Of a DNA stretch of 64,000 nt, positions 1 to 64,000 are shown one piece after another (the stretch's first letter is position 1; every line of letters starts with the position of its first letter). The DNA is from Limosilactobacillus caviae. Lineage in GTDB: Bacteria > Bacillota > Bacilli > Lactobacillales > Lactobacillaceae. Below the pieces are notes generated by a model. It had not been told where the DNA came from. It did not search any database and saw nothing but the letters and a program-made list of their open reading frames with translations. Location of the stretch: NCBI RefSeq assembly GCF_014635905.1, contig NZ_BMDS01000001.1:1-64000 (forward strand). The letters run 5' to 3'. A program made the position numbers and the translations under genes.

Positions 1-3000
1 CTCATTTGTAACCTTTGGTCCCTCTGGGTAGTTAGGGTTGATTGGTTCACCCGGTGTACCAGGCTTATCTGGCTTGAAGGTAGTTGTACCGTGCTTCAAG
101 ACAACCGTGTAAGTTTGCGTAGTATTGTCATCATTGTCAAAGACTGCGCCGGCTGGGAAGCCGTTACTTACAAGAACGTAGCCTTGGTCTTCAAGCTGCT
201 TAATCGTTGCTGCAGTACTGTAGTCGATTAGGCTGCCTGGCTTACCAGTTAAGTTACCAGAAGTTGCGATTTGTGCGTTGTTGTTATCTTGATCAACGTA
301 GTTAACAACAGCGTTTTGGTCGTTAACAACTGGAGTGTAGTGAACCGGTGTATCCTTACCAGGATCAGTAGGAGTTACCGTTGGTACTTCTGGAACGAAG
401 CCTGGAATTGATGGTACTGGTTCATCTGGTGTTACCTTAGCTGGGTTCTCTGGATCAGTTGGGTACTGTGGTGTTGGTACGTTTGGAATTGGCTTGCCCG
501 TTGGGTCAACTGGCACGATCTTACCATTCTTAGCGTACTGAACAGTAACCGTGTAATTATCATTTTCGTGAGTAAGCGTTACGCCCTTAACATTGACGCC
601 ATCGCCGTCACGATCAACGTTAACTACGTGGTAGCCTTCGACAACTGGTGTCTTAACGCCAGCAACAGATTGGCTGCCGCTCCAAGTCAATGGAGTTACC
701 CATTGACCAGTTACCTTGTCAAGGACACCTTCAGCAGTGAAGTTAACAGTTTGTTCAACTGGATCACTGATCTTGTTGCCATTTTCATCAACGTATTGAA
801 CAGTCCGGGTAACATTCTTTGTTACTTGGTCGGAACCTTGTGGGTACTTAGGACCTTCCGGATCGTTAGGGTTGATTGGTTGACCTGGCTTGCCTGGTTC
901 ATTAGGGTTAACTGGTTGTGTACCATGACGGAATGTAACAGTGAAGACTTGATCGTGACCCTTGTCATTATCAAAGGCTGCATCTGCTGGGAAGCCATCA
1001 TTTACAAGGACGTAACCCTTGTCAGTAAGGCTCTTAATTGTGTCAGCGGTACTGTAGTTAATCTTGTCACCAGGTTGACCACTTAAGTTACCAGAGTTGG
1101 CAATTTCTTCATTGTTAGTCAAGTCAATGTAACGAACTTGAGCGTTTTGAGTATTGTCAACTGGTGTGTACTTAACCGGTGTATCCTTAGTTGGTACTTC
1201 TGGCGTTACTGTTGGTGTTTCTGGAGTGTAACCAGGAATTGTTGGTACCGGCTCATTTGGCGTTACCTTAGTTGGATCTGTTGGATCGTTAGGGTATTCC
1301 GGAGTTGGTACATTTGGAATTGGCTTGCCTGTTGGATCAACAGGGATAATCTTACCAACCTTCTTGTAAACAACTTCTGTTACAACGTTTGGATTATCAG
1401 TAGTTGCTGTTAATCCACCAGCAGTCTTAACTGTAGCAACGTAACCTTCAATTACTGGAACGTCGATTACATCAAACTTGTGACTAGTTTCATTCCATGA
1501 TCCTTCAGTAATTGTCTTACCAGTAAAGGCATCAACAACATCTGGAGTCCGGACAAATTCGCTCGTTTGAACATTGTTTTCACGAAGCGTGTTGCCACTT
1601 TCATCAACAAACTTAATTGTTTGTGATGCCGGAATGTTTTGTCCGTGTTCGTTAGTAGTTCCGTTTGGTGCGTAGTTTACGTATACATCGTAACTTGAGT
1701 CATTGTGAGTAAGTGATACGCCCTTAACGTTAGTACCATCAGCATCACGAGTTACGTAAGTTACATGCATACCGTTAACAGCAGGTGATTGAACACCCTT
1801 CACATCTTGAGCAGAAGTCCAAGTTAATTCACCTGGGCCGGTAATCTTGCCGTCAGTAACTGTTACCAACTTACCAGTAACATTATCAACGGTTCCATTA
1901 GCAGTGAAGCTTACTGTTTGGTTAACTGGTTCAGCAACTTGCTTTCCATCTTGGGTGTTCACAAAGTAGATAGTCCGTGTTACATCCTTTTGAAGGTCAG
2001 TCTTGTTGTAACCTGCACCTGGATGATCTGGGTTTACTGGACTAGTGCTGTGAGTCAAGTGAACCGTGAAGTTGTGGGTTCCTTCAACAGAGAATGTGTA
2101 ACCATCTTTAGGGAAGTCATCACTTACTAAGGCGTATCCGTGTGATTCGTAGTTAGCAATCTTACCAGCAGTTGAGTAGTCACTCTTCTTACCATCAAGA
2201 CCACTTAATGAATCACTGTCAAGAACTGTGTTAGTTACATCATCAATGTAAGTTACCGTTGCTTGAACGTTTTGACGGTATGTTACAGGAGTATCTACAG
2301 TTGGTACACCTGGTGTTACTGTTGGTACATCTGGAGTGTAACCAGGTACTGATGGAACTGGTTCATCAGGAGTTACCTTCGTTGGGTTTTGTGGATCATT
2401 AGGGTAATCCGGTGTTGGGGCGCCTGGAATTGGCTTACCTGTTGGATCTACCGGAATAATCTTACCAACTTTCTTGTAAACAACCTTGTCAGCAACATCT
2501 AGATTATCAATAGTTGCAGTCATTCCACCAGCAACAGTCCGGTCAGTTACGTAACCAGGAATTACTGGAACATTAACTGTCTTGTAAGTATGACTAGTAC
2601 CAGTTGTCCACGTACCTTCTGTAACGTTACCTTCTGGATCAGTTACATCTGGTGTCCGTACAAAGGTAAAGTCAAGTGTTGATGGAACATGAAGAACATT
2701 ACCAGCTTCATCTACAAATGTAACGGTTTGTGTTGATGGAAGGTTCTTGGCACCGTCTTGGTGAGTACCGTTTGATGCATAGTAAACATTTACAATGATG
2801 TTACCACTTTGCGCATTAACAGTTGTCTTTGCAACGTTGTTACCATCACGTTGATCAGCAGGAGTTACATTAGTTACATGCATACCCTTAACTGCTGGTG
2901 ATTCAACAGCATCAAAGTCATGGTTAGCAGCGTTCCAAGTTAATTCACCAGCACCAGTAATCTTACCATCTACAACAGTAACTAGCTTATGAGTTACGTT

Positions 3001-6000
3001 ATCAACAGTACCATTAGCGATAAAGTCAAATGATTGAGCAACTTGTTGAGCAACAACATTACCTTGACCATCTAAGTAGTTGATTGTTCGGGTAACAGTC
3101 TTCTTCAAGTCAGTTGCACTGTAACCTGCACCTGGGTGGTCTGGGGTTACTGGTGATGTTGTGTGTGTCAAGTAAACATTAAAGGTATGTTCACCACCAA
3201 CTTCAAAGATATAACCATCCTTAGGGAAGCCATCTTTTACTAACTTGTAACCTTGAGCTTCATATCCGTCAATTGAACTCTTCGTTGAGTAATCACTCTT
3301 AACACCTTCAAGACCGCTTAATGAATCTGTCTTAAGTGTTTTACCAGTTACATTATCAATGTAATTTACTGTTGCGTTAACAGTTTGACTGTACTTAACT
3401 GGTGTATTCTTACCAGGATCAGTTGGCGTAACAGTTGGTACTTCTGGAGTTAATCCAGGAATTGAAGGTACTGGTTCATTAGGTGTTACCTTTGATGGAT
3501 CTGTTGGATCGGTTGGGTATTGTGGTGTTGGTACGTTTGGAATTGGCTTGCCAGTTGGGTCAACTGGAATGATCTTACCATTCTTAGCGTACTTAACCGT
3601 TACCGTGTAGCTGTCATTTTCATGAGTAAGAGTTACACCCTTAACGTTATTACCTTCACCATCGCGGTCAACACTTACTAAGTGGTAACCTTCAACAACT
3701 GGTGACTTAACACCGTTAACAGTTTGGGAACCGCTCCAAGTTAATGGTGTTACCCATTGACCAGTTACCTTATCAAGAACCCCTTCAGCAGTGAAGTTGA
3801 CTGGTTGTTCAACTGAATCACTAACCTTATTACCATTTTCGTCCACGTATTGGATTGTCCGCGTAACGTTCTTCGTTACTTGATCAGAGCCTTGTGGGTA
3901 CTTAGGACCTTCTGGATCGTTAGGGTTGATTGGTTGACCTGGCTTACCTGGTTCATTAGGGTTAACTGGTTGGTGACCGTGCTTCATCGTAATGGTGAAG
4001 TGCTGGTCAGTAGCACCGTCGCCATCGAACTTAGTACCACTAGTAAAGTCAGAATCAACATATACATAGCCCATGTTTTCAAGGGCCTTAACAGCAGCTT
4101 CATTACCAGTAAAGGTAATTGCTTCACCGTTAATACCATCAGCAGCAAACTTAGTAGTTACTCCTGAAGCAACAATTTGCTTGTTGCCGTTATCCTGATC
4201 AACAATCGTCAAGTCAGCCTTTTGGATTTGGTTGTAGACAACTGGAGTATCCTTAGTTGGAACTTCTGGTGTTACAGTAGGAACTTCTGGACGATAGCCA
4301 GGAATGTTCGGTACCGGTTCTTTTGGATTTACATCCGTTGGGTTCGTTGGATCATTAGTGTACGGCTTGTTTGGTACATTTTCACCCGGCTTGTCTGGAT
4401 TAGGAACCGGAGTACCATCTGGTAATTGCGGAACAATGTTACCAACCTTTTGGTAAACAACGGTTGCAACTACATTTGGATCATCAAGTGTAGCAGTTAA
4501 CCCACCTGCAACAAATTTACCGTTTTGGTTAGTGTAACCAGATACCGCAACGTAACCATCAATTACCGGAACATCTTGAGTACCAAATATATGACTTGTA
4601 CTATCCCAACTACCAGTCTTAGTAATCTGACCAGTTACTTCATCACGAGTGTCTCCACTGTAGACAAAGTCAGCACCAGTTGTAGTAATTGCTTTTGCAA
4701 GTTCATTACCTTCACCATCAACGAACTTAACAGTTTGGGTAGGTGTTACCTTCTTACCATTAATTACAGTTGTACCGTTCTTAGCGTAAGTTACAGTAAC
4801 ATCAATGTTGCCAGAATCCTTAGTAAGACCAGTAATTGCTGCAACGTTGTCGCCGTCTTTATGGCTTGAAACGTTAGATACATGGTAATTTTCTTCAGCT
4901 GGTGAAGTTACTCCTTCAAATGAAGTCTTGTCGCTAGTCCAAGTAATTTCTGGAGTTGCAGTGTCATCAGTATTAATTACCCACTTGCCATCTTCTTGCT
5001 TAGCATTTACAAGCTTACCAGTAATCTTGTCAACATAAGCAGTACCAGTAAATGTAGCAGTTTGCTTAGCGTTAGCTGGAACTTTACCAGTGAAGGCAGT
5101 GCCATCAGCGTTGACATAGTTAACAGTTAAGTTAACCTTCTTTGTCAATTGATCTGGTTGGGCTTCCTTTGGTGTGTTCTTTGGTACATCAGTTGGTGGC
5201 ATAGTTGGTGTTACTGGTTGTACACCGTGCTTCATGTGAACAGTAACTGTAATGTTCTTATTTGCTTCAACCTTATCAGGAAGAGTACCTTCAGTACGTA
5301 CATATACGTAACCTTGTTTTTCAAGATCAGAAATGCTCTTTTCAGGGTTGTAAGTTACAGGAGTATCAGCTGCTGCATCACCAGAGTTGAAACCAACGTT
5401 TGGAATGGTGCTGTCGGTAGTGTCATCGTGGAAGATCACTGAAACAGTACCTTGGTCCTTAACGTAAGGAACCTTCACATCTTCACCTGGGTTACCTGGG
5501 TTTGGAGTTACTTTGTCTCCTGGCTTACCAGATTCTGGGTGGTAACCTGGAACAGTTGGTTTTTCACCAGGGTTACCCTTAGTTGGATCGTTTGGATCGT
5601 TAGGGAACTGTGGTTGTGGTGCGTTTGGAATTGGGTCATCAGTAGTTGGATCAACTGGAATAATGTGACCAAGCGGTTTGTAGGTTACAGTCTTTTCAAT
5701 GTCATCTTGAGTTACTTTAGTTGCAGGAACATTTGCTTGATCTGCGTAGTAACCCTTAATAACTGGAGAATCCACTTGCTTGTATTCAGTTGGTTGACCA
5801 GGTTCAATTGACCAATCCTTATCATATTCACCGTTAGGAACAATTTTGCCAGTTACATTATCCAAAGTAAGAGTTCTACTCCACTTAGAAGTTTGGATAT
5901 TGTCATCTGCAGCCTTGCTACCATCACTGTACTTATAGTGGACAGTTTCGTTAACGGTCTTTTCGTATTGATCTGGGTTTACACCTTCATGTGGGTTATT

Positions 6001-9000
6001 CGGATTTACTGGAGCATAGGTGTGTACCAAATGAACAGTGAAGCTTTGGTCACTATTAGGATCAGTATCGTAGTTACCAAAGTTAGCTGCATCATAATTA
6101 GTAGTTGACAAGATATTGCCATTAGCATCACTTACAACGCTAACGAACTTGTAGCCTTTGTTAAGGTAATCTTGAACAGTTGATGCACCATTTTCAAAAC
6201 TAATAGCAGTGTTTTCATCACCAGTAGCATTAAGTATGTTTAAAGTCTTGCCATTTTCAGTATCATCAACGATCTTTAAGCTGGCATTTTCTTTAACTGC
6301 CTTCTTCAAAACAACATTAAATACAGGGCCTTCGTTAGTAATAGTTGCTACAGTGTTTAGCCCAGCATTTTCAGCTGCTTTTTGAATAGCTTCTTTAGTT
6401 AAACCAGAAACATTGTATTTATTAGTCCCATCTTTAACAGCTTGAGCCCATTCATCGTCATTTGCGCTATATTTGTAGCCAGATGCATTCTCTTCAGCAT
6501 TATTAAGATCAGACTCATAGTTAGTGTAATCAATGGTGTTAGCAGTTGCATTGCCAGCCGCATCAAATTTAACATTGCCTTGAGCATCAGTTTGCACCGG
6601 TTTACCAGTTACAGTACCACCAATTGCCTTTCCATTTTCATCGGTAATTGGTGTGGCTGTACTATTACCAGTTTGCTTAAGGTAGTTAATAGTAGCAGTT
6701 TGCTTACCAATGTGAATAATCTCGTCTTGCTTTTGATTAAGAACGGTTGTTGTAGTACTTACACCGTTAATACCCTTAGAAGTATCAAGAGTCTTCTCAC
6801 CTGTCGAAGGATCAACATTGTAATAAGTAGTGGTTGTTGTACGTTTTAACCCGTTAACACCCTTTTGAACAAGTTGAACTTGGCCTGGCTTAAGATTTTC
6901 ATCGTAAACAATCTTAACATCATAATTATCAACTTCTTGACTAGTCTTATCCTCTTGAGTTGGGATAATTGAGGCAACTAAAACAAGACGTTGAGAGTTC
7001 AACGGATCAAAACCAGTAGTATGAGCGTCATCTCCGTCTCCAGTATTGTAGTTACCAATTGGAGTACCTGTCTTTTTATCTACTGGATTATAGCCTGAAC
7101 CAGCAGTAATATCATTCCCACTAACTACGTGTCCTGGCCATTCAGCAGTATTCCCAGATTTACTGTACTTAGTTGCTAAGTGTTCAATATCAGTCCAGTA
7201 CTTATCAGAACTATTCTTAAAGTTTGCGATTGATTGTGCAATGCTCTCAGAACTTGAATCATCAAAAGTATAGTTATTGTCATTTAAGTTCTTATTATTC
7301 CACTTGAAGACATAGTACTTTTGACCAGTTGCATCAATTAAACCAGCGTCCATTGAGTAGAATAAGTTACCTGCACCATTATGACGAATAACCTGAGAAT
7401 TCTTTTCCCAGTTAACGTACTTAGCACCGTCAATTTGGAAAACAGTGGAAGTATTAGCACCAGAAGTCAATGAGAACGCAAAAATTTCACCATAGTAATC
7501 ATCGTAATCACTTTGTCCATCGAATGTTGCATTATTACCAACATAAACTTCTGGATGAGTGTTAGATGCTTGAGAAATAATGTTAAAGTTATCAGCGTAT
7601 GGACGTTTCTCATTGTTCATTGAGTTGGTGAGCCTATAGCGGAATACCGCATCGTGCTCAACACGGAACTTAGCATCTTGTCCCATTCCAATATAGTTAC
7701 CACCATCGTAGGAACCAGAAGCGTTCTTACCATTAGAAGTCATTAATAATTGAGAATGAGGTGAGACAATAACTTTACTGTTAGCATCAAGAAGAAGTCC
7801 TTCACCATTACCTTGGTTATCGATATGGATAATACTGTGATCACCAGTTACAAAGGTTGCAGTGTAACCTAAAACAATACCACCACGACCAGTAATGTTC
7901 ATTGTAGTACTATCACCAAGAATCATAGTATTACGGTGCTTAGCAGCTTCAGTAGAACGGTCTCCTGTACGACCATTTTCCCATTCTCCAAGAATAGTAT
8001 TACTAGCAACCGCACCGGTTCCACCAAATGGTTCATTAATTACAACAGCACGACCATGTCCAGCGTGAATATTAATTTTTGCACTATCGCCAGAAGTAAA
8101 TGTACCATTATCAAGAATCCGCACACCTGCGCTCGCATTATCTAAACTTGAGCTTTGTTCATTGGCACGAGAGGCTGTTTGTGCGTCCTTTAAATTGACA
8201 TTCAAACTAGCATTAATATCAACATTAATCTTTCCGCCGTCAGGTTCCGCAATACCGTCACCAGTAATTGAACGGTTGATATTTAATGTAGCACCTTGTT
8301 CAATATTAACATTGGAAGCTGCAATGTTTGCTGCCTTCCAGTTATTAACGCTGGCACCAGATAAAGTACTACCAATTTGTTGCTTTAATTCGTTAACACT
8401 ACCAAACGTGACTGAATTAAAGTCATTAACATTAGAATTAACAGTGCCCTTAATATTAACAGTACCGTTACCAGTAACAGAACCATTAACGGTTACATCA
8501 ACAAGGGTTAACTGACCGTTGTTAACAATTTTGTTTTGACTAAGGTTCAATACGGCGCCGTCAACACCATGGATAGTGAAAGCACGGTTAATGTTTAAAT
8601 CACCAAATGGGTTAATGTTACCCTTAACGTTAACACCGCTAATACGGTAGTCACTAATAGCATTTTGAAGTTCATAAGCATTAGTAACTGTCTTGTAGTT
8701 GCTGTATTCACTATCAGCAGCGTTAGTATCAGCTTGTGCAGCAGCATTGTCATTATTTGATTGTTGCATTGCAGCTAAACTTGCAAATACACTTGCATAG
8801 TTGAAGTTATTTACAGCTGCTGATCTTACAGAAAATGCTTGTGTAGCTGTTGACTTAACAGCACTTGCTTGAGCGCTTGAATCAGCGGCTGATGAGCTTT
8901 GTACTGATGAAGCACTGCTGTTTTGAACAGCGTCACTAGCTACATCACTAGAAGCATTAGCAACAGCAGCGCTAACGGCAGCTTCGTAATCGTTGGCTGC

Positions 9001-9315
9001 TTGTGCCTTAACATCACCTGCTGGATTTTGGACAGCAGCTGAAGCACTGTTGCTTTGGCTAGCAGCTGTAGCAGACTTCAAAGTAGAAGTGCTAGTTGAG
9101 TTTAATGTTAAATTATGATCAGTTTGTTCTGCTGAGTCGCTTCCAGAAGCAGAATCAGCATTTGCTGTGGTGCTATCTGCTGAGGCAGTTCCTGCAGCAA
9201 ATGTCACACCAAGCAAAACAGACGCTACACCAACAGATAATTTCTTGATGGTGAAACGTTGCTTTTTGGGTTCATATTTCTTTATTTGTTCTTCCCAGTT
9301 ATTATGCGATAACAT
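1..9315 (-). CDS. Giant Mub-type mucus-binding adhesin, 3' end outside window (adhesin 1)
   Basis: The frame is open from ATG at 9315 to base 1 (3105 residues seen; C-terminus and anchor are off the left edge). A purine-rich site (AAGGGGG) precedes the ATG. Residues 1-46 are a YSIRK-type signal peptide variant (KKQRFTIKKLSVGVASVLLG), followed by an Ala/Ser/Asn-rich linker to about residue 200. A beta-helix-like region (many short N/V/G strands) runs to about 720. The stalk alternates MucBP-like units (pattern ATVNYID..TG) and Mub_B2 units (pattern KNVTRTIQYVDENG) separated by Pro-rich linkers (GKIIPVDPTGKPIPNVPTP and variants). These linkers recur near nt 500, 1330, 2445, 3555, 4410 and 5650. 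Known for the families: Mub proteins bind mucus and are sortase-anchored. Specific ligand unknown. Unlike its four neighbours it has no Rib array in the visible part. Confidence 0.9.
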   Translation of the reverse strand, partial: MLSHNNWEEQIKKYEPKKQRFTIKKLSVGVASVLLGVTFAAGTASADSTTANADSASGSDSAEQTDHNLTLNSTSTSTLKSATAASQSNSASAAVQNPAGDVKAQAANDYEAAVSAAVANASSDVASDAVQNSSASSVQSSSAADSSAQASAVKSTATQAFSVRSAAVNNFNYASVFASLAAMQQSNNDNAAAQADTNAADSEYSNYKTVTNAYELQNAISDYRISGVNVKGNINPFGDLNINRAFTIHGVDGAVLNLSQNKIVNNGQLTLVDVTVNGSVTGNGTVNIKGTVNSNVNDFNSVTFGSVNELKQQIGSTLSGASVNNWKAANIAASNVNIEQGATLNINRSITGDGIAEPDGGKINVDINASLNVNLKDAQTASRANEQSSSLDNASAGVRILDNGTFTSGDSAKINIHAGHGRAVVINEPFGGTGAVASNTILGEWENGRTGDRSTEAAKHRNTMILGDSTTMNITGRGGIVLGYTATFVTGDHSIIHIDNQGNGEGLLLDANSKVIVSPHSQLLMTSNGKNASGSYDGGNYIGMGQDAKFRVEHDAVFRYRLTNSMNNEKRPYADNFNIISQASNTHPEVYVGNNATFDGQSDYDDYYGEIFAFSLTSGANTSTVFQIDGAKYVNWEKNSQVIRHNGAGNLFYSMDAGLIDATGQKYYVFKWNNKNLNDNNYTFDDSSSESIAQSIANFKNSSDKYWTDIEHLATKYSKSGNTAEWPGHVVSGNDITAGSGYNPVDKKTGTPIGNYNTGDGDDAHTTGFDPLNSQRLVLVASIIPTQEDKTSQEVDNYDVKIVYDENLKPGQVQLVQKGVNGLKRTTTTTYYNVDPSTGEKTLDTSKGINGVSTTTTVLNQKQDEIIHIGKQTATINYLKQTGNSTATPITDENGKAIGGTVTGKPVQTDAQGNVKFDAAGNATANTIDYTNYESDLNNAEENASGYKYSANDDEWAQAVKDGTNKYNVSGLTKEAIQKAAENAGLNTVATITNEGPVFNVVLKKAVKENASLKIVDDTENGKTLNILNATGDENTAISFENGASTVQDYLNKGYKFVSVVSDANGNILSTTNYDAANFGNYDTDPNSDQSFTVHLVHTYAPVNPNNPHEGVNPDQYEKTVNETVHYKYSDGSKAADDNIQTSKWSRTLTLDNVTGKIVPNGEYDKDWSIEPGQPTEYKQVDSPVIKGYYADQANVPATKVTQDDIEKTVTYKPLGHIIPVDPTTDDPIPNAPQPQFPNDPNDPTKGNPGEKPTVPGYHPESGKPGDKVTPNPGNPGEDVKVPYVKDQGTVSVIFHDDTTDSTIPNVGFNSGDAAADTPVTYNPEKSISDLEKQGYVYVRTEGTLPDKVEANKNITVTVHMKHGVQPVTPTMPPTDVPKNTPKEAQPDQLTKKVNLTVNYVNADGTAFTGKVPANAKQTATFTGTAYVDKITGKLVNAKQEDGKWVINTDDTATPEITWTSDKTSFEGVTSPAEENYHVSNVSSHKDGDNVAAITGLTKDSGNIDVTVTYAKNGTTVINGKKVTPTQTVKFVDGEGNELAKAITTTGADFVYSGDTRDEVTGQITKTGSWDSTSHIFGTQDVPVIDGYVAVSGYTNQNGKFVAGGLTATLDDPNVVATVVYQKVGNIVPQLPDGTPVPNPDKPGENVPNKPYTNDPTNPTDVNPKEPVPNIPGYRPEVPTVTPEVPTKDTPVVYNQIQKADLTIVDQDNGNKQIVASGVTTKFAADGINGEAITFTGNEAAVKALENMGYVYVDSDFTSGTKFDGDGATDQHFTITMKHGHQPVNPNEPGKPGQPINPNDPEGPKYPQGSDQVTKNVTRTIQYVDENGNKVSDSVEQPVNFTAEGVLDKVTGQWVTPLTWSGSQTVNGVKSPVVEGYHLVSVDRDGEGNNVKGVTLTHENDSYTVTVKYAKNGKIIPVDPTGKPIPNVPTPQYPTDPTDPSKVTPNEPVPSIPGLTPEVPTVTPTDPGKNTPVKYSQTVNATVNYIDNVTGKTLKTDSLSGLEGVKSDYSTKSSIDGYEAQGYKLVKDGFPKDGYIFEVGGEHTFNVYLTHTTSPVTPDHPGAGYSATDLKKTVTRTINYLDGQGNVVAQQVAQSFDFIANGTVDNVTHKLVTVVDGKITGAGELTWNAANHDFDAVESPAVKGMHVTNVTPADQRDGNNVAKTTVNAQSGNIIVNVYYASNGTHQDGAKNLPSTQTVTFVDEAGNVLHVPSTLDFTFVRTPDVTDPEGNVTEGTWTTGTSHTYKTVNVPVIPGYVTDRTVAGGMTATIDNLDVADKVVYKKVGKIIPVDPTGKPIPGAPTPDYPNDPQNPTKVTPDEPVPSVPGYTPDVPTVTPGVPTVDTPVTYRQNVQATVTYIDDVTNTVLDSDSLSGLDGKKSDYSTAGKIANYESHGYALVSDDFPKDGYTFSVEGTHNFTVHLTHSTSPVNPDHPGAGYNKTDLQKDVTRTIYFVNTQDGKQVAEPVNQTVSFTANGTVDNVTGKLVTVTDGKITGPGELTWTSAQDVKGVQSPAVNGMHVTYVTRDADGTNVKGVSLTHNDSSYDVYVNYAPNGTTNEHGQNIPASQTIKFVDESGNTLRENNVQTSEFVRTPDVVDAFTGKTITEGSWNETSHKFDVIDVPVIEGYVATVKTAGGLTATTDNPNVVTEVVYKKVGKIIPVDPTGKPIPNVPTPEYPNDPTDPTKVTPNEPVPTIPGYTPETPTVTPEVPTKDTPVKYTPVDNTQNAQVRYIDLTNNEEIANSGNLSGQPGDKINYSTADTIKSLTDKGYVLVNDGFPADAAFDNDKGHDQVFTVTFRHGTQPVNPNEPGKPGQPINPNDPEGPKYPQGSDQVTKNVTRTVQYVDENGNKISDPVEQTVNFTAEGVLDKVTGQWVTPLTWSGSQSVAGVKTPVVEGYHVVNVDRDGDGVNVKGVTLTHENDNYTVTVQYAKNGKIVPVDPTGKPIPNVPTPQYPTDPENPAKVTPDEPVPSIPGFVPEVPTVTPTDPGKDTPVHYTPVVNDQNAVVNYVDQDNNNAQIATSGNLTGKPGSLIDYSTAATIKQLEDQGYVLVSNGFPAGAVFDNDDNTTQTYTVVLKHGTTTFKPDKPGTPGEPINPNYPEGPKVTNE
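481..4430 (-). repeat. Higher-order Mub repeats in adhesin 1 (period about 3.06 kb)
   Basis: The Pro-rich linker DNA recurs at about 481, 1320, 2431, 3541 and 4400, giving units of about 840, 1110, 1110 and 860 bp. Long units carry an extra Mub_B2-like half. The segment around 815-915 is nearly identical to that around 3873-3973 (offset about 3058 bp), so a three-unit block was probably duplicated as a whole. Confidence 0.75.
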
Positions 9316-9396
9316 AAATTTACGTCCCCCTTGTTAGGCTTTATTGACGAATAAATAATACAAATTAACAGTGCACATAACTTGTTTACAATTACT

Positions 9397-9424
9397 AATA
9401 TATAGTTTCTAAGGAAAAAGGCAA
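9397..9424 (-). promoter_or_regulatory. Candidate promoter of adhesin 1
   Basis: Read on the minus strand, TTGCCT (9419-9424) is followed after 16 bp by TATATT (9397-9402), about 80 bp upstream of the ATG. It is the best hexamer pair in this AT-rich leader. The -35 resembles the TTGCCG of adhesin 5. Confidence 0.45.
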
Positions 9425-9738
9425 CCCTATTTATCAAGTTATTTTCGTAAGCGTTTTACCAAAATTTGGTTAATCATTGATAAATGCTTGCCACATCAGC
9501 GTTTAGCGTTTTTGAAAAATAATACTTTTTTTAGAAGATTTTTTGAACACATGAAAAGTTTTTCATTCAACTTCTACGTAGATTTTACTAACTTTGCTTA
9601 TCAAGCATTAACTTCCTGTATACGTTATTCATCAACACCTATCGTTATTTTAGGGAGATTTATTCCTCTTAATTCAATCGCATTTTTCGTGCATCCCCCT
9701 ATCTACATTTAAGCAATTTTATTGATTTATAGCCAGAT

Positions 9739-9787
9739 AAAAAGAGCGTGAATACTCATCATTTTAACGAGTATTCACGCTCTTTAA
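9739..9787 (-). terminator. Rho-independent terminator of adhesin 2
   Basis: A perfect 17-bp inverted repeat (AAAGAGCGTGAATACTC with its complement, 11-nt loop) lies about 55 bp past the stop codon, with T-rich sequence on the outgoing minus strand. The arm sequence is almost the same as in the terminator of adhesin 3. Confidence 0.85.
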
Positions 9788-9839
9788 TTTCGGTATCGTA
9801 CTTAAGCTAGACTCTGAGAGGGGGAATCAGTTAGTTTAA

Positions 9840-12800
9840 TTACTTATCAGCCTTACGTTTCTTATCACGACCCGCAAAGCTAAAGATACCTGCAAGAGAA
9901 GCAAGGCTCAAGCCGGCTAACGCACTAAGCTTGGATGAATCATTACCAGTCTGCGGTAACTTCTTCATGGCTTGCTGACTGCCGTTGTTATTCGTAGCGG
10001 CAGTATTGTCGGCACTGAGTTGACTGTTATTTGCATTTGCAGCACTGGCGTTCAGAGTGGTGTTTCCATCATTAGTGCCATTTTCATTATTCACATTGTT
10101 GTTTGTTCCAGCATTATTAGCACCAGTGTTCATCTCACCGTTCTCATTGCTATTACTGCTTGAGTTTGTGCCTGCAAGAACATGAACTTGAACAGTAACA
10201 TCATATGTTGCACCATCAGGGAAGGTGACTTTAACGACCCCGGCATGGTTACCGAGCGTATTTACATCTGGTGCTTGCTTCCAAACATACTTGGTTCCTG
10301 CTGGCATTTGATCCTTATTCTTAATTGCATCTGCTGGATTTGGCAACTGACCTTGATTAGTTGAAATATCCTGTCCTTGCGGTGTAACGACCTTAACAGT
10401 TACCGTCACGACATCCTTTGAACCATCTGGATAAGTTACTACAGTCTTTTCAGAATGCGTACCATCGTTTTTGACGTCCTGAGTAACCTTGTTTGGATCA
10501 GCCCAGTCAACTTTGGTACCGCTTGGTAAGTTATCAAGGTTCTTAATCGTAGTATTAGCACCAGGAACTTGACCATTCGGCGTTACAACCGGCTGCGTTT
10601 CTGGAGTGTACTTATCAGCATCAGTTGGTTGGACATGGATCGTAACAGGCACTTCAGTCTTAGTTCCATCAGGGGTAGTGACTACAACTGTCGTAGATTT
10701 ATCACCAGCAGTATTTACATCTGGCGTATCTTTCCATTCGTACTTAGTGCCATCTGGCAAGTCATTCTTATTCTTAATTCCAGCACTTGGATCTGGTAAT
10801 TGACCCTTGTTAGTGGTGATTTCTTGACCAACTGGCTGGTTAGCCTGGTAGCTAATCTCAACCGTCATATCAGTGCTATCACCATTAACAGTCACTTCAC
10901 CAGCATCCCCATTAACCTTGGCAGTGTAACCCTTGATTTGATTAATCGTTACCGCTGAAAGGGTTTGTGATGCCGGTTGCCATGCGTTGTAGTGAGCCAC
11001 ACCGTTAATCTCAACCCCGTCACGAGTAAACTTGGCGGTTTGGGTTGACGTGGTCTTTGTCCCATCAGGATTAAGTACTATAATCGTCCGGGTAACCGCG
11101 CTGTTCATGGCTGCATTATTCTTATTACATGGCAATGGTTTAATATCATTCGTAACCTTAACAGTGACATTGACCGTGTCCTTTGAACCATCAGGGTAGG
11201 TGACAATAACCTGCTCATCGTGATCGCCAGTCGTATTAACATCTTGGGCAACCTTATCGGGATCAGTCCAGTTAACTGTTGTCCCCGCTGGCAAATCTTT
11301 AAGGTTCTTAATACCGTCAGCTGGGTTTGGTACCCGCCCCTTTACCGTATTGATTGGCTGGGTAACTGGCGTATTTTCATCAGCATCTGTCGGTTTCGTT
11401 ACATGAACCACAGTTGGCACTTCATCTTTTGAACCATCAGGATAGGTAACGACAACAATGGCTGGCTTGTTGCCTGGGGTGGTCGTATCGACTGGTGTCT
11501 TCCAGCTATACTTGGTGTCTTGTGGAAGGTCGCCCTTATTCTTGATACCATCAGCCGGATTTGGCATTTCGCCTGATTTAACCGTAACCACAGCCGGTTC
11601 TGGCGTGTACTTGTCGGCATCACTTGTAACGTTGACATAAACTGGAACAACATCTTTTGAACCATCATCGTAAGTTACCGTGACCGATTGCATTGTTAAT
11701 CCAGCAGTCATGGTTGATGGCGTACCATTAGTCCAAGTGTAGCTCTTGACGTTCGTGAGTTCGTTCTTATTGACAATTCCTTCACTCGCCTTATTAGCCA
11801 AATTTTCACCAAGCGTTGCATCAATCGTACCGCCACGTGGATCATTCTTGTCGGCATCAGTCTTTTCTGGTGTTGGCGTTGCTGGGTTCTTAACCGTAAT
11901 AACTACCGGCACAGTGTCCTTTGAGCCATCAGGGTAAGTGACAACAACGACCGCTGGCTGTTTACCAACCTTATTTGTGTCAGGAGTAGTTTCCCAAGTA
12001 TAAGTCGTATTCTTCGGCAAATCAGATCCATTAGTGATGGCAGTTGAAGCAGCTGGTACCTTGGCGCCCTTATTAACCGCGATATTTTGACCTTTAGGAG
12101 TGTACTTATCGGCATCTGTTGGGTTGACATGAACGGTTGTCGGCACTTCATCAACAGAACCATCGGGATAGGTAACAGTGATGACGGCTGGCTTATCGCC
12201 TGATGTAGTCGTGTCAACCGGGGTCTTCCAGCTATACTTGGTGCCTTGTGGAAGGTCGCCCTTATTTGTAATTCCTTCACTAGCAGCGGGAAGCTTTTCA
12301 CCCTTATTGACTGTAACTACTTGTCCTTCTGGATCATACTTGTCCGCGTCAGTTTTATTTGGTGTTGGGGTCGTTGGTTCAGTAACAATTACCGTTGTTG
12401 GGACCTGATCTCGTGAGCCGTCTGGGTAGGTAACATTAATGACGACTGGTTGTTTCCCTACCTTAGATGGATCTGGCGCAACATTCCAGGTGTACTTAGT
12501 GCCGGTTGGCAAATCAGTCCTATTCTTGATACCATCTGCTGGATCAGGAACTGGGTCGCCCTGCTTAATCGTAATTTGTTGTCCTTCTGGCGTGTACTTA
12601 TCGGCATCGTCAGTGATATGAACCATTACAGGCACATCATCAACGGACCCATCAGGATAAGTTACGGAAACAATTCCGTTTCGTTCCCCAACCACATTAG
12701 TATCAGGGGCATCTTTCCAAGTGTACTTAGTGCCGGATGGTAAGTTGGTCTTATTAACGATTGCATCGGCAGCATCTCCATCAGTCAACTTGTGACCCTT

Positions 12801-15800
12801 GTTGACCGTAATATTGCCACCTTCTGCCGTGTACTTAATAGCGTCGGTTGGGTTGTAATTGATTGTAACAGTTGTGTCCTTTGTTTCAGCCGTGACAGTT
12901 ACTGCTGGAACATCCGCTGTTTCTGGAACGTAACCAGTAAACTCAGGAGCAGTGAAGTTTTCCCATACATCGCTTGTGCCCGGTTTAATAGTCCAGTCAC
13001 CATAGCTAAGAGTGTTGCCAGTAACCGCGTCAACTGTCTTAGAACGCTGGAATTGAACGTTCTGGGTGGTTACATTTGCTTTGCCAGTGTAAGGGTTATT
13101 AACGATAATCTTCCGAGTAGTCGTCTTAAACATATTGTCTGTGGTACCTTCATCCCCAGGGTTAATAACTTTAGTACCATCAGTAACATTAACCGTAATT
13201 GTCGGGTGGTCAACCGAACCATCATTATAGGTTACGGTAACGGGGATTGTGTAATCGCCGCTCTTGGTTGGCTTAATCGTTACTTTCCCAGTCGTTGGAT
13301 CAATCGTTGCCCCAGCGGCAGGATCAACTGAGCCAAGGCTGAACTTCTTGACTGGAACGTTTGATACAGGAACAGTCTGACCATTCTTAGTAAAGCTTGG
13401 GGTGGTGGTAACCGGGTTATTAACGGTTGTTGAAACAGGTGAATAGCTTGGTTCGTAGGTATCGCTATCCTTAACTGTTGGCTCTTTAACTGTCAAATCA
13501 ACCTTAACCGTGTCTTGGGAGCCATCGGGATAGGTAACCGTAATCCCAACACCCTTATAAGTACCTGGTGTTTGAACATCAGTCTTAACTTGGTCAGGGT
13601 CAGTCCAAGCAACACTAGGCGCTGGGGTCCCAAGGTCATTGAGGTTGGCAATCCCATTCTTAGCAGCGGGAACAGTCCCCTCGTCAGTTGTTACCGGTTG
13701 ACCTTGTGGAGCATACTTGTCGGCATCTGTTTGGGGATTAGTGACATGGATTGTTATCGGTACTTCATCTTTTGAACCGTCTGGGTACGTTACGACAACT
13801 ACTGCTGGCTTATCGCCTGGGGTGGTTGTGTCAGGAGTATTCTTCCAAGTGTACTTTGTGCCATCTGGTAAGTCACCCTTGTTCTTGATGCCAGTTGTCG
13901 GATCTGGAGTCTCACCCTTCTTAACAGTGATATCTTGACCTTGCGGAGTGTACTTCTCGGCATCAGTCCGATTGTCAATGACCGTCAATTTAATTGCAAC
14001 AGTATCTTTGGAGCCATCAGTATACGTGACAGTAATATCCTCATTGTATGTTCCCGCGGTCTTAACATCGTTTGCCACCTGAGCTTCATCACTCCAGGCA
14101 ATCTTTTGAACATTAGTTAATAGGTCGGCGTTCTCAATTCCCTTTTCTGCTGCTGGAACTTGATTCAAGTCAGTCGTAATGTTCTGGCCTACTGGATCAT
14201 TCTTTTCGGCATCTGTCTTATCCGCAATGACAGTAAGTCCGTCTTGAATTGGGGATAAATCAAGATAAGTATTATTTCCACTGGCATCCTTATCATTAAA
14301 GATAATCCGAATGGCAAGATCTTGTTTACCGACTGTATTCGTGTCTGTTCCCGGTACCAATTCATAATTGATTGCCTTGATTGAACTAGGCAGTGTATCA
14401 AGCACACTATTATTAACTAATGATTTAAGCTGCGTTGAATCTGGAGTATTGCCCTTGCTTATCGTCAGGTTTGCATTTTCTTTAAGAACTGCACCAGCCA
14501 ATGTAGTAGAAACATTAGTATTTACCTTATAGTTTGCCGTAAAGATCCCCAGCTTAACCGGCAATGTGTCTTCGGAAAATGTAATTGTGATGTTACCGGT
14601 CTTTGAAGCAGATAAGGTTGCTGGTGAAGTTACCGTTGAAAATTCACCATTCCAGTTCACTAGGTCTGTTCCGCCTAAGTTGTTAACACCATCGATAAAT
14701 TGCCCATCGTTATAGGCAAATTTTTCAGGAGTTGTATTAAGAACTGTTGGATCAGTCGAATCAGAGGTGTAAACATCAAACTCTTTAACCGCTTGATTTG
14801 CGTCAACATTCATAGATTGGGCCGTTGTTTGGTGAAGCAACAATGGATTTGTTACAACCGCAACGGCACCGTTATTGCCAAACACAATTGTGTGCGTTGC
14901 GTCCCCAACATAAATTGGTGCCACAACATTGTCAATCGTCCCGTCCGAATACGTAACCTTAACCGGAATATTGTATAAGCCAACATTAGTTTGAGTTGTT
15001 GGAGCAACTGTAATCGCACCGTTACTTGCAATGCTCTTTACCCAATCTGGGGTATTAGCACCCAACGAAAACTCTACCCCGTTAGGAGCACTAACTTCTT
15101 TATTATCAGCGTCCTTAAACAATGGCGCCTTGGTTTCAGCTTGTTGGCCCTGCTTTACTTGGGTTCCTTCATAAGTCGGCTGATATTCATTCTTTTGTTG
15201 AAGGTCGCTACCAAACGTTACGCCAGCGCCGTTCCACCAGCTAAAGTGATTGATGAAATTATTCAGGGCTTGAGAAGCTTTTGATTGCCCCTCTGCCAAA
15301 GATACTTTATTTCCATCATTATCAAGGTAGTTTCCACCGCTAAAACTGGTGTACCCGGTATCAGTTGGCATAGCAGCCAAAATCACTTCATTATTACCAC
15401 GAGCAGGAACATTTTCCGCGTGATTCATATATTCTGAACCATAGAAATAATAATCCGTATTATTATTAGTAAGCTTTTGGAAACTGTAAGCCCAATCGCC
15501 ACCTTGACTTGCATTACTCAAATACTTAATGTTCCACGTTGTCGGTTCAGTTGATCCGACAGTCCGCATCGTGATTGGCGTTACATATTCTGTGTCTGCT
15601 GAATTTATTTGCAGTGAGCTCTTCCGGGGACCAGCGCTATCCAAGTGGATTAGGTAACTGCCACGAGTTGTTGTATTTGTACGTACAATGTTTACTAACT
15701 TTGGATTTGTAAATTGAATCTGGTCAGTACTACTCGTCCCCCACATTGTAATGATGCCAGGCCAGCCTTCCTGATAGTTATTGCTTGCTGCTGTCGTCGG

Positions 15801-17294
15801 CCACAAATCAGAGTTAGCCGAATCTTGTAAATCAAGGCTACCGCCATTAACTAGTAAATGGTAGTTATTCCCCAAGCCAACATTAGGACCCATGGATAAT
15901 AACGGCGAATCAGAGTGGGCAACTCCCGTCCGAATAATCGCTAACTTAGCATCCTTACCAATTTGAACAGTACTATCAGCTGCATCACCCTTAGAATCAA
16001 GTTCAATTGGGGCATATGCACGGGAACCAGTGGTATTCATCTTAGTATTAACACTTAGTTGCGACCCATTTTGTAAATCAATATCACTAGCATTCATTAC
16101 CGCCATCGACTTACCGGCACTTAAATTCATTACTGCCTGTGCATTCGGCATTAGGCGCAAAACACCCGTTGTTGCATTATCAATAGTTTGGTTGCCCGCA
16201 CCCGTGGTAAATGTAATTCCGGCAATATTATCAGCGGTACTTACAATATTTAATTTAGCATTAGAATCAATAATCGCATTTCCGGCCACATTAAAGCTCG
16301 TTGCACCAGTTGCATTATTAGCAGTTGGCGTTACGGTCGTCGTCCCATCTTTAATTTCTAGATTATTAGTTTGTACTAAAGCATTATTGCCGCTAAGTTC
16401 TCCTTTAAGGACGTTATTTCCAGAAAACGTGACATTTACAGCACCGTTGCCATAACCGGCATTAAGCGTTGTCGCGTCTACATTAACATTCTTAAAATTA
16501 ATTGAATCTTTCGATGGATCATTTGTCTGGATACATAATAATCCATATTGTATATTTTGCGCCTGAATATTACTTAATCCGGCAAAAGTAATATTCCAAT
16601 GGTTATTATTAGTTTCTGTATTGTTAGTAAAGTAAATATACCGCGCACCCATCTTCAAGCTGTACTGGCCTTGACCATTGATGGTAACAGTGTGCGCTAC
16701 CCCTTGGTTAGTAATTTGATCGTAATCCGCTAAAGAATTTTGCGAATTAGGAAGCTGACTACTCCCATCAATATTGCCAGTCAAAGTAATGGTATTGACG
16801 TCTTTATTACCTAATGCAGTCAAAAATTCAGAATAATTGCCTACTTTAACAGTGTCATTGACCTGCGATTTATTTTCAGTAGCCGCATTTATTACCGCAT
16901 TTTTATTTATGATATTGCCATTATTCGTAGCGGGTGCTGGTGTGGTTGCTTTTTGCTCTTTAGCTTGGCCTTCATCAGCTGGAGCAGCACCTTTAGTGGT
17001 TTCAGCATCGTTTATAGCATTATTTGCATTCGTTTCACTTGCTTTTGCCGATGAAGTCTGCTGATTGCCGCTAGAAGCAGCATTAGCATCATTATCTATC
17101 CGCATAACGGCAGGTGTTTGTACCCCGCCATTAGTCTCAGGGGTTACGTCATCAGCCGCATAGGCACTAAGACCCATAAAAGTAAATCCAATCAAAACAG
17201 AAGCAACCCCGATAGTTAGCTTTTTTATTGCAAAACGCTGCTTTTTAGGCTCTTGCTTATAAAATTGTTCTTTCCGATTATTTTTTGATAACAT
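9840..17294 (-). CDS. LPQTG-anchored Rib-repeat surface adhesin (adhesin 2)
   Basis: 2484 residues; ATG at 17294 preceded by GAGGGGGA. Signal peptide of YSIRK type (KKQRFAIKKLTIGVASVLIG, cleavage probably after about residue 47). Ala/Thr/Asn-rich linker to about 145; beta-helix, pectate-lyase-like adhesive head at about 150-690, ending in the motif FINHFSWWNG shared with adhesin 3. Then one RibLong-like domain (about 700-800), one HKT module (about 800-1030), roughly 13 Rib-type repeats (pattern DADKYTPEGQ...YPDGS.D.VP) interrupted by a RibLong-like domain and two Mub_B2-like units, an Asn-rich linker, LPQTG near residue 2445, a hydrophobic segment and a Lys/Arg tail. Rib stalks are known rigid spacers in Gram-positive adhesins; the beta-helix presumably binds the ligand, which cannot be named. 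Confidence 0.95.
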   Translation of the reverse strand: MLSKNNRKEQFYKQEPKKQRFAIKKLTIGVASVLIGFTFMGLSAYAADDVTPETNGGVQTPAVMRIDNDANAASSGNQQTSSAKASETNANNAINDAETTKGAAPADEGQAKEQKATTPAPATNNGNIINKNAVINAATENKSQVNDTVKVGNYSEFLTALGNKDVNTITLTGNIDGSSQLPNSQNSLADYDQITNQGVAHTVTINGQGQYSLKMGARYIYFTNNTETNNNHWNITFAGLSNIQAQNIQYGLLCIQTNDPSKDSINFKNVNVDATTLNAGYGNGAVNVTFSGNNVLKGELSGNNALVQTNNLEIKDGTTTVTPTANNATGATSFNVAGNAIIDSNAKLNIVSTADNIAGITFTTGAGNQTIDNATTGVLRLMPNAQAVMNLSAGKSMAVMNASDIDLQNGSQLSVNTKMNTTGSRAYAPIELDSKGDAADSTVQIGKDAKLAIIRTGVAHSDSPLLSMGPNVGLGNNYHLLVNGGSLDLQDSANSDLWPTTAASNNYQEGWPGIITMWGTSSTDQIQFTNPKLVNIVRTNTTTRGSYLIHLDSAGPRKSSLQINSADTEYVTPITMRTVGSTEPTTWNIKYLSNASQGGDWAYSFQKLTNNNTDYYFYGSEYMNHAENVPARGNNEVILAAMPTDTGYTSFSGGNYLDNDGNKVSLAEGQSKASQALNNFINHFSWWNGAGVTFGSDLQQKNEYQPTYEGTQVKQGQQAETKAPLFKDADNKEVSAPNGVEFSLGANTPDWVKSIASNGAITVAPTTQTNVGLYNIPVKVTYSDGTIDNVVAPIYVGDATHTIVFGNNGAVAVVTNPLLLHQTTAQSMNVDANQAVKEFDVYTSDSTDPTVLNTTPEKFAYNDGQFIDGVNNLGGTDLVNWNGEFSTVTSPATLSASKTGNITITFSEDTLPVKLGIFTANYKVNTNVSTTLAGAVLKENANLTISKGNTPDSTQLKSLVNNSVLDTLPSSIKAINYELVPGTDTNTVGKQDLAIRIIFNDKDASGNNTYLDLSPIQDGLTVIADKTDAEKNDPVGQNITTDLNQVPAAEKGIENADLLTNVQKIAWSDEAQVANDVKTAGTYNEDITVTYTDGSKDTVAIKLTVIDNRTDAEKYTPQGQDITVKKGETPDPTTGIKNKGDLPDGTKYTWKNTPDTTTPGDKPAVVVVTYPDGSKDEVPITIHVTNPQTDADKYAPQGQPVTTDEGTVPAAKNGIANLNDLGTPAPSVAWTDPDQVKTDVQTPGTYKGVGITVTYPDGSQDTVKVDLTVKEPTVKDSDTYEPSYSPVSTTVNNPVTTTPSFTKNGQTVPVSNVPVKKFSLGSVDPAAGATIDPTTGKVTIKPTKSGDYTIPVTVTYNDGSVDHPTITVNVTDGTKVINPGDEGTTDNMFKTTTRKIIVNNPYTGKANVTTQNVQFQRSKTVDAVTGNTLSYGDWTIKPGTSDVWENFTAPEFTGYVPETADVPAVTVTAETKDTTVTINYNPTDAIKYTAEGGNITVNKGHKLTDGDAADAIVNKTNLPSGTKYTWKDAPDTNVVGERNGIVSVTYPDGSVDDVPVMVHITDDADKYTPEGQQITIKQGDPVPDPADGIKNRTDLPTGTKYTWNVAPDPSKVGKQPVVINVTYPDGSRDQVPTTVIVTEPTTPTPNKTDADKYDPEGQVVTVNKGEKLPAASEGITNKGDLPQGTKYSWKTPVDTTTSGDKPAVITVTYPDGSVDEVPTTVHVNPTDADKYTPKGQNIAVNKGAKVPAASTAITNGSDLPKNTTYTWETTPDTNKVGKQPAVVVVTYPDGSKDTVPVVITVKNPATPTPEKTDADKNDPRGGTIDATLGENLANKASEGIVNKNELTNVKSYTWTNGTPSTMTAGLTMQSVTVTYDDGSKDVVPVYVNVTSDADKYTPEPAVVTVKSGEMPNPADGIKNKGDLPQDTKYSWKTPVDTTTPGNKPAIVVVTYPDGSKDEVPTVVHVTKPTDADENTPVTQPINTVKGRVPNPADGIKNLKDLPAGTTVNWTDPDKVAQDVNTTGDHDEQVIVTYPDGSKDTVNVTVKVTNDIKPLPCNKNNAAMNSAVTRTIIVLNPDGTKTTSTQTAKFTRDGVEINGVAHYNAWQPASQTLSAVTINQIKGYTAKVNGDAGEVTVNGDSTDMTVEISYQANQPVGQEITTNKGQLPDPSAGIKNKNDLPDGTKYEWKDTPDVNTAGDKSTTVVVTTPDGTKTEVPVTIHVQPTDADKYTPETQPVVTPNGQVPGANTTIKNLDNLPSGTKVDWADPNKVTQDVKNDGTHSEKTVVTYPDGSKDVVTVTVKVVTPQGQDISTNQGQLPNPADAIKNKDQMPAGTKYVWKQAPDVNTLGNHAGVVKVTFPDGATYDVTVQVHVLAGTNSSSNSNENGEMNTGANNAGTNNNVNNENGTNDGNTTLNASAANANNSQLSADNTAATNNNGSQQAMKKLPQTGNDSSKLSALAGLSLASLAGIFSFAGRDKKRKADK

Positions 17295-17481
17295 TTTATT
17301 TCCCCCTCAAAAAATAAAAAAATTAATAATCATATTTCAATGCTAATCATAGTCCCCGTATCAACCTTTTTAAATCAATTAATTAATGAATAAATCACAA
17401 ACTTATTACGAGAGTAACGTTTACAAATTCTCAAACCTTTAAACATATGATTGATTGATCATTTATAACCACAAACGCAAA

Positions 17482-17523
17482 AAAGAGCATGGATACTCTT
17501 TTCCACGAGTATTCACGCTCTTT
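17482..17523 (-). terminator. Rho-independent terminator of adhesin 3
   Basis: 17-bp stem with two G-U-compatible differences, 8-nt loop and a T-run on the outgoing minus strand, about 45 bp past the stop. One arm (GAGTATTCACGCTCTTT) is identical to the arm downstream of adhesin 2. Confidence 0.85.
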
Positions 17524-17566
17524 TTGCAATTAAGATTCTTCTTTGATTTAGGGGGACAAGAATATC

Positions 17567-20500
17567 TTAATCATTCTTTTCGTGCTTGCGCTTCTTACGT
17601 GCAGCCATTCCAAGCGTACCAGCAAGAGAAGCAAGTCCTAGTCCGGCTAAGGCACTGCCTTTCTCTGCGTCATTACCGGTTTGTGGTAATTTCTTCGCAT
17701 TTTGAGCAGCTTCATTACCCTTCTTTGTCGTTGTTTCCTTATTGCCAGCAAGCTGTTGGTCATTAGCTGTAGTTGCAGCTGAGTTTTCATTCGTTGCCGT
17801 TGCTGAATCTGCTGTCGTCTTGACAACTTCGCCAGCATTCGTCTTCGTATCATTGCTCTTAACGGTCGTCTCACCATTAGCATCAACATGGACGTTAACG
17901 GTTACGTCATAAGTTGAACCATCAGGGAATGTAACTGTTACAACACCGGTATGGTCGCCAACCGTTGAAACATCAGGTTGCTGCTGCCAAGTGTAGGTAG
18001 TACCATCTGGTAATTGACCCTTATTAGCAATCGCGTCACCAGGATTTGGCAGTACGCCTTGTGGAGTATGAATATTCTGACCTTGTGGCGTAATTGCGGT
18101 TACTGTAACCGTGACCTTGTCTTGTGAGCCATCTGGGTAAGTTACCGTTACTGTTTCGGTATGACTACCATTTCGCTTAACATCTTGGGCAACCTTATCT
18201 GGGTTCGTCCAAGTGTACTTAGTGCCATCTGGCAAGTCGGCTTTATTCTTAATTCCTTCCGCTGGATCTGGCACTACCCCTGTTGGAACAGTGATCGGCT
18301 GTGTTTGCGGTTCATACTTATCAGCATCGGATACAACGTTAATCGTAATAGTGGCACTGGTCTTTGTCCCGTCTGGATAAGTTACGACAACTGTTGCCTG
18401 TTGCTTACCCGTCTTATTAGTATCAGGAACATTCTTCCAGTCATACTGGGTTCCATCTGGCATTTCACCCTTGTTGGCAATTGCCGTTGAAGGATCTGGT
18501 ACTGCGGCTCCCTTATTAATCGTAATGTTCTGACCAATTGGGGCAGTCTTGGTACCCTCTGGCTTTACAGGCGTCGTAACCGTAACAGTCACAGTTAGCG
18601 TATCCTTCGAGCCATCTGGGTAGGTAACAGTAATTCCTTCATTGTAGGTTCCCGGTGTCTTAACGTCTTTGCTAATTTGATCCGGTGTTGACCAGTCAAC
18701 CGTCGTTCCTTGTGGTAAATCACCAAGGTTAGCAATTCCCTTATTAGCATTTGGAACCGTGCCTGCAATCGTCTTCACTGGCTGACCCTCTGGTGTGTAT
18801 TTATCAGCATCAGTCGGGTTGCCATAGTTAACAGTTGTTGGTACGTTAACTGGTTCATGTACTGGAACAGTTACCGTGACGCTAGTCGGTTGGTCACCCT
18901 TCTTAGTTGGATCTGGCTGTTCGCCCGGTGTCCACTCTACCGTTGTTCCAGTTGGTAAGTTTTCTGGATCCTTAATCGTGTCTTTAGGACTAGTTGGACT
19001 ATCAACGTGATCCTTCGTAGCAACAACCACCACTGTAGCTGTTGTTTCGTCGCTTGAGCCATCCTCATAAGTTACCGTTACCGGAATATTAACAACCTGC
19101 GTACCCGCATCAGTTGGCACAGTCGTCGTAATCGTTCCTGTTGTCGGGTCAACATTTACCCAATCTGGAACCGTGGCACCCTTAGTAATCTGATACGTCA
19201 CACCACCAGTCGGCTTATTACCATCATAAGTAACATCAGTCGTTGTGGTCTTACCTGGTGTTGTAACAACATCTGGATAAGATGGGGTGTACTTATCAGC
19301 ATCAGTTGTCGTTGGTGTTGGCGTAGTTTCAGTTACCACCACTTGAACTGGTACCTCTGTCTTTGTTCCATCTGGATAAGTTACTACAATCGTTGCGTCC
19401 GTCGTTCCAGGCTTAGTTACATCTGGGGTAGTCTTCCAAGTGTATGTTGTATCGGTTGGTAAATCAGGAACATTCTTAATACCATCCTTTGCTGGCGGAA
19501 CAGTTCCCTGTGGCGTTTCAATATCCTTACCCACTGGCTTATTAGCGGTGTAAGTAATATTAACCGTCATGTCTTGACTATCAGGCGTAACAGTTACCGC
19601 ACCAGTATTACCATCAACATTAGCGGTGTAGCCTTGGAGCTGTTCAACATTAACTGCTGATAATCCTTGTTCTGCTGGCGTCCATGGATTCATCGTGGTC
19701 TTTCCAGTTACCGGATCAGTATAACCAGCATTGCCACTAGCATCTTCACGAGTAAACTTAGCAGTCTGAACGCTGGTTGTCGTCTCACAGGTTACTGGGT
19801 CAGTAACATTGATTGTCCGGGTTACTTCCCGATACATATCTTGGTTAGTCGGATCAAATGGTACCGGTACATTGCCGTCCTTTGCATAGTTAACGGTTAC
19901 CGTGTAGCTATCAACTGGTGTACCGTTCTTTAATGCTGATTGAACAGGAACATATTCTTGACCGTTGATGGCTTGGAGACTTGCTCCCGTAGCGCTGGCC
20001 GTGTAACCCTTAATTGTTGGAATTGATACCGCGGTAAAGGCCGTTGCACCATTGTCCATATTCGAGGTCCAAGCAGTGTAACTAACATTCTTCGTAACTT
20101 CATCGACACTCTTAATCCGGTAGAAGGCAAGAGTTTCAGAACTAGTCTGTTCCTTTTGACCTGGAACGTTAACAACAATTGTTCGGGTTACTGTCCGGTA
20201 TACATCCGTATTGGTCTTATCATTCCGGCCATCAGTCTTATCAATCTTATGTTCAACATAAACTGTAGTATCACTTACTGGTGTTGAACCAAAGGCAATT
20301 GATGATGGAACATTTTGACCGTTAACTACTTGCCAGCCCGCTGGTACATCAAGGGTTACCTTAACATTTTCACCAGTCTTGCCATTAACCGTTTGCGTTC
20401 CAACAATTTGATTATGGTTATTGTTGTCAACAAAATTAATCTTGGCACTTTGCTCGTTGGCAGTGTAAGTAACGGTTACCGTCTGGCTCTCTGATTCCGG

Positions 20501-23500
20501 TGTAAAGGTTGCGGCTGGTACTTCACCATTTGCTAATGTCTTGCCATTTACCTGGGCGGTGTAACCTGCCTTAGCAACACTAACTGCTGGAACCGTCTGA
20601 CTTTCAACATTCCACTTACCATAAGTGACATTACCCGTTACCAAGTCTTCGGTAGCAGTCCGATCAAAGGTTACGGTCGCTGTTGCAGCGGTTGTTTGAG
20701 TACCGTTGAAGTCTTCAACAACCTTGTAATCAATGACTTTATGCGTATTATTCTTTTGACTTGGATCGTTAGTAACATCTTTTGTCTTATGTTCAACATA
20801 GACTGTCTTATCGCTAATTGGGGTTGTCCCAAATGTGATTGATTGTGGCACTTGTTGTCCGCTAACGATTTGCCAGTTTGCTGGTACATCAAGGGTAACT
20901 GGTACTTGTTCACCGGCCTTACCATTGATTGTCTGGGTACCGACAACTGTCTTGTGGTCACTATTATCAACATAATTGATCGTAACAGTTTGTTCATTAG
21001 CAGTGTAATTAATCGTAATCGTGTAGCTTGGTACTGGTACTCCGTTAAACAATGCGGATTGTGCTGGAACAACAACATTACCGTTCTCATGCTCTAACGT
21101 TACACCGGTTGCACTAATTGTGTATTCACCAAGAGTTGGCACGGTCACTTGTTGGAACGATGTCTCACCATTTGTCATGTTAGATGTCCATGGCGAGTAA
21201 GTTGTCTTCTTCGTTACCTCGTTGTAGCTCTTAATCCGATAGAAATCAAGGCTCTCTGGATATGACTGTGCTGGCTGACCTGGAATGTTAACAATGATTG
21301 TCCGGGTTACGACCCGATAAAGATCGGTATTGGTCTTATCGTCACGACCATCAGTCTTATCAACCTTTTGTTCAACGTAAACCGTCGTTGGTGTTACTGG
21401 CGTAGAACCAAAGGCGATTGATGATGGTACTGTTTGTCCGCCAACAATTTGCCAGCCAGTTGGAACATCAAGGGTTACCTTAACGTTTTCACCAGTCTTA
21501 CCATTGACCGTTTGCGTTGCGACAACATCATTGTGGTCTGCGTTGTTAACAAAATTAATTTGAGCGCTTTGCTCGTTAGCAACATAGGTAACCGTGATTA
21601 CTTGGTTTGGCGTCGTTGGTGTAATCGCAGTTTCAGGAACAACATTGTTAACAAGGTCTTTGCCATTAAGCTGAGCAGTGTAGCCTGGTTGAGCAACACT
21701 AACTTCTGGAGCTACTTGGTCAGGACCCCAATTACCATATGTGATTTCACCAGTTACTAAGTCTTCAATAGCTGGCCGCTCAAAGGTAAATTGAGCATTC
21801 TTTACCACCGTCTTCGTACCATTAAAGTCTTCAACAACTTGGTAGCTAACCGTCTTTTGGGTCTCATCATTCTTAATTTCTTTAGTCTGGTGTTCGATGT
21901 AAACGGTAATAGCCTTAGTTGGGATTGAGCCAAAGGTAATTGATGATGGAACCTTTTGTCCGCCAACTACTTGCCAGTTAGCCGGAACTTTAAGGTCTAC
22001 CTTAACATTCTCACCAGTCTTACCACTAACTGTTTGGGTAGCTACAACATCATTATGGTTTGCATTGTTAACATAATTGATTTGTGTCTGTTGTTCTTGA
22101 GCAGTGTAGTTAACTTCAACAGTATAGCTATCTACTGGCGTACCATTGTTCAAGCCAGACTGAGCCGGAACATATTCTTGTCCGTTCTCATTTTCAAGTG
22201 TTGCGTTGGTAGCACTAATTGAATAGCCACCAATCGTTGGTACTTCAACCTTTTGGAAGGATGTTGCGCCATCATTCATGTTTGAAGTCCAAGCAGTGTA
22301 TGTTGTCTGCTTAGTTACTTCGTCGTAGCTCTTGATCCGGTAAAAGGCAAGGGTTTCAGTTGCTGACTGTGGAGCTTGATCTGGGAAGTTAACTGTGATT
22401 GTCCGCGTTACGACACGGTAAACATCCTTATTATTCTGATCATTGCGTCCATCAGTTGTGTCAATCTTATGTTCAACATAGACAGTATGCGTTGGCGCAC
22501 CATCTGAGCCAAAGGTGATTGATGATGGGACGGTTTGTCCACTAACAGCCTGCCAGCCTGCTGGGATATCAAGAGTTACTTTCACTTCTTCACCAGTCTT
22601 ACCAGTAACGGTTTGCGTACCGACAATGTCATTATGATCTGCATTATTAACGTAATTAATCTTCGTACTCTGCTCGTTAGCAAGGTAAGTAACCGTGATT
22701 ACCTGGTCGGCTGAATCCGGTGTAATAACAGTTGCTGGGACTTCATTATTAACAAGACTCTTTCCGTTTACTTGAGCAGTATAGCCTGGTTGGGCAACAT
22801 TAATAGCTGAAATATCCCGACTTGCAGGCGTCCAGCTACCATAAGTTACCGCACCTGTTACCAAGTCTTCGGTAGCGGTCCGTGCAAAGGAAACTGGTTG
22901 GGTAAAGACTGGCGTTTGGCTGCCGTTAAAGTCTTCAACAACCTTATATTCAACTGTCCGGTGAGTTTGCTTTTCTTGACTCGGATCATTTGTTACATCC
23001 TTTGTCCCATGTTCAACGACTACCTTAATTGGTGATGCTGGTGTTGAACCAAAGGTAATCGTAGCAGGAATGGTTTCTCCTGGAACAAGTTGCCAGTTAG
23101 CTGGAACATTCTTTTCAACATTAGTATCAACAGTTTCACCAGTCTTACCAGTTACCTCATAATGGCTGCCGGCTACTGGTTGACCATCTGGCATCGTGAT
23201 TTCCTGACCGTTTTGATCAACGTAAGTTACACTAACGCTTTGTTCATTAGCAACATAGGTAACTGTAACGGTCTTGTTCCCAAAGTCAGGTGTAAGCGTT
23301 ACGGCTGGCACTTCGTTATTTGCTAAGTTTTGACCATCTACCTGTGCAGTGTAACCTGGTTGAGCAACACTAATGGCATCAATATTAACGTTACTATTTG
23401 TCTTCCATTCACCATATGTGACATCGCCCGTTACTAGATCCTTGGTTGCTGTCCGGGTAAAGGTAACATTGTCATTCATAACCGTCTTCTGCGTGCCATT

Positions 23501-26500
23501 AAAGTCTTCAACAACCTTATAGCTAACCGTCCGTTGCGTATCAGCATTTACATTTTCAGTCTTATGCTTAATGTAAACAGTTTGGGTAGGTCCACCATCT
23601 GGACCAAATGTAATCTTAGACGGTACATCTTGGCCACCTACAATTTCCCAATTTGCTGGAACATTAAGGGTGACCTTGACAGTTTCACCAGTCTGACCAT
23701 CAATAGTTTGAGTGCTGATTGTCTTGTTGTTAGTTTGGTCAACAAAGTTAATCTGAGCGCTTTGTGCATTAGCCGTGTAATTAATCGTCGCAGTTGTTGA
23801 CGAAGTTTCTGGTGTTACGTCTGTTGCAGCAACCTTTGCTGGATCTGCAGTATAACCCTTTACGGTTGGTGAAGTAAATTCAGACCATGTACCAGTTGTG
23901 GCATCACTACCAACGAGGTGCCATGCATTCATCTCGGTCTTTCCATTGACGATATATCCAGCATTACCCTTTGCATCTTCACGAGTGAAGTGGACTACTT
24001 GTGGTGCTGGTTGGTCGCCCGTAACGCCTGCTGGGTAGTTAACCGTGATTGTCCGGGTAACGTCCTTGGTCATATCATTCTTCGTTGCATCCCACTTAAT
24101 TGGGGTTGTCGTTTCAGCATAATCAACCGTGACCGTAGCATCCTTAGTATTTTCCGTAACGGTTTCAGCTGGTACTTCTGTCACCGTCTTACCAGCAATT
24201 TGTGGAGTGTAGACTGCGCCAGTTGCGGCATCAGTGATAGTATTCACTGGATAAGCAGCCCAGGTTCCAGTTGTTGCATCGCTATCTTGGACATGCCATG
24301 CATTCCACTTTGGCTCACCAGTTACCGCATCGGTATAACCAGCATTACCCTTTGCGTCCTCACGGGTAAAGACAACAGTTTGTGGTGTCGGTTGTTGGCC
24401 TTCCTGACCTGCTGGGTAGTTAATTGTGATTGTCCGGGTAACATCATGGGTATCACGGCTGGCATCAAATGGAATTGGGGTATCTTCATTACGGTTGTAG
24501 TTAATTGTGACATTATTATCGACCGTGGTTGGCGTTACTGTTACTTGTTCAACACTAGCGGGGTTAGCAGTGTAGCCCTTTTCTGTTGGAGCAGTGTATG
24601 CAGTCCATGTACCAGTTGCGGCATCACTACCAACAAGGTGCCATGCATTCATCTCGGTCTTGCCGTTAACGATATATCCAGCATTACCCTTTGCATCTTC
24701 ACGAGTGAAGTGAACTACTTGTGGTGCTGGCTGGTCACCCGTAACGCCTGCTGGGTAGTTAACCGTGATTGTCCGGGTAACGTCCTTAGTCATATTATCC
24801 TTCGTCGCATCCCACTTAATTGGGGTTGTCGTTTCGGCATAATCGACCGTGACCGTAGCATCCTTAGTATTTTCCGTAACGGTTTCAGCTGGTACTTCTG
24901 TTACCGTCTTGCCTGCAATTTGCGGAGTGTAGACTGCGCCGGTTGCCTCGTCATTAATCGTTGCTACTGGTTGAGCAGCCCATTCTGTTGTTTGACCATC
25001 AGCAAGCTGCCATGCATTCCACGTAATTGCACTAGTATCTTCACCTTGGGCATTAACGTTATGGTAACCGTCACGAACATAGTGAACAGTTTGCGTAATT
25101 GGCGCAATTGCCTTTTGTCCAGCTGGAACATTAAATTCAATTGTCCGCGTTACGTAGAGGTTAGTGTCATCATTAACCTTACTGTCAGATGTCGGAACAT
25201 ATGAACCGGTCTTGAAGCTTACTGGAACATCAAGCTTAGTTCCGTTATCAAACGTAAATTCAATCGTCCCATTCATATTTGTGGCATTAAATTTGCCATT
25301 AGCTCCCGGCATCGAAGCCCACTTAATTCCAGTTACATTACCATTAGTAAAGGTCTGACCAGAAATACCGTTGCTTGCAAGGTAGTCTTCCAAAGCAGCT
25401 GAATCAGTTGGTACTTCGCTATCATAGTTTACCGGAACATCAGTCTTACCAGTTGCACCATAGAAGTTGTAGTAAACATTAGCCCAACTATGGTAACCCT
25501 TCATGCTCAAACCAAGCTTATTCAAAACAGCCCGATCGCTGATACTAATGTTGTACCGGTACTTTGAATTACCGCCCAATGGTTGTCCTGCCGGTGTCTG
25601 TTCCGCAGGGTTAACTTCACCGTTAGCAAGCTTATAAAGCGTATCAGCAGCACCGTTAGCAAAACTCGTTGTATTAGTGTTTGGTGCAAAGCCGTTTTGC
25701 CATGCATAGTTAACAACATTAGCATCAAAACTGTCACTAGCGTCATTAGCGTTGACATACTTAGTCCCATCGGCATTTAGCTTGTAAACTACCTTGGTCT
25801 TGTAATCGGAAACTTTATTACCATCCTTATCCCAATCAGTATAGAACGTAATTGTTTCAAATTGACTTGCAGCTGCGGCCGGTGTGCTGTCGCCAGTTGT
25901 CTTGTGAACGTTAGTCAGGTTATCAGAGAAGACTGTCATTGTTTGATTACCATAGTAAACAACGTCTCCCGGATTAACCTTACTACCAGTGATACTTACC
26001 GGTACATTGACCGTTGCTGTTGTGCCATCACGATAAGTAACTTCAACCGGTACTTCAATTGAACCTAAATCAGCATCTTGGTTAACAGTTGCCGTGACCT
26101 TTCCAGTTACCGGATCAACAGTGACACTTACGCCAGTTGGGGCAGTAAACGTCCTTTCTTGGTAACCAGTAATTGCGCCCGTTGGCATATCCTTCGCCGT
26201 CGTCGGATCAATGCTGCTGGTAGCACTTTGAGCAGTTGTTGGCCGTTCGACATTTAGATTGCCATAGTTGACTGGATATTGATTTGCATAATCAGTTACC
26301 GTGACCTTAACTGTAACATCCTTAGTCGTCCCGTCTGGGTAGGTAACCGTGACTTCACCAGTCGTTGTTCCTACTTTAGAAGTATCAGGAGCAGTCTTCC
26401 ACGTTGCACTTGTTGGATAGCCCGGTACATTATTGCGGAGGTTAGCAATCGTATCTGTAGCTACCGGTGTGCTGCCGACCTTGGTTGAAATTTCCTTGAC

Positions 26501-29500
26501 TTGTGGTGCTTCATCAACTGTGACATTAACCGTAACATCCTTAGTCGTCCCGTCTGGGTAAGTAACCGTAACTACCCCGGTCTTATCACCAGGTGTCTTA
26601 GTATCTGGTGCCGTCTTCCACGTTGCACTCGTTGGGTAGCCTGGTACATTGTTGCGAAGGTTGGTAATTGTTTCAGTAGCATCAGGTTCATCGCCGACAC
26701 CTGTTGAAATCGACTGTGTCTGTGGTGCCTGGTTAACTGTCACATCAGTCGTTACCGTGTCTTTAGTTCCATCTGGGTAAGTGACCGTAATCGATTCTGT
26801 ATGAGTACCAGGAGTTTTGACATCATCAGTTACCTGATCTGGGTTTGTCCACGTAATTACAGTTCCCTGTGGCAAGTCATCCTTATTTGTAATTGCTGTT
26901 GGCGCTTCGGGAACCACGCCTTCGTCAGTTGAAATATTCTTTGATTGCGGATCAGCCTTATCAGCATCATTATTTACAACGTTGAACGAAACAGGAACAC
27001 TCAACGATGAGCCGTCTGTAAAGCTGATCGTAACACTAGTATCAACCGTGCCTAATTTGTCAACTGATGGTATACCATCACCCCAGCTAACATTCTTAAC
27101 AGCAGAATTGTTAGCTTCTGTCAAATCACTAACGTTAACTAATGATGACGGCTGTGGCAAAGTATTTTCAAGACCATGAGTAGCGGTGACACCTTCAATC
27201 GCAGTTGCCCCATTCAAGGTAACAGTTGTTGGTGCTTCAATTGTACTTGTGATCTTCGCTGCATCACTACCATTAGCAAAGCTTACTGTGACGTTTTCTG
27301 CTTGGTCCTTAACAGTTGCCGTTGAACCATTCTTGCCGATAGCAGTTGTAAAGTCCTTATTGGTCCATGCCGCGGTATTTGTAGTTGAGGCGTCAGTATT
27401 TTGAACTAGCTTGCCATCATTATCATAGGTATAAACCGCAATATTCTTAACCGCTTGTTGAGCATCAGCCTCATTAGCAGTATTCGTCTTGTGCGTTTCG
27501 ACAGGGTTAGTCGTTACAATTACCGCACCCTTCTCATTAGCAACAACATTCTGGTTTGCGGGGTTAATAACGATCACTGGAATCGTCACTTGAACCGAAT
27601 TGCCAGTCTTATAGCTGACTGTAGCGGTTGGGTTGTATACGCCAGGGGTAGTTGTGTCAGGTGTTTGATTCCAGATAACGCTTGTTGGGTAACCGTCACC
27701 CTGATTGAGATTAGTAATACCCTTGGCTGGGTCAGGTGTGCCGTTTAAGTCAACAGTGATCGGCTGAACGGCCGGTGCTGCATTAACGGTTACAGTAGTC
27801 GTTACTGTGTCCTTGGTTCCATCAGGATAAGTTACCGTAATCGTCTCATCATGGGTACCAGGAACTTCAACATCTTTCTTTACCTGGTCGGGGTTGGTCC
27901 ATGTAATTTGGGTCCCTTCAGGAAGTTTTGTCTGTCCAGCTGGAACATTATCGGTATTCTTATTTGTAATTGCCGTTGGGGCTTCAGGAACAGTTCCTTC
28001 TGGCGTTGTAATCGGCTGAGTTGTTGGCTCATAATTATCGTTATCACCAATTACGTTTAAGTTCTTTGCTGGGATTGTAACGTTCAAATACGTCGGTTGA
28101 CCGTTTGCATCGTCATCAGTAAAGGTAATCTTAATCATTGCATCTTGACCCTTTACTGGTTTGGTTTCCCAAGCAGTCGAAGCAATGCTCTTTGAAGGAA
28201 TGTTACTATCAACTAATTGACTAAATTGTTCACCAGTTAAATCAGTTCCCAGTTGAACATTAACCGGCGTCTTAACATCTTTAGCACCGGCACCCTTTGC
28301 GTCAATGGTGAACTTGCTAGAGGTTACAGAAGTTTTATCGCCAAGAATATCCTTAACCGTATCGTTATTAGCGAAGTTGATCTTTACAGAGTTATCTTCA
28401 ATTTGCTTACCTGCAACTGTGGCATTGTCAACATTCGTACTTGGTACAGTTGTCCAGCTAACATCCGCTGGGACAACAGTGATATTAGTTGGGGTTGTTG
28501 AAAGCTGGCCATTATTTAGCTTGTAGCCCTGAACAGAACTAACTGCATCTGGGGCAAGTAAGACTTGAGAATTAGCAGTTGTTTCGTGCGCTGCAATATC
28601 GGGATTAACCGTTACTACAACGGCGCCGTTTTGTCCCCAGGTTACATTCTGATCGGCATTAGTAACAACAACTGGAACATTAACAGTTTGTGAAGTCGTG
28701 TCAGAATAGGTTACCTTAACGGGAAGGTTGTAAGCCCCAATCTTAACATCAGTTCCTGGCTTTAAGGTAACTTCTCCAGTGGTTGGGTTAACCGTTGCCC
28801 ATGTTGGCATGTTGTCACCAGCAGTGAATTGTGTACCAGTTGGCATCGTAGCATTTTTACCATTTTTATCGGTAAATGATGGCGTAACTGTTACAGTTTG
28901 TCCTTGTTGAACATCGACATGCGAGTATGAGGCATTGTATTGGTTCTCTAATTGCAAGTCTGAACCAAACTTCACGCCTGATCCATTCCACCAACTAAAG
29001 TGATTGATAAAGTTGTTTAGTGACTGTGAAGCTTCTCCGCCAATTACCTGACCATTATTAAATGAAACTGAACCCTTTTCATTTGGGTTGGCAGCAAGGA
29101 TTACTTCATTGTTCCCACGGTCAGGATTACTTTGTGAGCTAGTCATATATTCTGAACCATAGAAATAATAGTCCTTATTATTGTTAGTGAGTTTTTGGAA
29201 ACTATATGCCCAGTCTCCACCTTGACTGGCAGTGCTGAGATACTTAATGTTCCAGGTAGTAGGCGTCTTTGAGCCAGCAGTAATCATTGTTAATGGAGTA
29301 ACATATTTAGAGTCTGCCGAATTAATTTGAAGGTTACTCTCTCGTGAACCGGCACTATCCATATGAATTAGGTAACTACCACGCTCTGTTGCGTTCGTCC
29401 GCTCAATATTAACTAATTTAGCATTATTAAACCGAATACTATCATAGCTACTTGTTCCCCACATGGTCAGAATACCAGGCCAGCCAATTTTATAATTAGT

Positions 29501-31033
29501 TCCTGTTGCAGTACTTGGCCAACGATCAGAATTAGCTGAGTCTTGCAAGTTAACACTACCACCGTTAACTTCAAACAAGTAACTTTGACCGTTTCCATCA
29601 TTTGGTCCCATTGAAACTAGTGGTGAATCAGAATTAGCTACTCCTTCACGAACAACCGAAAGTGTAGCATTCTCGCCAATCTGGAAAGTACTGTTAGCGA
29701 CAGCACCGTTTGAATCCAACTCAATCGGTGCCAATGCCCGGAAACCAGTCGTATCCATCTTAGTGTTAACCATCAGCTTTGAACTTGACTGCAGGTTAAT
29801 ATCACTAGCATTCATTACTGCCATCGACTTACCGGCACCTAAATTCATTGAAACAGTAGCAGTCGGTTGTAAATCTAATACACCCGCACTGGCATTATCA
29901 ATGGTTTGATTACCTGCACTACCCGTAAAGGTAATTCCCGCAACATTTGATGCCGTACTATTAACATTTAATGTTGCACCAGAATTAACAACTGCATTAC
30001 CAGCAACACTAAAACTAGTGGCTTGAGTGGCATTATTAGCGGTTGGCGTTACAGTAGTTGTCCCATCGGCAACCACTAAATTGTCAGCTGCAACCAAAGC
30101 ATTGGAACCAGTCAAAGTACCGTTAATTGTGTTGTTTCCAGAGAAAGTAACATTCGTAGCGCCATAGCTGCCATTTGTTCCAGTAAGAGCAGTAGTGTCA
30201 GCATCAACGTTAACATTATGGAAGTTAATGGAACTCTTACTAGGGTCATTTGTATATACACAGAGCAACCCATAGTTATTATTTTGCGCTTGAATATGGG
30301 TTAAGTTAGCAAAAGTAATATTCCAAGGTGTCGATGTATTCTTTTCCGTATTAGTGGTTAGGTAAATATACCGTCCACCGAGTTTAAAGCCGTACTTACC
30401 CTGACCATCAATTGTTACAGACCGCGCAGTACCTTCTGTATTAATCGTATCGTAATTGCCTGAAGCAGTACTGCCATCGATATCACCAGTCAAAGTGATT
30501 GTGCTAACAGAATGGTCACCCAAAGCATTTAAGAAGTCTGAATAATTAGCAACGCTTTCTGTCTGTCCCGTGACTTGTGTTGTTGCTGGCGTTTGTGCAA
30601 AGCTTGCGCCATATAATTGAGCCGCTTGTAACGCAGCACTAGACTGGCTAACGTTAGCAGGCGAATTTTGAGAAACAGCCTTAGCAGCATTGGCAGCAAC
30701 AATCTTTTCATAGGCATCAGCAACAGGTGTTTGTGGCCCAGCTTGACTAGCAGAAGAGGCACTCGCACTGGCTGGAGCAGCACTTGCAGCAGTAGATAAA
30801 ACCGCACTGCCAGAATTAATTGCAGTAGCCGATTGCGGGGTTTCTGAAGTTGTTCCGTCACCCGCGCCTGAATCGGGATTTACCTGATCCGCATTAGCTG
30901 AATTACTAATTCCCATAAAAGTAAAGCCAATCAAAACAGACGCAACGCCGACAGTCAGTTTTTTAATCGCAAACCGCTGTTTTTTCGGCTCTTGCTTATA
31001 GAATTGTTCTTTTTGGTTATTCTTTGATAACAT
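17567..31033 (-). CDS. 4488-residue LPQTG-anchored Rib/Mub/MucBP adhesin (adhesin 3)
   Basis: ATG at 31033 with AGGGGG upstream. Layout by rough residue: YSIRK-type signal 1-49; Ala/Ser-rich linker to 165; beta-helix head 166-690, closely related to that of adhesin 2; RibLong 700-800; HKT module 1 (about 800-990); two Rib; HKT module 2 (about 1158-1350); three Rib; RibLong; HKT module 3 (about 1683-1948). Next come four Mub_B2 units (1950-2420), then an alternating series of Mub_B2 and MucBP-like units to about 3834. In total I count 12 Mub_B2-like and 7 MucBP-like units. A second Rib/RibLong array runs to about 4380, then a Thr/Asn/Lys linker and LPQTG near 4450 with a membrane segment and basic tail. 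Likely role: mucus or host-surface adhesion on a very long stalk. Intact, with no internal stops over 13.4 kb. Confidence 0.95.
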   Translation of the reverse strand: MLSKNNQKEQFYKQEPKKQRFAIKKLTVGVASVLIGFTFMGISNSANADQVNPDSGAGDGTTSETPQSATAINSGSAVLSTAASAAPASASASSASQAGPQTPVADAYEKIVAANAAKAVSQNSPANVSQSSAALQAAQLYGASFAQTPATTQVTGQTESVANYSDFLNALGDHSVSTITLTGDIDGSTASGNYDTINTEGTARSVTIDGQGKYGFKLGGRYIYLTTNTEKNTSTPWNITFANLTHIQAQNNNYGLLCVYTNDPSKSSINFHNVNVDADTTALTGTNGSYGATNVTFSGNNTINGTLTGSNALVAADNLVVADGTTTVTPTANNATQATSFSVAGNAVVNSGATLNVNSTASNVAGITFTGSAGNQTIDNASAGVLDLQPTATVSMNLGAGKSMAVMNASDINLQSSSKLMVNTKMDTTGFRALAPIELDSNGAVANSTFQIGENATLSVVREGVANSDSPLVSMGPNDGNGQSYLFEVNGGSVNLQDSANSDRWPSTATGTNYKIGWPGILTMWGTSSYDSIRFNNAKLVNIERTNATERGSYLIHMDSAGSRESNLQINSADSKYVTPLTMITAGSKTPTTWNIKYLSTASQGGDWAYSFQKLTNNNKDYYFYGSEYMTSSQSNPDRGNNEVILAANPNEKGSVSFNNGQVIGGEASQSLNNFINHFSWWNGSGVKFGSDLQLENQYNASYSHVDVQQGQTVTVTPSFTDKNGKNATMPTGTQFTAGDNMPTWATVNPTTGEVTLKPGTDVKIGAYNLPVKVTYSDTTSQTVNVPVVVTNADQNVTWGQNGAVVVTVNPDIAAHETTANSQVLLAPDAVSSVQGYKLNNGQLSTTPTNITVVPADVSWTTVPSTNVDNATVAGKQIEDNSVKINFANNDTVKDILGDKTSVTSSKFTIDAKGAGAKDVKTPVNVQLGTDLTGEQFSQLVDSNIPSKSIASTAWETKPVKGQDAMIKITFTDDDANGQPTYLNVTIPAKNLNVIGDNDNYEPTTQPITTPEGTVPEAPTAITNKNTDNVPAGQTKLPEGTQITWTNPDQVKKDVEVPGTHDETITVTYPDGTKDTVTTTVTVNAAPAVQPITVDLNGTPDPAKGITNLNQGDGYPTSVIWNQTPDTTTPGVYNPTATVSYKTGNSVQVTIPVIVINPANQNVVANEKGAVIVTTNPVETHKTNTANEADAQQAVKNIAVYTYDNDGKLVQNTDASTTNTAAWTNKDFTTAIGKNGSTATVKDQAENVTVSFANGSDAAKITSTIEAPTTVTLNGATAIEGVTATHGLENTLPQPSSLVNVSDLTEANNSAVKNVSWGDGIPSVDKLGTVDTSVTISFTDGSSLSVPVSFNVVNNDADKADPQSKNISTDEGVVPEAPTAITNKDDLPQGTVITWTNPDQVTDDVKTPGTHTESITVTYPDGTKDTVTTDVTVNQAPQTQSISTGVGDEPDATETITNLRNNVPGYPTSATWKTAPDTKTPGDKTGVVTVTYPDGTTKDVTVNVTVDEAPQVKEISTKVGSTPVATDTIANLRNNVPGYPTSATWKTAPDTSKVGTTTGEVTVTYPDGTTKDVTVKVTVTDYANQYPVNYGNLNVERPTTAQSATSSIDPTTAKDMPTGAITGYQERTFTAPTGVSVTVDPVTGKVTATVNQDADLGSIEVPVEVTYRDGTTATVNVPVSITGSKVNPGDVVYYGNQTMTVFSDNLTNVHKTTGDSTPAAAASQFETITFYTDWDKDGNKVSDYKTKVVYKLNADGTKYVNANDASDSFDANVVNYAWQNGFAPNTNTTSFANGAADTLYKLANGEVNPAEQTPAGQPLGGNSKYRYNISISDRAVLNKLGLSMKGYHSWANVYYNFYGATGKTDVPVNYDSEVPTDSAALEDYLASNGISGQTFTNGNVTGIKWASMPGANGKFNATNMNGTIEFTFDNGTKLDVPVSFKTGSYVPTSDSKVNDDTNLYVTRTIEFNVPAGQKAIAPITQTVHYVRDGYHNVNAQGEDTSAITWNAWQLADGQTTEWAAQPVATINDEATGAVYTPQIAGKTVTEVPAETVTENTKDATVTVDYAETTTPIKWDATKDNMTKDVTRTITVNYPAGVTGDQPAPQVVHFTREDAKGNAGYIVNGKTEMNAWHLVGSDAATGTWTAYTAPTEKGYTANPASVEQVTVTPTTVDNNVTINYNRNEDTPIPFDASRDTHDVTRTITINYPAGQEGQQPTPQTVVFTREDAKGNAGYTDAVTGEPKWNAWHVQDSDATTGTWAAYPVNTITDAATGAVYTPQIAGKTVTEVPAETVTENTKDATVTVDYAETTTPIKWDATKNDMTKDVTRTITVNYPAGVTGDQPAPQVVHFTREDAKGNAGYIVNGKTEMNAWHLVGSDATTGTWSEFTSPTVKGYTADPAKVAATDVTPETSSTTATINYTANAQSAQINFVDQTNNKTISTQTIDGQTGETVKVTLNVPANWEIVGGQDVPSKITFGPDGGPTQTVYIKHKTENVNADTQRTVSYKVVEDFNGTQKTVMNDNVTFTRTATKDLVTGDVTYGEWKTNSNVNIDAISVAQPGYTAQVDGQNLANNEVPAVTLTPDFGNKTVTVTYVANEQSVSVTYVDQNGQEITMPDGQPVAGSHYEVTGKTGETVDTNVEKNVPANWQLVPGETIPATITFGSTPASPIKVVVEHGTKDVTNDPSQEKQTHRTVEYKVVEDFNGSQTPVFTQPVSFARTATEDLVTGAVTYGSWTPASRDISAINVAQPGYTAQVNGKSLVNNEVPATVITPDSADQVITVTYLANEQSTKINYVNNADHNDIVGTQTVTGKTGEEVKVTLDIPAGWQAVSGQTVPSSITFGSDGAPTHTVYVEHKIDTTDGRNDQNNKDVYRVVTRTITVNFPDQAPQSATETLAFYRIKSYDEVTKQTTYTAWTSNMNDGATSFQKVEVPTIGGYSISATNATLENENGQEYVPAQSGLNNGTPVDSYTVEVNYTAQEQQTQINYVNNANHNDVVATQTVSGKTGENVKVDLKVPANWQVVGGQKVPSSITFGSIPTKAITVYIEHQTKEIKNDETQKTVSYQVVEDFNGTKTVVKNAQFTFERPAIEDLVTGEITYGNWGPDQVAPEVSVAQPGYTAQLNGKDLVNNVVPETAITPTTPNQVITVTYVANEQSAQINFVNNADHNDVVATQTVNGKTGENVKVTLDVPTGWQIVGGQTVPSSIAFGSTPVTPTTVYVEQKVDKTDGRDDKTNTDLYRVVTRTIIVNIPGQPAQSYPESLDFYRIKSYNEVTKKTTYSPWTSNMTNGETSFQQVTVPTLGEYTISATGVTLEHENGNVVVPAQSALFNGVPVPSYTITINYTANEQTVTINYVDNSDHKTVVGTQTINGKAGEQVPVTLDVPANWQIVSGQQVPQSITFGTTPISDKTVYVEHKTKDVTNDPSQKNNTHKVIDYKVVEDFNGTQTTAATATVTFDRTATEDLVTGNVTYGKWNVESQTVPAVSVAKAGYTAQVNGKTLANGEVPAATFTPESESQTVTVTYTANEQSAKINFVDNNNHNQIVGTQTVNGKTGENVKVTLDVPAGWQVVNGQNVPSSIAFGSTPVSDTTVYVEHKIDKTDGRNDKTNTDVYRTVTRTIVVNVPGQKEQTSSETLAFYRIKSVDEVTKNVSYTAWTSNMDNGATAFTAVSIPTIKGYTASATGASLQAINGQEYVPVQSALKNGTPVDSYTVTVNYAKDGNVPVPFDPTNQDMYREVTRTINVTDPVTCETTTSVQTAKFTREDASGNAGYTDPVTGKTTMNPWTPAEQGLSAVNVEQLQGYTANVDGNTGAVTVTPDSQDMTVNITYTANKPVGKDIETPQGTVPPAKDGIKNVPDLPTDTTYTWKTTPDVTKPGTTDATIVVTYPDGTKTEVPVQVVVTETTPTPTTTDADKYTPSYPDVVTTPGKTTTTDVTYDGNKPTGGVTYQITKGATVPDWVNVDPTTGTITTTVPTDAGTQVVNIPVTVTYEDGSSDETTATVVVVATKDHVDSPTSPKDTIKDPENLPTGTTVEWTPGEQPDPTKKGDQPTSVTVTVPVHEPVNVPTTVNYGNPTDADKYTPEGQPVKTIAGTVPNANKGIANLGDLPQGTTVDWSTPDQISKDVKTPGTYNEGITVTYPDGSKDTLTVTVTVTTPVKPEGTKTAPIGQNITINKGAAVPDPSTAIANKGEMPDGTQYDWKNVPDTNKTGKQQATVVVTYPDGTKTSATITINVVSDADKYEPQTQPITVPTGVVPDPAEGIKNKADLPDGTKYTWTNPDKVAQDVKRNGSHTETVTVTYPDGSQDKVTVTVTAITPQGQNIHTPQGVLPNPGDAIANKGQLPDGTTYTWQQQPDVSTVGDHTGVVTVTFPDGSTYDVTVNVHVDANGETTVKSNDTKTNAGEVVKTTADSATATNENSAATTANDQQLAGNKETTTKKGNEAAQNAKKLPQTGNDAEKGSALAGLGLASLAGTLGMAARKKRKHEKND
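19860..23200 (-). repeat. Three tandem Mub_B2-MucBP blocks of about 1.1 kb in adhesin 3
   Basis: Corresponding sites fall at 20111, 21230 and 22331, giving periods of 1119 and 1101 bp (both multiples of 3). Each block encodes a Mub_B2 unit starting like YRVVTRTI, a MucBP-like unit (NYVNNA.H), a second Mub_B2 (VVEDFNG) and another MucBP-like unit. Confidence 0.8.
23918..24950 (-). repeat. Near-identical 720-bp-period duplication in adhesin 3
   Basis: The stretch from about 23918 to 24230 recurs at 24638 to 24950 with only scattered, mostly synonymous changes (240-residue period). It encodes a Mub_B2 unit with the signature TREDAKGNAGY. Such high identity suggests recent duplication or ongoing gene conversion. 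Confidence 0.8.
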
Positions 31034-31126
31034 TCTAGTTCATCCCCCTAGATCACAGAAACAATGAGTCATTTCAGTTACAATTCCAGAATACGCCCAT
31101 CCGTTTTAAAAATAAAATTCGTTAAT

Positions 31127-31149
31127 AATGTTATAAATTTATAGCCGTT
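31127..31149. promoter_or_regulatory. Operator-like dyad upstream of adhesin 3
   Basis: On the minus strand an imperfect palindrome begins AACGGC and ends CATT around the core TATAAATTTATA, about 95 bp upstream of the ATG. It resembles the dyad over the -10 of adhesin 5 (AACGGCATAAATTATACC in the other reading), so a shared regulator is possible. Confidence 0.35.
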
Positions 31150-31320
31150 GATATAATAGCATTCTTACTATATTATTTTTTATATAAATATGATATTCTC
31201 ATCATATTTGATATATCTGATAACCATCAATTGCTTATACATCAGTATTTTCAACTACTAAACAAGCAATTCGATATTCATCAGTTATTAGTATACCGTT
31301 TTACATAAAGATCGATAAAT

Positions 31321-31372
31321 AAAAAGGGAGTGTAAATACTTGTCATTTTGACATACATCTACACTCTCTTTA
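31321..31372 (-). terminator. Rho-independent terminator of adhesin 4
   Basis: Long imperfect hairpin: minus-strand arm AAAGAGAGTGTAGATGTATG pairs with CAAGTATTTACACTCCCTTT around a short A-rich loop, followed by T-rich sequence, starting 8 bp past the stop codon. Confidence 0.8.
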
Positions 31373-31379
31373 TTTAATT

Positions 31380-34300
31380 CTAGTTTTGTTTCTTATTCCG
31401 TCTTAACAATCCTAAAAGCCCTGTAATTGTAGCAAGACTTAGACCAGCTAATGCACTTAGCTTATCATTAGAATTACCAGTTTGCGGTAGCTTCTTTGAT
31501 GATTGACCGTTATTACTGATTGGCTTTTGACCCTTAACACTAGTTTTCGTTACCGTTACTAAGTGCTGAGTAAGTTGATGATGGCCCTTATTGGCCTCAA
31601 TAACAATATTGTTACTGTTATTAATTAGCTTTTCAGGTGCCTCATCACGATCAACATTCTGAGTAGCTGCAGCATTATTATGAACCGTAATTAGAACGTC
31701 GACATTACTAATTGAACCATCTGGATACTTAATCGTTATTGTTTCAGTATAAGTACCCGCCACAGAAAAGTCGGTATTAACTTTATTTCTGTTAGCCCAA
31801 GTAATCATCGTCCCTGCCGGTAAGTCTTGCGCATTGCTAATCAATTCTGCTGGATCAATGGTTTGCCCCATTTGAACAGTCGCATTTGCTAATCGTTGCG
31901 GTACAAATTTATCAGCATCAGTCTGTTTTGCAACGGTAGGAGATGTTTCAAGAATTACTTCAACCTGATCAGAAGTGCCATCTGGGTAAGTAACGGTAAT
32001 TTGTCCACTTGTCTTTGCACCAGCTTTTTCAGAAATAGTCGGTACACTGGTCCACGTAACTTTAGATAGCTCACCATTTGGTCCAGTTGGAAGCTGATCA
32101 ATATTTGTAATAACTTCACTAGCCTGTGGAAGGTGATTAATCGTTACTATCAACGGTGTTTTAACCATTGGCTGATAATTTTCTGCATCACTTCCGCCAT
32201 TGCGAGTAGTAGTAATAACTACTTGTTTAATGATCTGACTACTATCTGGATAAGTAATTACAAGTTTGCCGATAATACTCTTTCCTGTTGTTTCAGGAAT
32301 TGACGGTTCGTTTAACCATGCAACCTTCGTACCGGCTGGCAATGTTTCCTGATTTTTAACCGCTGTTGATGGGGATGGTACCTGACCCGCTTTGGTATCA
32401 ACCGGAACAATTACCGGCTTATACTTATCAGCGTCTTGTTGCTGTGGCTTATCTACAGTCAACGGTACTGTTATTGTCAACGATGAGCCATCCGGATAAG
32501 TAACCTTTATTTCGCCACTCGTCTTTCCTGCCTTAGTTGTATCAGGCTTTTTAACCCAATCGACAGTCGTGCCTTGTGGTAATTCACCTGCAATCATTGT
32601 CGATGGTTCTGGCGTCTTATCAACGACAGTATGAGCATCTAACTTTGGCGCAGCAGGATATGTTTGGGCATCTGTTTGTGGCGTATTTCCAGGTTGGGCG
32701 GTGGTACCAGAACCTGGGGTTGATGTGCTACTGCTACCTGGTTCTGCACTTGAACCTGAAGTTGCGGTGCTACTGCTACCCGGTTCTGCACTTGAACTTG
32801 AAGTTGCAGTGCTACTGCTACCTGGTTCTGCACTCGAACTTGGCGTTGATGTTCCAGTAACGTTAATTGAAACATCTTTAGTTATCTTATAACCATCTGG
32901 GTAAGCAATCGTAATCCTACCTGTTGCTACTCCAGGCTTTGATAGGTCTGGTTCTTTATCCCAAGTTATACTGCTTGGGTAACCGTCAACCGGTTTATCC
33001 ATTCCATTGTTTAGGTTCTTCACAACCCGCTTAGCATTTTCTGGCTTAGTCAAATCTGGCACAATACCAGACTTAGTTGAAACCGTGCCAATCACTGGAG
33101 CAGCTTCAATTGTTACATGACCCTTAACATGATCAACCGTACCATCTGGATACTTGATATCAACGTCAGCCGGTTGAGTGCCAGGCTTAGTTAGATCTGG
33201 TTTTACAGTCGAATCAGTCCAAGTAATTGTTGGCTTGTCTTTTGGATTGGTCGGCAAGGTCTTGGGATCAATAACTGAGCTTGGGGCGATGTCGTTGCTG
33301 TTTTGCGGAACGGGAACCGGCTTAGCAGTTGGTTGCGGACTGTAAGTTTCACTATCGCCTTTGATAACTGTCAAAGGAAGTTGAACCTTAATCTGATTTC
33401 CATTGCCGTATTCTACAATTGCTGTTGCTTCCGTTGAACCAAGCTTAGAAACGTCAGGAACGGTCTTCCAAGTTACACTAGTTGGATAGCCTTTACCCTT
33501 ATTTAAGTTAGCAATACCCTTTGCAGCTTCAGGGACTATATTCCTTGGCGTAGTAATTGCAATTATTTGAGGCGTGTAAACACTGCTAATAGTTGTTGGA
33601 ATCTCTTTCTGCGTTCCATCTGGATACTTAACAACTACTACTGGATTTGCAGGAGTCTCACCTGGTTTGGGAACAGCCGGCGTATCTTTCCATTCATACT
33701 TCGTTCCCGTTGGAGCAGCTGGGTCGTCTACACCAGTCTTTGGGTCTGGCAAAGCAGGCTTTTGACCTGGCTTAACCGAAATTACAACTGGCTTAGACTT
33801 GATCGCTGCATCGCTACCAGCATCATCAGTAATTGCTACTGGGATTTGAACTGTAGCCTTAGTACCATCTTCAAAGCTTACAACAGCTTCAAAGTTTTGA
33901 ACATCGTGAACTTTATCCGTTGAAGGATCCGTAGTAAATACCGCACTGGTGACATGGTATTTATCCTTCACATCACTATTGATTGCATCGATAGCTTCAT
34001 TTGCTTGGTGACTGGTATTTTTACCCCAAACTAATTGATGAACGAAGATGTTCTTTTCCCCGTTATCTTTTGTGAATTTATCTGCATCAGTACCAGCAGT
34101 TGCATCGGTAACGTTAATCGAAATGTCCTTAGTTATCTTATAACCGTCTGGATAAGTAATCGTGATCCGACCTGTTGCTAATCCAGCCTTTGATACATCT
34201 GGGGTAATTGTCCAAGCAACACTACTTGGATAACCGTCAACTGGTTTATCCGTACAGTTATTTAGGTTCTTTACAACTTGCTTAGCATTTTCTGGCTTAG

Positions 34301-37300
34301 TCAAATCTGGAACGACACCTTGATCAGTTAAAATTGAACCGATTTCTGGAGCAGCTTCAATTGTTACATGACCCTCAACATGATCAACCGTACCATCTGG
34401 ATATTTAACATCAACATCAGCTGGTTGAGTACCAGGTGTTGTTAGGTCCGGCTTCTTAGTTGGATCGGTCCAAGTAATTGTTGGTTTATCATCTGGACCA
34501 GTTGGCAAAGTCTCGGGATCGACAACTGCACTTGGTTTGACGTCTTTATTATCTTGCGGCACTGGGACTGGTTTAATAGTTGGTTTTGGATCGTAACTTT
34601 CACTATCATTTTTTGCCACACTAATTGGGATTTCAACATCAACTGTATAGCCATTGTCATAACTTACAGTTGCAACGCCCTTTGTTGAACCAGTCTTGGT
34701 TACATCAGGAGTTGTTTTCCAGGTTACGCTAGTTGGGTAGCCTTTACCCTTATTTAAGTTAGCAATACCTTTTACAACATCAGGAGCAACATCTTTAGGC
34801 GTCGTAATAGCTGCAACTACTGGCTTGTAATCACTAGTAAGAGTAGTCGGAATCTCTTTCTGCGTCCCATCTGGATACGTAACCACAATTGTAGCTGACG
34901 TTGCCTTTTCACCCGGCTCTGGAACGGCTGGCGTATCTTTCCATTCATACTTTGTTCCTGTTGGGGCAGCTGGATCATCTACACCAGTCTTCGGATCTGG
35001 CAAACTAGGCTTTTGTCCTGCATCGACTGGAATAAAGACCGGCTTACTTGTGATTGTTGTATCATCACCAGCATTATCAGTGATTACGACAGGAATTTGA
35101 ACGGTTGCAGCTGAACCATCGTCAAAGGTGATAGTAACTTCAACGTTTTTAGCGCCATGAACTTCATCAGTCGAAGGAACAGTATTAAACGTAGCACCCT
35201 TTACGTGATAGTCAGTTTGATCCTGCTTAGTAATTACACCATCAATAGCCTCAGAAGCATCATGTTTAGTCCCTTTACCCCAGCTAAGTTGCTTAATTAA
35301 AGCATTATCTTTATTAGCTTTCTTAAACTCACCTGATTCCTGCATCGTGTAAGTCAAATTGATTGTTTGATCAGTAGTCTTAGCCTTACCGTCATTACCT
35401 GGTTCAAGGCTTTGACCAGCAATCTTACCGTTCGTAATAGCAACATTATGTCCTGCATCATCTTGAGCTAAAACTGCATAGTCCGCAAACGTAGGAACAT
35501 CATATTCATCCCATGCAGTCTTACTGCTATCTACTGGAGTCCAGTTGCCGTAAATCACATCAGAAGAATCGGCATCGTTAACAGTCTTGGTGCGTTGGAA
35601 CTTAACAGCTTGTTTGTCAGAATGCTTTTCTGAAGTAGTTGGGTCAGTATAGTTAATTGTCCGCGTGATCGTTTCAAACATATCAGCATTCTTAGGATCT
35701 GTTTGATCAACTTTACTTGGATCAAGTGCTGTTAAGTGGTCCAGTTTAACAGTAATAGTTTGATCTTTAGCTGCCGTGAACTTATAACTTTCTGGTAAGC
35801 CAAAATTCTTATCAAGCTTGTAGCCAGTTGGAATAGTAATGTCTTTTGCAGAAATTGCTACAGTGCTATCAGTCTTACCTGGTAAGGTCTTAGGCTTATC
35901 AACCGAAATAGTAGAACCATCTTTTGCATTGATAAACTTAACAGTTACAGTTTGATCATTGGCCGTGTTAGTTACGGTAATCTTGATGTCTGAACTATCA
36001 GCAGTAACTTTTTGACTGGCAATTGTACCCTTGTCAGTCAAAGTTACAGGCTTATTGTTATTATCAACAGCAGCTGGAGTGTAACCATCTTTAGTTACTT
36101 TACCAGTTTCAGCAAATGTATCTTTATTATCTTTTGCAACCCACTCAGAGTAAGTTGGTTTAGCTGTAGCATCAGTTGAATCAGTGTACTTATCACGCGT
36201 GAAGACTACTTTTTGAACTATTGGAGTTTGATCATCAACAGTGATTGTCCGCGTAATTTCACGGTAAATATCGTGAGTAGCATCGCTTGGCGTGGTTATG
36301 TCACTGCCCTTAGTTGTCTTTAAAACATTGACTGGAACAGTAATATCCTTAGTGTAACCGTCATTATAAGTTACTGCTACTGTAGCAGTTGTCTTGCCTG
36401 CATTAGCAACTGCTGGAGTGGTCTTCCAAGCTACGCTCTTTGGCATTCCGTCAACACCATCTGGATCTAAGTTAGTAATTGCTGATGTAGCATCTTCAGC
36501 AGTTGGAGTTACACCTTGATGCAAAGTAACTGTACCAACTTCTGGAGTTGCTTCGATAGTTACCTTACTATCTATTGAACTTGTCGTGCCATCTGGATAG
36601 GTTATCTTTACAGTTATGTCCTGCGTACCTACTTTAGAAGTATCAGGTGTCTTGTCGCCCCAATTATACGTAGTTCCTTCAGGAATATTATTATTTGGAG
36701 TAATTACATCGCTAGCATTAACTTTTCCACCTTTGTCTACTTGATAAGTCTTAGCTGAAATATTGCTTTGATTATCAGTAGCCTCATCAGTGATTACAAC
36801 TGGAATCTTAACACCAAGCTTAGTACCATCTTCGAAGTAAATCGTTGCGTCATATGATGTTGCAGGTGACTTCTTAGAAGTATCAATCTTAGTTACATCA
36901 TTGAATCTTGGAGCCTTTAAGTTGTCCTTATCAGTCCAAACAACGTGATAAGTATTATTAGGATCTTCCTTAATGCCTTGACTAGCATCAGTATCCTTAA
37001 ATACATAGCCCTTACCTTTAGAAATAGTCTGAACTAGGGCATTATCCTTGTTAGCACTAGCAAACTTATTAGCTTGTGATTCAGCAACCGTAATCGTAAC
37101 TGGAATAGTTAATTTAGTACCATCTGTAAAGTTAATATCAGCGTTGACAGTAATCTGCCCTGCCTTAGATAAGTCAGGCTTTGTGTTCCAAGTAATATCC
37201 TCAACTTCTACATTATGAGCAGGGGTCAAATCAGTTGTATCAACATAATTTTCTGGATCAGCTAATGTACCATTTTGAACTGCTGTTAAATTATTATTGG

Positions 37301-40300
37301 CAGCGCTAGCTTTAGCAGCACTTGCACCATAGAAGTTGGCATATACATTAGCCCAGCCAGCATCAGAATCTGGCAAGTCCATTGCCTGTGCAGCATCACC
37401 AGTAGCAGTGATGTGAACACAATACTTAGAATTCTTATTGGCATCCCATTCATCGCTAGTCTGGCTATCCTTAGTTGGAGCCAAAGTAGTCTTAGTACCA
37501 TCTGTATTAAAGTTAGAACTATTAGTATTTACATTATATCTGTCAACCCAAGAAGTCTTAATTTCACTAGCATTAAAGCTATGACCATTCCCGTCACTAT
37601 AAGTTTTACCATCACTAGATAAGGTATACGTAATAGTGCCTTTATCAGTCTTGATATCAATGCTCTTAACTACTGGTGCATCAGGAGTATTATCGTCACT
37701 GGTCTTGTGATAATTTGGTGTATCAAAGTTAATTGTTGTAACAGCATCTTGACCGTAGACTACTGTCTTATTGTTCGGATCAAGCGCTAAACTGCTTGTA
37801 ACTGTTACTGGAACTTTAACTGGATCTTGACCAGGAATAGTGACGATTGCATTAATCTTTTCTGAAGCAGTATGAGGATCAGGTTTCTTATCCCAAGTAA
37901 CTTTTGTACCAACTGGTAACTTCTCAAAATGACTAATTCCTTCTTTGGCAGAAAGCGGATCAGTTACTGTTCCCGTGCTCTTAACTTCGTAGACTTTTGC
38001 AATTACATTATCTTTCGTACCATCATGGTAAGTTACAATGACTGGAATTTCATAACTAGCGGTATCTGCCATGGCTTGGTGGTCGACAGTAATACTTCCA
38101 CTATTTGGATCAACATGTATATATTGCTTCATAGCAGCGGGCAAGTTAGATTCACTCGTTTGGTCAATTGCATAAGTTACGCCATCAGTTGGCTTATCAC
38201 CAGTAAAGCTTGGAGTAAGCGTGACTGCTTGTTGCTTAGTATCAGTTACCGAAGAATACGATGGGTTATATTCAGCCATTTCACCCGTGGTTACTTGAAC
38301 GCCCTTAGGAATAGTAACGTCTAAGTATGAATTAGTTCCAGCATGGCCATCGTTGAAAGTAATACGAATAGTGAAATCTCGGGCATCTCCGGCTTTATTA
38401 GTATCAAACTTTGCAGGATCAATTGAATAGCTCTTTACTGCCATATTGTCAGCAAGTTTGTCTAAATCAGAGTGATCCACCATTGCCTTCAAATTATCTG
38501 AAGTAAAGTAGCCCTCTGGATCTTTCGTCATATCATAGCCAACTGGGATGGAAATTGTCTTAACTGGCGTAATAGGACTAGCACCTACTAAGGTTACAGA
38601 TTGATTGAAACTAGTTTTTGCACCGTTATCGACAATATTGTCCGTTGCTGGAACAGAACCATTATTGAAAGTTACATTAACTGGTAAAGTAGCAGAATCT
38701 CCCTGACTAGTGTTCAGGTTATGTGCTGAATCATCGTAACTTACAGAAATGCTGCCAATTGAATTGCCACCAGCATCTTTGAAGTCGCCTTTTTGATAAC
38801 GATATGCAGTATTCACTAGTTTAGTAGCATCATTTTTATCAGTAGTATAAACATCAATTTCACTAATAGCACTCTTAGCATCTAGATTGTCTACAGTAGT
38901 TGATACTGAATCCACATCAGTCTTGTGCAAAATAAGTGGATTACTCTTAACAACAACCGCACCATTAACTGTGCCGTCTGGATTCTTCTTGCCCCAGATA
39001 ATGCTGGAGTTACCATCAGTTACATTAACTAAAGCATTAACTGTAGATGTTGATTTATCGGCATAAGTGACAGTTACAGGGATATTATAAATACCAGTAG
39101 CAGTACCAGCAGTAGGTTTAAGAGAAATTGAGCCATCGCTATTTACTGTAGCAAATCCTGGAATATCTGATCCTGCTGCATAGGTTACACCAGTTGGCGC
39201 TGTAATATCGGTGTAAGTTACCGTGCCGTCAGCCGTAATTTGCTTTTGTTCAAATTTAGGTGCAGCAACTGTGGCAGTTTGCCCTTGCTTAATCTCAGTT
39301 GGAGCATAATTTGGAAGATAATCATCTTTTTGTAATCTCTTAGCCACTTCAATTGGAACAGCAATCGTATCCGCAGTGCCGTCTTGGTAAACCACAGTGG
39401 CGGTTACACTATGATTGCCTGCAGCTAACGGCTTATCAAAGGCAGCTTTATCATAAGTTGTTCTAGTTTGACCATCAGGATAATAAATGTTCTTCAAAAA
39501 TTGTTGGTAAGCCTTATATTCTGTCTGGTCATTAAAAATTTGCTCATTTGTTTTACCATCATTATTGTTTAAGGCCGCTACTTTATCTGCATCAGGAAGC
39601 CCATCTTTCAAAATATTCTTGAATTGAGTCTTAGTCCAATCAACTCCCCAGAATTGGTCCTTAATAATACTGTCTAGACCTGTTGAAATAACATTGTATT
39701 GCGGATCGGTTAGGCTAGATACAACTTGATGGTTATCAAAGGCAGAATTAGTTAAAATATCGCCCTCTGTCTTCTTAAGCGTATTTACAACGGGTTCATA
39801 TTTATCAGCATCGTTTAATTTAATAAGACTATCATTGTTATACAAAGCAGTCCCGAGAGCAATTCGACGAGACTTCCACCAGTTAAAGTTAGCTAAGAAG
39901 TCATTCAAATCGTCAGTGTAAGGACCAGTAATTTGACCATTATTATAAATTGAAAGGTCGTTTGTCTTGTAATTAGGGATTTGAACTAAACCACTCGAGT
40001 TACCAAAGCTCAAGCCCAAAATCGCACCGTTTTTAACGAAACCATCAGCAGTAACACCTTCCGCATTTATTGGAACATAGTTACTTGCAGTATCTCCACC
40101 CCCGTTTTGACTTTCAATCTGGGCTGTTACCCATACATGCGAAGGTTCATTGCCAATGTTGGCATCATTCCATTGTGCAACAGGTGCTGTACCCAAAACT
40201 CTCGTTAAGTTCTGAATATTAGCACTAGTTAATAAGCCGCCTGGTTGTGCTTTACCTTCAAGCTTAATTAAGTTACCACGTTGCCGACCTGTACGTTGCA

Positions 40301-42512
40301 AATTAATATACTTGGCTGCACTCATGGTGTTATCTTCATTTACACTACCAAACGTAATCTTATCCGTTGAACTTGCTCCAAACATGGTGATCATCCCTGG
40401 AACAAAGATTTTGTCAACAGGACCTAAATTATCGGTTTCACCCCATTCATAGCCCTGAATACCTTTACTGTTTTCACCATCTTGTAAATCAAGACTACCA
40501 CCAGCATCAACAGTTAAAGTATAGTTACGGCTACCCAAGAAGAAGAAATCACCACCACTTGTCGCATTACCAAAAGCAATCATTGGCACCATACCACTAC
40601 ACTTGCCACGAACCATCTTTAAACTGGCATCTTTAGCAATGTGCAAAGTACCTTCAGAATAATAGGCTAAAGTAATTGGTGCATAGTGATCATAATCAGG
40701 ATAAGTAGTTGTTGCATTTTGGATAGCAGACCATTTATAACGTAGCTCGTTATTGTTATCTTGCATTGTTGAAATATCAACTTTGGCACCGTCTTTAATG
40801 TCAAGATTGCTTGCCATCATTGCTTGTGAGTGACCAGAGCCCATCTTCATATTAACCTTGGCGTTTTCACCAATATTAATATAGGACTTACCATGATAAT
40901 CACTGTAAAAGCCACGGACATCTTTAGTATTAGCATCTTCTGGCGGCTGTGCATCCCCAGTATTTACATTTACTGTTGAGCCTTGACCAATATTAACGCT
41001 ATTAACAAAAGTTACTGCGTTATTACCTGTATTACCCATAGCAGTATTAGTTTCATTAAGTAAGTTTAAGGTTGAACCTTTACCTGTGACTAAGGTACTG
41101 GTATTAATATCATTACCAAGCGCATTAATATTAGTCGTTGAATTATCGCCTAATTGAACAAAGCCTTTAGTTTTAACACCAACAACCGTTCCAATAACGT
41201 TTAGCTTTGCTTGATTGCCTGTAGTCACACTAGCAGTAGTGATTCCGCTATCTTTAGCGCGAATAGTTAAACTTGCACCGTCAGCTAATTTAACATTACC
41301 AGTATCTTGGCTGGTAGTAATACCTGCAGATGGATAAATCTTAGTATTAGAAAGTTCGCTACCATCGCCGCCTTGAATATTCAAACTAGCATTTTGACTA
41401 ACAGTTACGCTTCCTACAGTATCAATGGCTGTTTGAGCACTATTAGCATTAATAGATGTAATTCCATTAGCCACATTAATGCTTTTCGCAGTTACAGCTT
41501 TATCAACATTAGTGGTATTGATTCTGTTTTTACCAGAAAAAGTTGTCTTAACATTACTTGCGCCAAGACTAGTACCATCAAAAACAGCGGTGACGTTATC
41601 AAAGTTCAAACTAGAACGATTCAAATCGTCATCGGAAATAACTTTTCTTTGGATACCACTAGTCATTCCTGTTAGTGGCTTCATAAAGTAAATTGGACCA
41701 TATGATTGATTTTGAGCCTGACTTTTAAGGATCATGTCCTTAAAAGTAATATTCCAGGCATGATCGGCATCATAGTTTTGGTTAACCAAAGTAATAGTCC
41801 ATTTATTCATATCAAGAGTGTGATTATTACCTTGAATTGTTACATCATGCGCAATCCCTACATATGGCGATGGTGAAATTAAGGGAACATCTACCTTATC
41901 TGGAGTTAATTCATATGGACTAAGCATGTTAGCGCCGACTAGTCCAGTACCACCCGATACCAATGCACTTTGATCATCAGAAGCAGTGATATCAGCAGTC
42001 ATGTTAATAGTTTTAACATTTTTATCACACAATGCCTTAGTAAAGTCGGCGAAAGTTGCAACATCAGCCACACCATCTTTGACTGAATAAAGTTGTTGGT
42101 TAAGAGTGTTAACCGGTGTTGCCTGTTGATTTGCGGCTGTTTTTGATTGATTAGCTGCTAAATCGAATGTTTGTGTTGCCGCTCCCTTATCTTCATTCTT
42201 ATCTTGTGATTGATCATTATTCAAATTAACTGCATTAGTCTGTTCTACAGGCTTCTGAGTATCTGTAGTATTAGATTGCAACACCACCTGCTTAGCTGTT
42301 TTTTGGTCATTATTAGTACTGTTATTTTCCGTTGATGTAGTTTCTGAAGTCGGCGTTGTTGTCGACATACTATCCGCAGATGCACTAACCCCCATAAATG
42401 TAAAACCAATCAAAACTGAAGCAACCCCTACTGTTAGCTTCTTGATTGCAAAGCGCTGTTTCCTAGGCGCCTGTTTACGCAACTGTTCTTGCCAGTTATT
42501 CTGCGATAACAT
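31380..42512 (-). CDS. 3710-residue LPQTG-anchored Rib-rich adhesin (adhesin 4)
   Basis: ATG at 42512 after CAGGGGG. YSIRK-type signal (1-46); Asn/Thr/Gln-rich linker to about 165; the longest beta-helix head of the set (about 166-880), ending FLANFNWW; a Rib-like domain with a helical, Asp/Lys-rich insertion (about 895-1065); RibLong; HKT module (about 1170-1390); RibLong and Rib; second HKT module (about 1574-1830). Then come Rib-like repeats, two Mub_B2-like units (near 2075 and 2275) flanking one MucBP-like unit, two copies of a 417-residue block (about 2380-3214), a Ser/Pro/Gly linker (about 3214-3270), four more Rib-type domains, LPQTG near 3677 and a basic tail. Low in Mub units compared with adhesins 1 and 3, so its stalk is mainly Rib-type. 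Ligand unknown. Confidence 0.95.
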   Translation of the reverse strand: MLSQNNWQEQLRKQAPRKQRFAIKKLTVGVASVLIGFTFMGVSASADSMSTTTPTSETTSTENNSTNNDQKTAKQVVLQSNTTDTQKPVEQTNAVNLNNDQSQDKNEDKGAATQTFDLAANQSKTAANQQATPVNTLNQQLYSVKDGVADVATFADFTKALCDKNVKTINMTADITASDDQSALVSGGTGLVGANMLSPYELTPDKVDVPLISPSPYVGIAHDVTIQGNNHTLDMNKWTITLVNQNYDADHAWNITFKDMILKSQAQNQSYGPIYFMKPLTGMTSGIQRKVISDDDLNRSSLNFDNVTAVFDGTSLGASNVKTTFSGKNRINTTNVDKAVTAKSINVANGITSINANSAQTAIDTVGSVTVSQNASLNIQGGDGSELSNTKIYPSAGITTSQDTGNVKLADGASLTIRAKDSGITTASVTTGNQAKLNVIGTVVGVKTKGFVQLGDNSTTNINALGNDINTSTLVTGKGSTLNLLNETNTAMGNTGNNAVTFVNSVNIGQGSTVNVNTGDAQPPEDANTKDVRGFYSDYHGKSYINIGENAKVNMKMGSGHSQAMMASNLDIKDGAKVDISTMQDNNNELRYKWSAIQNATTTYPDYDHYAPITLAYYSEGTLHIAKDASLKMVRGKCSGMVPMIAFGNATSGGDFFFLGSRNYTLTVDAGGSLDLQDGENSKGIQGYEWGETDNLGPVDKIFVPGMITMFGASSTDKITFGSVNEDNTMSAAKYINLQRTGRQRGNLIKLEGKAQPGGLLTSANIQNLTRVLGTAPVAQWNDANIGNEPSHVWVTAQIESQNGGGDTASNYVPINAEGVTADGFVKNGAILGLSFGNSSGLVQIPNYKTNDLSIYNNGQITGPYTDDLNDFLANFNWWKSRRIALGTALYNNDSLIKLNDADKYEPVVNTLKKTEGDILTNSAFDNHQVVSSLTDPQYNVISTGLDSIIKDQFWGVDWTKTQFKNILKDGLPDADKVAALNNNDGKTNEQIFNDQTEYKAYQQFLKNIYYPDGQTRTTYDKAAFDKPLAAGNHSVTATVVYQDGTADTIAVPIEVAKRLQKDDYLPNYAPTEIKQGQTATVAAPKFEQKQITADGTVTYTDITAPTGVTYAAGSDIPGFATVNSDGSISLKPTAGTATGIYNIPVTVTYADKSTSTVNALVNVTDGNSSIIWGKKNPDGTVNGAVVVKSNPLILHKTDVDSVSTTVDNLDAKSAISEIDVYTTDKNDATKLVNTAYRYQKGDFKDAGGNSIGSISVSYDDSAHNLNTSQGDSATLPVNVTFNNGSVPATDNIVDNGAKTSFNQSVTLVGASPITPVKTISIPVGYDMTKDPEGYFTSDNLKAMVDHSDLDKLADNMAVKSYSIDPAKFDTNKAGDARDFTIRITFNDGHAGTNSYLDVTIPKGVQVTTGEMAEYNPSYSSVTDTKQQAVTLTPSFTGDKPTDGVTYAIDQTSESNLPAAMKQYIHVDPNSGSITVDHQAMADTASYEIPVIVTYHDGTKDNVIAKVYEVKSTGTVTDPLSAKEGISHFEKLPVGTKVTWDKKPDPHTASEKINAIVTIPGQDPVKVPVTVTSSLALDPNNKTVVYGQDAVTTINFDTPNYHKTSDDNTPDAPVVKSIDIKTDKGTITYTLSSDGKTYSDGNGHSFNASEIKTSWVDRYNVNTNSSNFNTDGTKTTLAPTKDSQTSDEWDANKNSKYCVHITATGDAAQAMDLPDSDAGWANVYANFYGASAAKASAANNNLTAVQNGTLADPENYVDTTDLTPAHNVEVEDITWNTKPDLSKAGQITVNADINFTDGTKLTIPVTITVAESQANKFASANKDNALVQTISKGKGYVFKDTDASQGIKEDPNNTYHVVWTDKDNLKAPRFNDVTKIDTSKKSPATSYDATIYFEDGTKLGVKIPVVITDEATDNQSNISAKTYQVDKGGKVNASDVITPNNNIPEGTTYNWGDKTPDTSKVGTQDITVKITYPDGTTSSIDSKVTIEATPEVGTVTLHQGVTPTAEDATSAITNLDPDGVDGMPKSVAWKTTPAVANAGKTTATVAVTYNDGYTKDITVPVNVLKTTKGSDITTPSDATHDIYREITRTITVDDQTPIVQKVVFTRDKYTDSTDATAKPTYSEWVAKDNKDTFAETGKVTKDGYTPAAVDNNNKPVTLTDKGTIASQKVTADSSDIKITVTNTANDQTVTVKFINAKDGSTISVDKPKTLPGKTDSTVAISAKDITIPTGYKLDKNFGLPESYKFTAAKDQTITVKLDHLTALDPSKVDQTDPKNADMFETITRTINYTDPTTSEKHSDKQAVKFQRTKTVNDADSSDVIYGNWTPVDSSKTAWDEYDVPTFADYAVLAQDDAGHNVAITNGKIAGQSLEPGNDGKAKTTDQTINLTYTMQESGEFKKANKDNALIKQLSWGKGTKHDASEAIDGVITKQDQTDYHVKGATFNTVPSTDEVHGAKNVEVTITFDDGSAATVQIPVVITDNAGDDTTITSKPVFIPVDAGQKPSLPDPKTGVDDPAAPTGTKYEWKDTPAVPEPGEKATSATIVVTYPDGTQKEIPTTLTSDYKPVVAAITTPKDVAPDVVKGIANLNKGKGYPTSVTWKTTPDVTKTGSTKGVATVSYDNGYTVDVEIPISVAKNDSESYDPKPTIKPVPVPQDNKDVKPSAVVDPETLPTGPDDKPTITWTDPTKKPDLTTPGTQPADVDVKYPDGTVDHVEGHVTIEAAPEIGSILTDQGVVPDLTKPENAKQVVKNLNNCTDKPVDGYPSSVAWTITPDVSKAGLATGRITITYPDGYKITKDISINVTDATAGTDADKFTKDNGEKNIFVHQLVWGKNTSHQANEAIDAINSDVKDKYHVTSAVFTTDPSTDKVHDVQNFEAVVSFEDGTKATVQIPVAITDDAGSDAAIKSKPVVISVKPGQKPALPDPKTGVDDPAAPTGTKYEWKDTPAVPKPGETPANPVVVVKYPDGTQKEIPTTISSVYTPQIIAITTPRNIVPEAAKGIANLNKGKGYPTSVTWKTVPDVSKLGSTEATAIVEYGNGNQIKVQLPLTVIKGDSETYSPQPTAKPVPVPQNSNDIAPSSVIDPKTLPTNPKDKPTITWTDSTVKPDLTKPGTQPADVDIKYPDGTVDHVKGHVTIEAAPVIGTVSTKSGIVPDLTKPENAKRVVKNLNNGMDKPVDGYPSSITWDKEPDLSKPGVATGRITIAYPDGYKITKDVSINVTGTSTPSSSAEPGSSSTATSSSSAEPGSSSTATSGSSAEPGSSSTSTPGSGTTAQPGNTPQTDAQTYPAAPKLDAHTVVDKTPEPSTMIAGELPQGTTVDWVKKPDTTKAGKTSGEIKVTYPDGSSLTITVPLTVDKPQQQDADKYKPVIVPVDTKAGQVPSPSTAVKNQETLPAGTKVAWLNEPSIPETTGKSIIGKLVITYPDSSQIIKQVVITTTRNGGSDAENYQPMVKTPLIVTINHLPQASEVITNIDQLPTGPNGELSKVTWTSVPTISEKAGAKTSGQITVTYPDGTSDQVEVILETSPTVAKQTDADKFVPQRLANATVQMGQTIDPAELISNAQDLPAGTMITWANRNKVNTDFSVAGTYTETITIKYPDGSISNVDVLITVHNNAAATQNVDRDEAPEKLINNSNNIVIEANKGHHQLTQHLVTVTKTSVKGQKPISNNGQSSKKLPQTGNSNDKLSALAGLSLATITGLLGLLRRNKKQN
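32727..32852 (-). repeat. 3 x 42-bp tandem repeat (Ser/Pro/Glu linker)
   Basis: Units begin at 32727, 32769 and 32811 and encode 14 residues close to SSSSAEPGSSSTAT. A flexible low-complexity linker inside adhesin 4 just before its last Rib array. Being in frame, copy-number change would alter stalk length only. Confidence 0.85.
32860..35361 (-). repeat. Tandem duplication of 1251 bp in adhesin 4
   Basis: The two copies start at 32860 and 34111. Matching sites (for example 33011 and 34262) keep a constant 1251-bp offset (417 residues). Each copy encodes four Rib-like domains plus a unit with a WGK...DASEAID or NEAID signature. The copies diverge towards the right end (about 35300). Confidence 0.8.
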
Positions 42513-42874
42513 ATTTAATTCCCCCTGTAATAGTTATTAATCAATAAAAGTTAAAAAATCCCCTAATCTTAATTAACAATTTTAGTAATATCATCTATTA
42601 CGATTTTTTCAAGTGATAAGTAGTAAGTAGCTATTATAAACAACGTTATAATAAGCTAAATACATCGTTTATTTTAAATCCACATATGATCAACTCTTCA
42701 TATTTCAACACACCTTAATTTAAAACAATAGAGACCCAAAACTTGATTCTCTCAAGCTTTGAGTCTCATTTGCGTGTATTATTCACTTCTCCAATACACG
42801 TTTGAAATAGTAGCATTTACTAAAACGAATTTTCTGCTAAGTTAATTAACAGCTAAGGGGGAATAAGGCGCTAA
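42513..42874. other. Intergenic region between adhesins 4 and 5
   Basis: About 360 bp, AT-rich. It holds the terminator of adhesin 5 and, about 120 bp upstream of adhesin 4, an inverted repeat ATTATAA (42633-42639) / TTATAAT (42646-42652). A possible weak promoter TTGAAA-N16-TATTAC lies closer to adhesin 4. No gene seen. Confidence 0.5.
42731..42767 (-). terminator. Rho-independent terminator of adhesin 5
   Basis: Minus-strand hairpin GAGACTCAAAGCTTGA / TCAAGTTTTGGGTCTC with a 5-nt loop, followed by a T-rich stretch, about 105 bp past the stop codon. Confidence 0.75.
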
Positions 42875-45800
42875 TTACTTACCAGTATTCCGTCTTCGTA
42901 AAGTACCACTAAATCCAAACATGCTTGCGATCGAAGCTAAGCCTAGTCCAACTAGGGAAGCGGTCTTATTAGTATCATTACCAGTTTGTGGCAATGCTTT
43001 CTTAGTAGTTTGCTCATTAGTGTTGGCTGCTACATTTTGCAAATTACTATTTACATTTTCGGTTGCTGAAACGTTATTACTAATTGTAGTGTTAGTCTTG
43101 CTTCCAGCATTAGTAATCTGTTTACCAGTTCCGGTGTTCGTGTTTCCGCCATTATTAGTTTTACTATTATCAGGGGTTGTGGCATTAACATGAACAGTAA
43201 CCGTTATTTCATAGCTCGTTCCATCTGGGAAGTGAACCGCAACAACACCAGTATGATCACCCGGTGTTGAAACATCTGGCTTTTGTTGCCAAGTGTAGGT
43301 AGTACCGTCTGGCATTTGGTCCTTGTTCTTAATTGCATCGGCAGGGTTAGGGAGTTTACCTTGGTCAGTCGTAATTTCTTGACCTTCTGGAGCTGGAACA
43401 TGGACGGCAACCGTAACGGTATCTTTCGAGCCGTCTGGATAATTAATTGTAATTGTCTCATCATGCGTACCAGGTGTCTTTACGTCTTGGGCGACCTTAT
43501 CAGGATCATTCCAGGTGTACTTGGTACCATCCGGCAAGTCACTCTTGTTCTTGATACCTTCTGCAGCATCCGGAACCTTACCTTCTGGAGTTGTTATTGG
43601 TTGAGCTTCCGGCGTGTATTTATCGGCATCAGTAGTTGGTTCTGTAACCGTAACAGTAGTTGTTACCTTATCTTGTGAACCATCTGGGTAGTTAACGTTG
43701 ACTACAACTGTCTGCGTACCAACCTTCTCTGGATCTGGCGTTACGTCCCAGGTGTACTTGGTGCCATCTGGCAAGTCACCCTTGTTCTTAATACCATCAG
43801 CTGGATCTGGAACCTTATCACCCTTTGTAATCGTAATTGGGTTACCTTCTGGAGTGTACTTATCGGCATCAGTAGGGTTGTTATAGTCGACAGAAGTTGG
43901 GATCTTGATTGGCTCATGTCCCGGCACTGTAATAGTTACACTGGTTGGTTGGTCACCCTTCTTGTTTGGATCTGGTTGATCACCTGGAGTCCAAACAACC
44001 TTGGTACCACTTGGTAACTTCTCTGGATCCTTGATTGTATCTGTTGGACCAGTTGGGTTAGTAACATGATCCTTAGTTGCTACCACAACGATTGTGGCAG
44101 TTATAGCATCACTAGAACCATCAGTGTATGTTACCGTTACTGGAACAGTTACCACTTGGGTAGTAGCATCACTTGGTACTTTTGCAGTAATTGTCCCAGT
44201 TGCTGGATCAACAGTTACCCAATCAGGAACATTAGAACCTGGAACAATCTTGTAGGTAACATCCCCAGCGGCAGGCTTGTCACCATTGTAAGTTACATCA
44301 GTCTTTGTCGTCTGACCTGGTGTTGTAACAACTTCGGGGTAAGATGGCGTATACTTGTCGGCATCTGTTGGCATTGTCGGGTTAGTTACGTGAATTGTAA
44401 CAGGTACTTTATCCTTTGAACCATCTGGATAAGTTACGACAATAACTGCTGGCTTATCACCTGGTATTGTTGTATCTGGAGTATCCTTCCAAGTGTATTT
44501 AGTACCATCTGGTAGGTCTCCTTTATTCTTAATACCATCTGATGGATCTGGAGTTTCACCCTGCTTTACAGTAATATCTTGACCTTTCGGCATGTATTTA
44601 TCTGCATCTGTTGGTGTAGTTGCAGAAGGAGTGTAGTTGATATCAACAGTAATATCCTTTGTATCTGGAGTTACTGTAGCTTGAGCAACGCTTACTGGAT
44701 CAGCAGTGTAACCCTTAACTTCTGGAGCATTGTATTCTGCCCAAGTTCCTGTTGTATTAGTACCGTCAACTACATGCCAAGCATTCCAAGTAATCTTATT
44801 GGTTGCGGGATCTTTGTAGCCTGCATTACCTTCCTTATCCTTACGCGTAAACTTCACGGTTTGGATTTGGGTTTGTGGGTCCGCATTCGGAATGTGACTA
44901 ATGATTGTCCGCGTTACTTCACGATACATGTCGTCATTTGTACCATTCCACTTAATTGGCTCATCAGAATCCTTGTGGTAACTGATAGTTACCGTTTGGT
45001 TTGGCGTGTTAGCATTTACAGTTTCAGCAGCAATACTTGCCGGGGTGGCAACATAGCCCTTAACAGCTTTTGGCGTAAAGGCATTCCAAGTTCCTGTTGA
45101 TGCATTCAAATCACCAGCAACATGCCATACGGTGTTGTAAATAACCTTGCCAGTTGCGACATCTTTGTAACCACTGTTACCGTCTTTATCTTCATTTGTG
45201 AAGTGAACAGTTTGGTTAGTAGTTGTCTTCGTGCCATCCAGGTTGTCAACAATGATTGTCCGTGTCACATACCGGTTCATCTCATCGTTAACACCATCTT
45301 TGCCCGGATTATATGGTACTGGTGTTTGATTGTCAGTAACGATAACATTAACCGGAACCTCATCAGTTGAGTGATCAGGGTACGTTACAATAACCGTTCC
45401 AGTAACTGTCCCCGACTTGCTTACGTCTGGTGTTGTCTTCCAAGTATAAGTTGTTCCTTCTGGCAAGTCACCAGTATTACTAATACCTTCCTTAGCAGCT
45501 GGAACTTTACCAACAATCGTATGAACATCTTGACCTTCTGGCGTGTACTTATCAGCATCAGTTTCAGCTGGCGTATTCTTTGTGTAATTAATTGTTACTG
45601 TTTGATTTTGGGTTTCTGCGTTTACAGTCTTTTCTGCAACACTTGCCGGATTAGCAACATAGCCCTTAATAACTTCTGGAGTATAGGCATCCCATGTTCC
45701 TGTTGACGCATTTAAATCACCAGCAACATGCCATGCTGCGTTATAAGTAATCTCACCAGTTACGGGGTCTTGATACCCACTGTTACCGTCTTTATCTTTA

Positions 45801-48800
45801 TTTGTGAAGTGAACGGTTTGGTTCTTGGTTACCTTAGTACCGTCTGGGTTATTAACAACAATTGTCCGTGTTACATAACGGTTCATGTCGTCGTTAACTC
45901 CCTCTTTACCTGGGTTGTATGGTACTGGCGTTGAGCCTTCTTTTACATAAGTAATGGTATCAGTAATATTAGCAGAGTCTGCATTTACAGCTGTACTTGC
46001 TATTTCAGTTGACTTGCTACCATTTACGTAACTGTCATAACCCTTAGCCTGAGCAACAGTGTAAGCTGGAATTTCGTAAGTAGATACACCGTTTACTAAC
46101 TTAGAATCTTTTGGACCTTGCCATGCATTCCAAGTAATGTCACCAGTTACTAAGTCTTTAATTCCTGTGCGTTGGAATGGAACAGTAATCGTTCTTACAA
46201 CTGTCTTATCAGCTTCAGTCTTACCAGCTGGAACTTCGTAAATTGTTTGAGTTACTTCACGGTAAGTATCTGAATTAGTCTTATCAACAGGGACATTTTC
46301 AGTATTGTGTTCAACCTTGTAAGTTACAGGCGCTGGGTCATCTGAACCAAATGTGTATGAACTTATAACACGCTGGTTTGGCACTAATTTCCAATTAGTT
46401 GGAACATTACCAGCAACATCAACAGATACTTCCTGACCAGTTTTACCAGATACATTGTAATGTGAACCAACTTGCTTACCAGTTTGAGAATCAACGTAAG
46501 TAATCACTAAAGTATGTTCATTAGCAGTGTAAGTTACATTAACAGTCTCATTTTGTGAATCTGGAGTAATAGTTGCGGAAGCTGGAACGTATTGCTTGCC
46601 ATTAATATTTTCAATCGTTGCCCCAGTTGCAGTAGCAGTGTAGCCAGGTTTAGTCACTTCAAATTGTGGGAAGCTTGTTACTTCTTGACCCTCATTGTTT
46701 TTGCCAGCTACCCAAGCAGTATAAGTTACTTGTTGTCCTTCTGGCTTAGCCAAATTAGTAATCTTAGCACGACTATAAATTACATGTTGAACAACTGGTG
46801 CGTCTTGTCCTTCAACAGTAATAGTACGCGTGATATCACGGTAAATATCATGATTATCCTTGTTATCTACACCTTGATCAACCTTAATTACATTTACAGC
46901 AACTGGAACATCAAGATAGCTGCCATCAGTAAAGTTAATTCTAACTGTTGCTGGAGCTTGTGCGTTTGCTTTTTCAAGGCTTGGTAATGTTTGCCAATCA
47001 ATTGAAGAAATTTCTGAGTTATGTGCTTGAGTTAAATCACTAGTATTTACAAGTTTGCCAGCATCCCCTAAAGCAGCCTTTAAATCATTAACATCTGAGT
47101 TAACGCTTGGAATAGTACCGTTAGCTTCAGCACCATAAATGTAAACAAATGGGAATGGGTGTTGAGCTTTAGGACCCTTACCAAAAATTGGCCAGTTTAC
47201 TTTAGAAGTATCTACTGTTGCAGAATACATTGGGTAAACGTACGGACTACCTTGGGTGTTATCTTGACCAGTGTAGGTAATAGTCTTAGTACCATTGTTC
47301 TTGTCTGATACTAAACTGGATGGTTGACCCTGACCAGTAACACCAGGAATACCAAATTCAGCGCCCATTGGAGTCCAAATTGAAGAAATTTCGCTTACTG
47401 GAACACTTTGCGGTGCATTTACAGTAACACCAACTGGATTATCACCTGTCTGGGTAAGTTCATAAGCAGTACCATCGGAGTTTAAGGTATAGATATATGG
47501 CTTGCTGTAATTTTGTCCGCCTTCGTAGTAACTAAGCTTAAAGTTTTCAATTACAGGAGCACCAATAATGTTCTTATCTGAAGTCTTGTGCGTAATTACA
47601 TTTTTAGCATGTAAGCTGTAACTGTGTCCCTTGTCGTCAATAATCGTTACATCTTGATTATCACTTACGGCAACTGGGATAGTAACAGTTTCTGTGGTGC
47701 CATCTGGATAAGTTACTTTAGCTGTACCAGTGGTTGTTCCTGGCTTAGAAGTGTCTGGAGCAGTTATCCAATTTGCTCCTGATGGATAACCTTCAACTGG
47801 AGTAGAACCGTCATTGTTAAGGTTAGCAATACCTTGAGTAGCTTCTGGAACTTGACCAACAGTGGTGCTAATTGGTTTAATCTCTGGGTTAGCATTAACA
47901 ACAACATTTGTTGGAACATTGTCTTGGGATCCATCTGGATAAGTTACAACAACTACAGCTGGCTTTTCACCTGGCGTGGTAGTATCTGGAGTCGTCTGCC
48001 AAGTGTACTGAGTTCCATCTGGTAAAGTATTCTTATTACTAATGCCTTGTGAAGCATCTGGCGTTTCCCCTACTTTAGTAGAAACTTGCTGACCTTCAGG
48101 GGTGTATTGATCAGCATTAGTTGTAATATCAACTGAACTTGATGGAATAGTAATATTCAAGTATGTTGGTTGACCATTAGCAGCATCGTCTTTAAACGCA
48201 ATCTTAACTACTCCGCCGTTGCCATTTTCATCAGGCTTTGTTGCCCAAGTAGTAGTAGCAATTTCATTAGCTGGAATATTGTTGTCTACTAATTGATCAA
48301 ATTGTTCACTGGTTAAATCAGAGCCTAAAGCAATTTTCACTGGAGTTGATACGGTCTTAGCACCAGCACCCTTAGCATCAATAGTGAATGAGTTAGTAGT
48401 TACAGTACCATTCTTTGAGCCTAAGATATTCTTTGCCACATCATTATTAGTGAAATCAATATTAACACTGGTAGAAATTTGCTTACCAGCAACAGTTGCC
48501 GTTTCTACAGTAGTATCAGGGGTAGTAGTCCAGCTTACCGTTGAAGGATCAATAGTGATTGGCATAGCAGTAGTTGAAAGCTTACCGTCAGTTAATTTAT
48601 ATCCTTGAGCAGTCACAACATTAGCTGGAGCGAGGACTTGTGAATTCTCACTAGTCTCATGAGCATTAAGGCTAGAAGCGTCAACTGTAGTTACAACTGC
48701 ACCATTTTCGCCCCAAATAACTGTTTGACCCGCCTTAGTTACAATAACCGGAACTGTTGTCTCATCAGTGCTCTTATCTGGGTAAGTTACAGTTACAGGA

Positions 48801-51661
48801 ACATTGTATGCGCCAGGGGTTACGTCAATGCTTGGGTTCACTGTAACAACACCAGTTGATGGATCGACATTTGCCCAACTTGGTGTATTCGTACCAGTTG
48901 TAAAAGTGGATCCAGCAGGCATGGTTGTTTCCTTACCATCTTGTCCTACAAAGTTAGGGTCAGCAGTCGCACTTTGTCCTTGTTCTACAGTTACTGAATT
49001 ATAAGATGGAGTGTAAGTATCTGCCATTGGTACGGTAATATTCAATGGAATATTAGCAAAATCGATCGATCCATCTGTATAAGTAACCTTAGCCCAAGCT
49101 GACTTATCGCTAGTCTTCAAATTGCCAGTTGGGTTAGTTGGAGCAGCTTGACCATTCATCAAGTTATTCCATTCAGTTGCATCAGTAGCTGCATCATACC
49201 AAGTTACAGACTTAATAGCAGAAAGATCTGGTGTTATGGTTCCACCGCTAGTACGTAAACCAGAAATACCGTCCTTGGCAGTTAAGTCATTTAAGGTTTG
49301 TCTAGTATTACCATCAATAGTCTTGACTACTGGTTGATATTGATCAGAATCAGTTGGCTTAGCTACTTCTTCTAAAGAACTACCCATTGCAACTCTTTGT
49401 GGAGTCCACCAGTTGAAGTTATTCAAGAGCCGGTTTAAGTATGGAGTTTCATATTTTACACCGTCAGCTGGTTGTCCTTGAGTAACCGTTCCATCAATAA
49501 ATTGATAACTATTAAGTCCAGCTTGGTTTTGAGCAAGATTTACTTGACCGTTTGAGTGTAAAAACTTAATCTCACCATTCTTATTTTGTCCTCGAGCGTT
49601 CCCAGCTTGAGTAAAGCCAGAAATAGCGTTATCACCCCAGTTGTTCTGAGTTTGAATATTTTTGAGATACCAGTAATCAGATGCACCTGTTCCTTTATTT
49701 CCTTCGTCCCATTGAGCAAATGGCAATTTACCACCCGCACTAGAAACAGTTACATTATTATTTTGATTTTCAAGACGAAGTAAAGTACCTGTTTGGTTTC
49801 CTGTACGTTGGAAGTTTACATACTTAGGATTGGTAATAGTAACATGGTTATAACTATTATTTGTACCAGTTCCACCGCCCCACATAGTTACCAATCCATA
49901 TTTAGGGGTATTAGTGAAGAACCCTTTCGTAGCCGATTGAGATTGTTGAGCACTATCTTGTAAGTCAAGCGTAGCACCTTCATGAACATTCAAATCCCAC
50001 TTAGCACCTAAACCACTACCTGAACCAAATGAGATTAATGGTGTAGTAGATTGATTATTATCACCAGTACGAACAATTGTTAACTTACCTTGATTATCTA
50101 AAACATTGGAATCAGCATTAGTAATATTAGCAGCAAAACCAACACCTAATGAAATAGGAGCAAAGTGATAACCATCATAATTAGTTACACCATTGGCACC
50201 ACTACCATCATTACTTTGTTTAGTATTAATATTAACAACGCCAGTTTTACCAATGTTTAAGTTACCAGCCCAAATAGCCATTGAGTGACCATCAGCCATG
50301 TTAGCAATTAAGTTACCATCTACTTGAACAGTACCAGTAATAGCGCTGTTGACAAGCATCCCTTTAACATCTTTAGATTGACCATTTAAGGTTACGGTTG
50401 CACCTTGTTGAATATCAATTGCTGGAGCAGTATCATTTGTTTCATCTTCAACTTTGGCCCGCAAAATGTTGCCACCAGCGTTTTGATCGTTGTTGGTTTT
50501 CGCACTGCTTACGTTAAAGACGGTATTAGTACCTTGGGCAAAAATAATGTGTGATGCTGATACAGCACTTGAATAGTTATAAAGCTGATTTCCCTTAACG
50601 TTTACGGCCTCACAAGTAATGTTGTTATTACCCTTAAAGGTTACCGTAGTGTATGGGTTATCAGTGGTTTGTTGCGCCATTGTAGTGTTGTAGAAGGCAC
50701 CATTTTTAACATCGGCAGTTACGTTTTCAAATGTAACTTTGTTGTTAGTTAAAAGATCAGTCCTTATGTCGTCTCCACCCATATAAATTGGGCTAAACGC
50801 ACCACCAAGAGTAGACCATGAATTATCATAGCCATCAGCATTAATAGTTAAATTCTTGAAAGCAATATCCCACGGATTACTATCTTTTTGGTTGTTAGTA
50901 GTAAAACTAAGGTAATTAGCACCAAAATTAATAGCGTGACCTTGACCATCAATATCTAATCCTCCAGAAATATTAGAACCAGTTAAGTTCATCTTTCCAG
51001 AGTTAACTAGTGGTTGTGGACGATTAATGCCGTTAACATTTGTACCCTTATTAGCGACAGTAATATCACTAGTTAATTTAATTGTACCGATATTAGAGTC
51101 GTTTAAAGCATTAACTAATCCTTGCCAGTCCGCTACTTCTTGTTGTTGAGTACCACGTAAAGTTTTTTGTTGATCCTCTAAAGTAGTAGTAGCATTAGTT
51201 GAAGCAGCCGATGGCATAGTAAACAAAGCTTGATTTAATCCATCTTTTACTGCCTGTTCATATTTATCTGCCATGGGACTTGCGATAGTAGTCTCTGTTG
51301 GCTTTACTGTATCTTCCTTTTGAGCAGGAGTAGCAGCTTGACTCTGTTCATTTTGAGTATCAGTATTCACTACCGTACGGTTCGATGCAGGTACTGTACT
51401 CAAATCCTGTGTTACAGTAACAGGCGTCTTTATTGGAACCACACTCGAATTAGAATCAGTATCACCATTTGTTGATGATTCACTAGCTGGTTGTGTATTG
51501 TTTGCTGATGTAGTATCGGTATCAGCAGACGCATTCATCCCCATAAATGTAAATCCAATTAAGACAGAAGCAACACCAACCGTAAGTTTCTTAATCGCAA
51601 ACCGTTGCTTTTTCGGTTCTTGCTTACGGAATTGTTCCTGTCGATTATTTTTCGATAACAT
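42875..51661 (-). CDS. 2928-residue LPQTG-anchored Rib/Mub adhesin (adhesin 5)
   Basis: ATG at 51661 after GAGAGGGG. YSIRK-type signal (KKQRFAIKKLTVGVASVLIG) to about residue 46; Thr/Ser/Gln-rich linker to about 175; beta-helix head to about 745, ending LLNNFNWW; a Rib-like domain with an insertion (about 774-880); RibLong (880-980); HKT module (about 984-1180); two Rib; second HKT module (about 1340-1587). Then five Mub_B2-like units and one MucBP-like unit interleaved with Rib domains (about 1594-2330), a RibLong plus about five Rib repeats, an Asn/Thr-rich linker, LPQTG near 2890 and an Arg-rich tail. The upstream region (A14 tract between -35 and -10) suggests variable expression. Confidence 0.95.
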   Translation of the reverse strand: MLSKNNRQEQFRKQEPKKQRFAIKKLTVGVASVLIGFTFMGMNASADTDTTSANNTQPASESSTNGDTDSNSSVVPIKTPVTVTQDLSTVPASNRTVVNTDTQNEQSQAATPAQKEDTVKPTETTIASPMADKYEQAVKDGLNQALFTMPSAASTNATTTLEDQQKTLRGTQQQEVADWQGLVNALNDSNIGTIKLTSDITVANKGTNVNGINRPQPLVNSGKMNLTGSNISGGLDIDGQGHAINFGANYLSFTTNNQKDSNPWDIAFKNLTINADGYDNSWSTLGGAFSPIYMGGDDIRTDLLTNNKVTFENVTADVKNGAFYNTTMAQQTTDNPYTTVTFKGNNNITCEAVNVKGNQLYNYSSAVSASHIIFAQGTNTVFNVSSAKTNNDQNAGGNILRAKVEDETNDTAPAIDIQQGATVTLNGQSKDVKGMLVNSAITGTVQVDGNLIANMADGHSMAIWAGNLNIGKTGVVNINTKQSNDGSGANGVTNYDGYHFAPISLGVGFAANITNADSNVLDNQGKLTIVRTGDNNQSTTPLISFGSGSGLGAKWDLNVHEGATLDLQDSAQQSQSATKGFFTNTPKYGLVTMWGGGTGTNNSYNHVTITNPKYVNFQRTGNQTGTLLRLENQNNNVTVSSAGGKLPFAQWDEGNKGTGASDYWYLKNIQTQNNWGDNAISGFTQAGNARGQNKNGEIKFLHSNGQVNLAQNQAGLNSYQFIDGTVTQGQPADGVKYETPYLNRLLNNFNWWTPQRVAMGSSLEEVAKPTDSDQYQPVVKTIDGNTRQTLNDLTAKDGISGLRTSGGTITPDLSAIKSVTWYDAATDATEWNNLMNGQAAPTNPTGNLKTSDKSAWAKVTYTDGSIDFANIPLNITVPMADTYTPSYNSVTVEQGQSATADPNFVGQDGKETTMPAGSTFTTGTNTPSWANVDPSTGVVTVNPSIDVTPGAYNVPVTVTYPDKSTDETTVPVIVTKAGQTVIWGENGAVVTTVDASSLNAHETSENSQVLAPANVVTAQGYKLTDGKLSTTAMPITIDPSTVSWTTTPDTTVETATVAGKQISTSVNIDFTNNDVAKNILGSKNGTVTTNSFTIDAKGAGAKTVSTPVKIALGSDLTSEQFDQLVDNNIPANEIATTTWATKPDENGNGGVVKIAFKDDAANGQPTYLNITIPSSSVDITTNADQYTPEGQQVSTKVGETPDASQGISNKNTLPDGTQYTWQTTPDTTTPGEKPAVVVVTYPDGSQDNVPTNVVVNANPEIKPISTTVGQVPEATQGIANLNNDGSTPVEGYPSGANWITAPDTSKPGTTTGTAKVTYPDGTTETVTIPVAVSDNQDVTIIDDKGHSYSLHAKNVITHKTSDKNIIGAPVIENFKLSYYEGGQNYSKPYIYTLNSDGTAYELTQTGDNPVGVTVNAPQSVPVSEISSIWTPMGAEFGIPGVTGQGQPSSLVSDKNNGTKTITYTGQDNTQGSPYVYPMYSATVDTSKVNWPIFGKGPKAQHPFPFVYIYGAEANGTIPSVNSDVNDLKAALGDAGKLVNTSDLTQAHNSEISSIDWQTLPSLEKANAQAPATVRINFTDGSYLDVPVAVNVIKVDQGVDNKDNHDIYRDITRTITVEGQDAPVVQHVIYSRAKITNLAKPEGQQVTYTAWVAGKNNEGQEVTSFPQFEVTKPGYTATATGATIENINGKQYVPASATITPDSQNETVNVTYTANEHTLVITYVDSQTGKQVGSHYNVSGKTGQEVSVDVAGNVPTNWKLVPNQRVISSYTFGSDDPAPVTYKVEHNTENVPVDKTNSDTYREVTQTIYEVPAGKTEADKTVVRTITVPFQRTGIKDLVTGDITWNAWQGPKDSKLVNGVSTYEIPAYTVAQAKGYDSYVNGSKSTEIASTAVNADSANITDTITYVKEGSTPVPYNPGKEGVNDDMNRYVTRTIVVNNPDGTKVTKNQTVHFTNKDKDGNSGYQDPVTGEITYNAAWHVAGDLNASTGTWDAYTPEVIKGYVANPASVAEKTVNAETQNQTVTINYTKNTPAETDADKYTPEGQDVHTIVGKVPAAKEGISNTGDLPEGTTYTWKTTPDVSKSGTVTGTVIVTYPDHSTDEVPVNVIVTDNQTPVPYNPGKDGVNDEMNRYVTRTIIVDNLDGTKTTTNQTVHFTNEDKDGNSGYKDVATGKVIYNTVWHVAGDLNASTGTWNAFTPKAVKGYVATPASIAAETVNANTPNQTVTISYHKDSDEPIKWNGTNDDMYREVTRTIISHIPNADPQTQIQTVKFTRKDKEGNAGYKDPATNKITWNAWHVVDGTNTTGTWAEYNAPEVKGYTADPVSVAQATVTPDTKDITVDINYTPSATTPTDADKYMPKGQDITVKQGETPDPSDGIKNKGDLPDGTKYTWKDTPDTTIPGDKPAVIVVTYPDGSKDKVPVTIHVTNPTMPTDADKYTPSYPEVVTTPGQTTKTDVTYNGDKPAAGDVTYKIVPGSNVPDWVTVDPATGTITAKVPSDATTQVVTVPVTVTYTDGSSDAITATIVVVATKDHVTNPTGPTDTIKDPEKLPSGTKVVWTPGDQPDPNKKGDQPTSVTITVPGHEPIKIPTSVDYNNPTDADKYTPEGNPITITKGDKVPDPADGIKNKGDLPDGTKYTWDVTPDPEKVGTQTVVVNVNYPDGSQDKVTTTVTVTEPTTDADKYTPEAQPITTPEGKVPDAAEGIKNKSDLPDGTKYTWNDPDKVAQDVKTPGTHDETITINYPDGSKDTVTVAVHVPAPEGQEITTDQGKLPNPADAIKNKDQMPDGTTYTWQQKPDVSTPGDHTGVVAVHFPDGTSYEITVTVHVNATTPDNSKTNNGGNTNTGTGKQITNAGSKTNTTISNNVSATENVNSNLQNVAANTNEQTTKKALPQTGNDTNKTASLVGLGLASIASMFGFSGTLRRRNTGK

Positions 51662-51707
51662 CTAATTACCCCTCTCAATAATAGGATATAAATAAAGTTA
51701 TTTAATT

Positions 51708-51728
51708 AACGGCATAAATTATACCGTT
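51708..51728. promoter_or_regulatory. Operator-like dyad over the -10 of adhesin 5
   Basis: 21-bp palindrome with arms AACGGCATAA and TTATACCGTT (one mismatched pair plus the centre). It covers the TATAAT box and reaches into the A tract. Placement fits a repressor site. Related to the dyad at 31127-31149. Confidence 0.5.
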
Positions 51729-51750
51729 TTTTTTTTTTTTAAATCGGCAA
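51718..51750 (-). promoter_or_regulatory. Candidate phase-variable promoter of adhesin 5
   Basis: On the minus strand TTGCCG (51745-51750) and a perfect TATAAT (51718-51723) are separated by 21 bp, of which 14 are an uninterrupted A run. The spacer is longer than the usual 16-18 bp. Loss of three to five A residues would make it optimal. Start codon is about 57 bp downstream of the -10. Confidence 0.6.
51727..51740. repeat. Homopolymer tract T14 (A14 on the coding strand)
   Basis: Fourteen consecutive T on the plus strand, inside the promoter spacer of adhesin 5. I saw no other run of this length in the window. Confidence 0.9.
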
Positions 51751-51893
51751 GCCTCGCAGAAAGTTATAGAATGATTGCGAGAGTAAGAGATAGAAAGATA
51801 TAAATTTTTTCTACGCATGAAATATTTATCATATATAAAGTGAAATCTTCAATTGCAAGTAAATCAATTAGTTATATTTTGGCTTATTAAATT

Positions 51894-51932
51894 AAAAAAT
51901 GACCGTTAGCATTTTAAAAATACTAACAGCCA
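51894..51932 (-). terminator. Terminator of the flavinylation operon
   Basis: Minus-strand hairpin TGGCTGTTAG / CTAACGGTCA with G-U pairs followed by a T6 run, directly after the apbE stop codon. Confidence 0.8.
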
Positions 51933-51950
51933 TTGTTAATTATAAAGTTA

Positions 51951-52874
51951 TTAAAAACCAACATTCATCATTGATTCATCATTATGAATAAAGATAGCGC
52001 CGCGGTTGCCGGGACGTGACTCCCAGCCTTCAATTGGTTCACCATTGAAAAATAGGCGTTTCGCTTCAATTTCACCCATTACCGATTGATCAGTAAAAAC
52101 TGTCACACTACTTAGGTCTGTTTCAAGGGGGTATCCTGTTCGCGGATCAAGCAAATGGTGATAACGGTGACCGTTTTTAATTAAAAAGCGCTCATAAATG
52201 CCTGATGTCACTGCTGAACATGCTGGCTCACGAACTGTTGCTAGGTTTTCACCCCGATGCAGCTGCGGGTCTTGGACGCCGATAATCCACTGTCCATCAT
52301 CACGACGCGGCGAATTACCAACGAAAAGCAGATTTCCACCAAGATCAATAATCCCTGCAGGCACCCCTGCTTCTTGCCAAAAGTCACGAATCCGATCGGC
52401 AATGTAACCCTTCGCAATTCCGCCAAGGTCAAGTTCCATCCCCGGTTCTTCTAATAAAACAGTCCGTGTATCACGATTTAATAATACCTTATAAGGATCA
52501 ATTAACTTCAGTCGTTCCTTAATCTCCGCATCACTTGGGACCCGTGCACCTTCAAAGCCAATCTTCCATAGTTTAACTAATGGTCCGATTAAAGCGTTAA
52601 AGCCAAAATTTTCTCGACTATATTTTACGGCTAATTCAATCAGGTCAAAGGTCGTTTGTGATACCATTTTAGGCATTTTGCCCGCACCATGATTCACTGA
52701 CATTACCTCTGACTGATCACGGTTAACCGTCAGCTGGTCTTCATAATGGTCGATTAAGTCCATTGATTTTTTTAATAACGAAAAATACTCGTTACCAAAA
52801 ATCGTCAAATTTATCCGTGTTCCTAAGGCATGATGAGTCATTACATGTCGCTGCGCCATCAATTCATTATTCAT
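51951..52874 (-). CDS. apbE: ApbE-type FAD:protein FMN transferase, cytosolic
   Basis: 307 residues. ApbE enzymes move the FMN moiety of FAD onto a Ser/Thr of the motif DxxS/TGAT/S in a target protein, with Mg2+. Family marks visible: LDLGGIAKGYIADR (about residues 152-165), IIDLGGNLLFVGNSP (about 175-190) and HHLLDPRTGYP (about 236-246). There is no signal peptide or lipobox, so it should act in the cytosol, unlike the lipoprotein forms that serve extracytosolic targets. The ATG is 2 bp after the stop of the upstream gene and has no strong ribosome site of its own, so translation is probably coupled. The upstream gene carries four matching target motifs, making it the obvious substrate. Confidence 0.93.
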   Translation of the reverse strand: MNNELMAQRHVMTHHALGTRINLTIFGNEYFSLLKKSMDLIDHYEDQLTVNRDQSEVMSVNHGAGKMPKMVSQTTFDLIELAVKYSRENFGFNALIGPLVKLWKIGFEGARVPSDAEIKERLKLIDPYKVLLNRDTRTVLLEEPGMELDLGGIAKGYIADRIRDFWQEAGVPAGIIDLGGNLLFVGNSPRRDDGQWIIGVQDPQLHRGENLATVREPACSAVTSGIYERFLIKNGHRYHHLLDPRTGYPLETDLSSVTVFTDQSVMGEIEAKRLFFNGEPIEGWESRPGNRGAIFIHNDESMMNVGF

Positions 52875-52876
52875 AA

Positions 52877-54124
52877 TTAGTTTTCGGATGCACCTGTTGT
52901 GGCATCTGCCTCTTCATCATTAGCGTCTACGCTACCTGCGTCGGATGCGCCTGTTGTAGCGTCTGATCCATCAGCTTCCTCAACTGGGGTGGCAGTAACT
53001 GCACTAGTGTTATCAGTGCTATCGTTACTGTCATCGCTTGATTCAGAAGCGCCTGTCGATGCGTCTACGCTATCTTCTGCGTTTTCATCATTACCAGCAT
53101 CTTCATGTTTAGAAGCCCCAGTGTTCCCATCAGTACTCCATGCACCATTTTCAAAGAGGTTAAGAATGTACTCAACACTGCCTGTAAATTCGATTGTACC
53201 GAGGTAATGACCATTGATGTCACGAAGAGCATAATATTGAATCAATGAACGGTGACCATTCATCCATAATGGACGGGTAACAACATCCTTTTCACCATTT
53301 CGGAAGCTGTTAATAATCTTCATTACCGTAGGAACAGCCATTGGCGGATGGCATTCTTGAACAGTTTCGCCAAGAGAAGCTACGTTACGAACGTGTTCCC
53401 GGTTTGGCTTGTCAGAATACCATGCAAAGTGGTCAGTGCTATCAATCAGGTCGATCTCAAATGGAATCGTGCTAAAGATTTGTTGAACTTCCTTTAACGT
53501 TAACCGACCTGTTGGGAAGTTAATATATGCTTCACTAATCGTTGGTTGTTTAACGGACATCTCCAGTCCCTCCTCATTTACTTTTTCAAAAATTTGAATA
53601 TATTCCACAAAATGGGTAAAGCTTTCTTCAAGACTGTCCCGCATTTCAGGATTAATCAAACGGCCATCCTTAGAGAATGAATGACTAGCATTACCAATCA
53701 ATACTTCATTCCCTGGTAATAAGTTAGTATCACAATCTGGGGAAATCAAAATTTGACGCATTTGTACTTGTGACCTAGCAGAAGCTTGCCGACCATACGA
53801 TACCCCAACAACCATTGCCGGTTTATGGGATAAAACATTCGTCTTGTAAGAAAGCCACTCAACCGCGCTCTTTAATGCTGCCGGAATTCCGTGGTCATAT
53901 TCAGGAGTGGAGAAGATAATTCCGTCTGCTGTTTTGATCTTTTGCTTTAACTTCCAGACCTCTGTTTGTTCTGAAAGCGGCGTATCAACACTAAAAGGCG
54001 GCAATTGGTTGATCTCGTAAATCTCAATATCAGCCATTTGGCGGAAATGTTTCTTCATATACTTAAGTAAAATTCGGTTATATGAGAACTTCGCATTTGT
54101 TCCAACTAGTGCAAGAATTTTCAT
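52877..54124 (-). CDS. NAD(P)H-FMN reductase / PAS-like fusion with four flavinylation motifs
   Basis: 415 residues, no signal peptide. Residues 1-190 form a flavodoxin-like NADPH-dependent FMN reductase domain, paralogous to the upstream gene (GTNAKFSYNR near 8; STPEYDHG...LKSAVEWLSY near 73-95). Residues of about 205-320 resemble the PAS domain found in DUF438-type proteins (PTGRLTL...ECHPP...YALRDINGHYLGTIE). The tail from about 325 is Asp/Ser/Ala/Glu-rich and holds DGNTGAS, DASTGAS, DATTGAS and DATTGAS; the predicted acceptor threonines are 335, 357, 391 and 410. Each fits the ApbE target consensus, and apbE follows 2 bp downstream. The ATG overlaps the previous stop by one base (TAATG). 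Inference: a cytosolic electron carrier loading up to four covalent FMNs next to its own NAD(P)H-oxidising domain. Confidence 0.85.
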   Translation of the reverse strand: MKILALVGTNAKFSYNRILLKYMKKHFRQMADIEIYEINQLPPFSVDTPLSEQTEVWKLKQKIKTADGIIFSTPEYDHGIPAALKSAVEWLSYKTNVLSHKPAMVVGVSYGRQASARSQVQMRQILISPDCDTNLLPGNEVLIGNASHSFSKDGRLINPEMRDSLEESFTHFVEYIQIFEKVNEEGLEMSVKQPTISEAYINFPTGRLTLKEVQQIFSTIPFEIDLIDSTDHFAWYSDKPNREHVRNVASLGETVQECHPPMAVPTVMKIINSFRNGEKDVVTRPLWMNGHRSLIQYYALRDINGHYLGTIEFTGSVEYILNLFENGAWSTDGNTGASKHEDAGNDENAEDSVDASTGASESSDDSNDSTDNTSAVTATPVEEADGSDATTGASDAGSVDANDEEADATTGASEN

Positions 54125-54696
54125 TACTTATCCGCCTCCTTCTTTTCAGCAATCATGCGGTTAATCGCCTTAGCATAGTGCTTAAACTCACGCATACATT
54201 TTTCTAAGAAATGGATCGTCATTTCATTAGTAATATTACCATCTTCATCAATGATATTTGCGGCATCACTCATAAAGAATTCTTCATTTTGGAAAATATA
54301 AGCATTTACCCCTGGTGAGATTAAAATATCCCGTAATTGAACTTGTGAACGAGATGAACCCTGCTCATGGGTAGATGCACCAATAATCATCACAGGCTTG
54401 TCCTGCAATGGGTGAACTTCATATGAAAGCCATTCAACTAGACTCTTAAGCGCAGACGTAATTGAGTGGTTGTATTCGGGACTAGCAATAATAACAGCAT
54501 CGGCACTTGCAACACGACGATCAATATCGGCAACAACCTCAGGGATCTTACCCTTGTAATCTTCATTAAACATTGGTACTTGACGAATATCAATCACATC
54601 AATATCATCATCACTAAAATGACGGGCCATAAATTCTAGCAACATCCGGTTATAAGAATGGTTGGCATTGGACCCGGCAATTGCAGCAATTTTCAA
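54124..54696 (-). CDS. NADPH-dependent FMN reductase family protein
   Basis: About 190 residues from a TTG start at 54696, chosen because AAAGGAAG sits 7 bp upstream and the product then begins MKIAAIAGSN like its paralogue. A longer frame starting at 54735 would add a non-conserved leader. Flavodoxin-like fold: GSNANHSYNR (about residues 8-17) for the FMN phosphate and SPEYNHSITSALKSLVEWLS (about 78-97). Likely reduces FMN or quinone-type acceptors with NAD(P)H. First gene of a three-gene operon with tight coupling, so it may deliver electrons to, or form a heteromer with, the flavinylated paralogue. Confidence 0.85.
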   Translation of the reverse strand: MKIAAIAGSNANHSYNRMLLEFMARHFSDDDIDVIDIRQVPMFNEDYKGKIPEVVADIDRRVASADAVIIASPEYNHSITSALKSLVEWLSYEVHPLQDKPVMIIGASTHEQGSSRSQVQLRDILISPGVNAYIFQNEEFFMSDAANIIDEDGNITNEMTIHFLEKCMREFKHYAKAINRMIAEKKEADK

Positions 54697-54770
54697 AAGT
54701 GTCACTTCCTTTAAGTTATTTATGCAACATTTCACATTGTTATTCTACTATATTTTACTCGATCAAAAAA

Positions 54771-54788
54771 CATATTATTAGTAATATG
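54771..54788. promoter_or_regulatory. Dyad between divergent FMN reductase and rlmD genes
   Basis: Perfect arms CATATTA / TAATATG separated by TTAG, 75-92 bp upstream of the FMN reductase start. Could be an operator for the redox operon; no regulator assigned. Confidence 0.35.
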
Positions 54789-54911
54789 CATACTTAATTG
54801 ACTATTTTCGTAATAATTGATTATAAACTAACCTAAATTTTAAAAAGGAAAAGCGGTTATTTAGTTTTTCTACCCGTTATATCTGCATATTTATCCGGTA
54901 GTATTTGGAGA

Positions 54912-54922
54912 TGTGCTAAAAT
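54912..54922 (+). promoter_or_regulatory. Candidate extended -10 for rlmD
   Basis: TGTGCTAAAAT, an extended -10 (TGC immediately before TAAAAT), about 37 bp upstream of the ATG. No clear -35. The ribosome site CGGAG lies at 54947-54951. Confidence 0.4.
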
Positions 54923-54958
54923 ATTAACCACATTGATTTAAAAGAACGGAGAAATAAC

Positions 54959-56353
54959 ATGACACAAACAAAACAACATGAACAGGATGTTGAAGTATGG
55001 GTTGGGAAACGTTTCCCGCTCACGATTCGTCGCCTTGGCGTTAATGGTCACGGAATCGGCTACTATAAGCACAAGGTCTGTTTTGTTCCCGGTGCCTTGC
55101 CAGATGAAGTTGTCGTCGCCGAGGTTACCCGTGTTTTACCACGATATCTTGAGGCCAAGATTCACCGGATTCGCAAAAAGAGCCGGTATCGGGTAACGCC
55201 ACGAGACGCCTATGCTGATATTGCTGGTGGTTTTGAGCTTGAAAATCTCGCTTACCAACAACAATTAAAGTTCAAACGGCAAGTCGTCTTAGATAGTCTC
55301 GAAAAGTTTCAACCATATGGCTACCGTAATTATGATGTCCGGCCAACAATCGCTGCTCCGGAACAATACGGTTACCGTAACAAGGCCCAATTTCAAGTCC
55401 GAATGGTCAATGGTAAAGTAGCTGCCGGTCTCTATCAGCCAAACAGCCATACCCTTGTCGATATGGAAACCTGCGCTGTTCAAATGCCCCGAACTATGGA
55501 AACGGTCCGGGCGGTCGTCAAGATGATTGAAGACTTGCAGATCCCCGTCTATGATGAAAAACATAATAGCGGGATTATCAAAACCCTTGCTGTCCGTGAA
55601 TCATGTTCAACTGGTGAAGTCCAGTTAACTTTCATTACCAATTCAGCCAAGCTTCCCCATAAGCACACCTTGCTCGAACGCATCGAAAAAGAGCTGCCAG
55701 CGGTTGTGTCAGTAATGCAAAATGTTAATCCAGGCGACACGCCATTAGTTTGGGGCGAGAAGATGATCCACCTTGCAGGAAAAGATTCAATCCTTGAAAG
55801 TCTGATGGGTCTTGATTTTAAATTGTCAGCCCGTTCATTCCTGCAATTAAATCCTGAACAAACAGAAGTGCTCTATGAGGAAGCTTCTAAAGCACTAGAA
55901 TTAGATAAGGACGACACATTAATCGATGCCTATGCCGGAATCGGAACAATCGGGCTTTCCCTCGCCTCACGCGTAAAAGCTGTTCGCGGAATGGAAATTA
56001 TTCCCGAAGCGGTCGCTGATGCAAATGAAAACGCCAAGCTAAACAACATCACAAATGCTAAGTATGAAGTTGGCAAGGCAGAAGAAGTCCTTCCACGGTG
56101 GCAAAAAGAAGGTCTTAACTTTGATGCTCTTGTTGTTGACCCACCACGGACAGGGTTAGACGACCAGTTAATTAAGCAGATCTTAAAAGTTAAGCCACGC
56201 AAATTTGCCTATGTTTCATGCGGAATGGCTTCACTTGCTCGTAACTTGCGCCGGCTTACCAGTGTATATCATGTTGACTATATCCAGCCAATTGATATGA
56301 TGCCACAAACAGCCCGTTGCGAAGCCGTTGTGAAGTTATCATTACGAAAATAG
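54959..56353 (+). CDS. rlmD: 23S rRNA (uracil-C5)-methyltransferase, RlmD/RlmCD type
   Basis: 464 residues. SAM-dependent m5U methyltransferase of the TrmA/RlmD/RlmCD family. An N-terminal TRAM-like domain spans about residues 10-75 (RRLGVNGHGIGYYKHKVCFV). SAM-binding motif DAYAGIGTIGLSLA is near 321, DPPRTGLDD near 395, and the catalytic cysteine lies in YVSCGMASLARNL near 419. At about 79-98, where RlmD homologues have a four-cysteine Fe-S motif and CGGC, this protein reads TPRDAYADIAGGFELENLAY with no cysteines, so it is a cluster-free form. Separate transcription unit inserted between the two halves of the flavin cluster, ending at a shared bidirectional terminator. Exact target uridine(s), U747 and/or U1939, cannot be told from sequence. 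Confidence 0.88.
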   Translation: MTQTKQHEQDVEVWVGKRFPLTIRRLGVNGHGIGYYKHKVCFVPGALPDEVVVAEVTRVLPRYLEAKIHRIRKKSRYRVTPRDAYADIAGGFELENLAYQQQLKFKRQVVLDSLEKFQPYGYRNYDVRPTIAAPEQYGYRNKAQFQVRMVNGKVAAGLYQPNSHTLVDMETCAVQMPRTMETVRAVVKMIEDLQIPVYDEKHNSGIIKTLAVRESCSTGEVQLTFITNSAKLPHKHTLLERIEKELPAVVSVMQNVNPGDTPLVWGEKMIHLAGKDSILESLMGLDFKLSARSFLQLNPEQTEVLYEEASKALELDKDDTLIDAYAGIGTIGLSLASRVKAVRGMEIIPEAVADANENAKLNNITNAKYEVGKAEEVLPRWQKEGLNFDALVVDPPRTGLDDQLIKQILKVKPRKFAYVSCGMASLARNLRRLTSVYHVDYIQPIDMMPQTARCEAVVKLSLRK

Positions 56354-56368
56354 AATAATCCTTTTATA

Positions 56369-56418
56369 ATGAGCGGGAAAAATTATCTCTCCACTGAGGT
56401 AGACTTTTCCCGCTCATT
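56369..56418. terminator. Bidirectional terminator between rlmD and the FAD reductase
   Basis: Perfect 14-bp stem AATGAGCGGGAAAA / TTTTCCCGCTCATT with a 22-nt loop, A-rich on one side and T-rich on the other. It sits between two convergent genes. Confidence 0.85.
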
Positions 56419-56419
56419 T

Positions 56420-57867
56420 TTATTTCTTAAGGTATTCATTAATATTGTGCGCAGCGTTTCGTCCAGAATAAAATGCATAACCAACACAGGTTCCTGGCAT
56501 ATTAGGACCATATGTATCACCAACTAAACCTGATGCATCATTACCAGCCGCATAAAGCCCTTTAATCGGCAAATAGTTATTATCTAGAACTTCATTAGCT
56601 GGGCTTACTTTCAAGCCACCCATCGTACAAAAAGCACCAACATTTAGCTTAAATCCGTAGAATGGACCAGTTGTTACTTTCTGTAGATATTGCGGATCTT
56701 TGCCAAAGTCATCATCTGTTCCTTTGTCAGCAAAATCATTATAACGAGTAATTGTTGCTTGTAATTTATCTTCAGGCACACCCATCTGTCTTGCTAAATC
56801 AGAAATTGTGTCCGCCTTAAAAATAAATGACTTTTTAGCTGCAATTGCCTGATCTAATTCTTCTTGGAGTTTATCCATCTTTTGACCGCGACGAACATAA
56901 ATTCCTAGGCCCATAAAGTTTCCCTTGTTGATCATTCGGTCAATTACTGCTTGGTCTAGAATACTAAACACATTGGATTGTGTGTACAATGCGTTACCCG
57001 CCAGTGAGAAATTATAGACAACTTCTTCATTAACAAAACGTTCACCATTTTCATTTACCCACAATAAGGGCTGTTGTCCAGCTACTGTATTCATTTGTGA
57101 TGGCATCATTTTGTATGAAGGCTCGTCTTCATCTTTTAAATAACCGCCAAATAGCATTGCCATCCCGAGGCCATTTTTCTGTGCGCCAATATGCCAGGCC
57201 ATCTCTAAGCCGTCTCCAGTTCCTTTTCCTGAACTTACTGGTACACATCGTAACTGGTTTCCTCTTTAATCAAGCGCGGATTATTCAAGTAGCCACCAGT
57301 TGCTAATACCACAGCCCGTGTTTCTACTTTATAACGTTCTTTAGTCTTGTTGTCTTTAATTGTTACTTCAAATGTACCATCGCTCTTCTTTACCAAATTA
57401 ACAGCACGAGCAAGTGTTAATACTTCACCACCATTTTGCTTAAATTTCGGTTGGAGGGCATCATGAATTACCCCAAATCCCATTCCTTTGTAAATATGCC
57501 AAGTTGCCTCTCCAGCGCCCATTGCTTGAACGCCTTCATATTCAACACCCTGGTCATGCAGCCACTGGACATTCTCTGCACTACTATTGATATAGTTGCG
57601 CCAAATACGGGAGTCTGCTTTATATTTTGAATAATTCACTTCTTCACTAAGTACATCCGTTGCTTTAATTTCAATCCCCTTTTCCTTCTGTAAATAGGAA
57701 TTAATTGCAAACAGCCCTTCTGTGTAGTTCGTACTTCCGCCGGTTGTTCTCCCTTTCTCTAATAAAAGAACCGAATGTCCGTCCTGAACCGCGGTTAATC
57801 CAGCAGCCATCCCTGCAGCTCCAGAACCAACGACAATAACATCATAGTATCTATGCTTATTTCTCAT
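56420..57867 (-). pseudogene. FAD-dependent fumarate reductase/flavocytochrome-c-like protein, frameshifted
   Basis: Two adjacent frames make one protein. The N-terminal part (57867 to 57235) starts MRNKHRYYDVIVVGSGAAGM with a GxGxxG FAD fold and GGSTNYTEG. It ends prematurely ...SYDVYQ-stop. The C-terminal part continues in another frame as VPVSSGKGTGDGLEMAWHIG and contains YAAGNDASGLVGDTY and PGTCVGYAFYSGRNAA. Restoring one C to the CC at 57240-57241 joins them into about 482 residues, the normal size for a soluble FAD_binding_2 reductase without its own FMN-binding domain. The ATG at 57867 is preferred over GTG 57876 because AAAGGG lies 8 bp upstream. No slippery sequence is seen at the junction, so this is a disabling indel or an assembly error rather than obvious recoding. 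Members of the family reduce fumarate, urocanate, acrylates and similar compounds; the substrate here is unknown. Confidence 0.85.
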
Positions 57868-57899
57868 TATTTTCACCCTTTGTATTTTTCTATATTTTT

Positions 57900-57941
57900 A
57901 TTATAAAATCTTTGTGAAAATGTTAATATGAGCAATATAGT
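57900..57941. promoter_or_regulatory. Divergent promoter region, FAD reductase / LysR
   Basis: For the LysR gene: TTGTGA (57912-57917), 18-bp spacer, TATAGT (57936-57941). For the reductase on the minus strand: TATAAT (complement of 57900-57905). The 113-bp divergent spacing is typical of a LysR regulator controlling its neighbour. Confidence 0.45.
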
Positions 57942-57980
57942 TGATAGCCGCAATAATTTTTCGGGTAGGAGGATCCAATA

Positions 57981-58895
57981 GTGGAAATTGAACAACTTGA
58001 AAATTTCTTAGCTGTTTCTCAATTAGGCAGTTTTCAAAAAGTAGCAGAGCAGAAATTTATCTCACAGCGAACTGTTTCAAAACAAATGACAAATCTTGAA
58101 AATGAACTTGGTGTCAAACTTTTCTTTCGTGGCAGTAATAAGATTTTACTAACACAAGCCGGTACCTATTTCGCTCAACGGGCTAATGAACTTATTAACC
58201 AATTAAATGATAGTATTGGTAAGCTACACGACATTACAAATAGTAACTTACAGCACCTCCGCCTTGGCTATTTTTCACCATTTGAAGGGCGTCTGCTTGT
58301 AACCCACCTAAAAAAATATCAAACGTTAGCAAAACATAAGCCCATTAATTTTCAGGTGACTGAGGGTAGTGTGGAACATTTATTCGCAGATGTTACATTA
58401 GGAAACCTTGATTGTGCCTACATTCTTGATTACGGAACTCATGATCATCTTCTCAACTCTGAGCTAAATAACACTATCCTTACAGAAGGCGAAATGGTTC
58501 TTGGAATTAGTAAGGACCATCCATTGGCTGCCAAAAAAGAATTATCTGCCGCAGATCTTACAGGTCAAACTATTCTCTACTATAGCAACGAAAGTTCAAC
58601 TTATCTTCAATCAGCCTTCTTAGCTACCCTTCCGCAAAATCATCATTACAACGTTCAGCGGGTTGGCACAATCGAACAAATGCAAACACTAGTCGCTTTA
58701 GGGCAAGCCATTGCTTTTTATCCTCAAAGCCTCCCAGTCTTTCCAAATGAATGGATTGTTTTTCGCCACCTTCACTCCACAGCCAGCGGTGTCTCCCAAA
58801 AATACTCAATCCGCCTAATTTATCGACCAGATAATAATATTAACGGCCTCAAATACTTTCGCCAATTTTTGAATAATACTATAAATCATCGCTAA
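57981..58895 (+). CDS. LysR-family transcriptional regulator
   Basis: 304 residues from a GTG start with AGGAGG 8 bp upstream. N-terminal winged helix-turn-helix (about residues 1-60: FLAVSQLGSFQKVAEQKFIS...RTVSKQMTNLENELGVKLFFR), then a periplasmic-binding-like effector domain (about 90-300). Divergent from the FAD reductase, so by the usual LysR arrangement it probably controls that gene in response to its substrate or a related organic acid. Confidence 0.9.
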   Translation: MEIEQLENFLAVSQLGSFQKVAEQKFISQRTVSKQMTNLENELGVKLFFRGSNKILLTQAGTYFAQRANELINQLNDSIGKLHDITNSNLQHLRLGYFSPFEGRLLVTHLKKYQTLAKHKPINFQVTEGSVEHLFADVTLGNLDCAYILDYGTHDHLLNSELNNTILTEGEMVLGISKDHPLAAKKELSAADLTGQTILYYSNESSTYLQSAFLATLPQNHHYNVQRVGTIEQMQTLVALGQAIAFYPQSLPVFPNEWIVFRHLHSTASGVSQKYSIRLIYRPDNNINGLKYFRQFLNNTINHR

Positions 58896-58903
58896 ACCAT
58901 TAT

Positions 58904-58940
58904 TGAAAACGTTTACATTTGATAGCGAATTCTCTATAAT
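58904..58940 (+). promoter_or_regulatory. Promoter with cre-like operator for the LacI regulator
   Basis: TTTACA (58912-58917), 17-bp spacer, perfect TATAAT (58935-58940). TGAAAACGTTTACA (58904-58917) matches the cre consensus TGNAANCGNTNNCA and overlaps the -35, so CcpA repression or autoregulation by the LacI protein is likely. Confidence 0.75.
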
Positions 58941-58973
58941 AGACTTAATAATATAAGTAAAAGGGGCCCGCCT

Positions 58974-59987
58974 ATGAAGCCAACAATTAAAGACATTGCT
59001 CAACGGGCCAACGTTTCAACGGCCACCGTTTCCCGTGTTTTAGCAAAAAAGGAAAAATCTTACCGGCCTGAAACCGCGGCTAAAATTGAAGCAATTGCGA
59101 AAGAATTAGGATATAAGAAAAATATTGCCGCTGCCGAATTGGCTGCTCATAGCAGTAAGCTGATTGCGGTTATCTTAAACAATACGCAAACAAATTTCTC
59201 AAACGATATTATTGCGGCTATCCAGGCTGAAACAGATAAAGCCGGCTATCAAATGTTCATTCTTTATGCTGGCAACCATGACTCACGGCTTCTCAATCAA
59301 GCGATTAGTGTTGCCCTCGAACGTCACGTTGCCGGAATCTTGCTAGTTGCAACCTCGCTTGATGAACAGGCTGCAATGACTTTGCGGGAAACCAGCACTC
59401 CTTGTAGACTAGTTTCTGTTTACGATGAAAGCGACCCTAAATACACCGGTTTTAAGTTTATTAGTTCAGACAATGAAAAAATTGGCTACCTCGCCACTAA
59501 TTATCTAATCGATCACGGTCACCAACGGATCGGTCTTGCGGGAATTGACCGTTCTTCAACTGGGGAACAGCGTCTGCGCGGTTACCAGCAAGCCATGTGT
59601 GAACACGGTCTAGTGCCGCACCGTGATTGGGTGGTATACGGTGATTATAGTTTTGGTCCGCAGCAAAATATCCTAAAGGGTTTAGCAAGCAAAAACCTAG
59701 ATGCAATCATCACCGCCAGTGACATGGTCGCGGTTGGTTTAATCAAAGAAGCCCGCTTGCTTAATATCAGGATTCCGGAAGACTTGTCGCTCGTCAGTAT
59801 TGACGGAACATTCTTGTGTGACATTACCATCCCTACTATTACCAGTGTTACTCAGGACTTTTATCAGATGGGAGTACTGGCAGTTAGAAGTTTGTTGAAG
59901 AATCAAAGTTCGCAGTTCGTACCTGTCCATATTACAGCCCGCAACAGCGTAAGGCTTCTGGCTGAAAAGCCTTCGCTACAAAATTAA
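58974..59987 (+). CDS. LacI-family transcriptional regulator, probably of the sugar permease
   Basis: 337 residues; ATG at 58974 with AAGGGG upstream. N-terminal LacI helix-turn-helix (TIKDIAQRANVSTATVSRVL, residues 3-22) and a hinge reading KNIAAAELAAHSSKLIAVI. The periplasmic-binding-protein-like effector domain follows, with the typical ATNYLIDHGHQRIGLAG segment near 180. It lies just ahead of an MFS sugar permease whose promoter carries a LacI-type palindrome, which makes it a local maltose-type regulator by inference. Followed by its own terminator. Confidence 0.9.
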   Translation: MKPTIKDIAQRANVSTATVSRVLAKKEKSYRPETAAKIEAIAKELGYKKNIAAAELAAHSSKLIAVILNNTQTNFSNDIIAAIQAETDKAGYQMFILYAGNHDSRLLNQAISVALERHVAGILLVATSLDEQAAMTLRETSTPCRLVSVYDESDPKYTGFKFISSDNEKIGYLATNYLIDHGHQRIGLAGIDRSSTGEQRLRGYQQAMCEHGLVPHRDWVVYGDYSFGPQQNILKGLASKNLDAIITASDMVAVGLIKEARLLNIRIPEDLSLVSIDGTFLCDITIPTITSVTQDFYQMGVLAVRSLLKNQSSQFVPVHITARNSVRLLAEKPSLQN

Positions 59988-59997
59988 TTTTAATCTG

Positions 59998-60032
59998 CTT
60001 CCTTCGTTAGTTTGAACGATTGGAAGTTTTTT
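59998..60032 (+). terminator. Terminator after the LacI gene
   Basis: Hairpin CTTCCTTCGTT / AACGATTGGAAG (one mismatch) with a 6-nt loop and T6, starting 10 bp past the stop. Confidence 0.8.
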
Positions 60033-60042
60033 ATTTATCTTT

Positions 60043-60080
60043 TGCAAACGGTTGCACAAAAATAAATTGTCTGCTATATT
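60043..60080 (+). promoter_or_regulatory. Promoter and LacI-type operator of the sugar permease
   Basis: TTGCAC (60052-60057), 17-bp spacer, TATATT (60075-60080). The dyad TGCAAACGGTTGCA (60043-60056) overlaps the -35. It is a typical LacI/MalR half-site pair (GCAA..CG..TTGC) and a near-cre. Confidence 0.75.
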
Positions 60081-60149
60081 ATTCGTGTAAGAGCTTACAT
60101 AAGCTCCCATTGCAATTATTTTATATTTTTTCGTTAGGAGTTGTTTGTT

Positions 60150-61523
60150 ATGAGTCAGGATGGGTCTACTGTACTTAACCAAGACCAAAAAGCTTCGACG
60201 AGTGGATTACCAATTTTACCAAAGAGTACCATTTGGATGATTAACTTTGGTTTCCTTGGTGTTCAAATCGCCTTTACGTTGCAAGGTTCGCAAATGAGCC
60301 GTATCTTCCAAACGATTGGTGCTAATCCAAACAATTTGGGGTGGTTCTTCTTACTACCACCGCTTGCAGGATTAATTGTTCAGCCAATTATCGGTTATTA
60401 CTCTGATCGAACATGGGCACCAAAGCTCGGTGGCCGTCGTCTCCCTTACTTGTTAATCGGGATGATCATTGCCGTGATTGTAATGATTTTGCTTCCTAAT
60501 TCAGGAAGTTTTGGCTTCGGTTACGGTTCGTTAGCTGCCCTTTGGTTTGGTGCGATTACTGTCGCCTTCCTTGATCTTTCATCGAATATGGCAATGCAGC
60601 CATTTAAGATGATGGTTGGTGATATGGTTAACGATGACCAAAAGAGTTACGCATACGGGATTCAAAGTTTAATCTGTAATACCGGTGCGGTTCTTGCAGC
60701 TATCTTCCCATTCCTGCTTACATGGTGGGGTGTTTCAAACACTGCTAAAAAGGGTGTTGTTCCGCAATCAGTTATTGTTTCATTCTATGTCGGTGCAGTT
60801 ATCCTTGTAATCACCTGTTTGTTTACAATTTTCAAGGTTCATGAATATGATCCTGCTACTTACGCCAAATATCATGGTATTTCAGAAGAAGATAATAAGA
60901 CCGGTGGAAATTGGTTTACCCTTCTTAAGCATGCACCACGAGTATTCTGGAACGTTGCATTAGTTCAATTCTTCTGCTGGTTCTCATTCCAGTACCTTTC
61001 TACTTATGCCGTGGGAGCAATTGCTAAGAACGTTTGGATGACTACCGATGCATCGTCTGCTGCTTACCAAGCTGCCGGTAACTGGTATGGTGTTATGACT
61101 GCTGTTCAATCAGTGGCTGCTGTTGTTTGGTCATACGTTTTAGCTAAGGTTCCTAACAACCACCATAAAGCAGGATACTCCATCAGTTTGTTGCTCGGTG
61201 CAATTGGATACACGTCAATCTTCTTTATTCATTCACAAAATGCCCTTATCCTCTCATTCATTCTAATCGGAATCGCATGGGCATCAATGAATACCTACCC
61301 ATTAACTATGGTCACAAATGCCTTATCTGGTAAGCATATGGGTACCTACCTCGGACTATTCAACGGTTCGATCTGTGTACCACAAATGGTTGCTTCACTT
61401 CTTAGTTTTGGTCTCTTCCCACTACTAGGCAGTTCACAAGTTAACATGATGCTTATCACAGGTATTTCTGCCCTGTTGGGTGCAATCGCAGTTCTCTTTA
61501 TTAAAGAAACTTATGCTGAATAA
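60150..61523 (+). CDS. MFS sugar permease of the SLC45/maltose-transporter type
   Basis: 457 residues from ATG 60150, which AGGAG (60136-60140) precedes at a normal distance. An upstream in-frame TTG at 60141 abuts the ribosome site and is unlikely. About twelve hydrophobic segments. The loop YYSDRTWAPKLGGRRLPYL (about 80-98) and the conserved DLSSNMAMQPF segment (about 148-158) are typical of SLC45-like, proton-coupled disaccharide transporters called maltose permeases in lactobacilli. It has its own promoter and operator and follows the LacI regulator. No maltose phosphorylase gene lies in the window, so the substrate is inferred from family resemblance only. Confidence 0.88.
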   Translation: MSQDGSTVLNQDQKASTSGLPILPKSTIWMINFGFLGVQIAFTLQGSQMSRIFQTIGANPNNLGWFFLLPPLAGLIVQPIIGYYSDRTWAPKLGGRRLPYLLIGMIIAVIVMILLPNSGSFGFGYGSLAALWFGAITVAFLDLSSNMAMQPFKMMVGDMVNDDQKSYAYGIQSLICNTGAVLAAIFPFLLTWWGVSNTAKKGVVPQSVIVSFYVGAVILVITCLFTIFKVHEYDPATYAKYHGISEEDNKTGGNWFTLLKHAPRVFWNVALVQFFCWFSFQYLSTYAVGAIAKNVWMTTDASSAAYQAAGNWYGVMTAVQSVAAVVWSYVLAKVPNNHHKAGYSISLLLGAIGYTSIFFIHSQNALILSFILIGIAWASMNTYPLTMVTNALSGKHMGTYLGLFNGSICVPQMVASLLSFGLFPLLGSSQVNMMLITGISALLGAIAVLFIKETYAE

Positions 61524-61532
61524 TTTAATGTC

Positions 61533-61568
61533 AAAAGGCTGGAAAAAATTTGTTTTTTCCGGCCTTTT
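61533..61568 (+). terminator. Terminator after the sugar permease
   Basis: 16-bp stem AAAAGGCTGGAAAAAA / TTTTTTCCGGCCTTTT with one G-U pair and a 4-nt loop. The arm itself ends in T4. Confidence 0.85.
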
Positions 61569-61648
61569 ATCTGCTATAATGTTAACAAGCATTTATGCAT
61601 ATAAAATGTTTAAATATTTGATTTTTTGAATAAACATACAGTATATGC

Positions 61649-61677
61649 TTGACAAAAGAATAATTTTACAGTAACTT
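61649..61677 (+). promoter_or_regulatory. Promoter of carAB
   Basis: Perfect TTGACA (61649-61654), 17-bp spacer, weak TAACTT (61672-61677). It lies just upstream of the PyrR-type leader. Confidence 0.55.
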
Positions 61678-61692
61678 AGTATCAATCATTAT

Positions 61693-61816
61693 CCTTTAAT
61701 TTGGTCCCGTGAGACTAACAAGGTCAGCGTTGAATTACTAACATTGAAATATACATAATATATTCAATTTTTTGTATACGCTTAGCCTATTTTTCAAATG
61801 GATTAAGCGTTTTTTT
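61693..61816 (+). promoter_or_regulatory. PyrR-type transcription attenuator
   Basis: Anti-antiterminator hairpin 61693-61723: CCTT...AAGG outer pairing with a GGTCCCGTGAGACT loop region that matches the PyrR binding element (TCCNGNGAG). An alternative antiterminator can form between AGGTCAGCGTTGAAT (61721-61735) and the ATTCAA / ACGCTTAGCCT segment (about 61762-61788). The terminator hairpin ACGCTTA / TAAGCGT with a T7 run ends at 61816. Known from the family: PyrR with UMP stabilises the first hairpin and stops transcription when pyrimidines are plentiful. Confidence 0.8.
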
Positions 61817-61885
61817 ATTAAACTTTTTTCAACGTGGCTAGTTTTTGTGATCAGTGGAAGGGTTTTTCAGGAAAGGATGAAACTC

Positions 61886-62974
61886 ATGAAACGATATTTA
61901 ATTCTAGAAGATGGTACTGTTTATACTGGTGAAGCCTTTGGTAGCACCACGTTTTCCCCTGGTGAAGTTGTCTTTACTACCGGAATGGTCGGCTACCAAG
62001 AGGCGATTACTGACCAGTCATTTGCTAATCAAATCTTAGTCTTTACTAATCCGCTCATTGGTAATTACGGCATTAATAATGAAGATAACGAAACCCTGCA
62101 CCCCCAGATCAAAGGTGTTATTTGTCACCAAATTGCCCGTGTGCCAAGCAATTGGAAGATGACTGAATCATTACCAGCCTTCCTTGAAAAAAACAACATT
62201 CCCGGCTTATCCGGAATCGATACTCGTGAACTAGTCCGTAAACTGCGTCAGTATGGAACCCTGCGTGGAATAATGACTGACACCTTAGCCAACACTGAAA
62301 AAACAGTCGCTCTTCTCCAAAATTCAACACCAACCAAGGGCATCATTAGCAAGGTATCAACTAAAGAAGCCTACGCTAACCCTGGCCTTAAACGTAATAT
62401 CATCGTTATTGACTTTGGAATGAAGAATAGTATCCTTCGTGAGCTGAACAAGCGCAACTGCAACGTCACCGTTCTCCCATACAATGCCACTGCTAGCGAA
62501 GTAATGGAACTCAATCCTGATGGTGTTTTACTTTCAAATGGTCCCGGCGACCCAACTGAAATGGAATCTGCGGCCGAAATGGTTGCTGAAATTGAACAGC
62601 ATATCCCTATTTTTGGTATTTGCATGGGCCACCAAATTTTTGCACTCGCTAATGGTGCGCAAACATACAAAATGAAATTTGGTCACCGTGGTTTCAACCA
62701 CCCTGTTCGCGACCTCCACACCGGCAAGATTGCTTTTACCTCGCAAAACCACGGTTATGCAGTCGATCCAGCGTCAATTGCTAATACAGACCTTAAGATA
62801 ACCCACACTGAAATCAACGATGGAACGGTTGAAGGGCTTGAACATATTAAATATCCCGCATTTTCAGTTCAGTTCCACCCTGATGCGGCACCGGGACCGC
62901 ATGACGCTGACGCTTTATTCGATAAATTCATGAAATTAATTGACAGCCACAAGGAGGTTCCTGCATATGCCTAA
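61886..62974 (+). CDS. carA: Carbamoyl-phosphate synthase small (glutaminase) subunit
   Basis: 362 residues from ATG 61886 ([20 protein letters not shown]), 9 bp after AGGAAAGG. Longer upstream frames cross the terminator hairpin and are not credible. N-terminal CPSase small-subunit domain (1-150), then a class I glutamine amidotransferase domain. Nucleophile Cys246 lies in FGICMGHQ, His331 in [13 protein letters not shown]. The third triad position, usually Glu (HPE), is Asp333 here. Hydrolyses glutamine and channels ammonia to CarB. Overlaps carB by 8 bp and is controlled by the PyrR-type leader, so it belongs mainly to pyrimidine synthesis. Confidence 0.95.
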
Positions 62975-64000
62975 ACGTACCGACATTCATAAGATTCTTG
63001 TCATTGGTTCTGGTCCCATTATCATCGGTCAAGCAGCCGAATTTGACTACTCAGGCACTCAGGCTTGTCTTGCATTACGTGAAGAAGGCTATGAGACGAT
63101 CCTTGTAAACTCTAATCCTGCTACCATTATGACCGATACTGAAATTGCTGATCACGTTTATATTGAACCATTAACTGTTGACTCAGTATCCCGAATTATT
63201 CGCCAAGAATACCCTGATGCTATTTTACCGACGCTCGGTGGTCAGATTGGCTTAAACCTTGCCGTTGCTCTTTCAAAAACAGGCATTCTTGATGAACTAG
63301 GGATCGAATTGCTTGGAACGAAGCTTGAATCGATTGACGAAGCAGAAGATCGTGAAAAGTTCAAGGAATTGATGGAAGACCTTGGGGAACCGGTTCCAGC
63401 TTCCCAAACGGTCAATTCAATTGATGAAGCACTTACCTTTGCCCACCAGATTGGTTATCCGGTGATTGTACGACCCGCCTTTACCATGGGCGGAACTGGC
63501 GGCGGTATTTGTCACGACGATACTGAAATGAAGTCTATCGCTAAAAACGGTCTCGAGCTATCGCCAACTACCCAGTGTTTAATTGAAAAATCGATTGCTG
63601 GTTATAAGGAAATCGAATTTGAAGTTATGCGGGATGCTGCCGATAACGTAATGGTGGTTTGTTGTATGGAAAACTTTGACCCTGTCGGCATTCATACTGG
63701 TGACTCAATTGTTTTTGCTCCGAACCAAACCTTGACCGACCGTGAATATCAGATGTTGCGGGATTGCGCATTAAAGCTTATTCGCGCGCTTAAAATCGAA
63801 GGAGGCTGTAATGTTCAGCTGGCTCTGGACCCTCATAGCTATCATTATGATGTCATTGAAGTGAACCCCCGGGTATCTCGCTCTTCGGCCCTTGCTTCAA
63901 AAGCTACCGGTTATCCGATTGCCAAGATGGCCGCAAAAATCGCGGTAGGGTTAACGCTTGATGAAATTAAGAACCCCGTTACTAAAACAACCTATGCTGA
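62967..64000 (+). CDS. carB: Carbamoyl-phosphate synthase large subunit, 5' part
   Basis: 344 codons to the window edge. ATG 62967 lies inside the end of carA, with AAGGAGG at 62951. Begins [20 protein letters not shown] with the pre-ATP-grasp domain. The first ATP-grasp (carboxyphosphate) domain follows, with [12 protein letters not shown] (about 168-179) and the metal/ATP-binding segment [20 protein letters not shown] near 300-320. Truncated only by the window. Confidence 0.95.

Follow-up and report, generated by a model that had tools for sequence, protein, structure and literature searches.

A cytosolic FMN reductase-PAS protein of Limosilactobacillus caviae with four predicted flavinylation sites in a disordered tail

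The window analysed here (the whole stretch of 64,000 nt, positions 1 to 64,000 of contig NZ_BMDS01000001.1 of Limosilactobacillus caviae) contains, at 52877-54124 on the minus strand, a gene that raises a question: does a cytosolic FMN reductase carry several covalently attached flavins, and, if so, to what end? The ORF is intact at these coordinates and encodes a protein of 415 amino acids with three parts. The first part, a flavodoxin-like FMN_red domain (residues 1-182; 53579..54124, minus strand), is identified by Pfam (FMN_red, residues 1-146, E 2e-33), by an AlphaFold2 model, by Foldseek (relatives ArsH, ChrR, and FerB), and by phmmer (relatives ChrR 3svl and FerB 3u7r). The second part, a PAS_10 domain (about residues 200-325; 53150..53527, minus strand), is identified by Pfam (residues 214-313, E 2e-14), by the model, and by the PDB relatives 2qkp and 3cax. 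The third part, recognised from sequence and model, is an acidic, disordered tail of 89 residues, rich in A, D, S, T, and G (residues 327-415; 52880..53146, minus strand). In the model, the FMN_red and PAS domains mostly have pLDDT values above 70 and residues 333-415 have values below 50; the pTM is only 0.48, and the placing of the domains is therefore uncertain. The protein has no signal peptide and no Pfam match to FMN_bind at E 0.01, in agreement with an earlier, sequence-only reading of the locus, which had described a cytosolic FMN reductase with a PAS-like domain and without an FMN_bind fold. We also considered, and rejected, a hidden FMN_bind fold in the tail: Pfam gives no match to this fold in 60 of 60 proteins of the family (E 0.001), and the tail is disordered in the model.

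The gene string and its predicted flavinylation sites

The tail holds four D-x-x-T-G-A-S motifs, all encoded on the minus strand: D332GNTGAS (53111..53131), D354ASTGAS (53045..53065), D388ATTGAS (52943..52963), and D407ATTGAS (52886..52906). In 200,000 shuffles of the 89-residue tail, there were never more than two motifs, as compared to the four observed. According to the published rule for D-x-x-[S/T]-G-A-[S/T], the flavin acceptor is the final residue of the motif (PMC12052999), and the predicted acceptors are thus Ser338, Ser360, Ser394, and Ser413, in place of Thr335, Thr357, Thr391, and Thr410, which the sequence-only reading had taken to be the modified residues.

The gene for the flavin transferase, apbE (51951..52874, minus strand; Pfam ApbE, E 1e-68), starts two bases past the stop codon of the FMN_red-PAS gene. 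Its ApbE domain scores 232 bits, above the curated cut-off of 25.6, and is the single ApbE match in the whole 2.3-Mb genome. No signal peptide or lipobox is visible at the ApbE N-terminus when read by eye, and flavinylation is therefore expected in the cytosol of this cell. ORF, motifs, and gene order all bear out the earlier description of four ApbE motifs in an acidic, flexible tail next to apbE. By analogy with known ApbE targets, the neighbouring ApbE very probably attaches the four predicted covalent flavins to the tail. On the 3' side of apbE there is a weak candidate for a terminator-like hairpin (51898..51934, minus strand), from a scan that gave 4 sites versus 2.3 expected.

Directly upstream of the fusion gene lies a second FMN_red gene, which the sequence-only reading had omitted, encoding a small, FRedA/HcrA-like subunit (54124..54696, minus strand; Pfam FMN_red, E 4e-34). 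Homology begins at 54696, where a likely TTG start is preceded by an AGGAAG ribosome-binding site; the ORF listing places the start further upstream, at GTG 54735. The TAA of the small FMN_red gene and the ATG of the fusion gene share one base. The window thus contains two consecutive FMN_red genes, as in FRedA/B; the architecture of the fusion protein and the order of the three genes are established at the level of sequence.

Two observations on ApbE and its targets in this genome may be added. At the region aligned to D...T, which we take to be the usual metal-binding residues of ApbE, the window ApbE reads GEIEAKRLF (that is, E and K), and Limosilactobacillus ApbEs of the window's motif class are similar there. 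The genome's only match to FMN_bind is a 100-aa protein encoded elsewhere, on contig C6 (L033:7311-7613), that contains DGVTGAS, has no visible signal peptide, and is likely to be the other target of the genome's single ApbE; the gene beside it presumably encodes endonuclease III, as judged from how it reads.

Conservation of the motifs, spread of the family, and variant architectures

In a profile scan of named genomes, the FMN_red-PAS protein was found in 79 of the best 80 loci (more loci exist), which include loci from Limosilactobacillus, Lactiplantibacillus, Lentilactobacillus, Companilactobacillus, Lacticaseibacillus, Enterococcus, Tetragenococcus, Vagococcus, Oceanobacillus, Gracilibacillus, and Lederbergia. 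The sequence-only reading had proposed a search for FMN reductases with repeated motifs and apbE neighbours; among the relatives is a 448-aa version with four motifs in Lactiplantibacillus plantarum (L135). Both FMN_red and PAS_10 were matched in all 60 aligned proteins (the window protein and 59 of the 79). A small FMN_red gene lies directly upstream, on the same strand and within 300 nt, in 77 of the 79 relatives, and apbE lies inside the locus in 53 of 79, with flanks of at most 5 kb and some contigs shorter. In genome family f4 the FMN_red-PAS protein is common, with matches in 93 of the 147 genomes sampled; in seven or more of the 93, the match is confined to the FMN_red portion of a longer enzyme, most often about 800 aa long. 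Spread through the phylum was considered and rejected, since at E 1e-60 the profile matches just 2 of the 398 genomes sampled, one of them the genome of the window.

The motifs are concentrated in the tails and are conserved there. The tails of 78 related proteins (the 79 minus a 1020-aa fusion, L094) contain 207 strict motifs versus 0.5 expected (shuffled mean), and there are none outside the tails. The 79 proteins from the best 80 loci have zero (3 proteins), one (14), two (19), three (20), four (20), five (1), or six (2) strict motifs each, that is, at least one in 76 of 79; the remaining three have close variants such as DATSSAS or DADASAS, and with relaxed motifs each of the 79 has at least one and the maximum is seven. 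Within Limosilactobacillus, the 30 best matches (window copy included) have three to five strict motifs each, and the mean frequency of the majority residue among these orthologues is 97.9% for the D, G, A, and S of the motifs, as compared to 60.3% for the rest of the tail, 89.0% for FMN_red, and 92.5% for PAS. The motifs are conserved and the linker drifts: this is the opposite of motif drift in a linker of constant composition, the pattern that the sequence-only reading had named as speaking against flavinylation.

In variant architectures, the tail can persist without PAS or outside the fusion. In L249 and L250 (Limosilactobacillus) and in L256, PAS has been lost and the tail kept, with FMN_red followed directly by a tail that has five, three, and two motifs, respectively; only one of these ten motifs is strict, the other nine being D-x-x-A-[SG]-A-S. 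PAS is repeated in an 882-aa FMN_red protein (L035:3497-6145), which has three PAS_10 matches with motif clusters around them, and the 1020-aa protein of Secundilactobacillus collinoides (L094:5558-8620) is an FMN_red-PAS-tail-FAD_binding_2-FMN_bind fusion. At six loci (L071:5554-6105, L072:4244-4795, L145, L220, L222, and L225), a PAS protein of 183-244 aa stands free, without FMN_red, and bears one to three motifs in its tail; a further free PAS protein (L221) has near-motifs of SSAS form, and the free PAS gene adjoins apbE in L221 and L222. No motifs are present in the free PAS_10 proteins of L224 and L226 or in a 140-aa one in this genome (L077).

Tails with the variant motif D-x-x-A-[SG]-A-S are found at twelve loci (L037, L038, L059, L068, L069, L070, L117, L239, L249, L250, L251, and L256), and in most genomes with such tails ApbE lacks Arg at the position of window Arg273. 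Among 88 distinct ApbEs, this Arg is absent in 16 of 19 for which at least one motif has Ala or Gly at position 4, as compared to 7 of 69 others. When relatedness is taken into account, a tree gives five independent contrasts for the motif, with Arg unchanged in about 4.5, and three contrasts for Arg, with the motif going the same way in about 2.3. Arg273 as a determinant of motif position 4 is therefore only a lead: the raw association is strong, and the independent contrasts are too few to prove it.

Relation to known flavin systems

Four kinds of described system come close to this one. The first is a class of FMN_red proteins from Lactococcus: these have a C-terminal extension with one to two motifs, are flavinylated as seen on gels, and lose flavinylation on Ala substitution (Huang et al., 2024, PMC11334425), and the class is described as having an unstructured extension and co-localised apbE, mostly in Firmicutes. 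The window protein shares FMN_red, an extension, D-x-x-[ST]-G-A-[ST], and a neighbouring apbE with this class and differs from it, as described, in having four motifs rather than one to two; the words 'PAS' and 'heterodimer' are absent from the main text of PMC11334425. The second kind comprises multi-flavinylated FMN_bind proteins, which likewise have several ApbE sites per protein; there the sites are in repeated, folded domains that are generally predicted to be extracytosolic (PMC11334425), whereas here they are bare motifs in the disordered tail of a protein without signal peptide. The third is the cytosolic ApbE of Klebsiella pneumoniae, which acts on fumarate reductase (cited in PMC12052999) and, like the window ApbE, has no signal peptide and has a cytosolic target, although the target enzyme differs. 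The flavinylated FMN_red class and the PAS_10-FMN reductase fusions noted below (PMC4500961) make the earlier statement that no such system had been described too strong.

The fourth kind consists of two-subunit FMN reductases. In HcrB and CrdB, the large subunit contains FAD_binding_2 and FMN_bind, a combination absent from the window protein; CrdAB of Vibrio ruber is, we assume, a system of the HcrAB kind. Relatives of that kind in our searches have FAD_binding_2, often with FMN_bind, instead of PAS and tail. HcrA and HcrB, of the HcrAB hydroxycinnamate reductase of L. plantarum, form a heterodimer (PMC10295242), and the likeness to the window genes lies in a small FMN_red subunit, a large FMN_red-containing subunit, and NADH as the (here predicted) donor.

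Closest in composition is the FRedA/B-LjPAS system of Lactobacillus johnsonii (Valladares et al., 2015, PMC4500961), which likewise has a two-subunit FMN reductase and PAS_10, fused or separate. The FRedA and FRedB genes are 12 bp apart, and LjPAS is a 28-kDa protein encoded by an independent gene; homologues of LjPAS are reported to be fused to FMN reductase in other species, L. plantarum among those named. FRedA/B binds FMN only as the heterodimer, with two sites and a KD of about 2 uM, and the purified dimer contains 0.58 FMN. NADH is its only electron donor, and it passes single electrons to O2 with formation of H2O2. LjPAS slows the formation of active FRedA/B and is treated as a regulator, a brake on assembly; anaerobic conditions lower the expression of its gene more than threefold. 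The words 'ApbE' and 'covalent' are absent from the available text of that paper, in which LjPAS is described as purified from E. coli BL21; the tail of LjPAS, if present, was therefore presumably bare.

A likely counterpart of LjPAS, to judge by size and gene layout, is a free PAS protein in the genus of genome G085, which we infer to be Lactobacillus in the strict sense. In this genus, the free PAS protein is matched in 62 of 75 genomes (E 1e-20), in two or more of which (G313 and G344) only a more distant PAS protein accounts for the match; the free PAS protein is about 28 kDa (26 to 31, 22 measured). Among the 30 loci that match best by BLAST, three strict motifs are found in 23, two in three, and one in another three; the remaining locus, whose tail looks frameshifted, has none. 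The counterparts of LjPAS thus mostly have three motifs. ApbE is present in 60 of 60 good-quality genomes of the genus. In G085 itself, separate FMN_red genes of 178 and 184 aa are 12 bp apart; an ApbE gene follows after about 2 kb, whereas the PAS gene is some 95 kb distant.

Flavinylated FMN_red extensions (PMC11334425), PAS_10-FMN reductase fusions (PMC4500961), and cytosolic ApbE (PMC12052999) have thus each been published. In the literature searched (few subscription journals, no supplements), we found no flavinylated PAS or FMN_red-PAS protein and no text that joins the three; 'FMN reductase' is absent from the main text of PMC8238504. What seems to be new is the number of sites and their conservation: a tail has from one to seven motifs or near-motifs, in Lactobacillales and in some Bacillales. 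A PAS protein that stands free with several sites, tails that persist where PAS has been lost, and the D-x-x-A-[SG]-A-S form of the motif in some species likewise seem to be new. The prediction that LjPAS, known as a regulator, is flavinylated also appears to be new. Taken together, these features allow a tentative joint reading, to which we give slightly less than even weight: PAS_10 and the acidic tail form a dedicated, mobile carrier of multiple FMNs in the lactobacillale cytosol, and LjPAS is flavinylated too. Were this so, the carrier would usually be fused to a subunit of a heterodimeric NADH:FMN reductase and would be a free 28-kDa protein in the genus of G085, and LjPAS would be a redox protein with several covalent flavins, studied after expression in E. 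coli without its own ApbE and hence presumably unmodified. The literatures on flavinylated FMN reductases and on H2O2-forming FRedA/B-PAS would be joined into one conserved system, and multi-flavinylation would be placed in the cytosol, a location for which the covalent bond is not explained by keeping flavin from loss outside the cell. The H2O2 of lactobacilli has been argued to matter for the host (PMC4500961).

Possible roles of the tail flavins

The reading that we favour, with moderate confidence, is that the gene string encodes a cytosolic FRedA/B-type NADH dehydrogenase whose tail FMNs, loaded by ApbE, pass electrons on. By analogy, the small FMN_red protein and the FMN_red domain of the fusion would pair as a heterodimer like FRedA/B (HcrA/HcrB) and use bound FMN to oxidise NADH, and the ApbE of the gene string would place FMN on the Ser that ends each motif. 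Carried beside PAS on a flexible arm some 80 residues long, the tail FMNs may take electrons from the FMN_red sites and pass them to separate acceptors: probably O2, giving H2O2 as with FRedA/B, and, in some species, soluble FAD_binding_2 reductases. Such an arm would keep the local concentration of FMN high around the reductase, with several FMNs on offer to acceptors. The large FMN_red subunit of relatives extends into FAD_binding_2 and often FMN_bind; such fusions suggest that electrons flow from NADH through FMN_red and covalent FMN to an acceptor flavoenzyme, and we therefore favour the tethered-flavin relay.

The neighbourhood of the genes points to FAD_binding_2 acceptors in some loci only. 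FAD-FMN_bind genes are divergent to the gene string in 7 of 11 Companilactobacillus loci, and in L051 a fumarate-reductase-like gene, 61% identical to that of this genome, lies directly upstream of the FMN_red pair; only 12 of the best 80 named loci have a protein or gene of the FAD_binding_2 type, and the one near the gene string of the window appears to be frameshifted. One fumarate-reductase-like enzyme is intact in this genome (contig C4), its gene lying next to one that we take to encode fumarase. Fumarate reductase as the fixed acceptor is rejected: none of nine family f4 genomes has the enzyme (E 1e-40) and seven of the nine have FMN_red-PAS, so that O2 or other acceptors must serve there. 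A fumarate-reductase-like enzyme is also present in five genomes without any ApbE match (G051, G055, G071, G078, and G082).

Other points also count against the relay. The tail, disordered in the model, gives no structural proof for electron transfer; LjPAS is reported to hold back FRedA/B assembly rather than to carry electrons (PMC4500961); and there are motif-less free PAS_10 proteins (L224, L226, and L077). The 'electron wire' of the sequence-only reading is only one possibility: a disordered tail does not line up cofactors in a fixed chain, and the role of a swinging arm or of cofactor retention suits such a tail equally well.

Retention of cofactor, in which a tail FMN would plug the weak FMN site of the FMN_red pair and extra motifs would provide redundancy, seems to us unlikely. 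The idea is drawn from AlphaFold dimers of the Lactococcus proteins by Huang et al. (PMC11334425), and the weak affinity and incomplete occupancy reported for FRedA/B (PMC4500961) are what it would predict; it would, however, have to accommodate tails with as many as six strict motifs (seven if near-motifs are counted) where the heterodimer has two FMN sites, and a genus, that of G085, in which the tail is on a separate PAS protein.

It is quite unlikely, in our estimate, that the covalent FMN docks on or in PAS, reports redox state or oxygen, and tunes FMN_red assembly and H2O2 output. The slowing of FRedA/B formation by LjPAS and the anaerobic repression of its gene (PMC4500961) favour such a sensor, as do the six free PAS proteins that have tail motifs and no FMN_red part, and the three genomes that keep the tail without PAS (L249, L250, and L256) argue against it. 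Most improbable is that the motifs are accidental and unmodified in a compositionally biased linker: the tail composition is skewed towards A, D, S, T, and G, but chance is refuted at the sequence level by shuffling and by the far greater conservation of motif residues than of linker.

Two further genes of the window were noted. Upstream of the gene string, at 56420-57876 (minus strand), an FAD_binding_2 gene is present in two frames (ORFs 57235-57876 and 56420-57202), apparently through a frameshift; uninterrupted counterparts are 487 aa in L040 and 483 aa in L041. Downstream of apbE, 42875-51661 (minus strand) encodes a 2928-aa surface protein with, as read by eye, a YSIRK-like signal region, long repeats, and an LPQTG anchor.
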